From IMG/VR virus record IMGVR_UViG_3300031718_000017, positions 1 to 48,194 of that record: a stretch of DNA of 48,194 nucleotides; one strand, written 5' to 3'. Numbering within the stretch: position 1 is the first letter of the stretch; every line of letters starts with the position of its first letter. The notes below the pieces were generated by a model, which was not told the origin of the DNA, searched no databases, and was given only the letters and a program-made list of their open reading frames with translations. This document shows, piece by piece, positions 1 through 48,194 of this stretch. A program made the translations under genes and the position numbers. The stretch is from a virus.

Positions 1-107
1 CGAGCGACGGAGAGACGAAAGTGATGCCTGGCGTCAAGTTCAAGAAAGAGCAAGCGCGCCGTACCCCGAGCGGTTCGCGCCGTCCCCGAAATAAAGGCCG
101 CGGTTAG
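1..107 (+). CDS. C-terminal part of small basic protein (starts at 48012)
   Basis: This is the 3' end of the 53-residue Lys/Arg-rich protein that begins at 48012. The reading frame enters at base 3 and ends with TAG at 105-107. The G of that stop is the first base of the next gene's GTG start, so the two genes are translationally coupled. The truncation is produced only by the contig ends. See the entry at 48012 for the complete protein. Confidence 0.75.
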   Translation, partial: SDGETKVMPGVKFKKEQARRTPSGSRRPRNKGRG

Positions 108-126
108 TGGCTGAACCCACGGACGT
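1..126. repeat. Direct terminal repeat, left copy (contig join)
   Basis: Bases 1-126 are identical to 48067-48192. At the next position the copies differ (T at 127, C at 48193), which is a synonymous change in a Val codon of the gene starting at 107. The repeat lies inside coding sequence and carries no att-like or cos-like structure that I can see. It most simply marks the overlap of a circular assembly, so the unit genome is about 48,066 bp. A true short terminal repeat cannot be excluded without read depth. Confidence 0.9.
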
Positions 127-295
127 TGTTGTCGAGACGCACTCCGAATTTCAGATAAACGACGCGCAGGAGGGCGGTATCGAACTCGTGCAGTTCGGCA
201 GCCGGCGCCTTCTCTGGCGCAAGGTCGTTCCGGCAGCCAAGTTCCTCGACGCCTTAGAAAAGTATCGTGCTAGAGGAAAGTCCGCCACAACCTGA
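107..295 (+). CDS. Hypothetical protein, 62 aa, upstream of terminase genes
   Basis: GTG start overlapping the preceding TAG. The protein is short and mixed-charge, with an N-terminal stretch rich in Glu/Asp and Val and a C-terminal helix-like segment ending in basic residues. Its 3' end overlaps the next gene by 29 bases. No family recognised. The same start codon appears again at 48173 at the other contig end. Its position in the packaging operon suggests expression with the terminase, but nothing more can be said about function. Confidence 0.6.
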   Translation: MAEPTDVVVETHSEFQINDAQEGGIELVQFGSRRLLWRKVVPAAKFLDALEKYRARGKSATT

Positions 296-899
296 GCGCC
301 CGCTGCTGGGCATGGACGGATCGGGTATCCGGTTCGGTATCGACCTGGAAATGTTCGAGCAGTGGCGCTCGAGGATTAGCGAGGAGGACGCCGAGGGGTT
401 CGTTTACTACGGCGGAGACCTTGGCATTTTGCGGTTCGTCTGCGCGTTCGACTACCTCACGCACCAGCGCCGCAACCCCCAGCGCCAAGCGATCGTCAAC
501 GCCTACGCTGCGGCCTATGAACTCGACCCGTCATCCTACACCTGCCGCGTCCGAGCGTTCGAGGCATTCGATCATCCGGCGGTGCAGTATCTCCTCGAGC
601 AGTTCGCCAATGCCGGGCTCGCCAATGCGAAGGCGGCCAACACGCCAGCTTTCAGCAAGCTCCTCGCCCGCGTCCTCAAAGACGGCCAAGGAGCGGAGAG
701 CTTGGGAGATGCGGTCAAGGCGCTCGACGCCGGAACGCGCTTCATGCGGATGATGCAGAACGAAGGGCGCGAACGCCGTCGCCGTGCGATGGTGATTGAC
801 GACACCCCGCGCTCGGTGAAGGCGCGCACCATTGATGCGTCACCTGCGCTCGTAGACGCCGCGCGCAACGCCCCCGAAGCCGAACCCGAAGGCGAGTAA
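267..899 (+). CDS. Putative terminase small subunit
   Basis: A 210-residue protein immediately upstream of the large terminase, joined to it by a TAATG overlap. That is the usual place for the DNA-recognition (small) subunit. The sequence is largely helical in appearance, with a region around residues 70-120 resembling a helical DNA-binding core, a basic patch RERRRR near residue 168, and an acidic C-terminal tail that could contact TerL. No specific family motif is visible, so the call rests on position, size and charge pattern. GTG at 267 overlaps the upstream gene; an internal ATG at 312 is an alternative start. It could instead be an unrelated packaging-operon protein. Confidence 0.5.
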   Translation: MLEESPPQPERPLLGMDGSGIRFGIDLEMFEQWRSRISEEDAEGFVYYGGDLGILRFVCAFDYLTHQRRNPQRQAIVNAYAAAYELDPSSYTCRVRAFEAFDHPAVQYLLEQFANAGLANAKAANTPAFSKLLARVLKDGQGAESLGDAVKALDAGTRFMRMMQNEGRERRRRAMVIDDTPRSVKARTIDASPALVDAARNAPEAEPEGE

Positions 900-2512
900 T
901 GCACGCCTATCCGAGGCCGAAGCGGGCCGCGTGGCTGCTCGCTGATTTCAAGCGCTTCTGCCGCGTCACGCGCATTCTCGACAAGCTCGAAGAGTATCCT
1001 CACGACGAGATGATGGAAGAGATGACGCTCTGCATCCCTGACTTTTCGGCCAACACCCAAACGCGCGAACTCTATCTCGCTCCTCGCTACACCTACAAAA
1101 CCTCGCTCGCCAAGGCGCTCATCGTCTACCTCGTCCTGCGCTTCCCGGATATCTCCATTATGATCTACCGCGCGGCTCGCGAGCTTGCCAAGGATATGCT
1201 CGCGGCGATCCAAGAGGTACTACAGAAGAACCCCGAGATTCTTGACACGTTCGGCGACGTTTCAATCGGATCGCCGCTCTGGACGACGTTTAAGTTCACG
1301 GTCAACACGCGCACGCGAGCGGGTATCCTTGACCCCACCGTGGCGGTCTCCGGACTCAAATCGTCGGCCGCCGGCAAGCACGTCGATTTCATTCTCTGCG
1401 ACGACCTTGTTACCGAGACGAACTGCGACTCGATCGTGGAAATGCAGAAGGCCGAGAAGCTGATCGATTCGACCAAGCCGGTCCTCCCGAAGTGGGGCGT
1501 GCTGCTCGTCACCGGAACGCAGTGGTCGAACATCGACGTCTACCACAAGATTCGTGAGAAGAACATCGAGCTGGTCGAGAACGGTCACCAGCCAGACTTT
1601 CGGGAGTATATTCGCAAGGTTTACACGCGCGATGAAAACGGGGACCTCGTCTATTTCTTCCCGCGCGATCTAAACGAAGAGTTCCTTGAGCAGCAGCGCC
1701 TTACCGTGCTGCCGCGCTGGTTTGCCTCGTGGTATTTCCAGGAAGTCCACGAGCTCGGCATGGCGCCGTTTCCCAAAGACAAGATCAAGATTTTCGAGGG
1801 CGAGTATATCCGCGGCCCGTTCAAGGCGCTCCAGCTTCCCGGCGAGACTGCGCTCCTGCCGCTCTACGTCGTCCTTGCGATGGACCCGGCGCTCACCGCC
1901 GCGGCGTCGTCGGATAACTTCGGGCTCAACGTCGTGGGATTCGATCCGGACAAAAACTGGTGGGTACTGGAGAGCCAGGAGTGGCGCAAGCTCCCGTCCC
2001 AGGCGGCGCACGACATTATCAAGCTGCTCCTAAAATACGAGCCGGATTGCTTCCTCGTCGAGACGGCTCAGGCCGACGTCGAGATGATGAACGTGCTCAC
2101 GGGATTCATCCGCCAATCCGGGATGGCGACGATGGTCCGATCCTACGCCGCGCTGCAGGACGAGGAGAAAGGCAAGACCGGAAAGGCTCAGCGCATCCTC
2201 GGGCTAGAGCACAAGGTTCACGGCGAGAAGATTCGCTTCCGCAAGGGAATGTGCGGGCCGGTCATTCGAGAGATGGATAACTACCCGTCGCTCTCCCACG
2301 ACGACTGCCTCGACTCGCTCGCCATGTGCCGCAAGATGGAGAAGATGGCGCCCAAGGCTCGGACCATAATGATGGAGCGGGACGATCGCGAGCCGGTGGA
2401 CCTCTTTCACCAGCACCTCGATATGATGGAGAAGAAGCCTCCGGGGTTCGGATCGCCAGGCGGCGGCGTCCCGCGGGGCGGCTGGACCGGGCCGTTGACC
2501 CCACGCTCGTAA
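899..2512 (+). CDS. terL: Terminase large subunit (ATPase and nuclease)
   Basis: A 537-residue packaging motor that pumps DNA into the procapsid through the portal and cuts the concatemer. The ATPase half has a Walker A-like loop APRYTYKTSL (residues 61-70), a Walker B-like DFILCDDL (163-170) and the coupling-type motif LLVTGTQWS (202-210). The nuclease half has the RNase H-like acidic residues in VLAMDPA (D329), FLVETA (E388) and HDDCLDSLAM (D468-D472). The length is normal for the family. Its ATG overlaps the TAA of the putative small subunit. The C-terminus ends in a Gly/Pro-rich tail. Strongly supported by motif order and by the portal downstream. Confidence 0.93.
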   Translation: MHAYPRPKRAAWLLADFKRFCRVTRILDKLEEYPHDEMMEEMTLCIPDFSANTQTRELYLAPRYTYKTSLAKALIVYLVLRFPDISIMIYRAARELAKDMLAAIQEVLQKNPEILDTFGDVSIGSPLWTTFKFTVNTRTRAGILDPTVAVSGLKSSAAGKHVDFILCDDLVTETNCDSIVEMQKAEKLIDSTKPVLPKWGVLLVTGTQWSNIDVYHKIREKNIELVENGHQPDFREYIRKVYTRDENGDLVYFFPRDLNEEFLEQQRLTVLPRWFASWYFQEVHELGMAPFPKDKIKIFEGEYIRGPFKALQLPGETALLPLYVVLAMDPALTAAASSDNFGLNVVGFDPDKNWWVLESQEWRKLPSQAAHDIIKLLLKYEPDCFLVETAQADVEMMNVLTGFIRQSGMATMVRSYAALQDEEKGKTGKAQRILGLEHKVHGEKIRFRKGMCGPVIREMDNYPSLSHDDCLDSLAMCRKMEKMAPKARTIMMERDDREPVDLFHQHLDMMEKKPPGFGSPGGGVPRGGWTGPLTPRS

Positions 2513-2530
2513 CCTGCGATACTTGCGAGC

Positions 2531-2725
2531 ATGGCAGTGACAAGACGTAATCGTTGGAAATTCGCTCCGGTCGGGCGTAGGACGCCCGGCGAACTCATGG
2601 GCCAGGTAAGTTCGGGCCAGAAGCATCCAACTCCAATGTCGGTGGCTGAGCTGCAAAAGCAGGGTAAGCCCAAAAAGTTTCCAGGACAGGGCCACCGCAC
2701 GGTGAAGGATTTGATGCATCAGTAG
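2531..2725 (+). CDS. Small basic protein, 64 aa
   Basis: ATG start 18 bases after the terminase stop. The protein is rich in Lys, Arg, Gln and Gly, without membrane segments or Cys, and resembles a nucleic-acid-binding or disordered tail protein. It is followed directly by an even more Lys-rich gene, and both lie between terminase and portal. No family recognised. A role in DNA condensation or packaging is inference from charge and position only. Confidence 0.6.
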   Translation: MAVTRRNRWKFAPVGRRTPGELMGQVSSGQKHPTPMSVAELQKQGKPKKFPGQGHRTVKDLMHQ

Positions 2726-2741
2726 CTTGGTTTCGACCAGA

Positions 2742-2906
2742 ATGGAATTCCGAATGAAGAAAACCTCCAAGAAAAAGATGCCCAAGAAAAAGGGCGCAAT
2801 GAAGATGGAGTTCGGCCCGAAGAACGCCGCCAAGAAGGGCGCCGTCGTCAAGGCCAAGCGCGGCGGACCGCAACCCGCTAAGAAGAAGATCGTCAAGAAG
2901 AAATAG
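2742..2906 (+). CDS. Lysine-rich histone-H1-like small protein, 54 aa
   Basis: ATG at 2742 (alternative ATG at 2754 with GGAA upstream) to TAG at 2904-2906. About 20 of 54 residues are lysine, arranged in KKK clusters separated by Ala/Gly/Pro, as in the tails of histone H1 or bacterial Hc1/AlgP-type proteins. The portal GTG begins one base after its stop. It could be a packaged or scaffold-associated DNA-binding protein; that is inference. Its composition is far from that of the average protein here, but the frame is bounded by tightly spaced neighbours, which supports it as a gene. Confidence 0.6.
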   Translation: MEFRMKKTSKKKMPKKKGAMKMEFGPKNAAKKGAVVKAKRGGPQPAKKKIVKKK

Positions 2907-2907
2907 C

Positions 2908-4956
2908 GTGCCGCGCCGACCAGCTTTGCGTCGGTCGGCGACACCGTTTCCCGACGCTACGGTTGAACGGACCACCGGGTCCGTCGAGATTGACGAGGGC
3001 GAGTGGCAGTTAATCGCCTCGGACATTCGCAATTGCATCTACGCCGCGCAGTCCGCGCGCCAGCCGTTAGAGGATAACCTCCGGCTCTTTAATCGCATCT
3101 ACGAGCTTTACTCCGAGCCGCGAAACGAGCCGTTCGCCGATTCATCCTCGGTCTTTCTGCCGCTGGCCGTCTCGAAGCTGGACGCGCTTTGGGCGCAGGT
3201 CGCCTCGAAGGTGTTCGTTCCGAACCTCGCGCTGGTCACGGGCAACGGCGTTCCGGCGCAGCAGGTCAGCTACAAACTCCAGCGCTGGTACAACAACGAT
3301 TTCCGCCGCGAGCGCTACGATCAGACCTCCAAACTCGGCGAGTCGCTTCAGCTTTTGCATTGGGCGCTGCTCGAAGGCACGGCCGCGATGGACATTCGCT
3401 GGAACCGCCAGGAGCAGACCGAACTCTACGACGTCGAGATCCCCAAGCAAGACGACGGTGGCGACCTATCCTTCGGCGACGACGGCGATTTCATTATGGA
3501 CAGCCAGGAAGTCCAGAAGATTCTCCAGCTCAACGAGGCTTCGTGGCGCTGCCGCCAGCTAAAAGATTGGCTCCTCATTCCCAACGAGTCGCTCAACCCG
3601 CACGCCGCCGCAGCTTATGCCGTGTGCGATTGGCTGTACGAAGAAGATTTGTGGGCGCTCGTCGAGTCCGGGAACCTCAAGGAAGAGTGGGTCGAAAAGC
3701 TCCTCGTGTTCGATCCTTCGGGTCAGTCCGACGTTGCCAGCGATCGGCAGGGATATTGGGACAAGAGCGCTGGCGGGCAGCTTCAAATCGGCCAAGGCCA
3801 GGGAACGCTCTCGAGTAAGCAGTTCGCCAACCGCGGCCCGTTCAAGATTTGGTACTACGTTTCGTCGCAGTTCGATATGAACCACGACGGGTGGGCTGAG
3901 CGCAACAACGTCTTTTGGTGGGCGGAGCTTTCTAACTACCTGCTCGGCTGGCTTCCTTCGAAGGCCGTCTCGCAGCGCCGCGGCCTCTTCCTCTTCGCGC
4001 CCATGCCGCGCAAAAATAGCCCTTACGGCTTCTCGGTTCTGGAACGTGAGGCTCCGCTAAACGCCGAGCTCAACACGGTTTTCAACAATGCGAACGACTA
4101 CGTCTCGCTGTCGCTGAAACCGCCGATGCTCGCCGATATCAACAACCAATCGCGCGACGGAGACTACACTTGGGCGCTCGGGAAGCGCTGGTACGTCGAC
4201 GATATCAACTCCGCGTTTAAGCCGCTCGTGGACTACACTAACCCGGCCGTGCTGCAAGGCGCGTACCAAATGGTCTCGATCATTACGAGTTTCGCCGACC
4301 AGCTTGTGGGGCAGACCGCCGTTGGCGCGGGTGGCCTGACGAGCGGTCGGAAATCGGCGACGGAGATCAAGGAATCGTCGGCGGGCTCGGGTACGCGATC
4401 CGACCTCATCGCCCTCTTCTTACGCTTCGTTCTGCGCCGCGCGCTACAGTACGAGCACGAGCTCAACATTCAAAACCTGCCCGATAACCCGCCGGCCGAT
4501 TCAGATATGCCAGCCAAGGCGGATTTCAAGCAGAACGTCAACATCGACGTGGCTGGAACGGGCGATCCGATCGACTTCCAGACCTACGCGCAAGAGTATC
4601 TGACCTGGTACGAAATGATGAGCCGGGACCAAGATATCCAGGGCGACGCCGAAAAACGGTTCGCTCTCAAGCAGCAACTCGGCCGCGTGTTCAAGATCGA
4701 AAACCTCGAAGCGATCATCGGAACCGCCGAGGATGCGGCGCAGAAAAAGCAGGGCGAGGACCAGGCTGGGCAGATGAAACAGCAACTCGAGGTTCAAGCC
4801 GCTCAGGCGAAGATCGCGCACGACCTGAAGGGAACGCCGCAAGAGGCCGCTCAGGCCAAGGAGCAGCAGTCGCCGCCGCCGCTCGACCAGCAGACCCAGC
4901 TCGCGAAAGAAGCGATGAGCCAGAACGGAGAGGCGGCCCCCGCTGGAGTCTCCTAA
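2908..4956 (+). CDS. Portal (head-tail connector) protein
   Basis: A 682-residue protein following the terminase, with the size and features of large podovirus and SU10-type portals. It has an N-terminal segment with a helical wing start, aromatic-rich stem regions in the middle (residues 300-450) and a C-terminal Gln/Ala/Lys-rich coiled coil (about 600-670) resembling a portal barrel. Twelve copies would form the channel for DNA entry and exit. GTG start one base after the previous gene. An acidic insert (DDGGD.SFGDDGD, about residues 182-195) is notable. The family call comes from length, order (terL-portal-scaffold-capsid) and sequence style. Confidence 0.85.
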   Translation: MPRRPALRRSATPFPDATVERTTGSVEIDEGEWQLIASDIRNCIYAAQSARQPLEDNLRLFNRIYELYSEPRNEPFADSSSVFLPLAVSKLDALWAQVASKVFVPNLALVTGNGVPAQQVSYKLQRWYNNDFRRERYDQTSKLGESLQLLHWALLEGTAAMDIRWNRQEQTELYDVEIPKQDDGGDLSFGDDGDFIMDSQEVQKILQLNEASWRCRQLKDWLLIPNESLNPHAAAAYAVCDWLYEEDLWALVESGNLKEEWVEKLLVFDPSGQSDVASDRQGYWDKSAGGQLQIGQGQGTLSSKQFANRGPFKIWYYVSSQFDMNHDGWAERNNVFWWAELSNYLLGWLPSKAVSQRRGLFLFAPMPRKNSPYGFSVLEREAPLNAELNTVFNNANDYVSLSLKPPMLADINNQSRDGDYTWALGKRWYVDDINSAFKPLVDYTNPAVLQGAYQMVSIITSFADQLVGQTAVGAGGLTSGRKSATEIKESSAGSGTRSDLIALFLRFVLRRALQYEHELNIQNLPDNPPADSDMPAKADFKQNVNIDVAGTGDPIDFQTYAQEYLTWYEMMSRDQDIQGDAEKRFALKQQLGRVFKIENLEAIIGTAEDAAQKKQGEDQAGQMKQQLEVQAAQAKIAHDLKGTPQEAAQAKEQQSPPPLDQQTQLAKEAMSQNGEAAPAGVS

Positions 4957-4984
4957 TCTCGGGGCGCTCACCCTCGCGGAGATT

Positions 4985-5218
4985 GTGCGGTCCCCGGAAT
5001 GGGAACTCGTAGAGCGTGAGATGCGCGTCGAGCTTCAAAGGTATGTCACGCAGATTACAGCCCTCGACTCCTTCGATACGCGCCTGGCTCAGAAGTCCAC
5101 GGCGCTGTCGGCCAAGATTCAGGCAATCAAAGGGCTCGCTCGGCATTTCTACCGGCAGGCCGGGCTCGACGAGAAAGAAGCTGAGGCTCGTTTGACCGGG
5201 GCGACGCTCTCGGGGTAG
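4985..5218 (+). CDS. Hypothetical helical protein, 77 aa, between portal and scaffold
   Basis: GTG start with GGAG three bases upstream; the open frame extends further 5' but without a standard start. The protein is strongly helical with alternating charges (VEREMRVEL, AIKGLARHF), suggesting a short coiled coil. It lies between portal and scaffold-like genes, as small head-assembly or portal-associated proteins often do. No family recognised. Confidence 0.6.
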   Translation: MRSPEWELVEREMRVELQRYVTQITALDSFDTRLAQKSTALSAKIQAIKGLARHFYRQAGLDEKEAEARLTGATLSG

Positions 5219-5221
5219 AGT

Positions 5222-5243
5222 GGGTGGTATCAACATACCACCC
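5222..5243 (+). promoter_or_regulatory. Perfect 9-bp hairpin abutting the scaffold ribosome-binding site
   Basis: GGGTGGTAT and its exact reverse complement ATACCACCC flank a four-base loop CAAC. The 3' arm ends one base before the strong Shine-Dalgarno GGAGGA (5244-5249) of the TTG-initiated gene at 5258. The arm shares its core GGGTGGTA with the elements at 6749 and 43965. It may be a protein-binding operator on mRNA or DNA, or an RNA hairpin controlling scaffold translation. Structure seen; role inferred. Confidence 0.6.
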
Positions 5244-5257
5244 GGAGGAACCCGCAT

Positions 5258-6043
5258 TTGAGCACGACCGGAGAAGAAGTCGAAGTTGAGGAAGAGAAAA
5301 ACCTCGGCGGCGGTCCGCCAGAAGATGAAACCCCGGAGGCGCGAGCCGAGCGCCTAGAAAACGAAAACCGCTCTTTGAAGGAGCGGATGGATACCTTTGG
5401 CGGCGTCATCGAGGAACTTCGCTCCCGGCCGCAAGTCACCGAGCGCATCATCGAGCGGGAGCGCCGCGAGGAGCAGCAGCCCAATCAAGAGGAGCGCGCC
5501 GAGCGCAACGCGCGTCTCGCGATGGCCCTGGCGACGAACCCCGACGAGGTCTTAGCCGAGGTCGGGTCGCGCGCGGAACGCCGTGCTGCGGACCGGATCA
5601 TCGGCGAGGTAGGCGACGTCGCCGCCGACGCGATTATCGATCGCTTCCTCCGCAAAGCGGGAGACGAGAACCCGATCCTCGCTCCGAAGATCGAGCCAAT
5701 CTTCCGCAAGGCGATCGACGACCTCGGCCCACAAGCGAAGGCGGCGCTTCTGAAGGTTCCTGCCGAGCAGCGAGAGGCGCTCCTGAAGAAAGAATACAAG
5801 GCCGCAGCGGGCGACTATCTCATGCCGCTCGCGCGCCCGAAGATCAAGCCGGGAGCCGGAACGGACGCTGGCGGGCGCGGCGCCGGAACGATGCCCGAGT
5901 TCGCTTCGCAGCAGGGAGGCCCGTTTGATAAGCAAGGGAAGTTTCATTTCCCGGCGCAGCAACGCGAAGCGCTCAAGGCGCGCGGCTGGGACGAGGCCAA
6001 GATCAAAAAGCAAGAAGAAGCCATTTCGGCGGGGTTAGCATAG
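5258..6043 (+). CDS. Putative scaffolding protein
   Basis: A 261-residue protein located between portal and capsid genes. It starts at a rare TTG eight bases after the perfect RBS GGAGGA. The N-terminus is very acidic (Glu runs in residues 6-30), followed by heptad-like charged helices (residues 30-120), a central helical part and a Gly-rich, then basic, C-terminus (residues 195-261). Acidic coiled coil plus basic C-terminal capsid-binding tail is typical of scaffolding proteins, which shape the procapsid and then leave. No signature motif is visible; the call rests on composition and gene order. Confidence 0.62.
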   Translation: MSTTGEEVEVEEEKNLGGGPPEDETPEARAERLENENRSLKERMDTFGGVIEELRSRPQVTERIIERERREEQQPNQEERAERNARLAMALATNPDEVLAEVGSRAERRAADRIIGEVGDVAADAIIDRFLRKAGDENPILAPKIEPIFRKAIDDLGPQAKAALLKVPAEQREALLKKEYKAAAGDYLMPLARPKIKPGAGTDAGGRGAGTMPEFASQQGGPFDKQGKFHFPAQQREALKARGWDEAKIKKQEEAISAGLA

Positions 6044-6044
6044 G

Positions 6045-6677
6045 ATGAGCGTTCAAGAACGAGACCGCAGCCTGGGGATGGAGGTCCGAACCGATTCCCG
6101 AGATTGGGCGGTCGCTCAAGCCTGGCGGATGCGTCACTACAAAGGCGCGAAGGCGACGGTCCCTGGCGGCCACGAAATCGCGATCGATGCGGACGACTAC
6201 ATGGACGTTCAGCCGCCGGGAGCGGAGTACGACGGCGTCGTTGACAAGATCCACGAGTTTCTCAAGCACCCCAAGCCGGGGTGCGTCTACGTCTGGCGCC
6301 CGCGCTCCGACGACTCCACCTATCGCCTGATCGAGCTCCACTTCATCCGGCCCGTCCTCTTTTCCGAGCTCAAGGACAACGCCGTCACGATCCATTTGTT
6401 CGGCTATCAAGAGGCGGGGATTCCCGATGCGAACGGGCAGCGCACAACGCAAACGTGCGTCGGCTGGCGCAAAGCCGGGCTCTACGAAGTCCGCCCCGAC
6501 AAGGCGCAGCAGTGGTTCATCGATCCGGGCAAGTACCATCTGCGGCTGATCGCCGAGATTCCCGAGCGGACGAACGATGAGTTCGAGGAAGCCGGTCTCG
6601 GTACGGCCAAGGTAGAGCGCAAGGACCCGGCCACGCAAGCGCAGGAGGTCATCCGAGACTCCCGCCGGGGACGATAA
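6045..6677 (+). CDS. Hypothetical head-module protein, 210 aa
   Basis: ATG one base after the stop of the scaffold-like gene. A compact mixed alpha/beta-looking protein with many Trp, Tyr and charged residues (for example VYVWRPRSDDSTYRLIE, residues 80-96) and a charged C-terminal helix ending in RRGR. No membrane segments or known motif. It closes the first block of head genes, before the structured intergenic region at 6678-6807. It could be a head-closure, decoration or assembly factor; not recognised. Confidence 0.65.
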   Translation: MSVQERDRSLGMEVRTDSRDWAVAQAWRMRHYKGAKATVPGGHEIAIDADDYMDVQPPGAEYDGVVDKIHEFLKHPKPGCVYVWRPRSDDSTYRLIELHFIRPVLFSELKDNAVTIHLFGYQEAGIPDANGQRTTQTCVGWRKAGLYEVRPDKAQQWFIDPGKYHLRLIAEIPERTNDEFEEAGLGTAKVERKDPATQAQEVIRDSRRGR

Positions 6678-6696
6678 GCGAAGTAGCTAGTGGAAG

Positions 6697-6730
6697 GTGA
6701 GAGGCCTCGGGGCGACCCGGGGCTTCTCGC
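6697..6730 (+). terminator. Long GC hairpin with GCGA (GNRA) tetraloop
   Basis: A stem of 13 pairs (two G-U wobbles) at 6699-6711 and 6716-6728 closes a GCGA tetraloop; two further pairs can extend it to 6697 and 6730. It is the strongest hairpin noticed in the window. It lies 20 bases after the stop at 6677, and a run of six T follows at 6741-6746. It could be an intrinsic terminator for the upstream block or the first helix of a structured leader. The T-run is about 10 bases from the stem, longer than usual for a terminator. Confidence 0.5.
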
Positions 6731-6733
6731 TAC

Positions 6734-6755
6734 ACCACCCTTTTTTACGGGTGGT
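6734..6755 (+). repeat. Inverted repeat ACCACCC / GGGTGGT
   Basis: Seven-base inverted repeat with the eight-base spacer TTTTTTAC. The right arm is the start of the conserved 32-bp element at 6749-6780. The same half-site occurs in inverted pairs at 5222-5243 and at 43934-44005. This suggests a dimeric DNA-binding regulator or a family of RNA hairpins. Arms seen directly; role inferred. Confidence 0.5.
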
Positions 6756-6780
6756 AATCTTTTTTATAACCTTGGCCCCG
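6749..6780 (+). promoter_or_regulatory. Conserved 32-bp intergenic element, copy A (candidate late promoter)
   Basis: This element matches copy B at 43965-43996 at 25 of 32 positions: GGGTGGTAAT identical, an AT-rich middle containing TATAAC, then C(C/T)TTGGCCC. Both copies are intergenic and both precede a rightward gene block. Copy A lies 27 bases upstream of the gene at 6808, the first of the capsid block. The TATA-like centre could be a -10 region, with GGGTGGTAAT as activator or sigma-factor site. No canonical -35 is present. Confidence 0.5.
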
Positions 6781-6807
6781 GCGGCTAGGCCGCTTATTGT
6801 CCGATTT

Positions 6808-7746
6808 ATGTACTCGCTCACCGGGCCATTAAATTATTGTCGGCCCTCGCTGGTAGACGGTTATAATCAGGGATCTCCGGTCACCGCACGCGCCTATCCG
6901 CTCCCGCTTTCAAACGCGAGCGCGGTTTTTCACGCGGGCGACATTCTGCAGCTCATCACCGTGGGAACCCTGACGTATGCCATACCGCTTGGGTCAGGGC
7001 TCGCTTACCAGCCGACCGTCGCTCCGACGATCGCGAACTCGGTTTCTGGCACCGCCGGACTGGTAACGCTCTACGGCTTCTACACTTACACGGACGGCTC
7101 GACGTCGAACGTCTCGCTGCCGTCGCCGTGGTTCCAGTTCGTCGTACCGGCGGGCACGGTTTCAACGGTAACGGTCCCGGCTGCGGGCGCCCCGTCGTGG
7201 GCAACGGACTTCGCTCTCTACCTGGGCTACAATCCTTACCAGGCGTGGCAGCAGGTTCTCAACACGGCGCTCGGCTCAGCCGCAACCGTGCCGAACCCGC
7301 TCACGAACTACCAGGGCGCGGGCAAATCGGCCAACAACCCGAGTTCAAACATTCTCGGGATGGCGCAGGACGATTGGGACGTGCTCTTCCAGAGCGGCCC
7401 ACCGATCGCGCAGACCGGAAACAAGCTCCTCTTCGGAGGCGACGTTACGGCCCTCGACCCGGAGCAGTACCAGGTCAAGTTCGCGAAGATGGGCGGCTCG
7501 CCGTCCCAGCGCTTCGTGATCTCGCTGCTTCAGACGGCCAATAGCGGCTTGCTTAACGCGACCGCCGGACTCGTCTATTCGGCGACGCAAGGCGTGTTCT
7601 ACCTGGACACGGCGCAGTCGAACAAGATCGTCACCATCGTCGATATCGACGACAACCTCGACAACTGGCCGGCATCGCAGCCGTTCGACACTGGACTCGT
7701 CGGCGCGCAAGTCATCGCCGCATTCAACTCGGGGACTTTACCGTAA
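6808..7746 (+). CDS. Structural protein upstream of major capsid, 312 aa
   Basis: ATG at 6808 was preferred to earlier in-frame starts because the upstream 110 bases hold the hairpins and conserved element. The protein is rich in Ala, Gly, Ser, Thr and Val with few charges, beta-rich in appearance, and ends directly at the capsid gene (stop and ATG adjacent). Such a composition is common in fibre, decoration or head-vertex proteins. No recognised domain. It is probably transcribed with the capsid gene from the 6749 element and may be a head fibre or decoration protein; that is inference. Confidence 0.65.
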   Translation: MYSLTGPLNYCRPSLVDGYNQGSPVTARAYPLPLSNASAVFHAGDILQLITVGTLTYAIPLGSGLAYQPTVAPTIANSVSGTAGLVTLYGFYTYTDGSTSNVSLPSPWFQFVVPAGTVSTVTVPAAGAPSWATDFALYLGYNPYQAWQQVLNTALGSAATVPNPLTNYQGAGKSANNPSSNILGMAQDDWDVLFQSGPPIAQTGNKLLFGGDVTALDPEQYQVKFAKMGGSPSQRFVISLLQTANSGLLNATAGLVYSATQGVFYLDTAQSNKIVTIVDIDDNLDNWPASQPFDTGLVGAQVIAAFNSGTLP

Positions 7747-8733
7747 ATGGCTGGCAACATCGGTCTCTACGGAACTCGGTCGTCCTACTACGCGCAGAAC
7801 AAAGCGCTCGAGGCGATCGTGTCGGAAATGTACGACAAGACTCCGGCGCAGTTCCCCAACATGTTCACCGAGGTTGACAACAACCCGGAGCGCTCCTCGA
7901 TGGACATTGGCGAGTACGCCGAGCTTGGCGTTATGCACCGCCGCAACGAGTTCGAGGTCCCGCGCAAGGACGCGCCCTACGAGCTGATCCCGGCGCACTT
8001 CAACTTCTTCACCTACGCGCTCGAGGTCGAGTTCTCCGAAGAGGCTCAGACCGAAGATCCCATGCACATGATGGGCGAGGCAGGCGAAATGTTCGCCTTC
8101 TCGGAGCAGAACACCGAGGACCGGATTTACTCCGGTACTTACAACCTGGCCTGGAATCCGAGCTACGCGCTGCCGGACGGGCAGCCGCTCATCTCGAGCA
8201 ACCACATTCTCGACCCGGTCCCCGGATCGACCGGACCGATCTCGTTCAAGAATCAGCCGGTTTTCTCAAACTCGCTGACCAACATGTCGCTCTCGCCCGA
8301 GGCGCTCAACACCGCGATTACAATTCTGCAGAATATGCTCTCGGCTCGCGGCCTGGCAATCTCGCGCGACGGCGTCCGCCTGGTCATCCCGGCCAACGCC
8401 GCGATGATGCAGGTCGCCCGAGAGATCACCGGAACCGAAGCGGCTCCGAACACCACCGACAACCGGAGCAATCCCGAGTACCAGGCTCTCGCGCCGTATG
8501 CGTACCGGTATTTCGTCTGGCCCAACGGCTGGTTCGTCACGGCCGCTCGCACCGCGCTGCGCCGCGGCATGAGCTCGACGATCACCTCGCACAAGTGGCG
8601 TAATAAGGTTCGCACCTGGTACACGGACAACAACGGTTCGTGGCACATGGTCAACGAGTTCCGCTCCACCTTCGGCCCGCGTGGCTGGAGAGATATCGTA
8701 GGGTCGCAGGGCGGCGGACCGTTAGGGCTCTAG
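7747..8733 (+). CDS. Major capsid protein (HK97 fold)
   Basis: A 328-residue shell protein. Its recognisable centre is LPDGQPLISSNH (about residues 142-153), the motif common to HK97-fold capsid proteins of the Mu gpT and related types. It is followed by a Ser/Asn-rich stretch, a long helix with ALNTAITILQ (spine helix) and RLVIPANAAMMQVA (A-domain strand). The N-terminal arm is acidic and helical. The length is normal for uncleaved capsid proteins, and no protease gene is visible nearby. Flanked by structural genes on both sides. Strong call. Confidence 0.87.
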   Translation: MAGNIGLYGTRSSYYAQNKALEAIVSEMYDKTPAQFPNMFTEVDNNPERSSMDIGEYAELGVMHRRNEFEVPRKDAPYELIPAHFNFFTYALEVEFSEEAQTEDPMHMMGEAGEMFAFSEQNTEDRIYSGTYNLAWNPSYALPDGQPLISSNHILDPVPGSTGPISFKNQPVFSNSLTNMSLSPEALNTAITILQNMLSARGLAISRDGVRLVIPANAAMMQVAREITGTEAAPNTTDNRSNPEYQALAPYAYRYFVWPNGWFVTAARTALRRGMSSTITSHKWRNKVRTWYTDNNGSWHMVNEFRSTFGPRGWRDIVGSQGGGPLGL

Positions 8734-8734
8734 C

Positions 8735-9382
8735 ATGAGTGCAGCTCCAGGGTTCGCATACCTCGGGACCAACCCGATTACGGGAACCGCCGGGTATCCG
8801 GTCAAGCGGAACAAGAGCCATTCGATCGACTCGTTCGTTTTCGATGGGCTGACTACGCTTGCTCAGTTCGCCTCCGTTTCGCCTGGCGCTGGCGTCGCTC
8901 GCACGACGATCCAGGCCACGGTGATGATGGCGAGCTCGTACAAGATCGCCAAGGTCGGCGTCTTTTGTTCGGCGATCGACGCGGTCACGGGAGACTCGTT
9001 CAACATCGTAGTCGGAAACGGAACGCCGAACTCCTCGGGTGTCTCTGGAAACATCGGTCCTCCAGACAACCAGCGTAACAACGGATATCCGACCGCCTTC
9101 GCGGCGGCTGGAAACCTCGTATTCGGAACCGACGTAGCCTTCACGGTAAAGAATTTTCCTAATCTTGCAACGGCTACGGGCGGCTACAATGAGTTCGAGC
9201 CCGTCGATTATGCTGGCAACGCGGCTTATGACGTTTGTTATCTTCCCGGACCGCTGACGCTGGTCGCGACGACGAACGCTTCGACCGGGTCGATTACCGG
9301 GCTGCTCGTGGTCATCATGGGATGCTACATCGACACGAACTGCGCGAGCAACTTAGATGCTCAACCCACCGTGGACTGGTGA
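8735..9382 (+). CDS. Virion structural protein, 215 aa (decoration-like)
   Basis: ATG one base after the capsid stop. The protein is low in charge and rich in Gly, Ala, Asn, Thr and Val, with alternating hydrophobic strands, as in all-beta capsid decoration or tail proteins. Two Cys pairs occur in its C-terminal half (CYLPG and MGCYIDTNCAS). Immediate linkage to the capsid gene suggests a stoichiometric capsid partner. No family recognised. Confidence 0.6.
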   Translation: MSAAPGFAYLGTNPITGTAGYPVKRNKSHSIDSFVFDGLTTLAQFASVSPGAGVARTTIQATVMMASSYKIAKVGVFCSAIDAVTGDSFNIVVGNGTPNSSGVSGNIGPPDNQRNNGYPTAFAAAGNLVFGTDVAFTVKNFPNLATATGGYNEFEPVDYAGNAAYDVCYLPGPLTLVATTNASTGSITGLLVVIMGCYIDTNCASNLDAQPTVDW

Positions 9383-9388
9383 TGGCGT

Positions 9389-9973
9389 GTGCGTAGTAAG
9401 AAAGGTAGTCGCCTAGACCCCTTCGAGTTCGATCTCCAGCTTTTCGGCGGGTCGAGCGCTGGCGGGAATCGCATCCTTGTTCCCATTCTGAAGCTGGTGC
9501 CGACGGCTACTGCCGTAGCGACTCCACTGACCGGATATGGAACGATTGGACTCAACGATTCGGGCTTGGTGCTCGTTGAAGCGCAGTTCTGGACGAAATG
9601 GGGTTTTCAACTGTGCCCCGAGGAAGTTCCGCAACCAGCGCTTCCAAACACGACCGCTTTGGCTACGGGCTACTCCGTCACGATCTACTACACGCTCTCG
9701 CGCTATGTGCAGTTCGCGCAGCAGACTCGGCAGACTCAGCCGTACCAATCGCCTGCAGACGCCACCGGATCGACGCTCGTTCCGGTCGGTGCGTGGTGGC
9801 CGCTGCCAGCGCCTTCGGACCAAAGCGGAACCGCCACCGACTACAACCCGCTCACCTCTGACGGTCCGGTCCTCGCGGGCAATCGATTCGCGATGGGCTT
9901 CCGGGCCGTCCTGACCACAATCACCGGAACGCCTGCAAGCGGAGCAACCGTGTACGGTGGAGGCGCTCCGTGA
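9389..9973 (+). CDS. Virion structural protein with N-terminal FDLQLF motif, 194 aa
   Basis: GTG start. Residues 12-20 read FEFDLQLFG, close to the (L/F)xLQxFA motif found at the N-terminus of Firmicutes ribosomal protein L27 and of several phage head proteins, where the host protease Prp cuts. Here Gly replaces Ala after the Phe. The remainder is Ala/Gly/Thr/Pro-rich and beta-like, resembling the previous protein in style. It is the third gene of the capsid block and overlaps the next gene by four bases (GTGA). Likely a head or tail structural protein whose first ~19 residues may be removed on maturation. Confidence 0.6.
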   Translation: MRSKKGSRLDPFEFDLQLFGGSSAGGNRILVPILKLVPTATAVATPLTGYGTIGLNDSGLVLVEAQFWTKWGFQLCPEEVPQPALPNTTALATGYSVTIYYTLSRYVQFAQQTRQTQPYQSPADATGSTLVPVGAWWPLPAPSDQSGTATDYNPLTSDGPVLAGNRFAMGFRAVLTTITGTPASGATVYGGGAP

Positions 9974-10482
9974 TTCTCAAACGGTTGGCGCTTCTGCTTG
10001 GTATCGTTGCGCTGTGCGCCGATATTCCCGTGCTGGAAAAGACCGCGGGGATCACGTTCAAGGGCGATACGGTTCAACTACGCTGCGGCGGCGGACAGAG
10101 CACCGCGACGCTCTACGTTCCGTCTACGACGGGACCGGGGCCGACGCCGACGCCGATCGCAACCGGGACGCCTACTGCCGGTCCAACCTCGACGCCGGTT
10201 GTTTTCGGCGGAACGGTGACGGTGTATACGGCTGTGGATATCAACGGCGTGCCTGGACCGACCGATTCTCCGTTCATCGTTTTACCGGCGCATAGCAACG
10301 TCTACACTCAGGCGACGAGCGCTCCGGGCGAGCTCTATATCCAGCTTCACAGCGACCAGTGGGTTATCGCCGCGTACACGTCGCCTAGCCCGGCATCTAC
10401 GGGGAACTTGCCTGGGCCGCGCGCGAATCTGACGATTACCTGTAGCGGCGCCGTCGCTCCGTATCCGGCGAGCACGTCGTGA
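9970..10482 (+). CDS. Secreted-type structural-module protein, 170 aa
   Basis: GTG overlaps the previous TGA and has GGAGG six bases upstream. The N-terminus is a signal-peptide-like sequence: two basic residues, a hydrophobic core LALLLGIVAL, then CA before DIPV. A short domain follows, then a Pro/Thr linker (repeated TPTP, TGTP, TSTP, about residues 56-77) and a beta-rich C-terminal part ending in a Cys-containing strand. It is the first of three consecutive proteins built this way. Export across the host membrane is suggested by sequence but unusual for a virion protein. Function not recognised. Confidence 0.6.
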   Translation: MILKRLALLLGIVALCADIPVLEKTAGITFKGDTVQLRCGGGQSTATLYVPSTTGPGPTPTPIATGTPTAGPTSTPVVFGGTVTVYTAVDINGVPGPTDSPFIVLPAHSNVYTQATSAPGELYIQLHSDQWVIAAYTSPSPASTGNLPGPRANLTITCSGAVAPYPASTS

Positions 10483-11888
10483 TATTGAGGAGGGCGTTCT
10501 TTATACTTGTGGCTCTTGCCGTTGCCGGTGCAATCGGCTCGGCAAAGCCGGGCCTTTTTTATTCAGCGCGGGCTGTAGCTCAAACGACAGCGCCGCCGTT
10601 CTCTTGCTTCTTCGCGGCGTTCAACCAATTCAACAATCTCTTTAACAGCGGTATCCAATGCGGGACGCCCGGGCCTGCAGGCGGCGGGACGACGCTTATT
10701 CAGCCTTCTCCGCCGATCACGGTAACGCAGGTCACGTCGTCACCGCTCACCTACCAAATCGGGTTGAACATCGGGAACTGCCTCGGCGTATCGGGAGGCG
10801 GAGCGCTGCAATACACCTGCCCGACTGGAGCGCCGCAAGCGACCCCGTCACCGCAAGCGACCTCGACGGGCTGCGGAACGCTCGCGTGGTCCGGGTCGTT
10901 CCCGTATCTTCTGACGGGGAACTTTTCATCGTGCGCGGCTCAGGCGACTCCGTCCCCGAGCGCCTCGTCTACTGGGTGCGGGTCGCTGTCGTGGAGCGGA
11001 TCGTGGCCGTACATGATCAACGGAAACTTCTCGTCATGTAGCGCTGGAAGCACGGGAGTCAATCTCTATACTCCGGTTCCGATCCCGAGCAGCGCGACCG
11101 CTTCTCCGCAGCCTGGGTACATCGCTGTCGGCGGAGCGTTCATAGGTCCCCAAGGGACGCCGACTCCCTGGCCTTACGCGGTCATCGTCGCATCGGCTAC
11201 GTCAACATGCAACGCGGCAGGGAACCAGGGATATATCGAGTGGGGAACTGACAACACCACCCCGGTTATCGGAACGACGATCAAGGGTCTTGACCTTCGT
11301 ATCGGCTGCTACACGTTGGGAGGCGGAGGGTTCACGCATCTAGATCTCGACGATAGTGGAAACCTAGCCATATCTGGCGGGCTCTATACGGGGGCTCTCG
11401 GAGGACCAGCGATCTTCTTCCAAGGCTCCAGCGGGCTTCAGTTTCCCAACTCGTCCTCCTCGGGAAACGCCTGTAATCTCGTCGACGCTGCCGCTGCGGT
11501 TAAGCTGGTTCACGCCACCTCGGGAACCTGCACCTTCGGTCTAAACGATGTTGCTACCAGTTCGGCCCTCTGTACGGACACCGGAGACAAGATTGTAGCT
11601 TGCCCAACAACAACGGCGGTGCACGCCTACTCGGTGGCCGTCAACACGGGAGGGGTTTGCACGCAGTTCGTTTCCTGCGGAACGGTCACGTTCAATTGGC
11701 CGAACGCTTATGGAACGGCTCCAGACTGTAGTGGTGCGGCGGTTCAAGACGCTACAACGGCGGCGCAAATGTGGGTCACGGGGATTTCTGCCATTAGCAC
11801 AACCGCCGTGACCTGGACCTTTAGCCCATTGGCGACTACGGGCGGGGCTCACGCTCTAACGCTTACCTTTACCTGCGGAAATACGTGA
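10479..11888 (+). CDS. Secreted-type Cys-rich repeat protein, 469 aa (paralogue of the next gene)
   Basis: GTGA overlap with the upstream gene. Residues 1-22 form a signal-peptide-like sequence ending GSA. Residues 121-155 and 156-189 are two tandem repeats (pattern ATPSP..STGCG.L.WSGS.PY...NFSSC). A Gly-rich domain follows (about 200-340), then a C-terminal Cys-rich domain with patterns such as ALCTDTGDKIVAC and VCTQFVSCGTV. The whole architecture aligns with the protein at 11896, so the two arose by duplication. The composition resembles tail fibres or secreted adhesins. Either a receptor-binding fibre with a membrane-inserting N-terminus or an exported surface protein. Confidence 0.6.
   Translation: MILRRAFFILVALAVAGAIGSAKPGLFYSARAVAQTTAPPFSCFFAAFNQFNNLFNSGIQCGTPGPAGGGTTLIQPSPPITVTQVTSSPLTYQIGLNIGNCLGVSGGGALQYTCPTGAPQATPSPQATSTGCGTLAWSGSFPYLLTGNFSSCAAQATPSPSASSTGCGSLSWSGSWPYMINGNFSSCSAGSTGVNLYTPVPIPSSATASPQPGYIAVGGAFIGPQGTPTPWPYAVIVASATSTCNAAGNQGYIEWGTDNTTPVIGTTIKGLDLRIGCYTLGGGGFTHLDLDDSGNLAISGGLYTGALGGPAIFFQGSSGLQFPNSSSSGNACNLVDAAAAVKLVHATSGTCTFGLNDVATSSALCTDTGDKIVACPTTTAVHAYSVAVNTGGVCTQFVSCGTVTFNWPNAYGTAPDCSGAAVQDATTAAQMWVTGISAISTTAVTWTFSPLATTGGAHALTLTFTCGNT
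10839..11045 (+). repeat. Two tandem ~34-residue repeats within the 10479 gene
   Basis: The repeats cover 10839-10943 and 10944-11045 and encode the Ala-Thr-Pro-Ser-Pro linker followed by a STGCG...WSGS.PY...NFSSC module. Two related but diverged copies lie at the same place in the gene at 11896. The modules look like small disulphide-capable domains on Pro/Ser/Thr linkers. Confidence 0.75.
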
Positions 11889-11895
11889 GGCTGAA

Positions 11896-13170
11896 ATGAA
11901 ACACAAACTAGCAATCGCATTCGGAATCCTGGTTCTCTTGGTCGGGTTCAACATAGACATTAAACCCGGTCAGTTCCGAGCGCTGGCTCAAGCTGGTGTG
12001 TGCCAGTTCGCCGCATACGGCCCCGGCGGATCGCTGATCAACACGACGATCACCTGCGTAACCCCCGCGCCTTCGGGCAGCGGCGTGACGGCGGTTACTG
12101 CGACGGCTACGGCTTGCGGTGCTGCTGTGTCGGTAACTACTCCGTTCCCGAGCCCGCTTGTGCAGGTCCCAGTTTGCCCGTCCGACGCGCCTCAGTTGAC
12201 ACCGTCTCCGGGAGCCACGTCAACGTCAACGGCGGGAGCGCCTTCGTGTGTTTGGAGCGGATCATTCCCATACACGCTGGGATGCAACTTTCCGGCTGGC
12301 GTAGCTCAAACTACCCCATCGCCTTCAGCTACCTCGACTTCAACTGCGGGGCCACCGTCATGCGTGTTTGCCTCTACTTTTCCGTACCAACTTGTCTGTA
12401 ACTTTCCAGTAGCCAGCGGCGGATCAGGCGTGAATCTGCAAGCTGCTGGAGCGACTCCTACGCCGCAAGTTGGAAATATTGGACTTAATGGCTCGATCTA
12501 CGTCGGTCCAACTCCCAACCCTTCGGGAACCGATACGCCTTCCGCATTCAAGATTTCAGCAAATAGCGGCTGCGGGAACGTTTCAAATTGGGGCACCAAT
12601 GGTGGGGCAAACGTAAGCGGAGTAAATGGGTCCGCTATGATGGTCAACTGTGGTAGCGTCAATCTGTTTGCGCTCAACCAAAACGGCTTGGCTGGCTTTG
12701 CTAATGGCGTAGAGGGCTCGCCATTTCTCCTAACGTCCAGCGGTAATATAAATTTCCCGACCTCCAGTTCCACCGGCCAAGGCTGCAATATGAACGATGG
12801 TGTTGGCGGCTTCGGAGCTATCCAGATCAAGCATAGCGGGACTGGTACGTGCAGCCTTCAATTTAACGACGTAGGTGTCGCCTACGCTGGAGTATGCTTT
12901 GATGCGAATGCGTCGCTTATATCCTGTTCAGCTCAAACCAGGAATGAGGGTCAGGTAAGTTGCGCTCTCTCAACGCTAGTCTGCACTGCGACAGCGACGG
13001 TAAGATCAGGAGCGGTTTGCACGGCTTCATACGACACTGCTGCCACGACCGTCACGGCAGCACTGCTTCTACCACTGACCGTTAAGGTCGTTACGACCAC
13101 CCTTAGCGTTGGCATGCAGGGTGCCGCGACCGCAACCGGTACGGCGGCTGCAGATTATATATGCTTATAG
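11896..13170 (+). CDS. Secreted-type Cys-rich repeat protein, 424 aa (paralogue of the previous gene)
   Basis: ATG with GAGG upstream. The N-terminus has basic residues and the hydrophobic segment LAIAFGILVLLVGF. It is followed by KPGQF, matching KPGLF in the upstream paralogue. Residues 101-138 and 139-174 are tandem repeats (TPSP.ATSTSTAG.PSCV....FPY...CNFP). The domain GNIGLNGSIYVGP onward aligns with YIAVGGAFIGP in the paralogue, including the segment INFPTSSSTGQGCN matching QFPNSSSSGNACN. The C-terminus is again Cys-rich. It probably acts at the cell or virion surface. Base composition is somewhat less GC-rich than the capsid genes. Confidence 0.6.
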   Translation: MKHKLAIAFGILVLLVGFNIDIKPGQFRALAQAGVCQFAAYGPGGSLINTTITCVTPAPSGSGVTAVTATATACGAAVSVTTPFPSPLVQVPVCPSDAPQLTPSPGATSTSTAGAPSCVWSGSFPYTLGCNFPAGVAQTTPSPSATSTSTAGPPSCVFASTFPYQLVCNFPVASGGSGVNLQAAGATPTPQVGNIGLNGSIYVGPTPNPSGTDTPSAFKISANSGCGNVSNWGTNGGANVSGVNGSAMMVNCGSVNLFALNQNGLAGFANGVEGSPFLLTSSGNINFPTSSSTGQGCNMNDGVGGFGAIQIKHSGTGTCSLQFNDVGVAYAGVCFDANASLISCSAQTRNEGQVSCALSTLVCTATATVRSGAVCTASYDTAATTVTAALLLPLTVKVVTTTLSVGMQGAATATGTAAADYICL

Positions 13171-13237
13171 CTCTCGCGGCGTTAGGGCTTTAGCATGGCG
13201 ATCGTACTTCACGACGCCTACGCTGCATCGGTAAAAA

Positions 13238-13660
13238 ATGGCTGACTCCCCAGTAGCGTCTGGAACCACAGGCTGGTCCGTTGAAACGCTGTTTATCCAT
13301 TTCATGGAACTGCGCCGCTCCGACGATATGCGCTACACCGAACGGTTTCAGACCAAGCAACGCGCCGACGAGCAGCAGGCGCGTGATCTTACTACGCGGC
13401 TTGCGGGCGTCAATGAGTTCCGCCAAACGCTCTCCGACCAAGCCGGAACGTTCGTTACGCGCGAAACCGTACAGGCTATGGTCAGCGCGCTCGACGCAAA
13501 AATCAGTGGTGCTAACACGGCAATCGAAGGTGTGGACAAGCGCGTGACCATCAACGAAGGACGAAATCAAGGGGCAACAGGGTTGCTCGGTTACATCATC
13601 GGCGTATTCGGCATCGTGGGGGGAATCGGTGTCGCCGTTTTATCCCACTTCTGGAAATGA
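13238..13660 (+). CDS. Coiled-coil membrane protein with C-terminal TM, 140 aa (lysis candidate)
   Basis: A long charged helix (residues 20-105) with a heptad pattern (TKQRADEQQARDLTTRLA) leads to a Gly-rich transmembrane segment GLLGYIIGVFGIVGGIGVAVLSHF (about 113-137) and a single final Lys. It directly precedes an M15-like peptidase gene and a one-helix membrane microprotein. A cluster of this type suggests a lysis cassette in which this protein is a holin- or spanin-like partner. Similar tail-anchored coiled-coil proteins occur in many phages next to lysins. The exact role is inferred. Confidence 0.6.
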   Translation: MADSPVASGTTGWSVETLFIHFMELRRSDDMRYTERFQTKQRADEQQARDLTTRLAGVNEFRQTLSDQAGTFVTRETVQAMVSALDAKISGANTAIEGVDKRVTINEGRNQGATGLLGYIIGVFGIVGGIGVAVLSHFWK

Positions 13661-13666
13661 GGGGTA

Positions 13667-14101
13667 ATGAGTTCACAAGCACGCCAGGAAGTCGTCAACA
13701 ACTTCGGCCAAATCACGCAAGGGCAGATCGACGACTTAATGAACGAGGACCCGGCAACTGGGACCAGCACGAATCTCATCGCGTTCCTCCAAGAACTGTT
13801 TTTGGCGCGTGGTGGCGTTTGGGTGGACAAGCTCGTGTGTACGGCGGTGCGCTCCGACCACCCAACCTACGATGGTCCCGACGGCCATAGTGGGGGGAAC
13901 GCGATCGACTACGCGCAAATCGAAAACGATGCCAGCTTGCATTTGATTGAAGATACCCAGGCGTGTGAGGATGCGCGAGGCATCGGCTTGGGCGGGCCTT
14001 ATCAAGTCTATGCCGACGCCTGCGGTGGGTACAACGAAGGTAGCAAGCTCTTCGAGGACAACGAGAGCGATCATTTACACGTCCAGGTTGTCGGCTACTA
14101 A
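13667..14101 (+). CDS. M15-like D,D-/L,D-peptidase endolysin
   Basis: A 144-residue protein with the zinc-peptidase signature of the Hedgehog/DD-peptidase fold: HSGGNAIDY (His74, Asp81) and ESDHLHV (Asp135, His136, His138). It would hydrolyse peptide cross-bridges in the peptidoglycan to release progeny. The N-terminal 50 residues are helical and might bind cell wall or fold with the domain. No signal peptide is present, so it would need a holin. It follows a tail-anchored membrane protein and overlaps (TAATG) a TM microprotein, which supports a lysis role. A virion-associated peptidase is the alternative, given its place in the structural block. Confidence 0.75.
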   Translation: MSSQARQEVVNNFGQITQGQIDDLMNEDPATGTSTNLIAFLQELFLARGGVWVDKLVCTAVRSDHPTYDGPDGHSGGNAIDYAQIENDASLHLIEDTQACEDARGIGLGGPYQVYADACGGYNEGSKLFEDNESDHLHVQVVGY

Positions 14102-14229
14102 TGAAAAGCGCCGACGTACTCAACTATGGGTACACGTTGGTCTGCTTCGCCGCATCTTCGGTCCTGTTCGCCTGCGCCTATTGGATAGCCAAGGCCGCCT
14201 GGAAGAATAACGGGAACACGAACTGGTGA
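14101..14229 (+). CDS. Single-TM microprotein, 42 aa (holin candidate)
   Basis: TAATG overlap with the peptidase stop; ends with TGA at 14227-14229. One hydrophobic segment (residues 11-32, containing LVCFAASSVLFACAYWIA) with a Lys/Asn-rich tail. The size, topology and position right after the lysin fit a small holin or holin regulator, but no family is recognisable. Confidence 0.55.
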   Translation: MKSADVLNYGYTLVCFAASSVLFACAYWIAKAAWKNNGNTNW

Positions 14230-14245
14230 GGCAGGTAGGTGCTGG

Positions 14246-14434
14246 ATGAACAAGGAGCATCCTAAGCTCGTCTCGATCGAAAAAGAGCCGATTAAAGATG
14301 GCTATCGGCTATCGCTGCGCTGTACCACCTGCTCGCAGACCTTCCCGCTAACGATCCACCACCACGTCACTTGCCAGGAATGCAAGCGGGCGTACTGCCC
14401 GGAATATAGGCACGAATGCTTGCCAGCGACGTAA
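14246..14434 (+). CDS. Zinc-finger small protein, 62 aa
   Basis: ATG start; overlaps the next gene by 19 bases. Cys pairs in CTTCSQTF and CQECKRAYC, with an intervening HHH, look like a treble-clef or zinc-ribbon site. It is the only zinc knuckle in the structural block, whereas many occur in the leftward region. Function unknown. Confidence 0.6.
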   Translation: MNKEHPKLVSIEKEPIKDGYRLSLRCTTCSQTFPLTIHHHVTCQECKRAYCPEYRHECLPAT

Positions 14435-15279
14435 TCGCGCTCTCGCGCCGCAGAATCAACGATCCGTGGAGCGACGGGCGCTACAACACGTCCGATATGC
14501 TCGACTTCCTGACCGCCGCGTGCGACCAGCTCATGCGGGATATTCTCTTCCCGGAGTGCCGCGTTACGTTCGCGACCATGCCGAACACCCAGGAGTACCA
14601 GCTTCCCGAGATCATGGACTACCCGCGCGCGGTCTACGTCGACGGGCGGCTCTGCCCGCCAGCGCCCAGCATGGACGTACTTGAGGGAAGCGCTCTGCTC
14701 TACTACGACCAACGCTCGATGGCGGGACCTCCGACCCCGGGAGGCGGAGGCCCTAGCGGCAACGTCGGCCAGTACGCCCCGGTGTGGACGACGCAGACCC
14801 CGGCGAGTTTTCCAGCGGCGACCGAACTCAATCAATGCGTCTGGCCTGCTCCGACGACGCAGCCCTGGTCGGTCTGCAACCGTCCCTCGTTCTACATGAA
14901 CGGAGGATTCCTCGGGATAGTCCCGGCTCCCAACAGCGGTCCGAACGTCATCAACGGCGAGATCCAGAACAACGTCGACGTGCGCGTGGTCCTGGCGCAT
15001 CCGGTCGTCGATGATATCGAGATGACGCTATGGTTTCCGCGGTCGTGCCGCTCGGCGCTAGCGCGTTACGTTGTGTCCGAGTGTCGCTTTAGTGAAGAGA
15101 CGCAATCCGCTATGCAGCTCGGGACTTTAGCGCTGCAGCAATACAAGTCGGAGATGAGCCAGCGCCGATCCGACGTGCTGGTCATCAAGGGCGCTGGATC
15201 GATCGACCAGCCCAAGATGATCACCGGGCGCCAGTATCGCGCCTTCAACGGGCAGATATCCCGGCAGGGGTCGTTCTAA
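14416..15279 (+). CDS. Head-tail adaptor protein (SU10/P22-type)
   Basis: A 287-residue protein whose N-terminus (VIALSRRRINDP, then YNTSDMLDFLTAACDQLMRD) matches the helical start of phage head-tail adaptors that bind the portal. The middle holds a Gly/Pro-rich loop (residues 105-125) and a beta segment with RPSFYMNGGFLGI. The C-terminal helices (LGTLALQQYKSEMSQRR) are typical of the SU10-adaptor-like family. It begins the tail module and precedes fibre and nozzle genes. It would extend the portal channel and receive the nozzle. Confidence 0.7.
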   Translation: MLASDVIALSRRRINDPWSDGRYNTSDMLDFLTAACDQLMRDILFPECRVTFATMPNTQEYQLPEIMDYPRAVYVDGRLCPPAPSMDVLEGSALLYYDQRSMAGPPTPGGGGPSGNVGQYAPVWTTQTPASFPAATELNQCVWPAPTTQPWSVCNRPSFYMNGGFLGIVPAPNSGPNVINGEIQNNVDVRVVLAHPVVDDIEMTLWFPRSCRSALARYVVSECRFSEETQSAMQLGTLALQQYKSEMSQRRSDVLVIKGAGSIDQPKMITGRQYRAFNGQISRQGSF

Positions 15280-15612
15280 GTGTACGACACCTATTCGTCG
15301 CAGCAGATTCTCGGATTCACGCCGGGCGGCGCGGACGACCCGATGAGTCTCGCCTTTCCGAACTTCGCGAACATTCACGGGATTTGGCTCCCCGCGCCGA
15401 CTACCGCGGTTTCTTTTCAGGTTCCCGGACTGAGCGGCTGGACGACGATCTACCAAATAACCGCGGTTGGCGGCGTGTTCGTCGCCGAGGCGATCCCGTT
15501 CGATATGGACGGGATGACGCAAATGCGAATCGTCGGCAACGGCAGCGGCGCGCTCATGTATGTGTTCGTGCTGACGTACTACATAGCGCCCTATAAGGCG
15601 GTGATTACCTGA
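15280..15612 (+). CDS. Small tail-module protein, 110 aa
   Basis: GTG immediately after the adaptor stop; its last base is shared with the next gene's ATG (TGATG). A compact, beta-rich, low-charge protein containing many aromatic residues and ending in YYIAPYKAVIT. The position between adaptor and fibre suggests a tail-assembly or fibre-attachment component. No family recognised. Confidence 0.6.
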   Translation: MYDTYSSQQILGFTPGGADDPMSLAFPNFANIHGIWLPAPTTAVSFQVPGLSGWTTIYQITAVGGVFVAEAIPFDMDGMTQMRIVGNGSGALMYVFVLTYYIAPYKAVIT

Positions 15613-16928
15613 TGAGCTCTGGACCGTGGCCCTCGAAGCGAGCCTATCCCTATACCCCTGGCAGCGAGAAGCCAAGCGGATCGATTCTGCTGTGGGACGG
15701 AACCACGCCGACCGGAGGCGCGTCGCTCGTCTGCAATATCTTCGGCAACCCGAACAACCCGAGCTCCATCCCGATACGCGAGATTTACTTCCCGGTCATC
15801 CCCGGAGCGATTGACTTCTACCTCGGCTACCAGGGCGTTCCGGCGGGCGTTCTTCCGAACTACACGACGCAGAACGCTGGCTGCGAGAGCGTTGACTTCG
15901 ACGGCGTCGCGTACCTAACGCTCGCGTATCATTCAGGCGTCTACTCAGGCGTTCCGATCTACGTTTTCGTTCGCAGCCTTCCGACCGGTCCGTTCCGAGT
16001 AGGGCCGCTCGGCGCCGCGGTGTCAGCCGTCACCGCTTCCCTACCGCTCGGGATCAACGGACCTTCCGGTACGCCGAACGTCTATCTCAAGCAGAACCCC
16101 TTGCCGATTGCCGATGGCGGCACCGGAACGATGAACCCGCAGCTTATCGCCGGGACGGGAATCACGATCACCGGGACGCCGTTCAACTGGACGATATCAG
16201 CCAGCGGCGGCGGTATCTCGAGCATCGTGGGAAGCGGTCCGATTACGGTTGCCGGCGGCAGCGGACCGACCGCTACGATTGGGCTCAACACGCCTCTCGC
16301 GCTGAACTATGGCGGGACCGGATACTCGTCCCCGGCCCTAACGGCTGGCGCGGGAATAACTATAACCGGCAACATTTTCCAGCCGAGCGGGGCGAACGCT
16401 TGGACGATTGTCAACAGCGGCGTCACCGGGCTGATCCCAGAAGGAAACCCTGGATCTACCTTTACCGGGAACGTGCTGCTCGAATCGCTCGGCGACAGCC
16501 TGAATATCACCAAAGACGTTGCGAACAACGCGATCAACTTCGATCTCGCCAATCCTATCGGGTTCACCATCGCGGTCGTCGCGCATCTCAGTCCTTCCAC
16601 GATCAATGGAGCGGGTCAAACCGTTACGCTTCCATCTCTCCCCGGCTCTGGAACGTGGTACGTGGAATGCATTTGCCACGGGTTTGGTCTCGGAGTACCG
16701 GCGGCGGATTCAACCTGCACAGGCAACACAATTACTCTGACCGGGGCAAACTGGGGAGCCGTGGTTGGAGACGACATTATCCAATGCCAAGGCACGCGGA
16801 CGCTGTACGTTGCTGCCGTAGTGTCCGCTGGATTGCAACCTTCGGTTACGATCACGGGCAGCGGCGTAACGCTCAATAGCGAATCGAGCTTTATCTCGCT
16901 CGGATTCAAAGCTGTGAGAATCACTTAA
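15612..16928 (+). CDS. Tail fibre protein, 438 aa
   Basis: The protein is Gly/Thr/Ile-rich and contains PLPIADGGTGT (about residues 163-173), the P(L/I)xxGGTG(G/A/T) element typical of trimeric phage tail fibres. A second copy, LALNYGGTG, lies about 65 residues later. Each copy is followed by AG(T/A)GITITG, so there is an internal duplication. The N-terminal 130 residues probably attach to the tail, and the C-terminal 130 residues are beta-rich and may hold the receptor tip. Its 3' end overlaps the antisense HNH gene by eight bases. Confidence 0.72.
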   Translation: MSSGPWPSKRAYPYTPGSEKPSGSILLWDGTTPTGGASLVCNIFGNPNNPSSIPIREIYFPVIPGAIDFYLGYQGVPAGVLPNYTTQNAGCESVDFDGVAYLTLAYHSGVYSGVPIYVFVRSLPTGPFRVGPLGAAVSAVTASLPLGINGPSGTPNVYLKQNPLPIADGGTGTMNPQLIAGTGITITGTPFNWTISASGGGISSIVGSGPITVAGGSGPTATIGLNTPLALNYGGTGYSSPALTAGAGITITGNIFQPSGANAWTIVNSGVTGLIPEGNPGSTFTGNVLLESLGDSLNITKDVANNAINFDLANPIGFTIAVVAHLSPSTINGAGQTVTLPSLPGSGTWYVECICHGFGLGVPAADSTCTGNTITLTGANWGAVVGDDIIQCQGTRTLYVAAVVSAGLQPSVTITGSGVTLNSESSFISLGFKAVRIT

Positions 16929-17451
16929 CATGATTCCAGCTTATCCCTCTAACAACAAACCAGACCGCTCCATTCGTGACTCCGAACATATCTGCTATGT
17001 ACTGGTTACTGTGGCCCTCGAAGCTCAACTGACGTATTTCTCTAACTATTTCATCGGTAAACTTGCTATTATGATGCTGCTCGCCACGCTTAGGATTTTT
17101 GGGACCGCAATCACCTTGTCGTCCGCGCGCTCGTCGGTCATCGAGGTTAGTCTGATACGTTCCGAGATACAGATGCTTTGGATTAACGCAAAGCGGAATG
17201 TCGCAGTGGTGGCATATCAACCTACGTTTAGGGATAGTCCCGTTAACAATGGACCACGACACCCTATGAACAAACTGGTATCGGTACTTGCTTTTAGTTT
17301 TCTGGATTCTTCCATAAAGCAGCTTCCCGGAACGAAAGGTCGCTCCGGTCCAGAGCCAGCAGGTTGGAGTCTTGTTGACCCTGCTCCAAAACCATCGAGA
17401 CTCTTCTGGAGTGAACGATACCCGAAGGCTCTTACCGATCATAGTTGTCAC
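16921..17451 (-). CDS. HNH homing endonuclease (free-standing)
   Basis: 176 residues on the strand opposite to its neighbours. Domains in order: CWLWTG and a VHRVSW strand-helix, the HNH core ICHHCDIPLCVNPKHLYLGT (residues 79-98) with zinc-binding Cys, then a C-terminal helix-turn-helix (EIVREIRQLSFEGHSNQYIA) likely to bind DNA. GTG at 17451 or ATG at 17442. It fills the space between the fibre and nozzle genes and is visibly more AT-rich than both, so it is a recent insertion. It would cut copies of this locus lacking it and spread by repair. It does not disrupt a reading frame. Confidence 0.88.
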   Translation of the reverse strand: MTTMIGKSLRVSFTPEESRWFWSRVNKTPTCWLWTGATFRSGKLLYGRIQKTKSKYRYQFVHRVSWSIVNGTIPKRRLICHHCDIPLCVNPKHLYLGTYQTNLDDRRARGRQGDCGPKNPKRGEQHHNSKFTDEIVREIRQLSFEGHSNQYIADMFGVTNGAVWFVVRGISWNHVK

Positions 17452-17477
17452 TTCTCCAAAGGCTATGGGTATTCCTA

Positions 17478-19532
17478 ATGCCGGATCAAGAGATCGTCGA
17501 TCTCCTGGTCTGCGGGCCGTTCACCGGGATTGATACCCGAACGGCGAGCATCTACGCCGATCCTAAGACGGCCACGACGCTTTCCAACGCCGACACCCAC
17601 CGACTGGAAGGCGCGCTCGCCACCGCCCTAGGTCGTTCGATCTTCCTGCAGTTCGAGAATCTCGAAGGCTCCATCGTCCAAATGGCGGTCTACACCGTCT
17701 CGCAGAACCAAATCTTCTACATCGCTCAGGATAACTCAGGCAACATCGTTTACTACGACGTGTTCAACGCGATCTATGGAACGCTCGGCACCTACACGCT
17801 TTTCACGCAGTCGAAGCAAGCCAACGGCGTTCTGTGGATGAACAACGGCCAGCAAATCTTTATGGGCCCGAGCGGCTTAGTCATCGCCCGTTGGCAGTAC
17901 GCGAAGCCCACACAAGGACAATACGGGTATGCGGTGTCGGCCGTCCCGGGAGTCGCAAACCCCCTCGCCCCGGGAATTTACTCTTACGCCTTCGTGCAAA
18001 AGATAGCTCACGTCAACGAGGACTCGACGACCTACCAATACACGACTCCCGAGGGCGCGATCTCTACCGGGCAGCGTAACGATGGCTCGGATATCTTCCC
18101 TTACAATATCGAGAACCAGAACGGGACGAAGGCGACGTTGATTTCAGGAATCTTTGCGGGATACGAGGACGACGGCTCAGCCTTTACGACGCAAGTGTTC
18201 CGTTATTCGACCAACTCCCCAGCCTGGTTCTTCCTCGTAGAGCTGACTAACAATAGCCAATACACCGACAACGCGACCGACGCCTCAATCGCGGGTAATC
18301 AGCAGCTCGTGCTCAACCAGGACCAGCCCCCCACCGGAGGAGGCCAGGGTAAGAACCCGATAGAGTCGCACCAAAACCGGCTGTGGGTCTGCGCTATAAT
18401 CAACGACAGCGGTACGAAGAACTTACCTCAAACTCAAGTGCAGTATTCTCAGGCTGGCGAGCCGTGGAGTTTCGATAAGCTAAACGCGGTGCTTCTCGTC
18501 GAGGATAACGAGACGACGCTAGGAGTGAACCAGCCGGGCATAACTGGCGTTCCGTTCGGGGACTTTCCTTCTGGGCTGTGCGCGGTCGGTTCATCGCTTA
18601 TGGTCTTGCGTCGGCAGACCACAAGCCTTGTCTACGGCGTGGATGAGTCAACGTACCAGCCGCTAAAGATTTTCGCAGACCTCGGCTGCATCGCGCCGCT
18701 TTCGCTCATCAAGGGTAACGGCCTCAACTGGTGGCTATCGGCGCAGGGTTTCTATAGCTTCGACGGCAGCAACGTGCAGTGGATTTCTAAACCGATCTAC
18801 AACCTGCTCCAATCGCTCGGACCAGCAACGCTACAAACGGCGGTGGGAGCGTACAAGGACCTCACTTGTTTTTGGTCGTTCCCGCAAAACTCGGTTTATG
18901 CGGGCGGACTAACGCTACGGTACTACATTCCCACGCAGACCTGGGACGTGTTGCCGTACTCGACCCCGTCGTGCAGCTTCGGAACGTCCTTGCCTAGCGA
19001 TCTCACCCTCTTTCCGTTGAGTATGAACCAAATCGCGGCGGTTCGCCCAAACTCGTTTGCGATCGATCTCTGGCAGACCGGCGATACGGATCTCGGAAAC
19101 GCCATTGTAGCAACGTTCGTTAGCCAGGAGAGCGACACGGGCGAAGGCATGTGGGAGAAGATTTACAAGAACGTCGCGGTCGAGGCTCCGATTCAGCCGG
19201 GAGTCTCCGTCGATATCACGCTCTTTATAAACGAGGTTTCGTATTTCACTTGGCTGGACGTTGACCTCGGGAGCGGGCCTCCGACCAAGGCGTTCAACGT
19301 TCCTAACAATCAGCAGCCGGGAACCGTGTTGCCGACCGGGCAGAGCTTTCCGAACGGCGCCTCAAACCGCGGCTATACTTGCCAGCTCGAACTCGTGCTG
19401 CATAACGCGGCTGGCGCGAGCGGCCCCGCAGTCATCTATCGCGCGAAGGTCGGCGGGACTATGTCGCGCCAGTGGACGGTTCGGTCGCCCGACAGGCCGG
19501 CGATTCCGGAGACGGGGCACAATCAGCCATGA
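17478..19532 (+). CDS. Tail nozzle / tail stabilisation protein
   Basis: A 684-residue protein from ATG at 17478; an upstream TTG at 17445 is less likely because it lies within the HNH gene. The N-terminus (GPFTGIDTRTAS) resembles the opening of podovirus nozzle and P22 gp10-like proteins, and the body consists of repeated beta blades with YxF/WxF patterns, consistent with a beta-propeller. The C-terminus contains a binding-type domain with DITLFINEVSYFTWLDV. It would hang beneath the adaptor and carry the fibre. ATGA overlap with the next gene. Confidence 0.7.
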   Translation: MPDQEIVDLLVCGPFTGIDTRTASIYADPKTATTLSNADTHRLEGALATALGRSIFLQFENLEGSIVQMAVYTVSQNQIFYIAQDNSGNIVYYDVFNAIYGTLGTYTLFTQSKQANGVLWMNNGQQIFMGPSGLVIARWQYAKPTQGQYGYAVSAVPGVANPLAPGIYSYAFVQKIAHVNEDSTTYQYTTPEGAISTGQRNDGSDIFPYNIENQNGTKATLISGIFAGYEDDGSAFTTQVFRYSTNSPAWFFLVELTNNSQYTDNATDASIAGNQQLVLNQDQPPTGGGQGKNPIESHQNRLWVCAIINDSGTKNLPQTQVQYSQAGEPWSFDKLNAVLLVEDNETTLGVNQPGITGVPFGDFPSGLCAVGSSLMVLRRQTTSLVYGVDESTYQPLKIFADLGCIAPLSLIKGNGLNWWLSAQGFYSFDGSNVQWISKPIYNLLQSLGPATLQTAVGAYKDLTCFWSFPQNSVYAGGLTLRYYIPTQTWDVLPYSTPSCSFGTSLPSDLTLFPLSMNQIAAVRPNSFAIDLWQTGDTDLGNAIVATFVSQESDTGEGMWEKIYKNVAVEAPIQPGVSVDITLFINEVSYFTWLDVDLGSGPPTKAFNVPNNQQPGTVLPTGQSFPNGASNRGYTCQLELVLHNAAGASGPAVIYRAKVGGTMSRQWTVRSPDRPAIPETGHNQP

Positions 19533-20041
19533 GTGGCACTGGGCAACGAATCCCCGTATCGATCAGCCCAGGCTCGGGCGGCCCGGGCTTCCATGCCGCG
19601 TCTCGCTCGACCGGAGCGCTTCAATCTCAGGCGCCGGCTGTCTCGAACGTCCAGATTCAGCAAGTCCTCGGATCGATGGTTACGACCTTTTCGCTGCCGG
19701 TTCCGCACCTTGGGCAGCAGGGCGCGACGGCCGACGTTCACTTCACGCAGGCTCTCGGATTGCCGAATATCACGCTGGCGAAAGGCGCGGCGGGGCTCGT
19801 CATTGTGACGCTCGATCTCGCCGAGCAGGGCAACGGATTCACCGTAAACTTTTCCCGGCAGCTTCAGTACGGCGGGATCTCGCCGCAGAACGTCTGGACG
19901 CTGCCACCAGGGGCAACCTTCAACGGCGGCAAAGTGGTCGGGGTTGCGCGGATTGTCGCTCTTGCGACGGCCGCGGCTCAGACCTTGACGGTCCTTTGCA
20001 ACGCCCACGTCGTCGGGATTCCTCCCGCAACGGCGGCTTGA
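19529..20041 (+). CDS. Virion protein following nozzle, 170 aa
   Basis: ATGA overlap with the nozzle stop fixes the start at 19529. The first 40 residues are Gly/Ser/Pro-rich. The rest looks beta-rich with a regular hydrophobic pattern and almost no charge, ending in Pro-Ala-Thr-Ala-Ala. Probably a tail or fibre-linked structural component. No family recognised. Confidence 0.6.
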   Translation: MSGTGQRIPVSISPGSGGPGFHAASRSTGALQSQAPAVSNVQIQQVLGSMVTTFSLPVPHLGQQGATADVHFTQALGLPNITLAKGAAGLVIVTLDLAEQGNGFTVNFSRQLQYGGISPQNVWTLPPGATFNGGKVVGVARIVALATAAAQTLTVLCNAHVVGIPPATAA

Positions 20042-20059
20042 TGATAGAATGAGGCGGTA

Positions 20060-20602
20060 ATGGCCGGACTCGGCGGAATCCTTCAACTTTTGATGAGCGG
20101 CGGAGGCGGCGGCTTCGGCGGCGGGATCTCCGGCTTTCCCGGTGGCGGCACAATGTCGCCCGGGGGAGGCGGAAACTTCGGCGGAATGGGCGGCCTCGGC
20201 GGGCTTCTCAGTATGCTCGGAGGCGGCGGTAACAGCGGCAGCATTATGGGCTCGCCCGGCGCCACGCTCTCCAGCGGCGGAACCGTCATCGGTCGCACCG
20301 GCCCTTCCGGAGTCGGCCAAGGCCAGTTCGGAACACCCTACGGCTACCTCGGATCGATGTTTGGCGGCAACCGCAACGGCGGTGGAAACGCCATGAAGTC
20401 GTCGGGGCAGCAGCACCACGGCGGGGTCGGCGGAGGCGGAGGTGGCGGGGGCTCCATGCACGGCGGAGGCGGGGGTGGCGGCTCGATAGGCGGTGGCGGA
20501 GTAGTTTCTAACCCCATTCAGCGCACCGGACCCGGAATGCCAACGCCGCCAATCCTGGGTGGTGGAGGCTTCGGAGGTCTCCAAGGTATCGCGAACGCGT
20601 GA
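20060..20602 (+). CDS. Glycine-rich virion protein, 180 aa
   Basis: More than a third of the residues are Gly, in runs such as GGGGGFGGG and GGVGGGGGGGG, broken by Ser, Met and Pro. The N-terminus MAGLGGILQLLM is hydrophobic. It resembles low-complexity ejected or internal proteins and the Gly-rich start of the protein at 21033. The opposite strand is also open over a long stretch, but that frame is a Pro/Ala shadow of this composition. The stop overlaps the next gene's GTG. Confidence 0.6.
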   Translation: MAGLGGILQLLMSGGGGGFGGGISGFPGGGTMSPGGGGNFGGMGGLGGLLSMLGGGGNSGSIMGSPGATLSSGGTVIGRTGPSGVGQGQFGTPYGYLGSMFGGNRNGGGNAMKSSGQQHHGGVGGGGGGGGSMHGGGGGGGSIGGGGVVSNPIQRTGPGMPTPPILGGGGFGGLQGIANA

Positions 20603-21033
20603 GCTTCAAACTCGTCGAGCTTTCGGAAGATGATCCGTTCGTTGAATCGTCGCTACGCACGTATCTGTGGAAGTACCACATCGAGCGGGTAGGTCCGCAG
20701 CCCCCGAAGCATTGGTGGGGACTCTACGAGGGCGACAAGTTCGCGCTAGCGTTTGGCTATCTCGATCGTGACGACGGTGGAATCGAACTGACCGACGTCT
20801 ACCTGCATCCGTCCAAGCGCGGCGTCCGTGCCGTGAAGTATGCCGGCGAGACGCTCAAACTGTTTCTCGCGCAAGGAGCTTTCCCGTATTGCATGGCCTC
20901 GACGTTCGCGCGCAACAAACGCGCGCTGAAGTGGGCTAAGGATTATCTCGGCCTCGATCCGGTAATCGCCGGGTTCGTGTTCCCGGGGGCTGCGCTAGAC
21001 GCTGAGCGCCGCGCCGTCTTAGAGGGAGCGTAA
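20599..21033 (+). CDS. GNAT-like acetyltransferase-fold protein (internal virion protein A-like)
   Basis: 144 residues with a GNAT-like pattern: an N-terminal strand-helix, FALAFGYLDRDDGGIELTDV (strands 3-4), then LHPSKRGVRAVKYAGETL, which sits where the acetyl-CoA loop and following helix occur, and a late ASTFARNKRALKWAKDYLG helix typical of the family. Small GNAT-like proteins lie in the same position in T7-like phages (gp13-type internal protein) and in other podovirus ejection modules. It lies beside an ATP-grasp gene. Catalysis is not proven, and it may act only as a structural or assembly protein. Coupled by GTGA and TAATG overlaps. Confidence 0.65.
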   Translation: MSFKLVELSEDDPFVESSLRTYLWKYHIERVGPQPPKHWWGLYEGDKFALAFGYLDRDDGGIELTDVYLHPSKRGVRAVKYAGETLKLFLAQGAFPYCMASTFARNKRALKWAKDYLGLDPVIAGFVFPGAALDAERRAVLEGA

Positions 21034-21962
21034 TGGGCTGGTTCCCCCCGTCCGGAGGCGGCTCAGGCGGAGGAGGCGGTGGTGGTGGCTCGTCGCCTTT
21101 CAACCTTACCAGCATCCTAGGCGGAGTCGGCGGAATCGGCGAGATTATCGGGTCGCTGCTTCAAAGCTCGCAATACTCGCAATTGCTCGGCGGGTTGACC
21201 AACGATATGAACTCGGTTCTCGGGCCAGAGGTCAACATGGGGACCGGGTTCCTGAGCAATTTCAAGAACCAGGTCGCGCCAGAGCTTCAAGGCGTTTACG
21301 GATCACAGACCGCTCTTGGCGGCCAGAGCTACGGAACGGCGGGTAATTACGCGAGCGGCGCGGCGGGCGCAGCAGGCGCGCTCGAAAGCAACCCGTACAT
21401 CGGCGGAGCGACGCCACTTATCGGCGGCCTCGAAAACTACAAGAGCTTTACCCCGCAAGAGGAAGCCGCGCTCACGACCGGAGCGGGTGAGGCGGCCTCC
21501 AGCGCCGCGAAAACGATGGCCGCACAGAGCGGTGGCGTGGCGAATCCCGCTTTGCTCGCCGAGAACCTCGCTGGAGCGGCTGGAACGACGTCGTCGCAGA
21601 CCGCCGTGCAACTCGGGTCGATCGCGTCGCAGCAGCACTTGCAGGCGATGGAGGATGCACTTCAAGGCAAGCTCGCGCAGGGTTCGGAGTACACGTCTGC
21701 CGAGTCGGCGGCCGGCGGCATCTATAGCGGCCTGTCGAGCGAGTACGCAGGGCTCTCAGAATCCGAGTTTACTAACGCGCTTGATTCTCTCGGCATCCAG
21801 TCCTCGGAGCTTTCGACCGGAGCTGGGTTGCTTGGGAACGCGGGCTCGTCAATCAGCAATATCCTCGACCAGGTCTACGGAAGCTCTCAGCAGAGCGGTG
21901 GCGGCTACGGCGGGGTGCTGGGCGGCCTCACGAGCCTCCTGGGGCTCATCCCGTTATTATGA
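21033..21962 (+). CDS. Internal/ejected virion protein, 309 aa, Gly/Ala/Ser-rich
   Basis: TAATG overlap with the GNAT-like gene. The protein begins with a Gly-rich stretch (residues 8-20), then long Ala/Gly/Ser-rich, amphipathic helices with few charges and a C-terminal hydrophobic tail (LTSLLGLIPLL). The composition fits proteins injected with the DNA, comparable to T7 gp14-like proteins that insert in the outer membrane. No motif permits a firmer name. Confidence 0.6.
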   Translation: MGWFPPSGGGSGGGGGGGGSSPFNLTSILGGVGGIGEIIGSLLQSSQYSQLLGGLTNDMNSVLGPEVNMGTGFLSNFKNQVAPELQGVYGSQTALGGQSYGTAGNYASGAAGAAGALESNPYIGGATPLIGGLENYKSFTPQEEAALTTGAGEAASSAAKTMAAQSGGVANPALLAENLAGAAGTTSSQTAVQLGSIASQQHLQAMEDALQGKLAQGSEYTSAESAAGGIYSGLSSEYAGLSESEFTNALDSLGIQSSELSTGAGLLGNAGSSISNILDQVYGSSQQSGGGYGGVLGGLTSLLGLIPLL

Positions 21963-22249
21963 CGACGGAGAACATCGCTTCTCTCGCTCCTGTGCAGTCC
22001 GAGGACTTCCCACCGCTCGAGCTGCTTTACGAGCGCATCGTTCCGCTTGACACGGGCTGCGAACTTTGGCTCGGCTCGAACCATCGCAAGACGGGGCCGT
22101 TCATCAAGTGGCACGGCCACCAAGTGCAAGTGCATCGAGCGCTGTGGTTCTACGAGTATGGTATCCTCCCGGCGTTCCGGCTTATGCGCTTGTGCGAACC
22201 ATCGGCCTGCGTCGCGGTCGTTCACCGGACCGTAGCGGCGTGCGTGTAG
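21959..22249 (+). CDS. Small HNH-like protein, 96 aa
   Basis: ATGA overlap with the upstream gene. The layout follows small HNH nucleases: GCELWLGS (like GCWLWTG), then VQVHRALWFYEYG, then RLCEPSACVAVVHR in place of the usual HxCxxxxCVNPxHL. The first catalytic His is replaced by Leu/Met context and the Asn-Pro is replaced, so it may be a degenerate nuclease. It sits exactly between an ejected protein and the ATP-grasp gene, in frame with the operon. Possibly a decayed homing endonuclease or one repurposed. Confidence 0.55.
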   Translation: MTTENIASLAPVQSEDFPPLELLYERIVPLDTGCELWLGSNHRKTGPFIKWHGHQVQVHRALWFYEYGILPAFRLMRLCEPSACVAVVHRTVAACV

Positions 22250-23578
22250 ATGCGCTTCGCCATGATAGGAGCGGAAGGCCCGGACGTTAGCATGGCCGCG
22301 CGCCTTCTCGATGAGGGCCACGAGGTAAAGTGCTACTGCGATAAGGGAAAGGGCCGCGAGCGCTCGGATACGCACGCGCACGTCGGAGAGGGGATACTCG
22401 ACCTTGAGCAGGACTACGAAGCGTTCGTCGCCTGGGCCGAAGGAGCCGTCGAATCGCTCGTCCTTTTCACAACGTCCGGGCTCGGCGACAAAGCCGACGA
22501 GTTGCGCGACCGTGGCCTCATCGTTGTTGGCGGAGGAACCTTTTGCGACCGGCTGGAGAAAGACCGTCTCTTCGGTCAAGGGATCGCCGAGGAAGCTGGC
22601 TGCCGGATTCCGCCGCATCAGGATTTCAGTTCGCTCTCTCAAGTTCGCAAGTGGGCGACGACGCTAGACCGCGAGGTCTACTTTAAGACTAACTCCTACG
22701 TTAGCGCGGATGCAACCCGCGGCTGCGACACTCCCGATGAGCTCCTGCGCTACATTCAAGAGTTACGTGACCAGGGCGTGCGGGACGCCATGAGCGGGAT
22801 GCTCCAAGACAAGATTCCTGGCGTCGCCTATTCGGTCGGGCGCTGGTGGAACGGGAGAGCCTTCGTTGGACCGTGGGAGTCAACGATCGAGCTTAAAGCC
22901 TACGGCAACGACGATTTCGGACCGAGTACCGGGTGCGCGGCGAACGCCGTGTGGTTCACCGAGGAGAACGAGACTGCGATTCGCTGCGGTTTCGAGAACC
23001 TCGCCGCGCTCTTTCGGGAGAACGACGCGCCGCCGTGTCTCTACGATATCAACGCGATCGTCGATAAGGACGGTCAGCCGTGGTTCCTTGAATGGACTCC
23101 GCGCATGGGCTACGACTCAGAGCCGACCTCAACGCGGCTCATCGACGACCTCGGGGCGTGGTTTTGGTATGTCGGAACGGGCCAAGGCGGCTCAGGCTTC
23201 TCCGACGAGCTCGCCTACGCGGTGCGCCTTTCCATTCCGCCGTATCCGTGGGAGCACGTCGAATGGAGCGACAAGAAAACGTGCGTCGGCGTGCGGATAA
23301 GCGAGTACGGCGATAGCCTATGGTCGGGAAACTTCATCGCTTATCAGGTTCGCGACGTCGGCAAGGGGCTTGAGATGGCGAGCCCAGAGGGGATCGTCGG
23401 GCTCTCGCTCGCGCAAGGAGACAGTCTCACGGAGCTTCACGAAGAGGTCATCGCTTTTGCCGACGATATAGATTGCTCGGGAATTTACTGCCGAACGGAC
23501 GGCGCGGCTAAGATTGCGAAGATAGCAGAGACGCTCAAAGAGTCGGGCGTCGCGATCCACGAAGGGCTGGTTGAATAG
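22250..23578 (+). CDS. PurD-like ATP-grasp ligase, 442 aa
   Basis: Full-length ATP-grasp enzyme most like phosphoribosylamine-glycine ligase. N-terminal Rossmann-like start FAMIGAEGPDVSMA, a linker with LEKDRLF, an ATP-binding YFKTNSY (Lys146), GPSTG (224-228, as in PurD GPNTGG), DINAI, and the metal-binding EWTPRMG (281-287, as in PurD ENxRxGD). A C-terminal domain of about 150 residues follows. ATP-grasp enzymes join a carboxylate to an amine through an acyl phosphate. No other purine genes are present, and the gene lies between virion genes, ATG right after a TAG. It may modify a virion or cell-wall component, or feed purine synthesis; substrate unknown. Confidence 0.8.
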   Translation: MRFAMIGAEGPDVSMAARLLDEGHEVKCYCDKGKGRERSDTHAHVGEGILDLEQDYEAFVAWAEGAVESLVLFTTSGLGDKADELRDRGLIVVGGGTFCDRLEKDRLFGQGIAEEAGCRIPPHQDFSSLSQVRKWATTLDREVYFKTNSYVSADATRGCDTPDELLRYIQELRDQGVRDAMSGMLQDKIPGVAYSVGRWWNGRAFVGPWESTIELKAYGNDDFGPSTGCAANAVWFTEENETAIRCGFENLAALFRENDAPPCLYDINAIVDKDGQPWFLEWTPRMGYDSEPTSTRLIDDLGAWFWYVGTGQGGSGFSDELAYAVRLSIPPYPWEHVEWSDKKTCVGVRISEYGDSLWSGNFIAYQVRDVGKGLEMASPEGIVGLSLAQGDSLTELHEEVIAFADDIDCSGIYCRTDGAAKIAKIAETLKESGVAIHEGLVE

Positions 23579-25542
23579 TGGCTACGTTCTCGGGCTTACC
23601 AAATCTCGCCGGAGCTACAGAAAATCCGGTCTTGGGTATCAGCAGTGCGTTGGCTCAAGCTCCCGTCGCAGCCGCTCAACAAAACGCCGCTCTTAACGAA
23701 GCTGGCTGGCGCGCACTCGCGCCCTACGTCACGGCCATGTCGCGCAATCCGAACCTCGCGCAGAACAACACGTTCACCGGACAGATGCAGCGAATCGCGC
23801 AAATGTACCGGATCAGCGGCCCGATGCTCGATCAGGCTATTCAGCAGGTTCGTTCGCAGCTTGGGGGGACGGGCTCGGCAGGGATGCAAGGCGCTGTCGG
23901 AGGCGGCGCCGTGCAGACGGGGTCGGAAGCGGTAAGCCCCTCGTCACCCGGAACAGCAGCATCATCCGGAGCACCGACTCCCAGCGCTCAATCGGCGTCG
24001 GGTTCCTCATCCCCACAGGCTACCACGAAACCCGTTGGCAGCGAACCGGACCTCGGCACGAAGTGGCAAGACCCGCGCTTGAAGCAGCTCGCCGACGTCT
24101 ACAACCAAGACCTCGAAGCTGCGGCGCGCACGCCAGCGCTCACCGGGCATCCCGATTTTCACCAAAAGATCGTCAAAGACGGGCGCGCGGTGGGGCGAAC
24201 GAACAGCGAGATCGCGGCGGACGTTAAGGCGTATCAGGTAAAGGCTGGGAAGGGTCCGCATCCCGAGACGATGCCGCCGGATCAGGCTCAGGTTCGCACG
24301 CAACGGCAACAGGCTCTCCAGGGAGCGTCATCTGCAGCGTCACCTCCCACGACTCCGTCTGCGGGTTCCAGTGCGTCACAGCCGGGTCAACCCGGCGCGT
24401 CACCACAAGGCGCTCCACAGCCGCAAGTTTCCGCCGTGCCGCCAGGAACGCCTGGTGCGGGCGCCGCGGGACCGACGAGCTACGAAGGACCGCACGCGCT
24501 TCCGCCAGCGATGCAGGGCCTCATGGCCGCCGCGGGCGTCACGCCGACCGGGATGCAAGCCTACGGAACCTCACCGATCGAGGCGGGCATGGCGCAGCAA
24601 ATATCGCAGGCTCAGCCTTCGGATAGGCCGCAACTCTACGCCGCGGCGATGATCGATCCGACGACCGTGCCGAGCGACATAATGAACGCCAAGCCGGTGA
24701 TGACCGAAGCGCAGCGCGGAATCGAATGGAATCGCGTGTACGGCGAGGCGATGGGACTCGTTAAGCAGGGCCAAGACCCGACCGGGATCATCCAAGGGGC
24801 GGCAGCGGCTGGAGTTATCACGCCCGATATGGCCGCGGCGTTCTTGCAAGACCCTGGCGTTATGCAGCCTCTACGCGGAGCCGCGCAGCAGAACGCGCAG
24901 ACTCTCCATGATAACGGCTTACTGAAAGGTGCGCGCTATCAAAACTATCTGTCGTCTATAGCTACCGGAGCGACGACGCGGGACCTGAACGAGGCCCGCA
25001 TCAAATATCTCGGCCAGCAAACTACGTGGTTCGGATCAGCAGCGCAGGCCCACGTAGCCGAAGCGTGGGCGTCGGTGAACCGCAACAACGCCGAGGCTGG
25101 AGCGATTAAAGACGGTTCATGGTTCCAGCAGAACACCGCTCAGAACCGAAGCGTTACCGACCAAATACGAGACGCGCAGAGTCTATTATCTAGCTCGCAG
25201 ACGAACTACGACACGATTCTAAACTATGGAAAGTCGCTGCTCTCGAACTTCCAAGATCCGACCTCAGCGACGATGCCGGATGGTACGCCATACGCGCAAG
25301 CGCTCCAGAACGCGCAAGAGAACCGCGACGCGGCTCGACAGGCGCTTCAGTCTCTCACTAACGGCGCCGCAGGACGCACCGTTGATAGCACGGTGAACCC
25401 GGGAGCGGGTGGTGCGAAAGTTAAAGGCAGCGGTGCTCCGTTCCAAGCGCCTCCGGGATGGAAGGCTGAGAAGATCAACGGACACTGGGCGATCCGAAAT
25501 ATCTCGAATCCGAATCAGGTTCAGTATTGGCAGGGCCAGTAA
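23578..25542 (+). CDS. Internal/ejected virion protein, 654 aa
   Basis: GTG overlaps the preceding TAG. The N-terminal part (1-110) is helical and Gln/Ala-rich. Residues 110-310 are dominated by Gly, Ser, Pro, Gln and Thr with PAxP-type linkers. The C-terminal half is helical with many Gln/Asn/Ala residues and ends in a basic-aromatic segment (PGWKAEKINGHWAIRN). The layout of disordered linkers between helical blocks fits a protein stored in the head and ejected ahead of DNA. No enzymatic motif seen. Confidence 0.65.
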   Translation: MATFSGLPNLAGATENPVLGISSALAQAPVAAAQQNAALNEAGWRALAPYVTAMSRNPNLAQNNTFTGQMQRIAQMYRISGPMLDQAIQQVRSQLGGTGSAGMQGAVGGGAVQTGSEAVSPSSPGTAASSGAPTPSAQSASGSSSPQATTKPVGSEPDLGTKWQDPRLKQLADVYNQDLEAAARTPALTGHPDFHQKIVKDGRAVGRTNSEIAADVKAYQVKAGKGPHPETMPPDQAQVRTQRQQALQGASSAASPPTTPSAGSSASQPGQPGASPQGAPQPQVSAVPPGTPGAGAAGPTSYEGPHALPPAMQGLMAAAGVTPTGMQAYGTSPIEAGMAQQISQAQPSDRPQLYAAAMIDPTTVPSDIMNAKPVMTEAQRGIEWNRVYGEAMGLVKQGQDPTGIIQGAAAAGVITPDMAAAFLQDPGVMQPLRGAAQQNAQTLHDNGLLKGARYQNYLSSIATGATTRDLNEARIKYLGQQTTWFGSAAQAHVAEAWASVNRNNAEAGAIKDGSWFQQNTAQNRSVTDQIRDAQSLLSSSQTNYDTILNYGKSLLSNFQDPTSATMPDGTPYAQALQNAQENRDAARQALQSLTNGAAGRTVDSTVNPGAGGAKVKGSGAPFQAPPGWKAEKINGHWAIRNISNPNQVQYWQGQ

Positions 25543-25545
25543 CAA

Positions 25546-28500
25546 ATGGCCGCCGGAACGCTTCCCGGCTTCGGTTCCGCTCCACCGCAGCAAGGGCAAC
25601 AGTCCGATCAGCTTAGAGGCTTCGGACCCGGACCTCCTCAGCCAAAATCGCTACCGGGTTTCGCGTCATCACCGCGCGGGACCGCAACTCCAACCCCGAC
25701 CTCCGGACTCAACTGGGGAAAATACACTCCGCCGCAAACCCCGAACTTCTCAAGCGCCGGGCAGAAGCTCTTACCGTTGCTCGACAAGGTCGCTGACCAG
25801 CGCGGAGTCCCGCGCAGCGTTATGCGGACGGTCTATGCAATCGAGTCCGGCTGGACTCCCGATCCGCAGCATTCGGGCGACCCGGCGGGCGCCTACGGAC
25901 CAGGGCAAATCGAAGCGTCGAACGTCGCGTCGCAAGGCAAAGGCTTTGACCGAACCAACCCCGAGCAAGCCTTCAACTATATGGCTGGCTCGTTATCGTC
26001 GGCCTACAAAAAATATAACGATTGGGGTTTAGCGGCTGGAGCCTACAATACCGGCGGCGGTGCGATCGATCAATGGCTCCACGGCGGCGGAAACCTCGAC
26101 GACGTAACTGCCGTAACCAATAAGATCACCGGATCAAAGAGCAACGACGTGCGCTCCTACATGCTTCGCGTTCGAGCGGCGTTTGAGGGCGAGCAGTTCG
26201 ACAGCTATCACAAAGCTCAGCAGAACTCGCAGCTAGACGCCGTGCATCGGCGCGTGGCGGCCAGTATCGCAGCGGCAAAGCAAACCCTGGGGCGGATGAC
26301 CACGATGGATGGCAACGGCCATTATCAGCTAAAGCAGGCGTCGCCGCTCATTGACGTGCAGGGACCGCTCGCGGCGATTGGGTCCTACCTCGAGACGATC
26401 ACGCTGGCGTCTCCGTTCCTCGGAGCGCTCGCTGGGCGCAAGCCTGTCCCCGAATCATACGACGCGAATCTCTCGCGGCAGTCGGCGGGCGTCGAAGCCT
26501 TTGGAAAGCATCTCGCCGAGAATCCGTGGGTGCAGCGCCTCGGTCCTCCGGCTGAGATCGCGGCGCGGCTCATCCAGCTTGGCGGCTACATAGCGCCGCA
26601 GCGCACCGGGTTATTCGCACAGGCTCGCAGCCTTGGGGATATCGCCGCGGCGGAAGGCGACGTCGGCCACGCCTTCATGCAAGGTCCGTCGCATCTCGCG
26701 CAAGCTGAGCAGCGGTACTCCATCGGCTCGCCCGGTTTCATCAAGGCGACGACGGGGAGCGAGCACCATCCTCGGTTCGACGCAGCGCTTCGGACGGCGT
26801 TCGACCTCATCTCGCCCGGAACAGGCTTGATCGGTGACGGGCTAAAGCTGATTCGAGGAATCGCGTCTAAAGCTCCCGCGCTCGAGCGGGTGATGGTCGA
26901 CCTCGCTCAGCATGGCGACGTCATTCGGAACTCTCCGGCGGTGCGAGGGCTCGTCTCGATGTTCACGCCGAGCGCCGTCCTGCGCTATGCGGCCAAGGAC
27001 CTCGGGCTAAACCCCGAGGAGGCGGTGCGACTCGGGCGCGGCTGGGTGTCATCTCAGGCTCGCGCTGGCTACAGCGCGTCGCTCGCTCGCCGGGATATCT
27101 TCAGCGACACGACCCGCGAGCAGGCAGTGGAGATCGAGCGCCGGTCCGAGCAACTCGGCGGAGACCCCAAGGCTGGGGCTCCGAACAAGAACGTCCCCGA
27201 GCCGACCAAGGGACTCTCCCTCGACGAACGAGCGGCGCGGCACCGCGGCACGATGCTGGCGATGGATGACGACAGCCTGGCGCACGCGCTCATCGACGAG
27301 AACCGCATGTTTGACACCTCGCGCTACACCTACCGCGGCGGCCCCCGCGGCTCGGTCTATCGGTTCGATGGTGCCTCCGACGTTATGGACTACTACGGAA
27401 CGGGAGCGCGCGGCGGGCGCGGCGCGGGCAAGGGTGCGGATACGGCGGCGGTCGGCAAGCACAAAGCCTACGAGACCTACGACGAGGCGCAGGCTTCCGG
27501 GAACCTCTCCTCTCGCTACGATCCCCGCGATAACCTCCAGCGCTTCCTCACGAACCGCGGTACGCGCGTCGGCCTTGAGTCCACCCTGCACGATCTCTAC
27601 AGCGCCGGCTTCGGGCGCGAGCTGACCTACACCGACCCCAAAAGCGGTGCGCCGCTCGCGGGCAGCCTGGGAATCTCGACCAGCGGAAAGGGCGCGGCGG
27701 GCATGGCCGCGGCGAAGAACCTCGGCAAGCGCGCGGACGAGGGCGCTGCGCTCGTCGCCGGAGCGAAGGCCGCGGGGATACCCCTATCGGATATCAACTC
27801 CATCCGGCGCGCGAACCCGCAGGCCGTTCAGCGGCTCATCAACGAGGCGCAGAAGGCGTCGAAGGTCGCCGGGGAAGCCGCCGCTGGCGAGTCCGCCAAG
27901 GGCGAGCGGCTCGTAGGGCAGATGAACGTCCGCGAGGACCAAGCCAAAGCGGCCAGTGATTTCCACGCCGAGGCGAGCAAAGCGTCCGCAGCAGCACAGC
28001 GAGCGGCCCAGCGTGCCACTGGGGCAGCGGCGGAGTCCACGCGCGCCTCTAAGGCCGTCGAACACGCCGACCTCGGCAGAAGCGTCGCAAAGGCCATCTA
28101 CGGCCCCAATTCAAAGCTCGAGCGGCGCATATCCGCGCTGGGCGACCAACTCGACCGGGCCGTGGTCAACAAGGCCAAAGCCGACAAGCTCCAGGCAGCG
28201 ATCAACGAACACCTCGAAGCGCACCAGTATAAGACCTTCGACCGCATCCAGAAGAACGCCGAGGCGGCGGAGCGGCATTCCGGCTTCGTCCCGGCCGGCG
28301 ACCTCGCGCGCGATCTGAAGGTCTCCCTCCCGTCGCTCAAGCCGTATTTCTCCTACCACTCCGGGGTCGCCAAGTTTTTGCGCGATATGGGCGCCACTGG
28401 CGAGGAGGCCGGCGCGTGGTCGCAGCTCATGGACGGCTTCAACAAGCTCTATCGGGTCGGGATCATCTACAACCCTGTGCGCCACCTCTTCATCAATATG

Positions 28501-29991
28501 CCGACGAACTATCTCGCGTCGGGCGGCAAGCCGATCAACATTCTGCGGGCCTTCGTCGACGACGGCTACGTCTCGGGGAAGTGGACGGAGGAGCTCGAGA
28601 AGCGCGGCGGGATCAAACGAATGGGCGACCAGCCGATGTTCGGCGGCTCAGTCGGAACGTCGTTTGACAATCCAGGCTTCTGGCGCGACCTCGCATCCAA
28701 AAAGATACCAGGCTCGTCCGTGTTCAAGGACGCCTACGCGAAGGCCGCCGACGTGGCCGGAAAAGCGCCCGCCGACGAGTCTCGCCTGATACAAACTCTG
28801 TCGGCTATGGGCGAGACCGGGAACACGATGCTCTCGCACCTCTGGCAAGGGAACCAGCGGCTCGTGTTCGATTGGGGCGAGACGCGGCTCGCGACCGCGC
28901 GCTTTCGGGAGATGGTCGAGGACGAGGGCCTCACGATGGACGAGGCCGCCAACAAGGTCTCGGGCATCTTCGGCTCAGCGCTGGACCTGTCGAAAACCGG
29001 GATCGACAACATGCTCCACCGGGCGCTGCTTTTCTACCCGTGGCTCAAGGCGACGATTCCGCTAATGATGCGGGCGATGTACCGCGCGCCGTCCTACGTT
29101 TGGACGCCCTACGCGCGATCTCAGGATTGGAACCGAGCGACGCAAGACCCGCGCTGGCGGGCGCAGACCGAGGGAACGTACCACCTCGGAAACTGGAACG
29201 GCAAGGACGCTTATATGTCTTGGCCTGGCCCGCAGAAGTATCTCGAGGACGTGCTGGCCGTATTCGATCCCGCAGGCGGAGACACGACTGCCGGGCTCAC
29301 GCCTCGGATGACGAAGATGCTGAATCTCGCGACCTCGGAGCTAAAGCCGATGCCAACCGGGATACTCGCCGCGGCTGGTGCGACGGAGGTTGGCAAGCCA
29401 GCCGAACCCGGGCCTCCGAACTTTCAAACGCTTTGGGACAACGCCGCGCCGCCGCGCGTGCAGCTCTCGCAGGCGACGACGTCGCTCTTGCAGCGCCTTC
29501 CGTTCGGGCAAATCATCTCGGGAACCGTCGACAACGTGAACAGCGTTTTCAAAGGCGACCCTAGCGCCTTTCTCTCGGCCTTCTCACTCATTCCGTATTC
29601 TCGACCGTCGCCGCAGGTCGAAAAGGCTCAGCGTGAGATGTTTCGCAAATATACCGGAGACTCAGGAAAGATCGAGGCAGCGATTCGAGACGTTCACACG
29701 AAGCCGGGCCTCCCGGAATTTAAGGAGCTTAGGACCGCGGCTCTCCGTGACGCCCAAATGATCTCTTACGTCCAGATGAAGGCGCACGCCCAACTCGTCG
29801 ATCCCTCCGTGACGCCGAAGGATCGCAAGGCGATCACGGCTCAGACGCAGACCCTCATCAAGCAAATCCAGATGGAGATGCAGGCGCTCAACACGGGCGC
29901 TCAGCGCATCCAAATGCTACAATCAAACCCGAGCGGCGCTCCGCCATCCCCGGCCTTCGTACCAGGCTTTGGCGCGTCGCCACCGCCATAG
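25546..29991 (+). CDS. Giant internal virion protein with lytic transglycosylase domain
   Basis: 1,481 residues, the longest gene here. After a Gly/Pro/Gln-rich leader, residues 70-190 form an SLT-type lysozyme fold: AIESGW (catalytic Glu100), AYGPGQIEASNV (116-127) and AAGAYNTGGGAI (163-174). This would cleave the glycan strand to let the ejection channel cross peptidoglycan. The remaining ~1,290 residues are helical, with Ala/Lys/Glu coiled-coil stretches (about 755-930) and a region near 950-1,230 with hydrophobic helices (for example FYPWLKATIPLMMRAMY) suited to channel formation. The architecture matches T7 gp16-like ejection proteins. ATG at 25546, three bases after the previous stop. 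Confidence 0.85.
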   Translation: MAAGTLPGFGSAPPQQGQQSDQLRGFGPGPPQPKSLPGFASSPRGTATPTPTSGLNWGKYTPPQTPNFSSAGQKLLPLLDKVADQRGVPRSVMRTVYAIESGWTPDPQHSGDPAGAYGPGQIEASNVASQGKGFDRTNPEQAFNYMAGSLSSAYKKYNDWGLAAGAYNTGGGAIDQWLHGGGNLDDVTAVTNKITGSKSNDVRSYMLRVRAAFEGEQFDSYHKAQQNSQLDAVHRRVAASIAAAKQTLGRMTTMDGNGHYQLKQASPLIDVQGPLAAIGSYLETITLASPFLGALAGRKPVPESYDANLSRQSAGVEAFGKHLAENPWVQRLGPPAEIAARLIQLGGYIAPQRTGLFAQARSLGDIAAAEGDVGHAFMQGPSHLAQAEQRYSIGSPGFIKATTGSEHHPRFDAALRTAFDLISPGTGLIGDGLKLIRGIASKAPALERVMVDLAQHGDVIRNSPAVRGLVSMFTPSAVLRYAAKDLGLNPEEAVRLGRGWVSSQARAGYSASLARRDIFSDTTREQAVEIERRSEQLGGDPKAGAPNKNVPEPTKGLSLDERAARHRGTMLAMDDDSLAHALIDENRMFDTSRYTYRGGPRGSVYRFDGASDVMDYYGTGARGGRGAGKGADTAAVGKHKAYETYDEAQASGNLSSRYDPRDNLQRFLTNRGTRVGLESTLHDLYSAGFGRELTYTDPKSGAPLAGSLGISTSGKGAAGMAAAKNLGKRADEGAALVAGAKAAGIPLSDINSIRRANPQAVQRLINEAQKASKVAGEAAAGESAKGERLVGQMNVREDQAKAASDFHAEASKASAAAQRAAQRATGAAAESTRASKAVEHADLGRSVAKAIYGPNSKLERRISALGDQLDRAVVNKAKADKLQAAINEHLEAHQYKTFDRIQKNAEAAERHSGFVPAGDLARDLKVSLPSLKPYFSYHSGVAKFLRDMGATGEEAGAWSQLMDGFNKLYRVGIIYNPVRHLFINMPTNYLASGGKPINILRAFVDDGYVSGKWTEELEKRGGIKRMGDQPMFGGSVGTSFDNPGFWRDLASKKIPGSSVFKDAYAKAADVAGKAPADESRLIQTLSAMGETGNTMLSHLWQGNQRLVFDWGETRLATARFREMVEDEGLTMDEAANKVSGIFGSALDLSKTGIDNMLHRALLFYPWLKATIPLMMRAMYRAPSYVWTPYARSQDWNRATQDPRWRAQTEGTYHLGNWNGKDAYMSWPGPQKYLEDVLAVFDPAGGDTTAGLTPRMTKMLNLATSELKPMPTGILAAAGATEVGKPAEPGPPNFQTLWDNAAPPRVQLSQATTSLLQRLPFGQIISGTVDNVNSVFKGDPSAFLSAFSLIPYSRPSPQVEKAQREMFRKYTGDSGKIEAAIRDVHTKPGLPEFKELRTAALRDAQMISYVQMKAHAQLVDPSVTPKDRKAITAQTQTLIKQIQMEMQALNTGAQRIQMLQSNPSGAPPSPAFVPGFGASPPP

Positions 29992-30002
29992 AAAGGAACC
30001 GT

Positions 30003-30302
30003 ATGAAAGTCCAACCACCCTGGGTGCTCCTCGCAACACTCATCGCCTCTGGCGGGCTTACGGCGATCGCCCAGGCGTTTAGCAACGCCCTGCCCCAAGG
30101 CGCGCCGCTCATCGCGAACATCGTCGCTATCATCGTCGCTATCTCAGGATTCGTCGTCCAATACTATAAGTCGATGACCGCGCCAGCCGTATCGATCCTA
30201 GCGGACGCTCCGGTCGTCACGACCGAAGGCGAGAAGGTCGGCGTGAACGTCTCAACCACCAGCACAACCCCCCTCTCCGCACCCGTGAAAGGAACCCCAT
30301 GA
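30003..30302 (+). CDS. Two-TM membrane protein, 99 aa (holin candidate)
   Basis: ATG with GAAAGGA upstream. Two hydrophobic segments: VLLATLIASGGLTAIAQAF (residues 8-26) and LIANIVAIIVAISGFVVQYY (36-55), with a hydrophilic, Thr/Val-rich tail. The two-helix form and the place at the end of the structural block fit a class II holin, though a second lysis-type cluster is present at 13.2-14.2 kb. ATGA overlap with the next gene. Confidence 0.55.
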   Translation: MKVQPPWVLLATLIASGGLTAIAQAFSNALPQGAPLIANIVAIIVAISGFVVQYYKSMTAPAVSILADAPVVTTEGEKVGVNVSTTSTTPLSAPVKGTP

Positions 30303-30601
30303 CCGTAGAAGATGGAAACTATCCAGCAACGCCGCAGCCCGTTCCGACCAGCTCGGGTCCGACCGGACCAAAGAGCGACGTCGAAACGACCGTCGCCACG
30401 CTAAACTCTCTCAAGCCGCTACTGTCGCCGTTCTTGCAAAAGGTCCTTGAGTTCATTGTCGGTATTCTGACCGGAATCGGCGGCGACCTTAGCGTGAAGG
30501 GTGACTACAGCAAGTCGCAGGACGGCACGATCCTCGGGACGGCGTACACGTTCACCGAAACTGTAAACGGCAGCGCCGATATCAAGGCGGTTCCGAGCTA
30601 G
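30299..30601 (+). CDS. Hypothetical protein at end of rightward block, 100 aa
   Basis: Coupled by ATGA to the holin-like gene. The N-terminal 35 residues are Pro/Ser/Gly-rich and probably disordered. One amphipathic to hydrophobic helix (LLSPFLQKVLEFIVGILTGI, residues 39-58) is followed by a small beta-rich end. Its stop TAG (30599-30601) shares CTAG with the stop of the convergent gene, so the two transcription units meet tail to tail with no spacer. Confidence 0.55.
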   Translation: MTVEDGNYPATPQPVPTSSGPTGPKSDVETTVATLNSLKPLLSPFLQKVLEFIVGILTGIGGDLSVKGDYSKSQDGTILGTAYTFTETVNGSADIKAVPS

Positions 30602-30945
30602 ACCGACCTCACAGCGGCGATAGCCGCCGTGAAATCATCAAGGCCGCGAACGATTCCAGGCACATGCCAGCGGAGGAGATTGCGGCCTTTTACTTTTATC
30701 TTGCGGACCACCAATAGGAACGCTCCTGGAAAGTTCGGTTGAGCGTCCATCTTGGCGAAGGCTCCTCGAGCGCGTTTGTTCTTGGTTCCCACTTCCAGCA
30801 AGAGATGCGGTAGCTCCGTCGTCGATAGCGCAACGACGTCGACGCCTCTCGATCCACGGCTGGGGTAGCAGAAGTAGCCGTGCTTCTCCTCGAGATGCGC
30901 GATAGCTAAGTTCTCGGTGGCGTTCCCCGCTTGGCGCGTGCTCAT
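30598..30945 (-). CDS. Holliday-junction-resolvase-like (Hjc/PD-(D/E)XK) protein
   Basis: 115 residues. The pattern follows archaeal Hjc-type nucleases: an early Glu in ENLAIAHLEEKHG, then CYPSRGSRGVDVVAL (catalytic Asp after Gly-x-x) and LLLEVGTKNK, where the family has E-x-K. The spacing E-V-G-T-K departs from strict ExK, so the active site could be altered. It would resolve branched recombination or replication intermediates before packaging, consistent with the Sak4-like and Cas4-like genes upstream in the same unit. It is the last gene of the leftward block; AAAGG lies six bases before its ATG. Confidence 0.6.
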   Translation of the reverse strand: MSTRQAGNATENLAIAHLEEKHGYFCYPSRGSRGVDVVALSTTELPHLLLEVGTKNKRARGAFAKMDAQPNFPGAFLLVVRKIKVKGRNLLRWHVPGIVRGLDDFTAAIAAVRSV

Positions 30946-30964
30946 TCAGGGCCTTTCATTGACT

Positions 30965-30980
30965 GTGAGTCTACACTCAC
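30965..30980. promoter_or_regulatory. Perfect 6-bp hairpin upstream of the resolvase-like gene
   Basis: GTGAGT and ACTCAC flank the loop CTAC. It lies between the stop of the two-TM gene (31007) and the start of the resolvase-like gene (30945). This gap is one of the few breaks in the chain of overlapping leftward genes. It could be a weak processing or attenuation site or an operator. Confidence 0.35.
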
Positions 30981-31006
30981 GTTAGTAGCAGGGCTTGGAG
31001 TAGAGG

Positions 31007-31183
31007 TCATGCGTGGTTAGCCCTTAGCCACGCAAACAACCATGTGATCGCGCAAGTCGCCCCGATGATGTAAAGCCCGACGCTGATTCTCACGGGACCA
31101 CCCAGAATGGCAACTAGTAGTGAGGCTAGGCAGATAGCGAGCCCTAGAATCAGCTCCCTCGGCTTGGGAGTTGGCTGGCTCAT
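31007..31183 (-). CDS. Two-TM microprotein, 58 aa
   Basis: Starts ATGAGCCAGCC, overlapping the previous TGA. After a Pro-rich N-terminus there are two hydrophobic segments, LILGLAICLASLLVAILGG (11-29) and GLYIIGATCAITWLFAWL (36-53), with a basic tail. A small inner-membrane protein; could be holin-like or a superinfection-exclusion factor. No family recognised. Confidence 0.55.
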   Translation of the reverse strand: MSQPTPKPRELILGLAICLASLLVAILGGPVRISVGLYIIGATCAITWLFAWLRANHA

Positions 31184-31329
31184 CCGGGCCCATTCTCGCG
31201 ATCAGGCGGTGGCGTTAGAGTCGGCACGGGCGAATAACGAGAGGTGAACTTGTACTCCACCGTTTCGCCTTCCCACCGATTCCAGGCTAGGCAAATTGGA
31301 TGCAGCTTAACGAACGCGGATTTCTGCAT
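31180..31329 (-). CDS. Hypothetical protein, 49 aa
   Basis: ATG at 31329 is preceded by AAGGA nine bases upstream, and it lies 13 bases after the previous stop. The protein is compact with Trp/Cys/His residues (KLHPICLAWNRWEGE) and a Pro-rich tail. Its TGA overlaps the next ATG. Unknown function. Confidence 0.5.
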   Translation of the reverse strand: MQKSAFVKLHPICLAWNRWEGETVEYKFTSRYSPVPTLTPPPDRENGPG

Positions 31330-31342
31330 GTGCCGGGATTCC

Positions 31343-31516
31343 TTAGTCACATTCGCCCTCGATTGCTGCCAAGACGTCACGCGGGGAGGCATGATTACGC
31401 GCCATTTCGGCCACGTCGGTAATAAGATGTGCCGCCTCACGCAAGAGGTCACGCGCGTACACGGGACAGCTAGGACGGTTGGCGTTTATCAGACAAGCTT
31501 TCGCTAGTTCAGTCAT
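31343..31516 (-). CDS. Hypothetical helical protein, 57 aa
   Basis: ATG immediately follows the stop of the 17-residue frame upstream (TGAATG). Mostly helical with balanced charge (ARDLLREAAHLITDVAEMAR). It ends in an acidic segment. The reading frame has the codon pattern of its neighbours, whereas the opposite-strand frame at 31244-31507 does not. Unknown function. Confidence 0.55.
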   Translation of the reverse strand: MTELAKACLINANRPSCPVYARDLLREAAHLITDVAEMARNHASPRDVLAAIEGECD

Positions 31517-31570
31517 TCACGGCTTCCTCGTATCGGCGGGGGAGGCTACAGGGTGAGAAGCGCAGGTCAT
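31517..31570 (-). CDS. Candidate 17-residue coupling micro-ORF
   Basis: Starts by ATGA overlap with the 88-residue gene and ends with TGA directly followed by the ATG of the 57-residue gene. It fills the only space between two coupled genes and so would let ribosomes run on. The peptide (MTCASHPVASPADTRKP) has no recognised feature. It could be a bridging frame rather than a functional peptide. Confidence 0.35.
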   Translation of the reverse strand: MTCASHPVASPADTRKP

Positions 31571-31833
31571 GCGGGCACGTCCAACTTGCCGCAGACTACG
31601 GCGCTGTGATGGGGGCAGAGCCACTCGTCGCGAGAGCGCGGCATAAATAGTCCTCCGTCTCCACAGTCGCAGCCGGCTTCGTATTGGCAGCGGCGACGGC
31701 GCTTGTTGGACTTGAACTTATGGCCCGCGTTCAAGTGGTCGCTCACGAAGGAGGCCGTCAACGCTTCGGGCACTCCTCGACCCGTGAGGCTGGCCCCACA
31801 TTCGCAGACGTATCGCACTCGCTCTAGGCTCAT
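31567..31833 (-). CDS. Zinc-binding small protein, 88 aa
   Basis: Contains CECG near the N-terminus, then HLNAGH, a basic block KSNKRRRRC and CDCGDGG, and ends with WLCPHH. The Cys/His pattern suggests two zinc sites. ATGA overlap with the upstream gene. Probably a nucleic-acid or protein-binding early factor; no family recognised. Confidence 0.55.
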   Translation of the reverse strand: MSLERVRYVCECGASLTGRGVPEALTASFVSDHLNAGHKFKSNKRRRRCQYEAGCDCGDGGLFMPRSRDEWLCPHHSAVVCGKLDVPA

Positions 31834-32450
31834 CGGGTACTCACGCAGGCTTCAAAGTTGGGCTGAAGTGTGAGTATTGGCGTGATGCGGCGAAGGCGTC
31901 TTTGTTCGCCGCAGGTGTAGACGACCGTTCCATCGCCCTGTGGAGTTTTAATGTACTCGCTGACGAGCTTTTTGCGCCAAGGGGCCGTGTGATGCGCGCA
32001 CAGCCTTTCATCCTTCTCGCCGCTGCACGGAGTCTCCACGAGAAACTTAGGCTGCCGTTCGCACAGCCCCGATAGCGTCTTACGCGTGGTGGCTTCGCAA
32101 AGCCGAGCCTCGGTGTGCGCCTTCTTGGCATCGCTAATCGCCTGGTGAATGCGAATCCGTTCTATCTTCTTGGCTTCGATTCGTTCGGCTTCACCTGCTG
32201 GGCGCTCAAGCATTTTCTTGGCCCGCTTCGGGAGGCACCTGGAGCAAACACGCCATGCGTTCTTGGCCCCCAATGGTCGCACCAAAAACTCTGCAACGCT
32301 GCTGCACTCAAAGCCGTACGGCGTAAACGTGCATTTCGCGCCAGGCGCGGTGCTCCAGCGGCGATAGGTCGATTCGGTGATTCGTTCCACGACAATGGCG
32401 GGCGCGGCCTTGCGAGCCTCCTTGTGCCGTGAAAGCAGGGTTACGCTCAT
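31830..32450 (-). CDS. Cys-rich hypothetical protein, 206 aa
   Basis: The start at 32450 is fixed by ATGA overlap with the zinc-ribbon gene upstream. The N-terminal part contains TYRRWSTAPGAKCTF and CSRCLPKR; the middle is a Lys/Glu/Arg helix; the C-terminal part has CERQ...ETPCSG and LCAHHTAPW. It appears to carry several zinc-binding sites separated by a coiled coil. No family recognised. It is among the larger proteins of the leftward block. Confidence 0.55.
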   Translation of the reverse strand: MSVTLLSRHKEARKAAPAIVVERITESTYRRWSTAPGAKCTFTPYGFECSSVAEFLVRPLGAKNAWRVCSRCLPKRAKKMLERPAGEAERIEAKKIERIRIHQAISDAKKAHTEARLCEATTRKTLSGLCERQPKFLVETPCSGEKDERLCAHHTAPWRKKLVSEYIKTPQGDGTVVYTCGEQRRLRRITPILTLQPNFEACVSTR

Positions 32451-32602
32451 TTCGCGCCCTGCTTCGCTGGCTTCCCGCACATACAGCATGGCTTATTGGC
32501 GGTGGCGCATAGGTGCGAGCAGTTGCAGTATAGTCGAGAGCCGCATTGAACGCAGCGGCCGTAACTTATAGGATTTTCCTTTCCGCACACGCTGCATTTC
32601 AT
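32447..32602 (-). CDS. Zinc-ribbon microprotein, 51 aa
   Basis: ATG four bases after the upstream TGA. Contains CSVCGKENPISYGRCVQCG, a classic two-CxxC zinc ribbon, followed by YCNCSHLC and CCMCGK. Very high Cys content for its size. Likely a nucleic-acid or protein-interaction module; its target is unknown. Confidence 0.65.
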   Translation of the reverse strand: MKCSVCGKENPISYGRCVQCGSRLYCNCSHLCATANKPCCMCGKPAKQGAK

Positions 32603-32606
32603 GGCG

Positions 32607-32834
32607 TCACGTTCTGCGTCGGCGGGCAGTCTGGTATGTCCACGCCACATTGAGGGCCCACTCTGCACCCTCAATGAAGCAGCCGCGCTCCAGGGCGGTA
32701 AGCTGCTCACCGCTGGTAGTTATCGGCCCTGATGGAAAGCCGAATCCGTCGGGCGGTTCGCGATAACGCTTTGCTGCCGCTTCACGCAAGCGGGTGGCGA
32801 GGTCACGCGGGGGCTGCGATGTGGGGGCGGTCAT
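32607..32834 (-). CDS. Hypothetical protein, 75 aa, shares its 5' end with the gene at 34282
   Basis: Starts MTAPTSQPPRDLATRLREAA. The N-terminal module SQPPRDLATRLRE is the same as in the 138-residue protein ending at 34282, with a 49-bp near-identical DNA segment. Downstream the two proteins differ. ATGA overlap with the next gene. The C-terminus is helical and ends in RRRRT. Unknown function. Confidence 0.6.
   Translation of the reverse strand: MTAPTSQPPRDLATRLREAAAKRYREPPDGFGFPSGPITTSGEQLTALERGCFIEGAEWALNVAWTYQTARRRRT
32781..32829. repeat. 49-bp duplicated gene start, copy 1
   Basis: This matches 34642-34690 with a single mismatch. Both copies encode the N-terminal SQPPRDLATRLRE module of otherwise unrelated leftward genes. 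It indicates recent duplication or recombination between gene starts. Confidence 0.85.
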
Positions 32835-33094
32835 GCTTCCACCGCTTCATACGTTGCCGCGAAAATGTCGGGCTTGCACGGGTAGAACTCGCCTTTGACG
32901 CCCTTGATAATCCAATCTCCCGGTCCAGCGTACATCGTGCCTTCAAGTGTTTTTATTTGCACGCCGGGCTCCATGCCGACCATCCAAGGGTGACCACCGC
33001 ACCACTCGATAGCGGCGGCGAGGGCATCGTTACTTGTCAGTTGCATGGCCTCAATAACGACGGGCTTTTTGCGGTAATGCTGTGCGTTCTTCAC
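32831..33094 (-). CDS. Conserved phage protein (PGDWIIKGVKGEFYPCKPDIF family), 87 aa
   Basis: Matches a widespread small phage protein of unknown function: YRKKPVVIEAMQL at the start, then KTLEGTMYAGPGDWI and IKGVKGEFYPCKPDIFAATY. The length is normal for the family. GTG start overlaps the stop of the 16-residue frame, with AAAGGA upstream. The family is usually carried in early or accessory phage regions; no biochemical role is established to my knowledge. Confidence 0.8.
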   Translation of the reverse strand: MKNAQHYRKKPVVIEAMQLTSNDALAAAIEWCGGHPWMVGMEPGVQIKTLEGTMYAGPGDWIIKGVKGEFYPCKPDIFAATYEAVEA

Positions 33095-33141
33095 GGCGTT
33101 CCTTTCATTTGGGTGTCACTGTCTATTACGGGATCACTCAT
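33091..33141 (-). CDS. Candidate 16-residue coupling micro-ORF
   Basis: Begins by ATGA overlap with the methyltransferase stop and ends by GTGA overlap with the next gene's start. The peptide is MSDPVIDSDTQMKGTP. Exact coupling at both ends argues that it is translated, and it contains the ribosome-binding sequence AAAGGA for the downstream gene. It may serve only as a translational bridge. Confidence 0.4.
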   Translation of the reverse strand: MSDPVIDSDTQMKGTP

Positions 33142-33806
33142 GCTGCTCTCCAAATTGCGGCGATGAGTTGCTCGCCTAAAAGCTCGGTGTACGCCGGCGG
33201 GATCGCTTCGTTGACTTCGTGCGCCGTTTTGCACCACGGCATATCCATGATGGCGATGCGCTCGGCGGTCGTGCCCTTGTACGGACGTCCGCCCTTCGTG
33301 TTAGGATTGCGCTCTTTTGTTGACGTACCGCCGCCATAGACTCCAAGCGTTACCCCGTCGCCCCGTTCGCAGGCGCAGGGCGGAATAAGGAGCACAACGT
33401 TAGACTCAAAGATGCGATGCCTGCGGAGAACGTACTTGCCGAGTCGCAGTCCGAGGGCCACTCCGCAAAGCTCGACACCATGAAGCGGCGCGCCCTTAAC
33501 GTTCTCGATGATATAGGGCAAGCCGGTTGCGATCAGTCGCTCGCGGACGGGTCCAACCAGGTCGGGGTGGTTCTCCCGCGTCCCGTTTACGATCGTTGCA
33601 GACGAGTATCTCTGGCACGGCGGGGAGGCGTGAATCGCATCGAAGCCCTCTAGCGGAAACGCCATAGCATCCGCTTGATGAAACTCGAAGGGATAGTGCG
33701 GCTGCGGCTTAATGTCCACGCCCACGACCTCGAAGCCAGCTCGGGCATATCCCATCGCTGCCCCGCCAGCACCACAAAAAAGGTCTAAAAGGCGTGGCTT
33801 AGGCAC
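33138..33806 (-). CDS. C5-cytosine DNA methyltransferase, 222 aa
   Basis: Motif I DLFCGAGGAAMGYARAGF (residues 8-25) binds S-adenosylmethionine. Motif IV ASPPCQRYS holds the catalytic Cys64, motif VI is ENVKGA (101-106) and motif VIII is RHRIFES (129-135). A very short target-recognition stretch follows and a C-terminal helix YTELLGEQLIAAIW corresponds to motif X. It is shorter than cellular Dcm enzymes but typical of compact phage versions. It would methylate cytosine to protect phage DNA from host restriction. No partner restriction gene is visible. GTG start coupled to the upstream zinc microprotein. Confidence 0.88.
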   Translation of the reverse strand: MPKPRLLDLFCGAGGAAMGYARAGFEVVGVDIKPQPHYPFEFHQADAMAFPLEGFDAIHASPPCQRYSSATIVNGTRENHPDLVGPVRERLIATGLPYIIENVKGAPLHGVELCGVALGLRLGKYVLRRHRIFESNVVLLIPPCACERGDGVTLGVYGGGTSTKERNPNTKGGRPYKGTTAERIAIMDMPWCKTAHEVNEAIPPAYTELLGEQLIAAIWRAA

Positions 33807-33894
33807 GGATCACCCCGTGACGCTGGCAGTGCAGCGGTTGTTGGCAGATTCCCGGCTCGTGATAGCAGCGGCAATAGTTGCAGTAAACGTTCAT
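33799..33894 (-). CDS. Zinc-binding microprotein, 31 aa
   Basis: ATGA overlap with the lipoprotein-like gene; its TAA lies within the first codons of the methyltransferase. Contains CNYCRCYH, CQQPLHCQRHG: five Cys and three His in 31 residues, a likely zinc knuckle. Unknown role. Confidence 0.5.
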   Translation of the reverse strand: MNVYCNYCRCYHEPGICQQPLHCQRHGVIRA

Positions 33895-34016
33895 CGCGCA
33901 CTCGCAGAAGGTGGGCAGTCAGGAATATCTACGCCGCATTGAGGGCCTACGGTGCAGCCCCAATCGTGACCACAACAGCCCGCGAGGAGCAAGAGCAGGG
34001 CGATAACCGCTCTCAT
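33891..34016 (-). CDS. Small putative lipoprotein, 41 aa
   Basis: Starts MRAVIALLLLLAGCC with a lipobox (LAGC, Cys14), followed by a short Cys/Gly/Pro segment. It would be lipid-anchored in the envelope, as are Rz1-type outer-membrane spanins, but it is very short and lies in the early block. ATGA overlaps at both ends. Alternative: superinfection-exclusion lipoprotein. Confidence 0.5.
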   Translation of the reverse strand: MRAVIALLLLLAGCCGHDWGCTVGPQCGVDIPDCPPSASAR

Positions 34017-34285
34017 TGCCCCGCCTCGTTATCTGACGTAAGAGCTGCGGTGAGGGCTGCTTTGTCGATGCAGTTGCACTCGGTGCCGTGCGGCGACCCG
34101 TCATGCTCGCAGTCAAACGGCGCAAGGTAGACGGCGTTGAATCGCTCCACTATCGCGTCTGTCACCACTAGCGGCTTCTGAGCCCTGAGAGCGGCTGCGG
34201 CTTCGCGCATGAGGTTGCCCATCACGCCCGCCATTTGTTCGCTACGGCGCTCCAGGTCAGCCGCGATGTCGTCGCGATCTCTCAT
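34013..34285 (-). CDS. Hypothetical protein, 90 aa
   Basis: The start at 34285 is fixed by ATGA overlap. The first half is a charged helix (DRDDIAADLERRSEQMAGV). The second half has FDCEHDGSPHGTECNCIDK, a His/Cys cluster likely to bind zinc. Ends in an Ala/Thr-rich tail. Unknown function. Confidence 0.55.
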   Translation of the reverse strand: MRDRDDIAADLERRSEQMAGVMGNLMREAAAALRAQKPLVVTDAIVERFNAVYLAPFDCEHDGSPHGTECNCIDKAALTAALTSDNEAGQ

Positions 34286-34698
34286 GGCTGCTCTCCTCGA
34301 AGGGCTGCGGTTTCGCGCGCGTGTTGCCAGCACTCGTCGCCGGGTAGCTTCACCTTTCGCGAGCATCCGGTCCAGCGGCACGTCACGCCCTGGAAAGTCG
34401 TCGGCACGGAGCGGAAACGCGCTTCCCATTCACGGAGATCGGCCTTTTGCTTCCCGACGATCGCGCCAAGCCGGTCTATCTCTGCGAGCAGGAATGGAAC
34501 GTCATCGCGCAACAGGAGCGAAGCTTGGCAGGCAAAGCAATGGCCGCAGAGATACGGGATGCCGCTCTGAATCTGAACGCAAGCTGCCATTAGTCGCGCG
34601 CTAGTCGGCTCAATAACACCCGGCCGACAACGCTCTTGGATTTCACGCAAGCGGGTGGCGAGGTCACGCGGGGGCTGCGATGCGGGGGCGCTGCTCAT
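34282..34698 (-). CDS. Hypothetical zinc/coiled-coil protein, 138 aa
   Basis: N-terminal SQPPRDLATRLRE module shared with the gene at 32607. Then CGHCFAC, a coiled coil (FLLAEIDRLGAIVGKQKADL), and a C-terminal CRWTGCSRKVKLPGDECWQH that looks like a zinc finger. TAATG overlap with the gene upstream. Unknown function. Confidence 0.6.
   Translation of the reverse strand: MSSAPASQPPRDLATRLREIQERCRPGVIEPTSARLMAACVQIQSGIPYLCGHCFACQASLLLRDDVPFLLAEIDRLGAIVGKQKADLREWEARFRSVPTTFQGVTCRWTGCSRKVKLPGDECWQHARETAALRGEQP
34642..34690. repeat. 49-bp duplicated gene start, copy 2
   Basis: See 32781-32829. The two copies are about 1.86 kb apart in the same orientation, so recombination between them would delete the methyltransferase and its neighbours. 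Confidence 0.85.
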
Positions 34699-34844
34699 TA
34701 TCGTATCCCTACCTTTGCTTTGACGTAGTAAAACCCGTGCTCATTCCAATACGATGATTTCCATTTGTGGCAGCCATCGTGACCCTTTGGCTTTTCACAG
34801 ATTACGTCTGGCTCGTCCGGCGAAAATACATCACCGCAACTCAT
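34698..34844 (-). CDS. Hypothetical small protein, 48 aa
   Basis: ATGA overlap with the upstream gene and TAATG overlap with the downstream gene. Starts MSCGDVFSPDEPDVICEKPK, then HDGCHKWKSSYW and a basic end. Three Cys and several His/Trp residues suggest a metal-stabilised fold. Unknown function. Confidence 0.55.
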   Translation of the reverse strand: MSCGDVFSPDEPDVICEKPKGHDGCHKWKSSYWNEHGFYYVKAKVGIR

Positions 34845-35002
34845 AAAGTGGGCCTCGGTAGGGCTCGTCGCGCACTACCCGCATCGCCGGTATCGACCGC
34901 GCGTTCGTGGCGGTGCCATTGACGGGTTTGTACGAGCAAGTCGTCGCAGACTCGCAGCCCTGCGCGAGTGGTCCCGCGCGACCCATACACAGCTTCGCTC
35001 AT
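34841..35002 (-). CDS. Hypothetical small basic protein, 53 aa
   Basis: ATGA overlaps both up- and downstream. Rich in Arg and Asp with a His-containing centre (RQWHRHERAVDTGD). No membrane segment or Cys cluster. The coupling at both ends supports it; the amino-acid content is somewhat shadow-like, so confidence is moderate. Confidence 0.45.
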   Translation of the reverse strand: MSEAVYGSRGTTRAGLRVCDDLLVQTRQWHRHERAVDTGDAGSARRALPRPTL

Positions 35003-35214
35003 GGCTGGTTCGTCCAAACGACGCGGCCTGCTGAATCGGGAGCCGATACGTCTATGAGGCGCACCGATGCGGGCTTGCCGGTGATTAGATATTCGTTTTC
35101 GTTTACGCACTCGTCCACGGCGCTGGCCGCGAACTTTGCCTCATCAGTCGCTTGCGCGTCATCCTGCTCGGGCAACTCGAACCGTTTCGTGATTTCCAGC
35201 ATGTAGGTAGTCAT
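34999..35214 (-). CDS. Hypothetical acidic protein, 71 aa
   Basis: Starts MTTYMLEITKRFELPEQDDA. The pattern is a beta strand, an Ala/Glu/Asp helix, then two strands ending in VVWTNQP. A compact single domain of unknown function. Begins four bases after the upstream stop. Confidence 0.6.
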   Translation of the reverse strand: MTTYMLEITKRFELPEQDDAQATDEAKFAASAVDECVNENEYLITGKPASVRLIDVSAPDSAGRVVWTNQP

Positions 35215-35218
35215 AAGA

Positions 35219-35704
35219 TCATTCCACTCCCGGTTTGGCGTAGCGCGAGGGCTGTCCCAAAATGGAGTCTACCGCCCCGCGCAACGACTCCACCTCGGCG
35301 CAGGTTGGCTCCCGAAAGGTGGGGAACTCTTGCTCGGCGAGATAACGCCCCAAAGCCCTGCGCGCCATATCTGTTGTAAACTCGACAGTTTGGACGAATT
35401 TATCGCTAATGATGGCGCGTACTTCGCGGGATAACGGACAATCGCAATCTGCGTCATCACCGACACTTGCCCATTCTGAATCATGTTCATCGCACAGCTT
35501 GCGAATGTTGGCGAGCTTCGCAGCGAGGGCGGCGTTCTCGCGGTTGCGCTGCCATGCCGCGCCTTCCCGAAACGCGCGAGACAGGCTGCCTTTGTGGTCC
35601 TCTTTCGTGCCTTTGGGCCACGGTTTTTTGTAGCATGATTCAGCATAAGCTTCCGAGGCGGGGTCGCAACGCTCTATCTGTTTGTGGCTCAGAGGCTGGC
35701 TCAT
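35219..35704 (-). CDS. Hypothetical protein, 161 aa
   Basis: The start MSQPLSHKQIERCD is set by AGGAG nine bases upstream and ATGA overlap. The N-terminal segment (EAYAESCYKKPWPKGTKEDHKG) is followed by an Ala/Arg helix, then CDEHDSEWASVGDDADCDC, a Cys/Asp cluster, and a helical end. Unknown function. Confidence 0.6.
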   Translation of the reverse strand: MSQPLSHKQIERCDPASEAYAESCYKKPWPKGTKEDHKGSLSRAFREGAAWQRNRENAALAAKLANIRKLCDEHDSEWASVGDDADCDCPLSREVRAIISDKFVQTVEFTTDMARRALGRYLAEQEFPTFREPTCAEVESLRGAVDSILGQPSRYAKPGVE

Positions 35705-35868
35705 CGTTCGATGCTCCTGAAGCCCTTCGAGATTTCCGCGAAGGCACGGTCCATGAGGGCGAAAGCGCGATCGAACGCCGCAGGCCAACGCTTGCGCGGT
35801 CGAAGGTCGGCCTCAATCTTCGTTCCGCACTTCGGGCAGACGCCTCGAATGAGGTGAGGCTGGCTCAT
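35701..35868 (-). CDS. Zinc-ribbon helical microprotein, 55 aa
   Basis: Starts MSQPHLIRGVCPKCGTKIEA: one CxxC followed by a long basic-amphipathic helix (FDRAFALMDRAFAEISKGF). AGGAG lies just upstream of the ATG. The single CxxC may pair with another subunit. Unknown function. Confidence 0.55.
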   Translation of the reverse strand: MSQPHLIRGVCPKCGTKIEADLRPRKRWPAAFDRAFALMDRAFAEISKGFRSIER

Positions 35869-35896
35869 GCAGTAGGCTCCTGTAGCGAGGTGCGCC

Positions 35897-36283
35897 TCAT
35901 GGCGGCGGGATCATTTCGTCGGCGTAGTCGAACAGCGGCTCGGCATCTTCGGGCGGCCGACGCTTCCCATCGCGCTCGCGCAACGCTCGAGCTCGCTGCT
36001 GATCCTGCCGGTGCAGCGAGGCGCTAATCGCCGCGGCGTCGCGTTCGTAAGTCGCGTTCCATTCTTGCTCGGCTTGCTCGTACACGAGACCGCGCCGGCG
36101 GGCATCGTCGAGCCAGCGCTTGCGGCGGATGATCGCGAATCCGAGCGGGCTATCCAGCGCGATCGGCGCAACCTCTCGTAGCCAGCGCTCCCAATCCCCG
36201 AACGATCGGCCTGGCGGGCGAATGTCCTTGAGGCCGCCCATAGGCCCGATGAGCGTCGAGAGCTTCGATAGGTCGTTTCTCAT
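35897..36283 (-). CDS. Hypothetical charged helical protein, 128 aa
   Basis: ATGA overlap with the gene upstream. The N-terminal half has PPGRSFGDWERWLREV and LGFAIIRRKRWLDDARRR. The C-terminal half is a Gln/Arg/Ala helix ending in an acidic Pro tail. It looks like a nucleic-acid-binding or assembly factor but no family is recognised. Confidence 0.6.
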   Translation of the reverse strand: MRNDLSKLSTLIGPMGGLKDIRPPGRSFGDWERWLREVAPIALDSPLGFAIIRRKRWLDDARRRGLVYEQAEQEWNATYERDAAAISASLHRQDQQRARALRERDGKRRPPEDAEPLFDYADEMIPPP

Positions 36284-36666
36284 GCGTGCGCCGCCGCTCT
36301 GCGGGCGTGCGCCCCGATAATCTCGTCGTGCACGATCTTGACGCTCCTAACCGGCTCCCCGATACGCTGCGTTGCCTGCTTCCAGCCGGCGACCGCAGCG
36401 GAGGGAGCGATCCTCTGCCGGGCCATAGCCAGGGCGTGCTTGCGGTTAGCGTGCTTCCAGGCCGTGACCCCTTGCGCTCGGCCGATGAACGGCTCGAGGC
36501 ACTCCCACACGGCGACCAGGATCGCGTCTCGGAGCTTGTAGACCTCGACGTCGAAGGGCAGGGGGCGGTCTCTGCGCTGCTTGCCGTTGCCGTTAGAAGG
36601 TTCGTTAAACCCCGGCAGCGTGCTCGAAAGTGTCTGTCCGCAAGTCGGACAGCATGGCGTTTTCAC
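36280..36666 (-). CDS. Zinc-ribbon N-terminal protein, 128 aa
   Basis: GTGA overlap sets the start: MKTPCCPTCGQTL, a single CxxC zinc knuckle, then a linker and a helical domain with AVWECLEPFIGRAQG and HANRKHALAMARQR. The basic helices could contact DNA. ATGA overlap downstream. Unknown function. Confidence 0.6.
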   Translation of the reverse strand: MKTPCCPTCGQTLSSTLPGFNEPSNGNGKQRRDRPLPFDVEVYKLRDAILVAVWECLEPFIGRAQGVTAWKHANRKHALAMARQRIAPSAAVAGWKQATQRIGEPVRSVKIVHDEIIGAHARRAAAHA

Positions 36667-36863
36667 GCGCTCGCCTCTAGCGGCATTTCGTAGGCTAGGC
36701 AATCGGCTCGGCAAACGACGTTGCGCGTGCCGAACCGGACGATCAAGACGTTCGGGCCTTCTGGATTGGGGGCGAAGGTATGGAGCACCTCGCCGGCGGC
36801 GCCCTGCGGGATCGGTGGCTTCCACCACTCCATCGCTATTTCGGCGTATGCGAAAACGGTCAC
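36663..36863 (-). CDS. Hypothetical protein, 66 aa
   Basis: The GTG at 36863 overlaps the TGA of the frame upstream. Sequence style is that of a folded domain (AYAEIAMEWWKPPIPQ, then NVLIVRFGTRNVVCRADC). A longer in-frame extension to 37010 exists but its middle reads as an Arg/Ser-rich shadow, so this shorter start is preferred. Unknown function. Confidence 0.55.
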   Translation of the reverse strand: MTVFAYAEIAMEWWKPPIPQGAAGEVLHTFAPNPEGPNVLIVRFGTRNVVCRADCLAYEMPLEASA

Positions 36864-37010
36864 CCGGGAGCCTCCTGCTTGGTAAGTTCTGGAAAGACCA
36901 TGATTGCTCCGTCGCGATACGGTATCGCGAGCCAGCCGTTGCAGAACTGAATCTCGGCGTGCGGCTCGAGCGTTGTCCGCTAGTAGCGCTCGGAGCTCGG
37001 CGACGGTCAC
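36860..37010 (-). pseudogene. Small gene interrupted by an apparent +1 frameshift, ~49 aa
   Basis: GTG at 37010 (GTGA overlap) reads VTVAELRALL in one frame. The plausible continuation RTTLEPHAEIQFCNGWLAIP lies in the next frame and ends in TGA at 36860-36862, again overlapping the next GTG. The switch falls near 36980, beside CTACTAG. A TVAELRALL opening followed by an acidic-hydrophobic AEIQF strand is common in small phage proteins. The cause may be a one-base assembly error, a real mutation or programmed frameshifting. Confidence 0.5.
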
Positions 37011-37261
37011 AACCCCACCGCCTGCAAAATCCGGTCCCAGACTTCGCCTAATCGGAAGTTGGGCTGCATCATGCGGATGGTCGCCGCCTTATCATAGGCG
37101 TGTGCTCGGTTTGCGCGATCTAACCATTCGTCGTTCGAGTCGATACTGTAACCCCGAAGAATAGCCGCGCGCCGAGTCGCGATGGTTAAGCGCAGATTCC
37201 TCTCGCGCTGAGTTCTCGCGAGAATCTCGGGTATCCCGAAGCCGTAGACGCGCTTACGCAT
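37007..37261 (-). CDS. Hypothetical basic helical protein, 84 aa
   Basis: Overlaps the end of the ATPase gene by eight bases. Rich in Arg and Ala (LARTQRERNLRLTIATRR), ending with a helical, more acidic segment. May bind nucleic acid; it lies directly behind the recombination genes. No family recognised. Confidence 0.55.
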   Translation of the reverse strand: MRKRVYGFGIPEILARTQRERNLRLTIATRRAAILRGYSIDSNDEWLDRANRAHAYDKAATIRMMQPNFRLGEVWDRILQAVGL

Positions 37262-38309
37262 TGGCAGCCTCTTTCTCTAGCGCGAGCTGCGTCTCGAGCC
37301 AGAGCTCAAACGGCGCGTCCTTGTCGCGGTCGCGAACCCAAACGGTTAGCAGGCGGTACAGCTTGCGAAGGTCGGCGTGCGAAAGCTTCGTCGACGACGT
37401 TTCTCCGAAGAACGCTTGCGCGATCTCGTGGCGATGCGCGTCGGGGATCGATTGGCTCGTGGCGTAGGCCATAACCGCCTTGCGGCCGCTGTCGCGGTTC
37501 TCGGGAGTATCGGTATCGCGCGGCCCACCGTTCGCTGCGGGCTGTGCGGCCGGGCCGCCAACGAATAGCGATTGGTCCTTCGCCTCCTGGCCCTCGTCGG
37601 TCATCCCCTCATACGTCGACGCGCCCTTCGGCAGCAAACCCTCGAGCGTTTTCCAGGAGAAGTCGTCGATGATCTGCCCGGCCTTCAGCGCTCCGCTGCG
37701 GCTCTTGACGATCTGCGCTCGAGCGCGCTTCCCGTCGTTACCGAGAACCTTGATGACAAAATCGAAGGCGTACATCGTTTTCTTGTCGCCATCGAACACC
37801 TCGCCGATTTTAACGAGGTCGTTCTGCGCGACCACCTTACCCTGCACTGTGTCACCCGGCTTCGCGTACTCCGCTTTGATCCAGCCGACGCATACGACGT
37901 TCACCTTCAGCTTGTGGTAAAGCTCGTCCAGCAGCGAAGAGAACTTGCGTTTGATGCGTCCCCAATCGAGCGGGCGCAGGTCGTCGCTGCCCTGCTTCTG
38001 CCGTTCCATCGTAGCGGCGTTCACTAAGCCGTTGTATATCGACGTTAGCGAATCGATGACGAGCGTCTCGCACTGCACCTTGCCTTCGCGCACTTGCTTC
38101 GTTAGGTCGCGCACGTCGCTATAGCTCTTGGTGGGAACGGCGGTGAACGCGAATCGGTCTGAAAACCAATCGATCGAGCCTTCCGCGTCGATGACTGCGG
38201 GGTTCGGAAACGTAAGCGCGGCATGGGTTTTCCCGACGCCCGCCTCGCCGATGAGGAGCACCTTAGCGCGTCGGTTTTGCTTGGCGATGGTTTCAAACTT
38301 GAGCGGCAT
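37254..38309 (-). CDS. Sak4-like P-loop ATPase (putative recombinase)
   Basis: 351 residues. Walker A LLIGEAGVGKT (18-28) is followed by LTFPNPAVIDAEGS, as in phage Sak4/AAA_24 proteins, and Walker B is TLVIDSL (82-88). RecA-core strands follow (VNVVCVGWIKAE). The C-terminal ~130 residues are a variable linker (Pro/Asp/Gly) and a helical end. Sak4-type proteins are single-strand annealing or RecA-like recombinases that help phage recombination and replication. The Cas4-like nuclease gene overlaps it by 17 bases upstream, a common pairing of annealase and exonuclease. Confidence 0.78.
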   Translation of the reverse strand: MPLKFETIAKQNRRAKVLLIGEAGVGKTHAALTFPNPAVIDAEGSIDWFSDRFAFTAVPTKSYSDVRDLTKQVREGKVQCETLVIDSLTSIYNGLVNAATMERQKQGSDDLRPLDWGRIKRKFSSLLDELYHKLKVNVVCVGWIKAEYAKPGDTVQGKVVAQNDLVKIGEVFDGDKKTMYAFDFVIKVLGNDGKRARAQIVKSRSGALKAGQIIDDFSWKTLEGLLPKGASTYEGMTDEGQEAKDQSLFVGGPAAQPAANGGPRDTDTPENRDSGRKAVMAYATSQSIPDAHRHEIAQAFFGETSSTKLSHADLRKLYRLLTVWVRDRDKDAPFELWLETQLALEKEAANA

Positions 38310-39102
38310 GTGGAACCTTAACTTTCAGTGGGTTCTTATTAAGCTTGCAGGCGCTGAACTTGCAAGATTTGCAGAGGTACTCCTCGGGCGGATCGGCGTC
38401 GGGCATATCCTTGGTTAGCGCGGCGGCGAGGCGATCGTATTCAACCGCGACGTCGAACGCCGTTTCGTCCGTCTCGAACGGATGCACGACGAGGTAGTTT
38501 CCGGGGATGCGAGCGCCTTCGTCCTTGACGTAGATCGTGGCAGGCGACGCGGCGTAGTAGATGACGACGAAATGCTGCGGCGCCGCTTCTGCTAGGGCGT
38601 ACTTGCCGCTCTGGATGCGGTGCGCTGGCTTGCAATCGCTGCGCCAGTCGCCAGTCCACGCGCTCCACTTAAACTCGATCGTGGCGAGCCTTGGAGCGAT
38701 CCCGGATTCAGTGGCGCGCAGAACGACGACGTCGACGTGCCCCGGGATGCCGTCGTGCTCGACCTCATTCTCAGCGATGACAACGTAGCCGCTTTCGCGC
38801 GGGCCGGGGTTTTCGAGCCCGGCCTTCAGTAAGCACGCCATCCACGCACCCATGAGCGAGCCGTTGTGCATTCGCAGCAGGCTCTTAGGATCTTCGGGAA
38901 GGTCGAGCTTGCCGTTCATCTTCGCCCAAAGCTCACGCGAACACGCGCCAGCGTCGCTGATTCGCAGCTTGCCAGGCTCGCGGTCGTGGTTGCGCGAGAG
39001 AACGCTTGAGGTTATCTCGGCGTGGTACGCTTGCGCGCGTTCGAGCAGCTCCGGCGTGCGAAGCGCGGTCTCGATCGCGGATTTGATATTCTCGGCGTTC
39101 AC
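38293..39102 (-). CDS. Cas4/RecB-family PD-(D/E)XK exonuclease with Fe-S type cysteines
   Basis: 269 residues from GTG at 39102. SDAGACSRELW supplies the first cluster Cys (Cys54). The nuclease core has HDGIPGHVDVVV (Asp124), TIEFKW (Glu143, Lys145) and HRIQSGKYA (Gln-x-x-x-Tyr type motif). The C-terminus CKSCKFSAC (244, 247, 252) completes a Cas4/AddB-like four-Cys 4Fe-4S site. It would degrade one strand of a duplex to give a 3' tail for the adjacent Sak4-like protein. No CRISPR array or other cas gene is present. Confidence 0.8.
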   Translation of the reverse strand: MNAENIKSAIETALRTPELLERAQAYHAEITSSVLSRNHDREPGKLRISDAGACSRELWAKMNGKLDLPEDPKSLLRMHNGSLMGAWMACLLKAGLENPGPRESGYVVIAENEVEHDGIPGHVDVVVLRATESGIAPRLATIEFKWSAWTGDWRSDCKPAHRIQSGKYALAEAAPQHFVVIYYAASPATIYVKDEGARIPGNYLVVHPFETDETAFDVAVEYDRLAAALTKDMPDADPPEEYLCKSCKFSACKLNKNPLKVKVPHAAQV

Positions 39103-39151
39103 GGCAACACCGCCCCGCCAAAGTAGGCGACGACCGCAGGCGAGACGGGGC

Positions 39152-39274
39152 TCAGCTCCCGCCCATCCCCGGCTGGCTGGCATAGCACAGAAGGCAAAGG
39201 TTGCCCCACAGCAGCGGCTCGGGGTGAAACTCGGCGCTTGGCTTGCGCTTGCGGCATTTCGTGCAGCGTTTCAT
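39152..39274 (-). CDS. Zinc-ribbon microprotein, 40 aa
   Basis: ATGA overlap with the TM microprotein sets the start; GGAG precedes it. MKRCTKCRKRKPSAEFHP followed by NLCLLC gives two CxxC pairs, the pattern of small phage zinc proteins with a KxCxxCxxxKPxxEF core. The short gap of 49 bases to the nuclease gene may contain a coupling frame. Function unknown. Confidence 0.6.
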   Translation of the reverse strand: MKRCTKCRKRKPSAEFHPEPLLWGNLCLLCYASQPGMGGS

Positions 39275-39426
39275 GCACGTCGCTCCGCCTTCACATAGCG
39301 TTTCTCCGCTTCCGAGATCGCACGCATGGTCGCCCAAAACGTGCGCTCGTTCAACCAGCGAACATACGCAGAGCCGCCGAGGAGGGCGATCGCGATGACC
39401 GCCCCGATCTCAACTGCAGTTAGCAT
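39271..39426 (-). CDS. N-terminal TM microprotein, 51 aa
   Basis: One hydrophobic helix, EIGAVIAIALLGGSAYV (6-22), followed by a charged helix (MRAISEAEKRYVKAERR). The topology is like a small i-spanin or membrane adaptor. It overlaps its neighbours by ATGCTAA and ATGA. Unknown function. Confidence 0.6.
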   Translation of the reverse strand: MLTAVEIGAVIAIALLGGSAYVRWLNERTFWATMRAISEAEKRYVKAERRA

Positions 39427-39581
39427 AGCTCTCCGATCTCCGTCGCTGATGCCGTTTCTCCGCCGGCGTCGTTCATCGCTTCGGACCAGCCCCGGATAAC
39501 CTGGGCTTCCGCCTGGGTCCGGGGCTTCGAGAGCAGGTGGTTCAGCATTGCGCCGAAGCCGGTGTTCGTGTTACCTTTCAT
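39420..39581 (-). CDS. Hypothetical small protein, 53 aa
   Basis: Starts MKGNTNTGFGAMLNHLLSKP, then RTQAEAQVIRGWSEAMNDAG and an acidic end. Helical and soluble. AAGGATGAG lies upstream. It resembles small phage helical regulators but no family can be named. Confidence 0.55.
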   Translation of the reverse strand: MKGNTNTGFGAMLNHLLSKPRTQAEAQVIRGWSEAMNDAGGETASATEIGELC

Positions 39582-39587
39582 GTTAGC

Positions 39588-39788
39588 TCATCCTTCAATA
39601 GTAGCTAGTGGGGAGGGCGCGGCAGGTGTTACCGCGCTCTCCTTTCCGTTGCGAACTTTAGCCGCTTCGGCGCGGTTACTCGCCAAGCACTTACGGCAGC
39701 GGACCCTATCACGCACGGCTTTCCGTTTGTAACAGTTCACACAGCGGCCTTCGTGTTTGGCGATCGCGCGCTTAGCGTTTCGATTCAC
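39588..39788 (-). CDS. Zinc-finger basic protein, 66 aa
   Basis: GTG start. Contains CVNCYKRKAVRDRVRCRKC, a two-CxxC zinc knuckle surrounded by Arg/Lys, then a disordered Ala/Pro tail. Likely binds nucleic acid. A promoter-like sequence lies just upstream (39795-39824). Confidence 0.6.
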   Translation of the reverse strand: MNRNAKRAIAKHEGRCVNCYKRKAVRDRVRCRKCLASNRAEAAKVRNGKESAVTPAAPSPLATIEG

Positions 39789-39794
39789 GCCCTG

Positions 39795-39824
39795 ATTTTA
39801 CCATGACGCTACCCTGATACGCAA
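39795..39824 (-). promoter_or_regulatory. Sigma70-like promoter candidate (leftward)
   Basis: Read leftward: TTGCGT, an 18-base spacer and TAAAAT, which matches TATAAT at five of six bases. It precedes the GTG of the zinc-finger gene at 39788 by only a few bases, so a transcript would be almost leaderless. It could provide extra expression of the recombination genes downstream. Confidence 0.35.
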
Positions 39825-39884
39825 GAACCGCGCCAGGATTTCTCCAGCGCGGCTCTCGTCTCATCATCCTCTGAGGCTCGATCT

Positions 39885-40118
39885 CTACTCCTGCGACGCC
39901 ATGATCTCCTCTCGCGAAGGCCAGGAGTATTGGCCGCCGGCGTGGTGCGGCAGCGGGTGGCCGTATTCACGCTCGCAGAACATCGTGCCGCGCCCCACGT
40001 CGCCGTTCGCCAGTAGGATCTTGACGTCGTGGGCGTCGAGGCACTTGCGGCGCGACGGGTTGCTGAAGGCGGTGAAGAAGTGGTCGAGCGCTTTGGCATA
40101 TTTTTCGTCGAAGCTCAT
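39885..40118 (-). CDS. Hypothetical protein, 77 aa
   Basis: ATG directly follows the upstream TGA. Helical N-terminus (MSFDEKYAKALDHFFTAF), then RRKCLDAHDVKILLANGDVG and REYGHPLPHHAGGQYSWP, a His-rich loop. A single small domain; not recognised. About 95 bases with no convincing gene follow, apart from a weak 31-residue frame. Confidence 0.55.
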   Translation of the reverse strand: MSFDEKYAKALDHFFTAFSNPSRRKCLDAHDVKILLANGDVGRGTMFCEREYGHPLPHHAGGQYSWPSREEIMASQE

Positions 40119-40397
40119 TCAGAACACCCTCGGAGGCGCGGATGGGTCAACGGAGCGCAGCGGGCGACCGCGGAGCTTATGCTCACTGCTTCCAGCGCCC
40201 CAACCATCGAGGAAGTGCCTCAGCGCCGCGCACGCCTCCCTTGCGCCGTAGTAGCTGCCCTTGAGGTGCTGGCCGCTAACGATCCACGTAGCCCCCTCGC
40301 GGCTCAGCGTTGCGCTCTTGTCGCCGGTCGTGTCAATATACGCGCGGAAGGCCGCTTCGACGTCGCGGCCGTTCTCGCGGTGAATGTGTGGGCTCAT
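40119..40397 (-). CDS. Hypothetical protein, 92 aa
   Basis: ATGA overlap places the start at 40397. Contains ATWIVSGQHLKGSYYGAREA, suggesting a small alpha/beta fold, and a basic Pro-rich tail. Unknown function. Confidence 0.55.
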   Translation of the reverse strand: MSPHIHRENGRDVEAAFRAYIDTTGDKSATLSREGATWIVSGQHLKGSYYGAREACAALRHFLDGWGAGSSEHKLRGRPLRSVDPSAPPRVF

Positions 40398-40525
40398 GGA
40401 CAGAGCAGCCTGAGCGGCACATGCGCGCCGTGCAGCACGACCAGGATCGTGAAGAATAACCATGCTCCGGCGCCGATACCGACGACGAATGCCCTGGCTA
40501 CGAGACCGCCGTAATCGCTGCTCAT
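40394..40525 (-). CDS. TM microprotein, 43 aa (1 of 4 in a row)
   Basis: One hydrophobic segment, AFVVGIGAGAWLFFTILVVL (12-31), with a short polar N-terminus and a Pro/Leu/Arg tail. ATGA overlaps both sides. Fourth in transcription order of a run of membrane microproteins. Confidence 0.55.
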   Translation of the reverse strand: MSSDYGGLVARAFVVGIGAGAWLFFTILVVLHGAHVPLRLLCP

Positions 40526-40638
40526 AGCGCGCCCGCCAGCGTCCGCAGCAGCGGCGCGGTAACGTAGTGCCAGATCGCCACGCCAGCCAACGCATCGAAG
40601 GCGAGATACGCGCCAAGCAACACCGCAGCGCGCGTCAT
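40522..40638 (-). CDS. TM microprotein, 38 aa (2 of 4)
   Basis: Almost entirely hydrophobic: AVLLGAYLAFDALAGVAIW followed by a short basic helix. ATGA overlaps on both sides. Unknown function. Confidence 0.5.
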   Translation of the reverse strand: MTRAAVLLGAYLAFDALAGVAIWHYVTAPLLRTLAGAL

Positions 40639-40769
40639 CGCTGGCCCCCGAGCGCGGCGGCAGCCTGCCCAAACGACGCCTGCGACAGCTCGGCCACCGG
40701 GCCGCGCATCGCGAACAGAAACACCGTCGCGAGCGTGACGAGGAAGAGCGCCGCCACAAACTCTCTCAT
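40635..40769 (-). CDS. TM microprotein, 44 aa (3 of 4)
   Basis: Hydrophobic N-terminal helix FVAALFLVTLATVFLFAM (4-21), then a soluble Ala/Gln/Ser-rich tail. ATGA overlaps on both sides. Confidence 0.5.
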   Translation of the reverse strand: MREFVAALFLVTLATVFLFAMRGPVAELSQASFGQAAAALGGQR

Positions 40770-40855
40770 AGCGGCGCCACCTTCATGGCGAGGTCTAGGA
40801 GTATGGCGAGTAACGCGCAGACGCCGAGGATTTCCCAGGTGTCCCAGCCGCTCAT
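40766..40855 (-). CDS. TM microprotein, 29 aa (4 of 4)
   Basis: MSGWDTWEILGVCALLAILL followed by DLAMKVAPL: one short membrane helix. The start is fixed by ATGA overlap with the zinc microprotein upstream. First of the run in transcription order. Confidence 0.5.
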   Translation of the reverse strand: MSGWDTWEILGVCALLAILLDLAMKVAPL

Positions 40856-41004
40856 GCCGACACCTTCGCCTTGCGCCGACGCGGGTACAACTCGGAGTTG
40901 CAGCGCTTGCATTCGGCGGCCACAGCCGTTCCGTGGATGCAGTACGTGGCGTCGCGGATAGGCAGCGGCGAGAGGCCGCGACCGTATTTGGGCGCGGACC
41001 GCAT
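40852..41004 (-). CDS. Cys-containing basic microprotein, 50 aa
   Basis: TAATG overlap with the upstream gene and ATGA with the downstream gene. Contains YCIHGTAVAAECKRCNSELY, a Cys/His cluster that likely binds zinc, and a basic C-terminus PRRRKAK. Unknown function. Confidence 0.55.
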   Translation of the reverse strand: MRSAPKYGRGLSPLPIRDATYCIHGTAVAAECKRCNSELYPRRRKAKVSA

Positions 41005-41417
41005 TATTCGCCATCCCCGAAGTATAGATGCGACGCAAACTCTAGAAGCGTTGCCTCATCGTCGCGCAGCAGGTTCATCGAGGTCCACGGTATACCCCAA
41101 TCTTGAATCTGAAGGGCGACGCTTGTCGGCTGACCGTATTCGTTGAGATCACCTATGATTCTGAGGCCAGGGCCGCCTGTAGTTAGCAGCACCTCGAACT
41201 CCGCCGGTCGCGCTCCGGTCTCGCCGGGATTATGCCACGGTTCTCGTACCTGAACAGACAGCGGGTATTCGTGGAACTCCTCGTCGATCGCGTCAGTCTT
41301 GTAATCGGCTCCTCCTTGGTTAGTGACGGACGCGTTGTACTTAGCGACGAGCTCCCGGATGGATTGAAGATGCCCTTGGGCATTCTCAACCGCGTGGTCT
41401 TTTTCTTGGGGTTCCAT
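41004..41417 (-). CDS. Conserved phage protein, 137 aa
   Basis: The start MEPQEKDHAVENAQ is chosen over longer frames. The C-terminal half has EVLLTTGGPGLRIIGDLNEY, QIQDWGIPWT and LLEFASHLYFG, a pattern shared by a family of phage proteins of unknown function. It is well conserved in style and one of the surest genes of this block. It overlaps the preceding gene by 32 bases. Confidence 0.7.
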   Translation of the reverse strand: MEPQEKDHAVENAQGHLQSIRELVAKYNASVTNQGGADYKTDAIDEEFHEYPLSVQVREPWHNPGETGARPAEFEVLLTTGGPGLRIIGDLNEYGQPTSVALQIQDWGIPWTSMNLLRDDEATLLEFASHLYFGDGE

Positions 41418-41622
41418 CAGCCTTCTGGCTTTCTGCGCCGTCCTGGCGCGACTTAGGTGACTCCACGATACCACTAGCGTCAAGCCCTCGGCCAACCAGC
41501 CCGGCCTTCACGCGAGCACGCCACCGAGCTTTCCTCTCACGCTCAGAGCGACGACTCGTGCCACGCCAAGCCACGCCCAGCACCCATTTGTAGCCGTGGC
41601 CGCGAGCCATCTTGCCGTCCAC
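41386..41622 (-). CDS. Hypothetical Arg-rich protein, 78 aa
   Basis: GTG at 41622 has AAGGAG six bases upstream; an earlier GTG at 41676 is possible. The protein starts MDGKMARGHGYKW, then a strongly basic helix (RRSERERKARWRARVK) and a Lys/Arg/Gln tail. Possibly nucleic-acid-binding. It is the first gene after the uncharacterised gap. Confidence 0.5.
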   Translation of the reverse strand: MDGKMARGHGYKWVLGVAWRGTSRRSERERKARWRARVKAGLVGRGLDASGIVESPKSRQDGAESQKADGTPRKRPRG

Positions 41623-42100
41623 AGTGTTCTCCTTGTCACTATCAAAGGCCACGATTCCGATAGGTACAACCAGCACGCCACGGAGTCATTCAACCACGCC
41701 ATCTAGGCCCAGGTCACAGACGTATAGCAGGCTTACGGTACAACTCACGCTGGATTGCGAGGCTATCGGTAGAGTAAACGCAGTAATCCACGGTGAGAGG
41801 TACACTCTAGCCCCTGATGGTTTGGCTCGGAGAGCCCCGGGGCGGGCTGCCCCCGCCCGGGTGCATCGCGATTTGCCAGATTTTGGCTGCGCGCGCTCTA
41901 GGGGAGGCATTTAGAGGTGGGCTTGGTCGGCGCGGGGCGCCTTGGTGTGGTTCATCCAGCCTGCGGCTGTCTCGCCGTCCCGGCTCGAAAAGGAAGTTTA
42001 AAGCCCCCTGAAAGCCGCACGCTGAGACGACGGTGTTGGACAGCGCAGTCTGTCGTTTACTGAGAGCTTCGTGCTCCGGAACGGTCAGCCGAGTTTTTGC
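41623..42100. other. 478-bp gap with no convincing gene
   Basis: Short frames occur on both strands but all look like composition shadows (Arg/Ala/Pro-rich, no RBS). There is a GC-rich inverted repeat around 41837-41860 (GGGCGGG/CCCGCCC) and a small hairpin GACAG/CTGTC around 42039-42054. No tRNA cloverleaf or array is apparent. A leftward promoter for the genes from 41622 should lie here, but no good -35/-10 pair was found. Confidence 0.5.
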
Positions 42101-42526
42101 CTACGAAGCCTCGGCCAGCTTCGGTTGTCGGCGAGTCCCGGCTCGACTGACCGCGGCTCGCGATAGGAGCGCAGCAGATATCTCCGAGATGACGGCGTCG
42201 AGTTCTTGCTGGACCTGGGCGTTGGAGAATCTGAGAACGAGGTAGCCGTGCCCCCGAAGCACTCGATCACGTTGAGCGTCGTAGAGTCGGGTCCGATCGT
42301 GAACCGGACCGTCGACCTCCACGACGACCTTGGGCGTTCGCGCGCAAAAATCGACGATGTATCCAAGCATGCGAGCCTGTCGGGTGAAGCGGTATCCCAG
42401 CGGATGGGCCAGGTCCGTATGTCGGAGGGACTCCCATAACCGCGCCTCGGACGGCGTCGGGTTCTCGCGGAATTGCCTAGCCCGCTCGGTTTTCCAAGCG
42501 GGCATACGGCGACGGATTCCCTGCAC
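42101..42526 (-). CDS. DUF559 / Vsr-like endonuclease
   Basis: 141 residues. RENPTPSEARLWESLR (20-35) is the family opening. Next come GYRFTRQARMLGYIVDFCAR (Asp59), VVVEVDGPVH (Glu70, Asp72, His76) and GYLVLRFSNAQV. These match DUF559 proteins, which belong to the very-short-patch-repair fold of PD-(D/E)XK nucleases. In phages and bacteria they often lie near methyltransferase or helicase genes. It may nick mismatched or foreign DNA, or act as a mobile nuclease. GTG start two bases from the upstream stop. Confidence 0.82.
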   Translation of the reverse strand: MQGIRRRMPAWKTERARQFRENPTPSEARLWESLRHTDLAHPLGYRFTRQARMLGYIVDFCARTPKVVVEVDGPVHDRTRLYDAQRDRVLRGHGYLVLRFSNAQVQQELDAVISEISAALLSRAAVSRAGTRRQPKLAEAS

Positions 42527-42527
42527 G

Positions 42528-42821
42528 CTATTTGCCGGCGAAGGCTTTGGCGAGGTTGCGGTTGTCGTAGTGCATGGCGGCTTCGAGGAGCGCCACGTCC
42601 AGCGACTTCTTGCGGGCTTTAAGGACGGCGCGCAGTTCGACCATCTCGTTTTCGGTCTCCAGGACGGAGGCTCGGAGATCGCGGATGCGACCCAGGACGA
42701 AGAGGTCGGAGAATGAGAGCTGCTCCCCGGTCATACCGGAGAGTTCTTCGATGCGCTTTTCGTTCTCAGACTTGGGGTGCTTGCGGTCGCCGTCGACCGC
42801 CTCGAGCTTTGGTTGAGCCAT
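42528..42821 (-). CDS. Coiled-coil protein, 97 aa
   Basis: The start MAQPKLEAVDGDRKHPKSEN is taken at 42821. A long heptad helix (SVLETENEMVELRAVLKARK) covers residues 48-80. First gene of the leftward unit next to the divergent region. No family recognised; may be a small regulator or assembly factor. Confidence 0.6.
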   Translation of the reverse strand: MAQPKLEAVDGDRKHPKSENEKRIEELSGMTGEQLSFSDLFVLGRIRDLRASVLETENEMVELRAVLKARKKSLDVALLEAAMHYDNRNLAKAFAGK

Positions 42822-42896
42822 AAAAAGGACCGCCTTTCTTGCGTCGTTGGCGGCCTTCGTGCTATGGTGGGCGCGGGTCGGCTGCAACGACCTTTT

Positions 42897-42928
42897 AGAA
42901 CCGCTGGGACGTGTTGCCCGGCGGTTCT
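42897..42928. promoter_or_regulatory. 12-bp hairpin in divergent intergenic region
   Basis: AGAACCGCTGGG and CCCGGCGGTTCT pair over 12 positions (one G-T wobble) around the loop ACGTGTTG. It sits between the leftward gene at 42821 and the rightward gene at 42943. Without a T-run on either strand it is more likely an operator or RNA processing site than a terminator. Confidence 0.5.
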
Positions 42929-42942
42929 TGCATTCTAGGACT

Positions 42943-43044
42943 GTGAAGCGGTATCGTCAAGGGGTGGAGTGGATCACGCTCGGGCTGTGGCTCGTCTTCG
43001 CCGGGGTGGTGACGTGGGTGTCGACCAACCCGGCGTATCGGTAA
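42943..43044 (+). CDS. TM microprotein, 33 aa
   Basis: GTG start with AGGA close upstream. A short basic N-terminus is followed by the membrane helix WITLGLWLVFAGVVTWV and a polar end. First rightward gene of the right-hand block. The 33-residue length makes it tentative. Confidence 0.45.
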   Translation: MKRYRQGVEWITLGLWLVFAGVVTWVSTNPAYR

Positions 43045-43053
43045 ACTGTACGA

Positions 43054-43326
43054 GTGTATAGCCCGGGGCCGGCGACCGACGTCCTCACCTGCGCGCGCGA
43101 GCAAGGCTTCGGAAACGCCACGCTTGGCGGGCCTAGCGGCGGGACGCCGAACGATCCGCCGACGACGCTGCTGTTCGGGGCGGCGGAGGTGGAGCTGAAC
43201 GCCGCTTCGATCGTGCTGACGTTTGCTCAGAAGAACGGCTTCCCGGGGTCGCAGTATTTTGGGGGGAACCCTCCCGCGGCTCCCGAGGGGATCACGCTGC
43301 CGCCGCCGATCGTGGTGTGGGGATGA
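43054..43326 (+). CDS. Hypothetical protein, 90 aa
   Basis: GTG start. Gly/Pro-rich with one helix (AAEVELNAASIVLTFAQKNG), ending in ITLPPPIVVWG. It could be a small structural or adaptor protein. ATGA overlap with the next gene. Confidence 0.55.
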   Translation: MYSPGPATDVLTCAREQGFGNATLGGPSGGTPNDPPTTLLFGAAEVELNAASIVLTFAQKNGFPGSQYFGGNPPAAPEGITLPPPIVVWG

Positions 43327-43478
43327 GCGATCTCGAGCAGGTGGGGATCATGGTCGAGCGGCGCGCGTGGTGGGAGTACCCGGCCGGCAAGTCGCCGGCG
43401 TCCGCCGATCCGGATAGGGCGAAGCGTCGCCGCAAGAACAAGCTCGCGCGCATGGCGCGCCGGAGGAACCGAACGTGA
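43323..43478 (+). CDS. Arg-rich small protein, 51 aa
   Basis: ATGA overlap with the previous gene. Trp-containing N-terminal half (ERRAWWEYPAGKSP), then a strongly basic tail (AKRRRKNKLARMARRRNR). Probably binds nucleic acid. GTGA overlap downstream. Confidence 0.55.
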   Translation: MSDLEQVGIMVERRAWWEYPAGKSPASADPDRAKRRRKNKLARMARRRNRT

Positions 43479-43630
43479 AGGACGTCGACGTGCGCCGCAT
43501 CCTCGCCAAGATCGAGCCGGGCGACTACGACCGCGCGCGGGCTCTCTGTGAGCTAACGCGGGACATGGATCTGCGCGCCGCGCTACAGCTAGTCATCGGG
43601 GAGCGGGAGAAACCGCTCAACGGGGAATAA
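43475..43630 (+). CDS. Hypothetical helical protein, 51 aa
   Basis: GTGA overlap. Charged and helical throughout (DVRRILAKIEPGDYDRARAL), ending GEREKPLNGE. Unknown function. Confidence 0.55.
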   Translation: MKDVDVRRILAKIEPGDYDRARALCELTRDMDLRAALQLVIGEREKPLNGE

Positions 43631-43652
43631 GGCAAGCAAGGAGGGTCCTTTC

Positions 43653-43847
43653 ATGCACTTGCTCGTAGCGTTCCTGATTTTCTTCGTGATCCTGGTTGTG
43701 GCCGCCGCGATCGTTATTTTCATCCTGCAGCAACTGGCGCCGCAATACCCTTGGTCAAGGAATCTCGTTCTAGCGATCTGCGGGCTGATTCTACTGATCT
43801 GGCTCGTGGCGCACTACTCCGATATCGTCGGCGCCCTTCACGGCTAG
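43653..43847 (+). CDS. Two-TM membrane protein, 64 aa
   Basis: The near-perfect RBS AGGAGG precedes the ATG. Two hydrophobic segments: LLVAFLIFFVILVVAAAIVI (3-22) and LVLAICGLILLIWLVAHY (38-55), joined by a QQLAPQYPWSRN loop. Small two-helix proteins of this form occur widely and some act as holins. The strong RBS suggests high expression. The 3' end overlaps an antisense zinc microprotein. Confidence 0.65.
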   Translation: MHLLVAFLIFFVILVVAAAIVIFILQQLAPQYPWSRNLVLAICGLILLIWLVAHYSDIVGALHG

Positions 43848-43937
43848 GTCCCGCGCAAGGCACGCCGGGCAGTAGGGCGGCTCGCCGCAATCGTAGCAGA
43901 GCGGGCCGCTATAGCCGCATTTTTCGCAATTTTCCAC
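43791..43937 (-). CDS. Antisense zinc-ribbon microprotein, 48 aa
   Basis: GTG at 43937. Contains CEKCGYSGPLCYDCGEPPYC followed by PAC, four Cys pairs in 26 residues, far beyond chance. It is transcribed leftward within the right-hand rightward block and overlaps the two-TM gene by 57 bases. A divergent promoter with the 43965 element is implied. Function unknown. Confidence 0.55.
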   Translation of the reverse strand: MENCEKCGYSGPLCYDCGEPPYCPACLARDLAVKGADDIGVVRHEPDQ

Positions 43938-43964
43938 CCTCGAACCCTAGCATAAATCAAGCAA

Positions 43965-43996
43965 GGGTGGTAATGTTATACAAAACTTTGGCCCTG
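43965..43996 (+). promoter_or_regulatory. Conserved 32-bp intergenic element, copy B (candidate late promoter)
   Basis: Matches copy A (6749-6780) at 25 of 32 positions, including GGGTGGTAAT and TTGGCCC. It is flanked by inverted half-sites CCACCCT (43934-43940) and ATACCACCC (43997-44005), the latter followed by GCTTTTTG. The element and its right arm can form a hairpin. It lies between the leftward zinc gene and the rightward leader at 44113. Confidence 0.5.
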
Positions 43997-44075
43997 ATAC
44001 CACCCGCTTTTTGTCACGACTTGAACGACGCGAGTCACGCGCTGAACACTCTGTAACACAAAGCAATCAACAGCA

Positions 44076-44099
44076 GTCACGCGCGAGACGCGCGGTGAC
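44076..44099 (+). promoter_or_regulatory. Leader hairpin before the strong RBS at 44103
   Basis: GTCACGCGCG and CGCGC-G-GTGAC form ten pairs with one bulged G around the loop AGA. It lies four bases before AGGAG (44103-44107). It could shield the leader from nucleases or modulate translation. Confidence 0.45.
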
Positions 44100-44112
44100 A
44101 CGAGGAGACACG

Positions 44113-44142
44113 ATGGAGTCAACTTTGGGCCGCAAAGCGTGA
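44113..44142 (+). CDS. Nine-residue leader peptide
   Basis: ATG with AGGAG five bases upstream encodes MESTLGRKA and ends with a TGA that overlaps the GTG start of the next gene. The next gene has no strong RBS of its own, so this mini-gene probably delivers ribosomes to it. No attenuation codon run is apparent. Confidence 0.5.
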   Translation: MESTLGRKA

Positions 44143-44606
44143 GCGCCGAACAAGTCGGACCATCGCGCTTGCACATTCCGGGCGCGCCGCCGCCAGGTCA
44201 GCCGCAGTTCCGTCACATGGTCGTCCGCGACGCGAAGGGCAACACCTTCGCCATGCCGTTTACTTACATGGCCGCGCTGGACGAGAACGCCGCGAAGCAA
44301 ATCTATCACGTCGTCCGTAAAGCCACGACCGATTCGATGCGCGATATGATCGCCGGGATCGCGGCGCTGATCGTTCAAGCCTTCCAGCCGCAAGCCGCGA
44401 GCGTCCCGGCGGACGACGAGAACCCGGACCGGCTCTGCGCGGCGCCGCTCGCGACGGGCATGTGTAACCAGCGGCGCGCGGATCATCCGATTGAGGGGCA
44501 CGAGTTCGTCCCCGGAGCGCAGATGGCCGACGAGCATGGCGTGGCGCAGCTTGATATCGCGCCGCCGCCCGAGGAAGAGAAGCCACCCGAGCCCGCAAGT
44601 GAGTGA
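44139..44606 (+). CDS. Hypothetical protein, 155 aa
   Basis: GTG coupled to the leader peptide. Pro/Gly-rich start (PGAPPPGQPQFR), a central helical region with a hydrophobic stretch (MIAGIAALIVQAF), a Cys pair (LCAAPLATGMC) and an acidic Pro/Glu tail. No family recognised. Confidence 0.6.
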   Translation: MSAEQVGPSRLHIPGAPPPGQPQFRHMVVRDAKGNTFAMPFTYMAALDENAAKQIYHVVRKATTDSMRDMIAGIAALIVQAFQPQAASVPADDENPDRLCAAPLATGMCNQRRADHPIEGHEFVPGAQMADEHGVAQLDIAPPPEEEKPPEPASE

Positions 44607-44959
44607 ACCAGCTCAAGCGTCGTCCTGGGCGACCGAGGAACAAACGCTCTGCCAAGATCGCCCGGGAGGTCCGAGTTTCCCCTATCCTGGACGACGTCGT
44701 TTGGGAGATCGTCGAGACGGAGCGGCGGCGGTATTCGGAGGTGGGTGGCGCGCTCATGCTGCTCGGAGCCGGGGTCTGGCGGCGCCTTCGTGAGCATCCG
44801 CATATTCGTAAGGGCTTCGCGTTCGACTCCGACGCCGCGCTCTTGCTCCTGGCGCAGCGGGAGATTACCGAGGAGTTCTTCGACGTGCAGTCCGACGAGG
44901 CTGACCGCGTGCTAGCCCGGAGCCACCGCTTCAATGAAAGGAGCGAGTTCTACAAGTGA
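44603..44959 (+). CDS. Basic N-terminal helical protein, 118 aa
   Basis: GTGA overlap with the previous gene. The start LKRRPGRPRNKRSAK contains an AT-hook-like RPGRPR, followed by a helical domain with WEIVETERRRYSEVGGAL. It may bind DNA as a regulator. No HTH is clearly visible. GTGA overlap downstream. Confidence 0.58.
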   Translation: MNQLKRRPGRPRNKRSAKIAREVRVSPILDDVVWEIVETERRRYSEVGGALMLLGAGVWRRLREHPHIRKGFAFDSDAALLLLAQREITEEFFDVQSDEADRVLARSHRFNERSEFYK

Positions 44960-45111
44960 ACCATCAAGTACACCTAGATAACGCGATACGCCATCTCGAT
45001 AAGGCGGACAGGCATCTTCACAACGCTCAGGTGATCCTTTTGGTCGGAGGCTCTATTTCTGCGGTTCTACTCGTCTTTGCTATCTTCTGCGCCTTCATGG
45101 CTTTTCGCTAA
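44956..45111 (+). CDS. C-terminal TM small protein, 51 aa
   Basis: His/Asn-rich amphipathic helix (LDNAIRHLDKADRHLHNAQ) followed by the membrane segment VILLVGGSISAVLLVFAIFC. Tail-anchored topology. GTGA and TAATG overlaps. Confidence 0.55.
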   Translation: MNHQVHLDNAIRHLDKADRHLHNAQVILLVGGSISAVLLVFAIFCAFMAFR

Positions 45112-45467
45112 TGCGGTCGCAGGAAGTGGTCGCGCTTCAGGCGCGCGAGTCGGGCCAGAACGTCCCGAATGAGTTCGTCATCGCCGTGGTCAACCCGCAA
45201 GGGGTTCTCAAACAGTACGGCGGCGTCGACGAGCATATCGCCGACGAGCTGCTGGGGATCATCGAAGAGGGCTGTGCGCTGGTGACTCGCGTCCCAGGGT
45301 CGGACCTGCGCGAGATCATGGAGGCGCAGGCCGCGGGGGACGTTCCCGAGCAGATGCCGCGCAACATCGCGGAACGCTACGGCGCCGCGCCGCGGGCTGG
45401 GGCCGAGGGGGAAGGCGAGAAGCCGCAGGGGCTCGGGCAGCGCCCGGTAGTGGAAAGCGAGCAGTGA
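45111..45467 (+). CDS. Hypothetical protein, 118 aa
   Basis: A folded N-terminal domain (NEFVIAVVNPQGVLKQYGG, ADELLGIIEEG) and a disordered Glu/Gly/Gln-rich tail. It directly precedes and overlaps the first GroES-like gene. No family recognised. Confidence 0.58.
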   Translation: MRSQEVVALQARESGQNVPNEFVIAVVNPQGVLKQYGGVDEHIADELLGIIEEGCALVTRVPGSDLREIMEAQAAGDVPEQMPRNIAERYGAAPRAGAEGEGEKPQGLGQRPVVESEQ

Positions 45468-45817
45468 AGTGCCTGAACGCGCAAATCGCGCTGCGCCCGA
45501 AGCTCATGCGCGAGCAGGCCACCGAGGGCAGCACGATCATCCTCGCCCAGGAAGTCCGCGAGCGCTCGCAAGAGGCCGAGGTGGTCGAGGTCGGGCCGGG
45601 CGAGATGAGCTACGGTAAGCGAATCCCGATCGATCTCGCCAAGGGCGACCGCGTCCTCTACCTGCGCCAGGGCTACACCGCGACGATCAACGGCGAGACG
45701 CTCTATTTTGTCACCGACCGCGACATTCTCGCCGTCCTCTACGACGACGACAGCGCCGAGTTCTACGGCCAGACCGTCGACGAGGAAGTTCGTAAAGCGG
45801 CGCTCGGGAGAGAATAG
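45464..45817 (+). CDS. GroES-like (Cpn10) co-chaperonin 1, 117 aa
   Basis: Follows the Cpn10 pattern throughout: IALRPKLM (first strand), a mobile-loop-like EGSTIILAQE (21-30, with the hydrophobic IIL that contacts GroEL), EVVEVGPGEMSYGKRIPIDL (39-58), AKGDRVLYLRQG (59-70), and INGETLYFVTDRDILAVL (75-92). A 25-residue acidic then basic tail follows, absent from bacterial GroES. It would form a ring capping host GroEL, as T4 gp31 does for capsid folding. GTGA overlap with the upstream gene. Confidence 0.85.
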   Translation: MKCLNAQIALRPKLMREQATEGSTIILAQEVRERSQEAEVVEVGPGEMSYGKRIPIDLAKGDRVLYLRQGYTATINGETLYFVTDRDILAVLYDDDSAEFYGQTVDEEVRKAALGRE

Positions 45818-46176
45818 TGGGACGACCGAGAGGCGGATACCGCGGACCACCATGCACGGAGCCTTTCAACATGCCGCTACCGCCAGCGCTCCATGCCTTC
45901 ATGCGGACCCACGCCTTCCGCCGAGACATTACCGAGCAGGACCTATTCCGAACCATTTCGACTTGCTGGGTTAGGCGCGTCACGCCGCGGGACGACCCGG
46001 TCTTTAGCCTGAACTCCATCGGTTTCTATATGCCGCCAGCGGTAAGCGATGACGACTTCTACGATGGGTTCGTTGCGAGCTTGCGCTTTCAGCCGGAGCC
46101 CGACGTTCCGGTTCTCTCCGTCAATGAACCTCCCGCCCGTACTGCGTCCGAACAATGGCCGAGCCAAAAACGGTAA
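45817..46176 (+). CDS. Hypothetical protein, 119 aa
   Basis: GTG shares a base with the GroES-like stop. Basic start (GRPRGGYRGPP), then ALHAFMRTHAFRRDITEQDL and an acidic C-terminal half. Unknown function. Overlaps the next gene by 22 bases. Confidence 0.5.
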   Translation: MGRPRGGYRGPPCTEPFNMPLPPALHAFMRTHAFRRDITEQDLFRTISTCWVRRVTPRDDPVFSLNSIGFYMPPAVSDDDFYDGFVASLRFQPEPDVPVLSVNEPPARTASEQWPSQKR

Positions 46177-46790
46177 TCCCGGTCCGCCGGCGCGGATCGC
46201 ACAACCCGGGCGGAGCGAAGCCGCGCCGCACCAAGGACGCCGGCGCGCTTTCCGAGCTCGATCGCGAGGAGCGGGAGTTCAAAGAGCGCCGCGCCGCCGA
46301 GCGAAAGAACAGCAAACCCCTCCGTGTGCTGGTGCGCGGGCCGGTGTATCTCTCGCTGCTTAAACTGTCCGAGACGTTCGGGCGCGAGCCGAAGATCCAG
46401 GCCGAGCTTTGCCTAGAGCTGGGCGTGCGCTTCTACGAGAACAACAACACGCCGTTCGGCGGACCCCGGCCGCTGGAGAATCTTCCCGAGGTGCGTGAGG
46501 GAACTGTAATAGAAAGTGGAGATGCTCCGTTGCATCGCGCGCCGACGAAGGCTGAGCCACGGGGCGCCGGCTGGATGGGCCAGGATGCTGGGCTACCTGT
46601 AGCGTCGACTCGCGTCTGGACCTCGCCGGAGGAAGCGACCGTCGCCGTCGTACCAATTCAGGAGCCGCCTCCAGAAGAGGAGGGAGGAGCCGCAGCGCCC
46701 GCATTCACCATTCCGCCGCAACCGCAAGATAGCGGTGCCGCGGCGGCCGAGGCTCCCGTCGAGGACGATATCGAGGTGACGGTCGTATGA
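46155..46790 (+). CDS. Hypothetical protein, 211 aa
   Basis: Basic, disordered N-terminus (residues 1-55), a helical block (VYLSLLKLSETFGREPKIQ) that may be a dimerisation or DNA-binding module, and a long Pro/Glu/Ala-rich acidic tail. No family recognised. ATGA overlap downstream. Confidence 0.58.
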   Translation: MAEPKTVIPVRRRGSHNPGGAKPRRTKDAGALSELDREEREFKERRAAERKNSKPLRVLVRGPVYLSLLKLSETFGREPKIQAELCLELGVRFYENNNTPFGGPRPLENLPEVREGTVIESGDAPLHRAPTKAEPRGAGWMGQDAGLPVASTRVWTSPEEATVAVVPIQEPPPEEEGGAAAPAFTIPPQPQDSGAAAAEAPVEDDIEVTVV

Positions 46791-46933
46791 ACTCTTGCCA
46801 AATTACTGATTGCGTGCTAGCAGTTACCTGGATGGTTATCGGGTTCACATGGTTCGGGTTAGTCGGAAACCGACGACGCCTGCGCGAGATGGAGAAGCGG
46901 CTAGGATATAAACCTACGCAGTGGTTTCCATGA
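46787..46933 (+). CDS. TM microprotein, 48 aa
   Basis: ATGA overlap sets the start. Hydrophobic helix CVLAVTWMVIGFTWFGLV (9-26), then a basic helix RRRLREMEKRLGY. Overlaps the second GroES-like gene by four bases. Confidence 0.55.
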   Translation: MNSCQITDCVLAVTWMVIGFTWFGLVGNRRRLREMEKRLGYKPTQWFP

Positions 46934-47211
46934 AGGCGTGGCGCCCGTTCCATCGCGGCCTGATGATCGTCGCACCACGCGTTGGCAGCGGGAAAACCGC
47001 CAGCGGCCTACACGTCGAGATCGGCCTCTACAATCGCGACGTCACGCGCCGCACGAAGATGATCGCCGAGGTTCTCTCCACCTTCGGATGCGATCAGGTC
47101 AAGCCGGGCGATACCGTCGTCTACCGATACGGAGCGGAGAACGCGGTCCGCGATAGCGAAGGCGAGGAGTTAACCTTTCTTTCCGAGCGCCACTGTATAC
47201 TGGCTAAGTGA
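46930..47211 (+). CDS. GroES-like (Cpn10) co-chaperonin 2, 93 aa
   Basis: ATGA overlap sets the start MKAWRPFHRG. It has GKTASGLHVEI (21-31), very like the GroES mobile loop TKTASGIVLP, then MIAEVLSTFG, QVKPGDTVVYRYGAE (56-70) and SEGEELTFLSERHCILAK (76-93). The latter matches the Cpn10 ending with the ILA signature. The length is that of a standard GroES. It is clearly different from the protein at 45464, so the phage encodes two co-chaperonins, which could form mixed rings or serve different clients. Confidence 0.78.
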   Translation: MKAWRPFHRGLMIVAPRVGSGKTASGLHVEIGLYNRDVTRRTKMIAEVLSTFGCDQVKPGDTVVYRYGAENAVRDSEGEELTFLSERHCILAK

Positions 47212-47477
47212 TGGACATAGAGAAGCAGCTTCAGCACGCCGTTGACCGCGACGAAATGCACCGGCTAATTGAAGGGTTACACGATGACCAAACTGCGATC
47301 CTAATAACTCAGTGCGATACAGAAGATCCAGACGCCTTAGATGGTCAGACCGTGACCTATCACCACATCGGAACAGTGGCTCTCTGGAAGGCTCTCGGAT
47401 TGATCGAGTGCGCCAAGTCGCAAATACACGAGACGCATTACCACGAGGATTGCTGCACCGCAGAGGAGGAGGAATAA
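47211..47477 (+). CDS. Hypothetical acidic protein, 88 aa
   Basis: ATG overlaps the TGA of the GroES-like gene (GTG at 47208 is also possible). Alpha/beta-looking, with His/Cys near the end (HETHYHEDCCTAEEEE). Unknown function. TAATG overlap downstream. Confidence 0.58.
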   Translation: MDIEKQLQHAVDRDEMHRLIEGLHDDQTAILITQCDTEDPDALDGQTVTYHHIGTVALWKALGLIECAKSQIHETHYHEDCCTAEEEE

Positions 47478-47665
47478 TGCCTTTCTACAGCTACCACTGC
47501 GGCGCGTGCGGCCACGAGTTTGAGGCCCTCCACAATATCAAGCTCGAAGCCGAGGCGGTTGAATGCGTGCGCTGCAAGGTAACAGGCATGTGCGACCGCC
47601 AGGTTTGCGTTCCCGGACGAGCCAAGGTTCCGGGCGGGACCGGCGCGTCAAAGAGGGCGTGGTGA
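47477..47665 (+). CDS. FmdB-family zinc-ribbon protein, 62 aa
   Basis: Starts MPFYSYHCGACGHEFEALHN, the opening of the FmdB putative regulatory family (MPxYxYxCxxCGHxFE). It is followed by ECVRC, giving two Cys pairs for one zinc ribbon, and a Gly/Lys tail. Small FmdB-like proteins occur in many phages and bacteria, with no settled function. Confidence 0.72.
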   Translation: MPFYSYHCGACGHEFEALHNIKLEAEAVECVRCKVTGMCDRQVCVPGRAKVPGGTGASKRAW

Positions 47666-47760
47666 GCTGCGACTATATCCCGCCGCTCCCCGTTCGGGAG
47701 GATACCAGCGAGGAGTGGATGGAGGAGGACGATGGAAGCGTGTATGATGTTGACGACTAG
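47662..47760 (+). CDS. Acidic microprotein, 32 aa
   Basis: GTGA overlap with the FmdB gene. Mostly Asp/Glu in the second half (EEWMEEDDGSVYDVDD). Highly acidic peptides of this kind can mimic DNA, but this is too short to judge. A second start with a strong RBS lies inside it at 47732. Confidence 0.45.
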   Translation: MSCDYIPPLPVREDTSEEWMEEDDGSVYDVDD

Positions 47761-47821
47761 CCACGACCCGTTCGGGGAGAATGGGGAGGAATCGGAGGAC
47801 TTCGACGGATGCCACTACTGA
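47732..47821 (+). CDS. Acidic microprotein, 29 aa
   Basis: ATG preceded by GGAGGAGG, one of the best RBS in the window. MEACMMLTTSHDPFGENGEE and an Asp/Glu-rich end. Overlaps both neighbours in different frames. May serve mainly to couple translation into the basic protein at 47809. Confidence 0.4.
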   Translation: MEACMMLTTSHDPFGENGEESEDFDGCHY

Positions 47822-48015
47822 AGCGCAAGAAAGGCGAGAAGAAATCCGCCCAGGGGGTACGAACCGCGATGCACGAGTTCAAGCGCGGTAAACTCCACAG
47901 TGGATCGAAGGCTGGTCCAAAGGTAAAATCCAAGGCGCAGGCTATCGCTATCGGTCTAAGCAAAGCGCGCAAATCCGGGGCGAAAGTTCCGAAGAGAAAG
48001 AAGGCCAAGAAGTGA
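47809..48015 (+). CDS. DUF6496-like basic protein, 68 aa
   Basis: Contains TAMHEFKRGKLHSGSKAGPK followed by VKSKAQAIAIGLSKARKSG, the signature of the DUF6496 family of small Lys-rich proteins. N- and C-termini are clusters of Lys/Arg. The family has no known function but its charge fits DNA binding. GTGA overlap with the next gene. Confidence 0.72.
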   Translation: MPLLKRKKGEKKSAQGVRTAMHEFKRGKLHSGSKAGPKVKSKAQAIAIGLSKARKSGAKVPKRKKAKK

Positions 48016-48173
48016 AAGTCATCCATCCCGCCAAGATCAAGAACCTCATGGAGCGCGGCAACAAGCCGAGCGACGGAGAGACGAAAGTGATGCCTGGCGT
48101 CAAGTTCAAGAAAGAGCAAGCGCGCCGTACCCCGAGCGGTTCGCGCCGTCCCCGAAATAAAGGCCGCGGTTAG
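48012..48173 (+). CDS. Small basic protein, 53 aa (spans the contig join)
   Basis: GTG start; ends in TAG at 48171-48173, overlapping the next GTG. Lys/Arg/Gly-rich: PAKIKNLMERGNKPSDGETK, then GVKFKKEQARRT and a disordered SRRPRNKGRG end. It is the complete copy of the gene truncated at the window start. Probably nucleic-acid-binding; no family recognised. Confidence 0.6.
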   Translation: MKVIHPAKIKNLMERGNKPSDGETKVMPGVKFKKEQARRTPSGSRRPRNKGRG

Positions 48174-48192
48174 TGGCTGAACCCACGGACGT
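48067..48192. repeat. Direct terminal repeat, right copy (contig join)
   Basis: Identical to 1-126; see the first entry. It ends two bases before the window end, after which one position (48193) differs from its counterpart. Confidence 0.9.
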
Positions 48193-48194
48193 CG
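48173..48194 (+). CDS. N-terminal fragment of the gene at 107
   Basis: GTG GCT GAA CCC and following codons repeat the start of the 62-residue protein at 107-295, truncated by the contig end. One synonymous difference (GTC for GTT, both Val). Confidence 0.7.

Follow-up and report, generated by a model that had tools for sequence, protein, structure and literature searches.

Why would a virus keep a full-length relative of the purine-synthesis enzyme PurD among the genes for its virion? The question is raised by one gene of IMG/VR virus record IMGVR_UViG_3300031718_000017, whose 48,194 nucleotides were analyzed throughout and are referred to here as the window. The original prediction had described a 442-residue enzyme with GPSTG and EWTPRMG motifs, and this is borne out: ORF 22250-23578 on the plus strand runs uninterrupted through 442 codons to its stop, with the GPSTG motif at residues 224-228 and the EWTPRMG motif at residues 281-287. 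Its ATG directly follows the stop of the preceding ORF (TAGATG) and its stop is overlapped by the GTG of the following ORF, so that it sits against both neighbors as genes of a compact operon do. A second contig (L001) encodes a protein 96% identical to the window ligase, with a pairwise dN/dS of 0.074, and the GNAT-like gene of the same pair gives 0.014; in six further pairs within the ligase family the ratio is 0.04-0.15. Values for the nozzle gene and for the gene of the 654-aa protein were left out, frame or length being mismatched there. Given these low ratios, the ligase and the GNAT-like gene are therefore both maintained proteins.

The surroundings of the ligase are indeed virion and ejection genes (Table 1), with the 695-aa virion-type protein upstream and the 1481-aa SLT protein, a match to the PHROG 'internal virion protein with endolysin domain', downstream. 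The ligase also lies two genes past the GNAT-like gene, as had been noted, the second of the two intervening ORFs being HNH-like. This HNH-like ORF, which separates the internal-virion gene from the ligase gene, is shared with L001 and absent from L002, and L057 has a Gln-rich ORF where the window has its Gly-rich 180-aa ORF. The order GNAT-like protein, protein of about 300-390 aa, ligase, two larger virion proteins is common to the window, L001, L002 and L057. Elsewhere in the window, a second HNH-like ORF was seen by eye on the minus strand (16921-17451), and the ORF set includes a Cpn10 (GroES-like) co-chaperonin gene; a co-chaperonin is annotated near the head-to-tail gene of phage MW202796.1.

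Table 1. The ligase gene of the window, its candidate active-site segments and the neighboring genes.
Feature	Position	Strand	Basis
695-aa tail/stabilization-type virion protein, upstream of slot	17445..19532	+	internal-virion/structural PHROG matches
Gly-rich 180-aa ORF, probably disordered, directly before GNAT	20060..20602	+	composition
GNAT-like protein, 144 aa, in slot before pilot-protein gene	20599..21033	+	fold matches, position; dN/dS 0.014
309-aa Gly/Ala/Ser-rich protein, likely small internal virion protein equivalent	21033..21962	+	judged by position and composition
HNH-endonuclease-like ORF of 96 aa, probably a mobile insertion	21959..22249	+	PHROG comparison
PurD-fold ATP-grasp ligase of non-PurD family, 442 aa	22250..23578	+	fold, PurD comparison, purifying selection
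K146, ATP-grasp lysine	22685..22687	+	invariant in phage, cellular and PurD sequences
D266-I-N268	23045..23053	+	family-invariant; PurD has Tyr/Phe and Gly/Ala there
E281-W-T283-P-R285-M-G287	23090..23110	+	replaces PurD E-F-N-x-R-F-G-D-P-E motif
654-aa internal-virion-type protein	23578..25542	+	position; weak match to PHROG of unknown function
1481-aa internal virion protein with SLT (lytic transglycosylase) domain	25546..29991	+	domain and PHROG

The window ligase matched no Pfam and no PHROG model, and its relatives match the PurD domains GARS_A and GARS_C of Pfam. An AlphaFold2 model of the window protein, built with 66 family sequences, reached a pLDDT of 92.1 and a pTM of 0.91. When it was compared with the PDB by Foldseek, the 15 top-ranking matches were GAR synthetases without exception (E 2.6e-26 to 2.2e-22, TM about 0.7), with biotin carboxylase and PurK ranking below them. 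These matches make the ligase a PurD-fold ATP-grasp enzyme along its whole length, and model and matches together uphold the full-length PurD-like assignment made at the outset. Membership of the ATP-grasp superfamily is supported by the best of these matches (E 2.6e-26) and by K146, E281 and R285, all three invariant, with D266 in addition.

A PurD fold does not make a PurD. Against TIGR00877, the NCBIfam equivalog model whose 288-bit cut-off served as our threshold for PurD membership, the window ligase scores 27.2 bits, about tenfold under that value; phage relatives score 74-97 bits, cellular relatives 87-101 and Salmonella PurD 627. In a maximum-likelihood tree, made by a quick method and with long stem branches, PurD is split from the joint phage and cellular ligase family with an SH-aLRT of 100. 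The grouping with PurD that had been held open is therefore not what the tree gives, the ligase falling in a clade of its own.

The comparison of active sites that had been suggested was run on 32 phage, 49 cellular and 20 PurD sequences, and PurD-invariant residues turn out to be replaced in the family, several by residues that are themselves invariant. All phage and cellular sequences share E103, R106, K146, E214, D266, N268, E281, T283, R285, R415 and D417, of which K146, E281 and R285 are common to PurD as well. The 20 PurDs invariably have Asn283, Asp288, Glu290, Arg382 and Asp214 (window numbering) and nearly always Lys106 and Gly268. Residue 283 is Thr in 81 of 81 phage and cellular rows and Asn in 20 of 20 PurD rows; this Asn is a Mg ligand in E. 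coli PurD. Residue 288 is Trp or Tyr in nearly all family members, and the Arg of the PurD GGRVL motif is replaced. Neither the PROSITE-type R-[LF]-G-D-P-E signature nor the Mg-ligand Asn of E-x-N is found in the window ligase, which reads E-W-T-P-R-M-G-Y-D-S. Asp266, in turn, probably sits where many other ATP-grasp enzymes carry an acidic metal ligand. What is kept from PurD/GAR synthetase (TIGR00877, PF01071 plus PF02843) is thus the whole fold, the ATP-grasp Lys, the metal-site Glu, the catalytic Arg and the C-terminal domain, whereas the Mg-ligand Asn has become Thr, RFGDPE and the GGRVL Arg are lost, and Asp266 and Asn268 are gained. By score, residues and tree alike, the ligase family is, as far as sequences can tell, separate from PurD.

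This bears directly on purine supply, which had been among the roles first considered. A true PurD that raises purine synthesis during infection, as an auxiliary metabolic gene, would fit the full-length fold and the weak full-length similarity, but it would have to do so at 27 bits against a cut-off of 288, with the Mg ligand, RFGDPE and the Arg gone, and from outside the PurD clade. In addition, a Pfam search of the 59 ORFs of the 48,194-bp record, which is possibly incomplete, found no purine gene besides the ligase, as had been claimed, and in 16 of 28 cellular genomes checked a true PurD, over the cut-off, stands beside a family member (the remaining genomes are mostly small CPR or DPANN genomes with the variant only). 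These results contradict the purine role, and we regard it as very improbable.

There is some precedent for PurD-like proteins of another kind. In Haloarcula marismortui and Halorubrum lacusprofundi, Brown et al. 2011 (PMC3261824) noted two 'extra' PurD-like proteins (Hlac_1553 and rrnAC0307), which they judged not to be GAR synthetases. As described there, they resemble our family in lacking the conserved RFGDPE Asp and the Mg sites of PurD. The likeness is one of description only, and the passage on them describes no function, partners or phage copies.

The family is widespread. At least 560 stretches of cellular DNA with the family motifs IDVNCI and PLEFTxR came from a scan of GTDB genomes, with CPR, DPANN, Acidobacteriota and others among the carriers, and in a sample across phyla 31 of 279 genomes have the ligase. 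The phage form is found in at least 357 IMG/VR contigs (another scan gave 49), as against a single GenBank phage record, MW202796.1, in which the gene is unannotated. Because these phage counts take in related contigs, cluster counts are the safer figures, and at 60% identity the retained phage loci fall into 24 clusters. The ligase is immediately preceded, in 14 of 21 clusters, by a gene on the same strand that encodes at least 370 aa, and the large proteins flanking phage ligases match PHROGs for internal virion protein, transglycosylase and lytic tail proteins. The exception is L082, where the ligase lies outside the ejection block, apparently near terminase/portal-type genes.

Some records in this collection call for care. 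L139 (OQ572412.1), L138 (OR845008.1) and AGRM01000005.1 are either 'phage' records lacking annotation or contigs of bacteria within the phage collection; they encode PurD-like proteins or true PurD and may be host contamination. An 870-aa ORF of L105, considered as a fusion of virion protein and PurD-like ligase, was rejected, its N-terminal half being an Arg/Ala-rich out-of-frame extension with no homologs.

If the ligase is not for purines, its neighbors may say what it is for. The GNAT-like protein of the window matched no Pfam and no PHROG model. The top 50 fold matches of its low-confidence model (pLDDT 57) are all GNATs, at E values of 4e-3 or higher, and hhalign against the phage GNAT family gave a weak E of 0.041 with shallow profiles; the GNAT assignment, weak by itself, is supported by the fold matches and by position. 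In relatives, proteins at the same position exceed the Pfam cut-off for Acetyltransf_1 (L004, E 2e-6; L130, E 5.5e-8). This position, between the tail/stabilization gene and the small internal-virion gene, is a slot for small group-transfer enzymes. In the 64 ligase loci whose upstream sequence extends for 6.5 kb or more, a GNAT fills it in 43 (13 of 18 clusters), as detected with models built from these same loci, another enzyme or a cupin in 8, and nothing recognized in 13.

The non-GNAT occupants are cupin–SET fusions (PF00856; L042:3165-4031, L051:3056-3910, L090:2123-3262), Asp/Asn-hydroxylase-like proteins (PF05118), lone cupins and a sulfotransferase-like type, named by eye from a P-loop-like motif without Pfam support. 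SET methyltransferases inside a phage virion block look unusual, and a 354-aa protein (L118:1110-2174) with matches to two slot families, the sulfotransferase-like one and the GNAT one, is a possible fusion. The hydroxylase-like gene usually overlaps the GNAT gene as a pair (L104:3146-3727, 12 other loci, and L286-L365, mostly without ligase); carriers in the range L286-L365 and others include contigs with IMG-isolate-style names. Where enough downstream sequence was available, 12 of 38 hydroxylase-slot loci have a ligase and 24 of 38 a GNAT without ligase, so that slot enzymes do not need the ligase. The same arrangement of a GNAT between tail/head-closure and internal virion protein genes is seen in the Vibrio Zobellviridae ICP2 (gp8) and Vibrio phage 1.264.O, in which no PurD-like ligase was found. 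The slot is therefore a general podoviral feature to which the ligase has been added in one large subset, and with GNATs so common there in ligase-less podoviruses, the pairing seen in phages is by itself weak support for a pathway of two enzymes.

Cells provide a second, separate view of the pairing. In the Nanoarchaeota locus L162 a single 601-aa protein joins GARS_A, GARS_C and Acetyltransf_1, that is, a PurD-like–GNAT fusion. Among 30 loci of the phylum sample with 1.5 kb flanks, 10 have a GNAT adjoining the ligase and 4 a SET gene, the order in L271 being ligase–GNAT–SET, and FemAB/LPG-synthase-like GNATs are among those adjoining cellular copies. In a whole-genome search, 9 of 33 SET matches and 8 of 33 Acetyltransf_6 matches are found no farther than 3.5 kb from the ligase gene, where 0.23 and 0.18 would be expected under a null with rounded genome sizes, although some of these genomes had first suggested the two families. 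Nanoarchaeota genomes that were not used for the choice of families gave 4 of 18 for SET (p about 1e-5) and 4 of 9 for Acetyltransf_6 (p about 5e-7). The recurrence of SET and GNAT therefore means that two protein- or peptide-modifying classes associate with the ligase in cells and phages. The GNATs next to the ligase in cells and in phages do not form one family, and cooperation is therefore by fold class, not by orthology.

Across the ligase family as a whole, then, the GNAT link is not accidental, given the fusion, the cellular neighbors and the 43 of 64 phage loci. The original idea of an ATP-grasp/GNAT pair is partly supported by these three observations and is weakened where the phages alone are concerned, since slot GNATs also occur in ligase-less podoviruses. 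It could still be asked whether the two window genes are unrelated passengers in an insertion-tolerant block, the ligase having a function of its own. They are separated by at least one gene, the HNH insertion indicates that the block takes cargo, and the GNAT slot exists without the ligase. A chance association nevertheless sits poorly with the archaeal fusion and the non-random GNAT and SET adjacency in cells, with a GNAT in 13 of 18 ligase clusters, and with an order kept in the window, L002 and L057, and we consider it improbable.

Iyer et al. in 2009 reportedly proposed systems in which ATP-grasp and acetyltransferase-fold enzymes act on peptides or metabolites. The ligase and GNAT described here resemble that amidoligase idea of an ATP-grasp enzyme working with an acetyltransferase fold. 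The notion of the pair is thus older than this work, Iyer 2009 being cited in PMC10580990 and PMC7824862. Phages are also known to encode other ATP-grasp enzymes: LUZ24-like phages have Amidoligase_2, COOH-NH2_lig and a short ATP-grasp protein (PMC3890496), but these are early genes and not PurD-like, whereas the window ligase lies in the virion block. The window ligase has no Pfam match to Amidoligase_2 (PF12224) or COOH-NH2_lig (PF14395), and with gene context differing too, homology to these early enzymes was rejected.

What the pair acts on is the harder question. Modification of host proteins (ribosome, translation factors or RNA polymerase), late or after ejection, would have precedents in the R2K ATP-grasp ligases of jumbo phages, proposed to modify host proteins (PMC7824862), and in the Rac GNAT of phiKMV-like phages, shown to do so (PMC7552054). 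GNAT and SET, the partner classes seen in cells, are both of a kind that modifies proteins, and the cellular ligase copies require a cellular substrate. The ligase is placed in the late virion block, however, and not in an early one, and the window protein has no reported similarity to R2K/CDC123 models, so that we view a host target as unlikely, if worth keeping in mind.

A small amide- or peptide-like metabolite, made by the ligase and capped or transferred by the GNAT for modification of DNA bases or the envelope, seems rather unlikely as well. PurD itself makes glycinamide ribonucleotide, and FemAB/LPG-synthase-like GNATs stand beside cellular copies. The hydroxylase-like slot protein belongs to PF05118, a family with lipid A hydroxylases among its members. 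In the relative L082 there is a gene of the Mom family (L082:2274-2975, PF25680, E 3e-45), and the adenine modification made by Mom is glycinamide-like, which may be coincidence. Because Mom occurs only this once, the base-modification link was set aside; the ligase of L082 also sits outside the ejection block. The only modification gene seen in the window is a cytosine DNA methylase, and the SET partners point to proteins.

We tentatively favor, at somewhat less than an even chance, a model where a protein or peptide, most likely one of the ejected virion proteins, is tailored by a cassette of the non-PurD ligase and the GNAT. The ligase would be an active, amide-forming ATP-grasp enzyme of PurD fold, translated together with the late virion and ejection genes. 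Like PurD, it would use ATP and Mg to turn a carboxylate, probably that of an amino acid, into an acyl phosphate, and would pass this to an amine held in an acceptor site different from that of PurD. The cassette would consist of the ligase and the adjoining GNAT, to which sister phages may add a SET, hydroxylase-like or sulfotransferase-like enzyme. Because the ligase is co-located with ejection-protein genes, an internal virion protein of the same transcript is the leading candidate target. In a broader context, it is tempting to speculate that a previously undescribed PurD-derived family, present in DPANN, CPR, other bacteria and a large uncultured phage group, acts together with GNAT and SET enzymes to modify proteins or peptides, a system that phages apply to their ejected proteins; we hold this wider reading to be possible but doubtful.

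Beyond the single locus, these results affect how genomes are read. Our search of open-license papers found no description of a PurD-like family with GNAT and SET partners, and PurD Pfam models match most of the family members tested. Members are thus liable to be annotated as PurD, which would credit CPR and DPANN genomes lacking a detectable true PurD with purine synthesis and phages with an auxiliary metabolic gene for purines. With GNAT and SET partners that recur, one of them fused, this distinct ligase family offers a direct handle on its chemistry. And should an ejection protein prove to be the target, a case for which we found no description in the open-license literature, phages would enzymatically tailor the proteins that they send across the host envelope.

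Follow-up and report, generated by a model that had tools for sequence, protein, structure and literature searches.

Why should a phage with a genome of 48 kb code for two GroES-like co-chaperonins, and what might each of them do? The question is raised by two genes near the end of the window, i.e., the whole stretch of viral DNA that was analyzed (48,194 nucleotides, IMG/VR record IMGVR_UViG_3300031718_000017), which had been noticed in a preliminary description of the sequence. The answer favored here, to which we give roughly even chances on the strength of sequence comparisons, is that both proteins cap the GroEL of the host, with GroES1 serving as a standard roofed lid and GroES2, open at the top, for a different virion client.

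The window begins with 126 bases which recur exactly at positions 48067-48192, with the last two bases not fitting, and because of this repeat the phage genome is probably closed as a circle. Matches to PHROG families of a terminase, a head-tail adaptor and an internal virion protein suggest a podovirus. The terminase large subunit (899-2512, plus strand; PHROG 38, E 2.1e-51) is followed by a predicted head-tail adaptor or portal-type protein (2908-4956, plus strand; PHROG 332, E 1.1e-9), for which tblastn gave no match in the phage collection. No tRNA genes were found in the window, and a scan for promoters and terminators produced nothing exceeding chance.

Two Cpn10-type genes in one overlapping run

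The first of the two genes, GroES1 (ORF1, 45464-45817, plus strand), codes for 117 residues and begins with a GTG codon which overlaps the stop of the previous gene, and the second, GroES2 (ORF2, 46930-47211, plus strand), codes for 93 residues. Between them lie three small ORFs on the same strand, of 119 residues (45817-46176), 211 residues (46155-46790) and 48 residues (46787-46933). The first two have no family match in Pfam or PHROG, while the third contains a hydrophobic stretch and shares ATGA overlaps both with the preceding gene and with GroES2, whose ATG start at 46930 overlaps the stop before it. Reading frames thus overlap all the way from GroES1, via the three small ORFs, to GroES2 and the gene that follows it, which suggests that the stretch from GroES1 to GroES2 forms one co-translated run. 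Two further proteins are encoded between GroES2 and the terminase, at 47477-48012, one with a zinc ribbon (PF09723, 45.4 bits) and one of the DUF6496 family (59.6 bits).

In the near relative IMGVR_UViG_3300021420_000056, positions 45464-47211 align as a single block of 1748 bases (94.6%), and protein identity amounts to 95% for GroES1 and 90% for GroES2. Within this single genome pair, GroES1 exhibits 13 synonymous and 6 nonsynonymous changes (dN/dS ~0.14) and GroES2 25 and 13, respectively (dN/dS ~0.13), the latter ratio ruling out a decayed gene. Both genes are real, and purifying selection has maintained both of them in the only near relative found. Close relatives of GroES2 were found only in this genome among viral contigs, and none were found in phages or genome contigs, using scans which require exact short-peptide matches and hence overlook distant relatives.

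GroES1 is clearly predicted to be a canonical, roofed Cpn10/GroES co-chaperonin. It scores 52.2 bits with the Pfam Cpn10 model (PF00166, E 6.4e-14), thereby passing the cut-off of 21.1, and E 3.8e-16 against a Cpn10 profile in hhalign; a mobile-loop tripeptide (IIL), a roof segment and the GD strand are all present. In the respects tested it is like GroES of other origins, from which it differs by an acidic C-terminal tail of 25 residues. This tail was correctly noted in the preliminary description, as was the TASG mobile loop of GroES2. GroES1 is closer to ordinary bacterial GroES (hhalign score, 79) than to the phage GroES linked to capsid genes, to which we return below (34).

Both proteins had also been said to follow the Cpn10 pattern, with a search against PF00166 proposed as a check. 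This stands for GroES1, whereas for GroES2, in which neither the roof segment nor the VGPG turn is present, it was overstated, the Pfam score of 14.0-14.2 bits (E ~0.05, residues 56-88 only) being below the 21.1 cut-off. In Pfam, an unrelated holin family ranked equally high (E 0.047). The sole PHROG match of GroES2 was to family 3188, “co-chaperonin GroES” (E 0.026), and the sole NCBIfam match was to the GroES model (E 0.021, residues 4-85 of the GTG reading); these Pfam, PHROG and NCBIfam matches are insufficient singly and are not independent of each other. Three tests with controls place GroES2 beyond chance. A small Cpn10 HMM, built from 10 other Cpn10s and applied to the 595 stop-to-stop ORFs of the window, placed GroES2 second with 12.6 bits, after GroES1 (57.9) and ahead of the next ORF (4.4), and this score was reached by 1 of 20,000 shuffles. 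In profile-profile comparison, the pair of GroES2 sequences aligned with Cpn10 over residues 1-93 with a score of 27.7, which was matched by none of 300 shuffles (best, 19.65), and the single GroES2 sequence ranked second among the 460 window ORFs of 60-300 residues (27.75; next, 18.54). The yardstick was T4 gp31, which is regarded in PMC6318259 as structurally homologous to GroES and has a solved structure (1g31); its score in the same comparison was 20.3, and GroES2 is therefore nearer to the Cpn10 profile than gp31.

GroES2 may thus be described as a full-length, very divergent Cpn10-like protein, collinear with the family over its length beyond chance and similar to it in the mobile loop, the GD strand and the C-terminal strand. 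The claim that one phage codes for two diverged Cpn10-type proteins is borne out by these profile tests and by the presence of both ORFs.

Structure prediction for GroES2 from its own two sequences (AlphaFold) gave a mean pLDDT of 37.8, too low for this model to be used. When Cpn10 rows were placed in the alignment, the mean rose to 68.6, with 70-86 in the barrel core and a low-confidence stretch at residues 17-40, the expected place of the mobile loop; because of these rows the model is partly circular, and it may serve as support only, leaning as it does on the alignment. In Foldseek, the first 30 PDB rows for this model were of Cpn10 type, as may follow from the way it was built, and gp31 (1g31) appeared at rank 10. 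Three of the 30 rows are chains of 7ekq, of which chain Q is named Chaperonin 23. VIA-align gave a best Z of 11.1 (rmsd 3.9, 73 residues aligned), compared to 6.5 for the best unrelated fold, and a Z of 8.8 for 1g31 (rmsd 5.1, 84 aligned). A search of PDB sequences with the GroES2 profile yielded chance matches only. It is nevertheless very improbable that GroES2 is no relative of Cpn10 and resembles it by chance: the sub-threshold Pfam score alongside an equally high unrelated family, the low pLDDT from its own two sequences and the PDB sequence search would agree with such a view, yet the second rank among both 460 and 595 ORFs, the shuffling results and the collinear alignment over the full length speak against it.

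GroES1 and GroES2 share 17% of their residues, and direct comparison of their profiles gives a probability of 2.4%, such that the two are linked only through the Cpn10 family. In a tree from which gp31 was left out, GroES2 stands beside Motura and the GAP32 gp262 type (95/85, 88/86), at a point where long branches meet. A single clade of GroES1 and GroES2 was not rejected (p 0.49), nor was a clade of the capsid-linked GroES with GroES2 (0.136), with GroES1 (0.141) or with both (0.162), nor one of GroES2 with the GAP32 gp130 type (0.203). Since none of the five tests led to a rejection, duplication and separate gain are both possible.

The roof segment and the mobile loop

The main difference between the two proteins, missed in the preliminary description, is the absence of the roof from GroES2. 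The roof segment, taken here as what separates the EVx strand from the GD in the following strand, comprises 19 residues in GroES1 and 19-21 in six hand-read cellular-type Cpn10s, compared to 10 in GroES2, in which no roof hairpin of that size is found. Its length is 20 residues in all 67 parsed alphaproteobacterial Cpn10s (13 of 80 were unparsed) and 20-28 in the capsid-linked phage GroES (46 of 54 parsed). Short segments occur in gp31 (14), the GAP32 gp130 type (12) and DSL-LC05 (11). In DSL-LC05 this roof-short protein is the only Cpn10 found; it lacks the usual loop glycines, and its gene (L025:7592-7840) overlaps the start of the portal gene. The loop glycine and the EVx strand are separated by 20 residues in GroES2, by 14 in cellular Cpn10s and in gp31, and by 12-20 in the capsid-linked phage GroES. 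The mobile loop of GroES2 is thus six residues longer than usual, and it carries the tripeptide LHV, whose polar middle residue may weaken the binding of GroEL.

T4 gp31 is described in a passage of PMC6318259 as having no roof loops, a longer mobile loop and a slightly enlarged chamber, the latter being believed to permit the folding of gp23. Like GroES2, it is coded by a phage and combines a short roof segment with a longer mobile loop. The roof segment of GroES2 is shorter still (10 vs 14), its loop is extended beyond the SG motif, in a part which keeps the usual 14 residues in gp31, and GroES2, by contrast, has a full-size GroES nearby. GroES2 therefore possesses much of the gp31 plan, with the extra loop residues placed elsewhere. 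As gp31 is also without a roof, the absence of this element does not bar GroES2 from work as a lid.

The same features bear on another explanation, in which GroES2 is a repurposed Cpn10 fold that acts as a GroEL blocker, a structural part or a regulator, while GroES1 does all of the co-chaperonin work. We consider this unlikely. The high divergence of GroES2, the LHV in its mobile loop and the neighboring genes without family matches would be expected of such a protein, but the loop stretch TASGLHVEIGLYN is identical in the phage and its near relative, and the roof-less gp31 is, according to the same part of PMC6318259, a working co-chaperonin.

Co-chaperonins of related and of larger phages

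A probable major capsid protein of 328 residues (7747-8733, plus strand; ~36 kDa, as estimated from its length) was recognized by tblastn matches to head and major capsid proteins, and it is a likely client. It has no match in Pfam or PHROG, and in the phage collection it matches only CRP-901, CRP-902 and DSL-LC04, with 24-26% identity. CRP-902 and DSL-LC04 code for one Cpn10 each, which precedes the capsid gene. When viral contigs were scanned with a capsid alignment, at least 340 loci of at least 600 candidates were confirmed, and the best 80 were kept; these were chosen by the capsid protein alone, and the Cpn10 HMM applied to them contained three members of that group. Among these best 80 of at least 340 loci, 58 have a same-strand Cpn10 at 2,039-2,474 bases upstream of the capsid match, the 22 loci without one have at most 2,540 bases upstream, and where 3.2 kb or more is present upstream, a Cpn10 precedes the capsid gene without exception (48 of 48 loci). 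No second Cpn10 was found under E 1e-3 in the 80 loci, with four weak matches (0.035-0.89), and a second copy as divergent as GroES2 could escape this search. GroES is also named as a core gene of HTVC023P-type phages in a passage of PMC9599517. The strict tie between GroES and the capsid lineage points to the capsid protein as a client.

HTVC027P, CRP-902, DSL-LC04 and related viral contigs thus resemble the present phage in having a related capsid protein and a GroES in the head region, yet they carry a single GroES, with a roof in those that were read, at 2.0-2.5 kb upstream of the capsid gene. Apart from GroES1 and GroES2, none of the 460 window ORFs scores as a Cpn10 in profile-profile comparison, and the usual place upstream of the capsid gene is therefore empty. 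By their coordinates, GroES1 and GroES2 precede the terminase and are separated from the capsid gene downstream by ~8.6 kb around the circle, and the phage is an exception to the common arrangement in its capsid-protein lineage. With the two nearest sequences as queries, a scan for the capsid protein led to no genome other than IMGVR_UViG_3300021420_000056.

The preliminary description considered two copies in one phage to be unusual, which they are to a lesser degree than supposed. Two GroES in one phage are already known, a passage of PMC5259590 having reported two ORFs for GroES-like proteins in phage CBB. Across 50,697 phage records, GroES was detected at 115 places in 102 records, which include some bacterial sequences deposited as phage; among the matches listed, 11 of 60 rows had two places. 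When 12 phage records were searched whole with the Pfam model, two Cpn10s over the cut-off were detected in four (GAP32, XbC2, BF and Kaldavass) and one in the remaining eight. The four genomes measure 357-378 kb, and their copies are 123-128 kb apart. As read from the sequence, GAP32, BF and XbC2 each have one roofed and one roof-shortened copy, and the GAP32 gp130-type copy recurs at 69.9% identity or more in 14 records, RefSeq doubles counted. The roofed copy of GAP32 adjoins virion structural genes and the other adjoins a tyrosyl-tRNA synthetase. Two diverged Cpn10s per phage are thus common to the jumbo phages GAP32, CBB, BF, XbC2 and Kaldavass and to the present one, whereas the wide spacing in the four searched contrasts with a single overlapping run in 48 kb. 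The finding of two GroES is confirmed and modestly surprising; what is new is the pair within one run of five overlapping genes in a 48-kb phage, together with the roof-less GroES2. No published pair of a roofed and a roof-less GroES was found in a literature search which omits most subscription papers.

This spacing is of consequence for the main rival explanation, a mixed and partly roofed ring of GroES1 and GroES2 in which GroES2 is inactive alone. Both genes belong to one run of overlapping ORFs, and Arabidopsis Cpn10(1) is described in PMC4242682 as active only as a hetero-oligomer with Cpn20. Against this, few residues are common to GroES1 and GroES2, and the distance between the paired copies in the four jumbo phages does not suggest joint production there. 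A mixed ring seems an unlikely arrangement.

Other phages were also searched for hidden copies. A GroES2-type profile gave a single weak match in 12 other phage records, in an 832-residue frame of XbC2 (E 0.027), which was taken as chance. With profile A3, no hidden second Cpn10 was found in six of six whole records of podoviruses with one Cpn10; this profile does not find T4 gp31, and such searches can therefore overlook lids as divergent as gp31. In profile-profile comparison of stretches from the six podoviruses, the next-best ORFs scored 13.9-21.1, the top of this range being near the 20.3 of gp31. The ORF of L024 (21.1), read in the frame of an annotated RfaH-type factor gene, was not taken as a Cpn10, nor was that of L025 (20.2), which lies on the strand opposite to the listed genes. 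The BFVD entries A0A8S5S075 and S0A356 are phage GroES-like proteins of 200 residues, with room for two Cpn10 units per chain.

Two lids for the host chaperonin

In the favored reading, the phage would make two co-chaperonins and use the GroEL of its host, no match to Cpn60 (GroEL) having been found in the window or in the near relative. Both proteins would form GroES-like rings which cap host GroEL during virion assembly. GroES1 would act as the ordinary roofed lid that closes the cage, while GroES2, with no roof loops and a longer mobile loop, would leave an opening atop the dome and provide more room, thereby allowing a virion protein to fold for which the closed cage is too small or otherwise unsuited. 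We infer ring formation, GroEL binding, the client of each lid and their division of labor. The capsid protein would be the first candidate for a client; at ~36 kDa it fits the ordinary cage, and the size argument made for gp31 therefore does not apply to it. Since the capsid protein needs no bigger cage, the client of GroES2 may be a virion protein which is larger or more elongated.

Two lids could also be meant for two host GroELs, or for hosts which differ in their GroEL. Several groES genes do occur in some bacteria, e.g., in two to three places in some rhizobial plasmid records, but the data hold no pointer to two GroELs; this explanation appears quite improbable.

Beyond the use of both lids on host GroEL in this phage, a broader proposal can be put forward tentatively, with less than even chances: phages may repeatedly have settled on a kit of two lids, one roofed and one roof-less, by which GroEL is switched between closed and open-topped forms for different clients. 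If so, the 48-kb phage would be the smallest example seen, with both lids in one gene run. The purpose of the GroES roof, and its lack in gp31, are usually studied across lids of different organisms. A phage with both kinds of lid, such as this one and some jumbo phages, would enable their comparison on the same GroEL and with the same clients.

Several other proteins of the window were also observed. On the minus strand, a Sak4-like/AAA_24 protein adjoins a protein weakly similar to Cas4-type exonucleases (37254-39183), and a DUF559 protein (42101-42526; 111 bits) shows a weaker match to a restriction endonuclease-type family. A protein of 1481 residues (25546-29991) contains a transglycosylase SLT domain near its N-terminal start (46.4 bits) and is perhaps an ejection protein.
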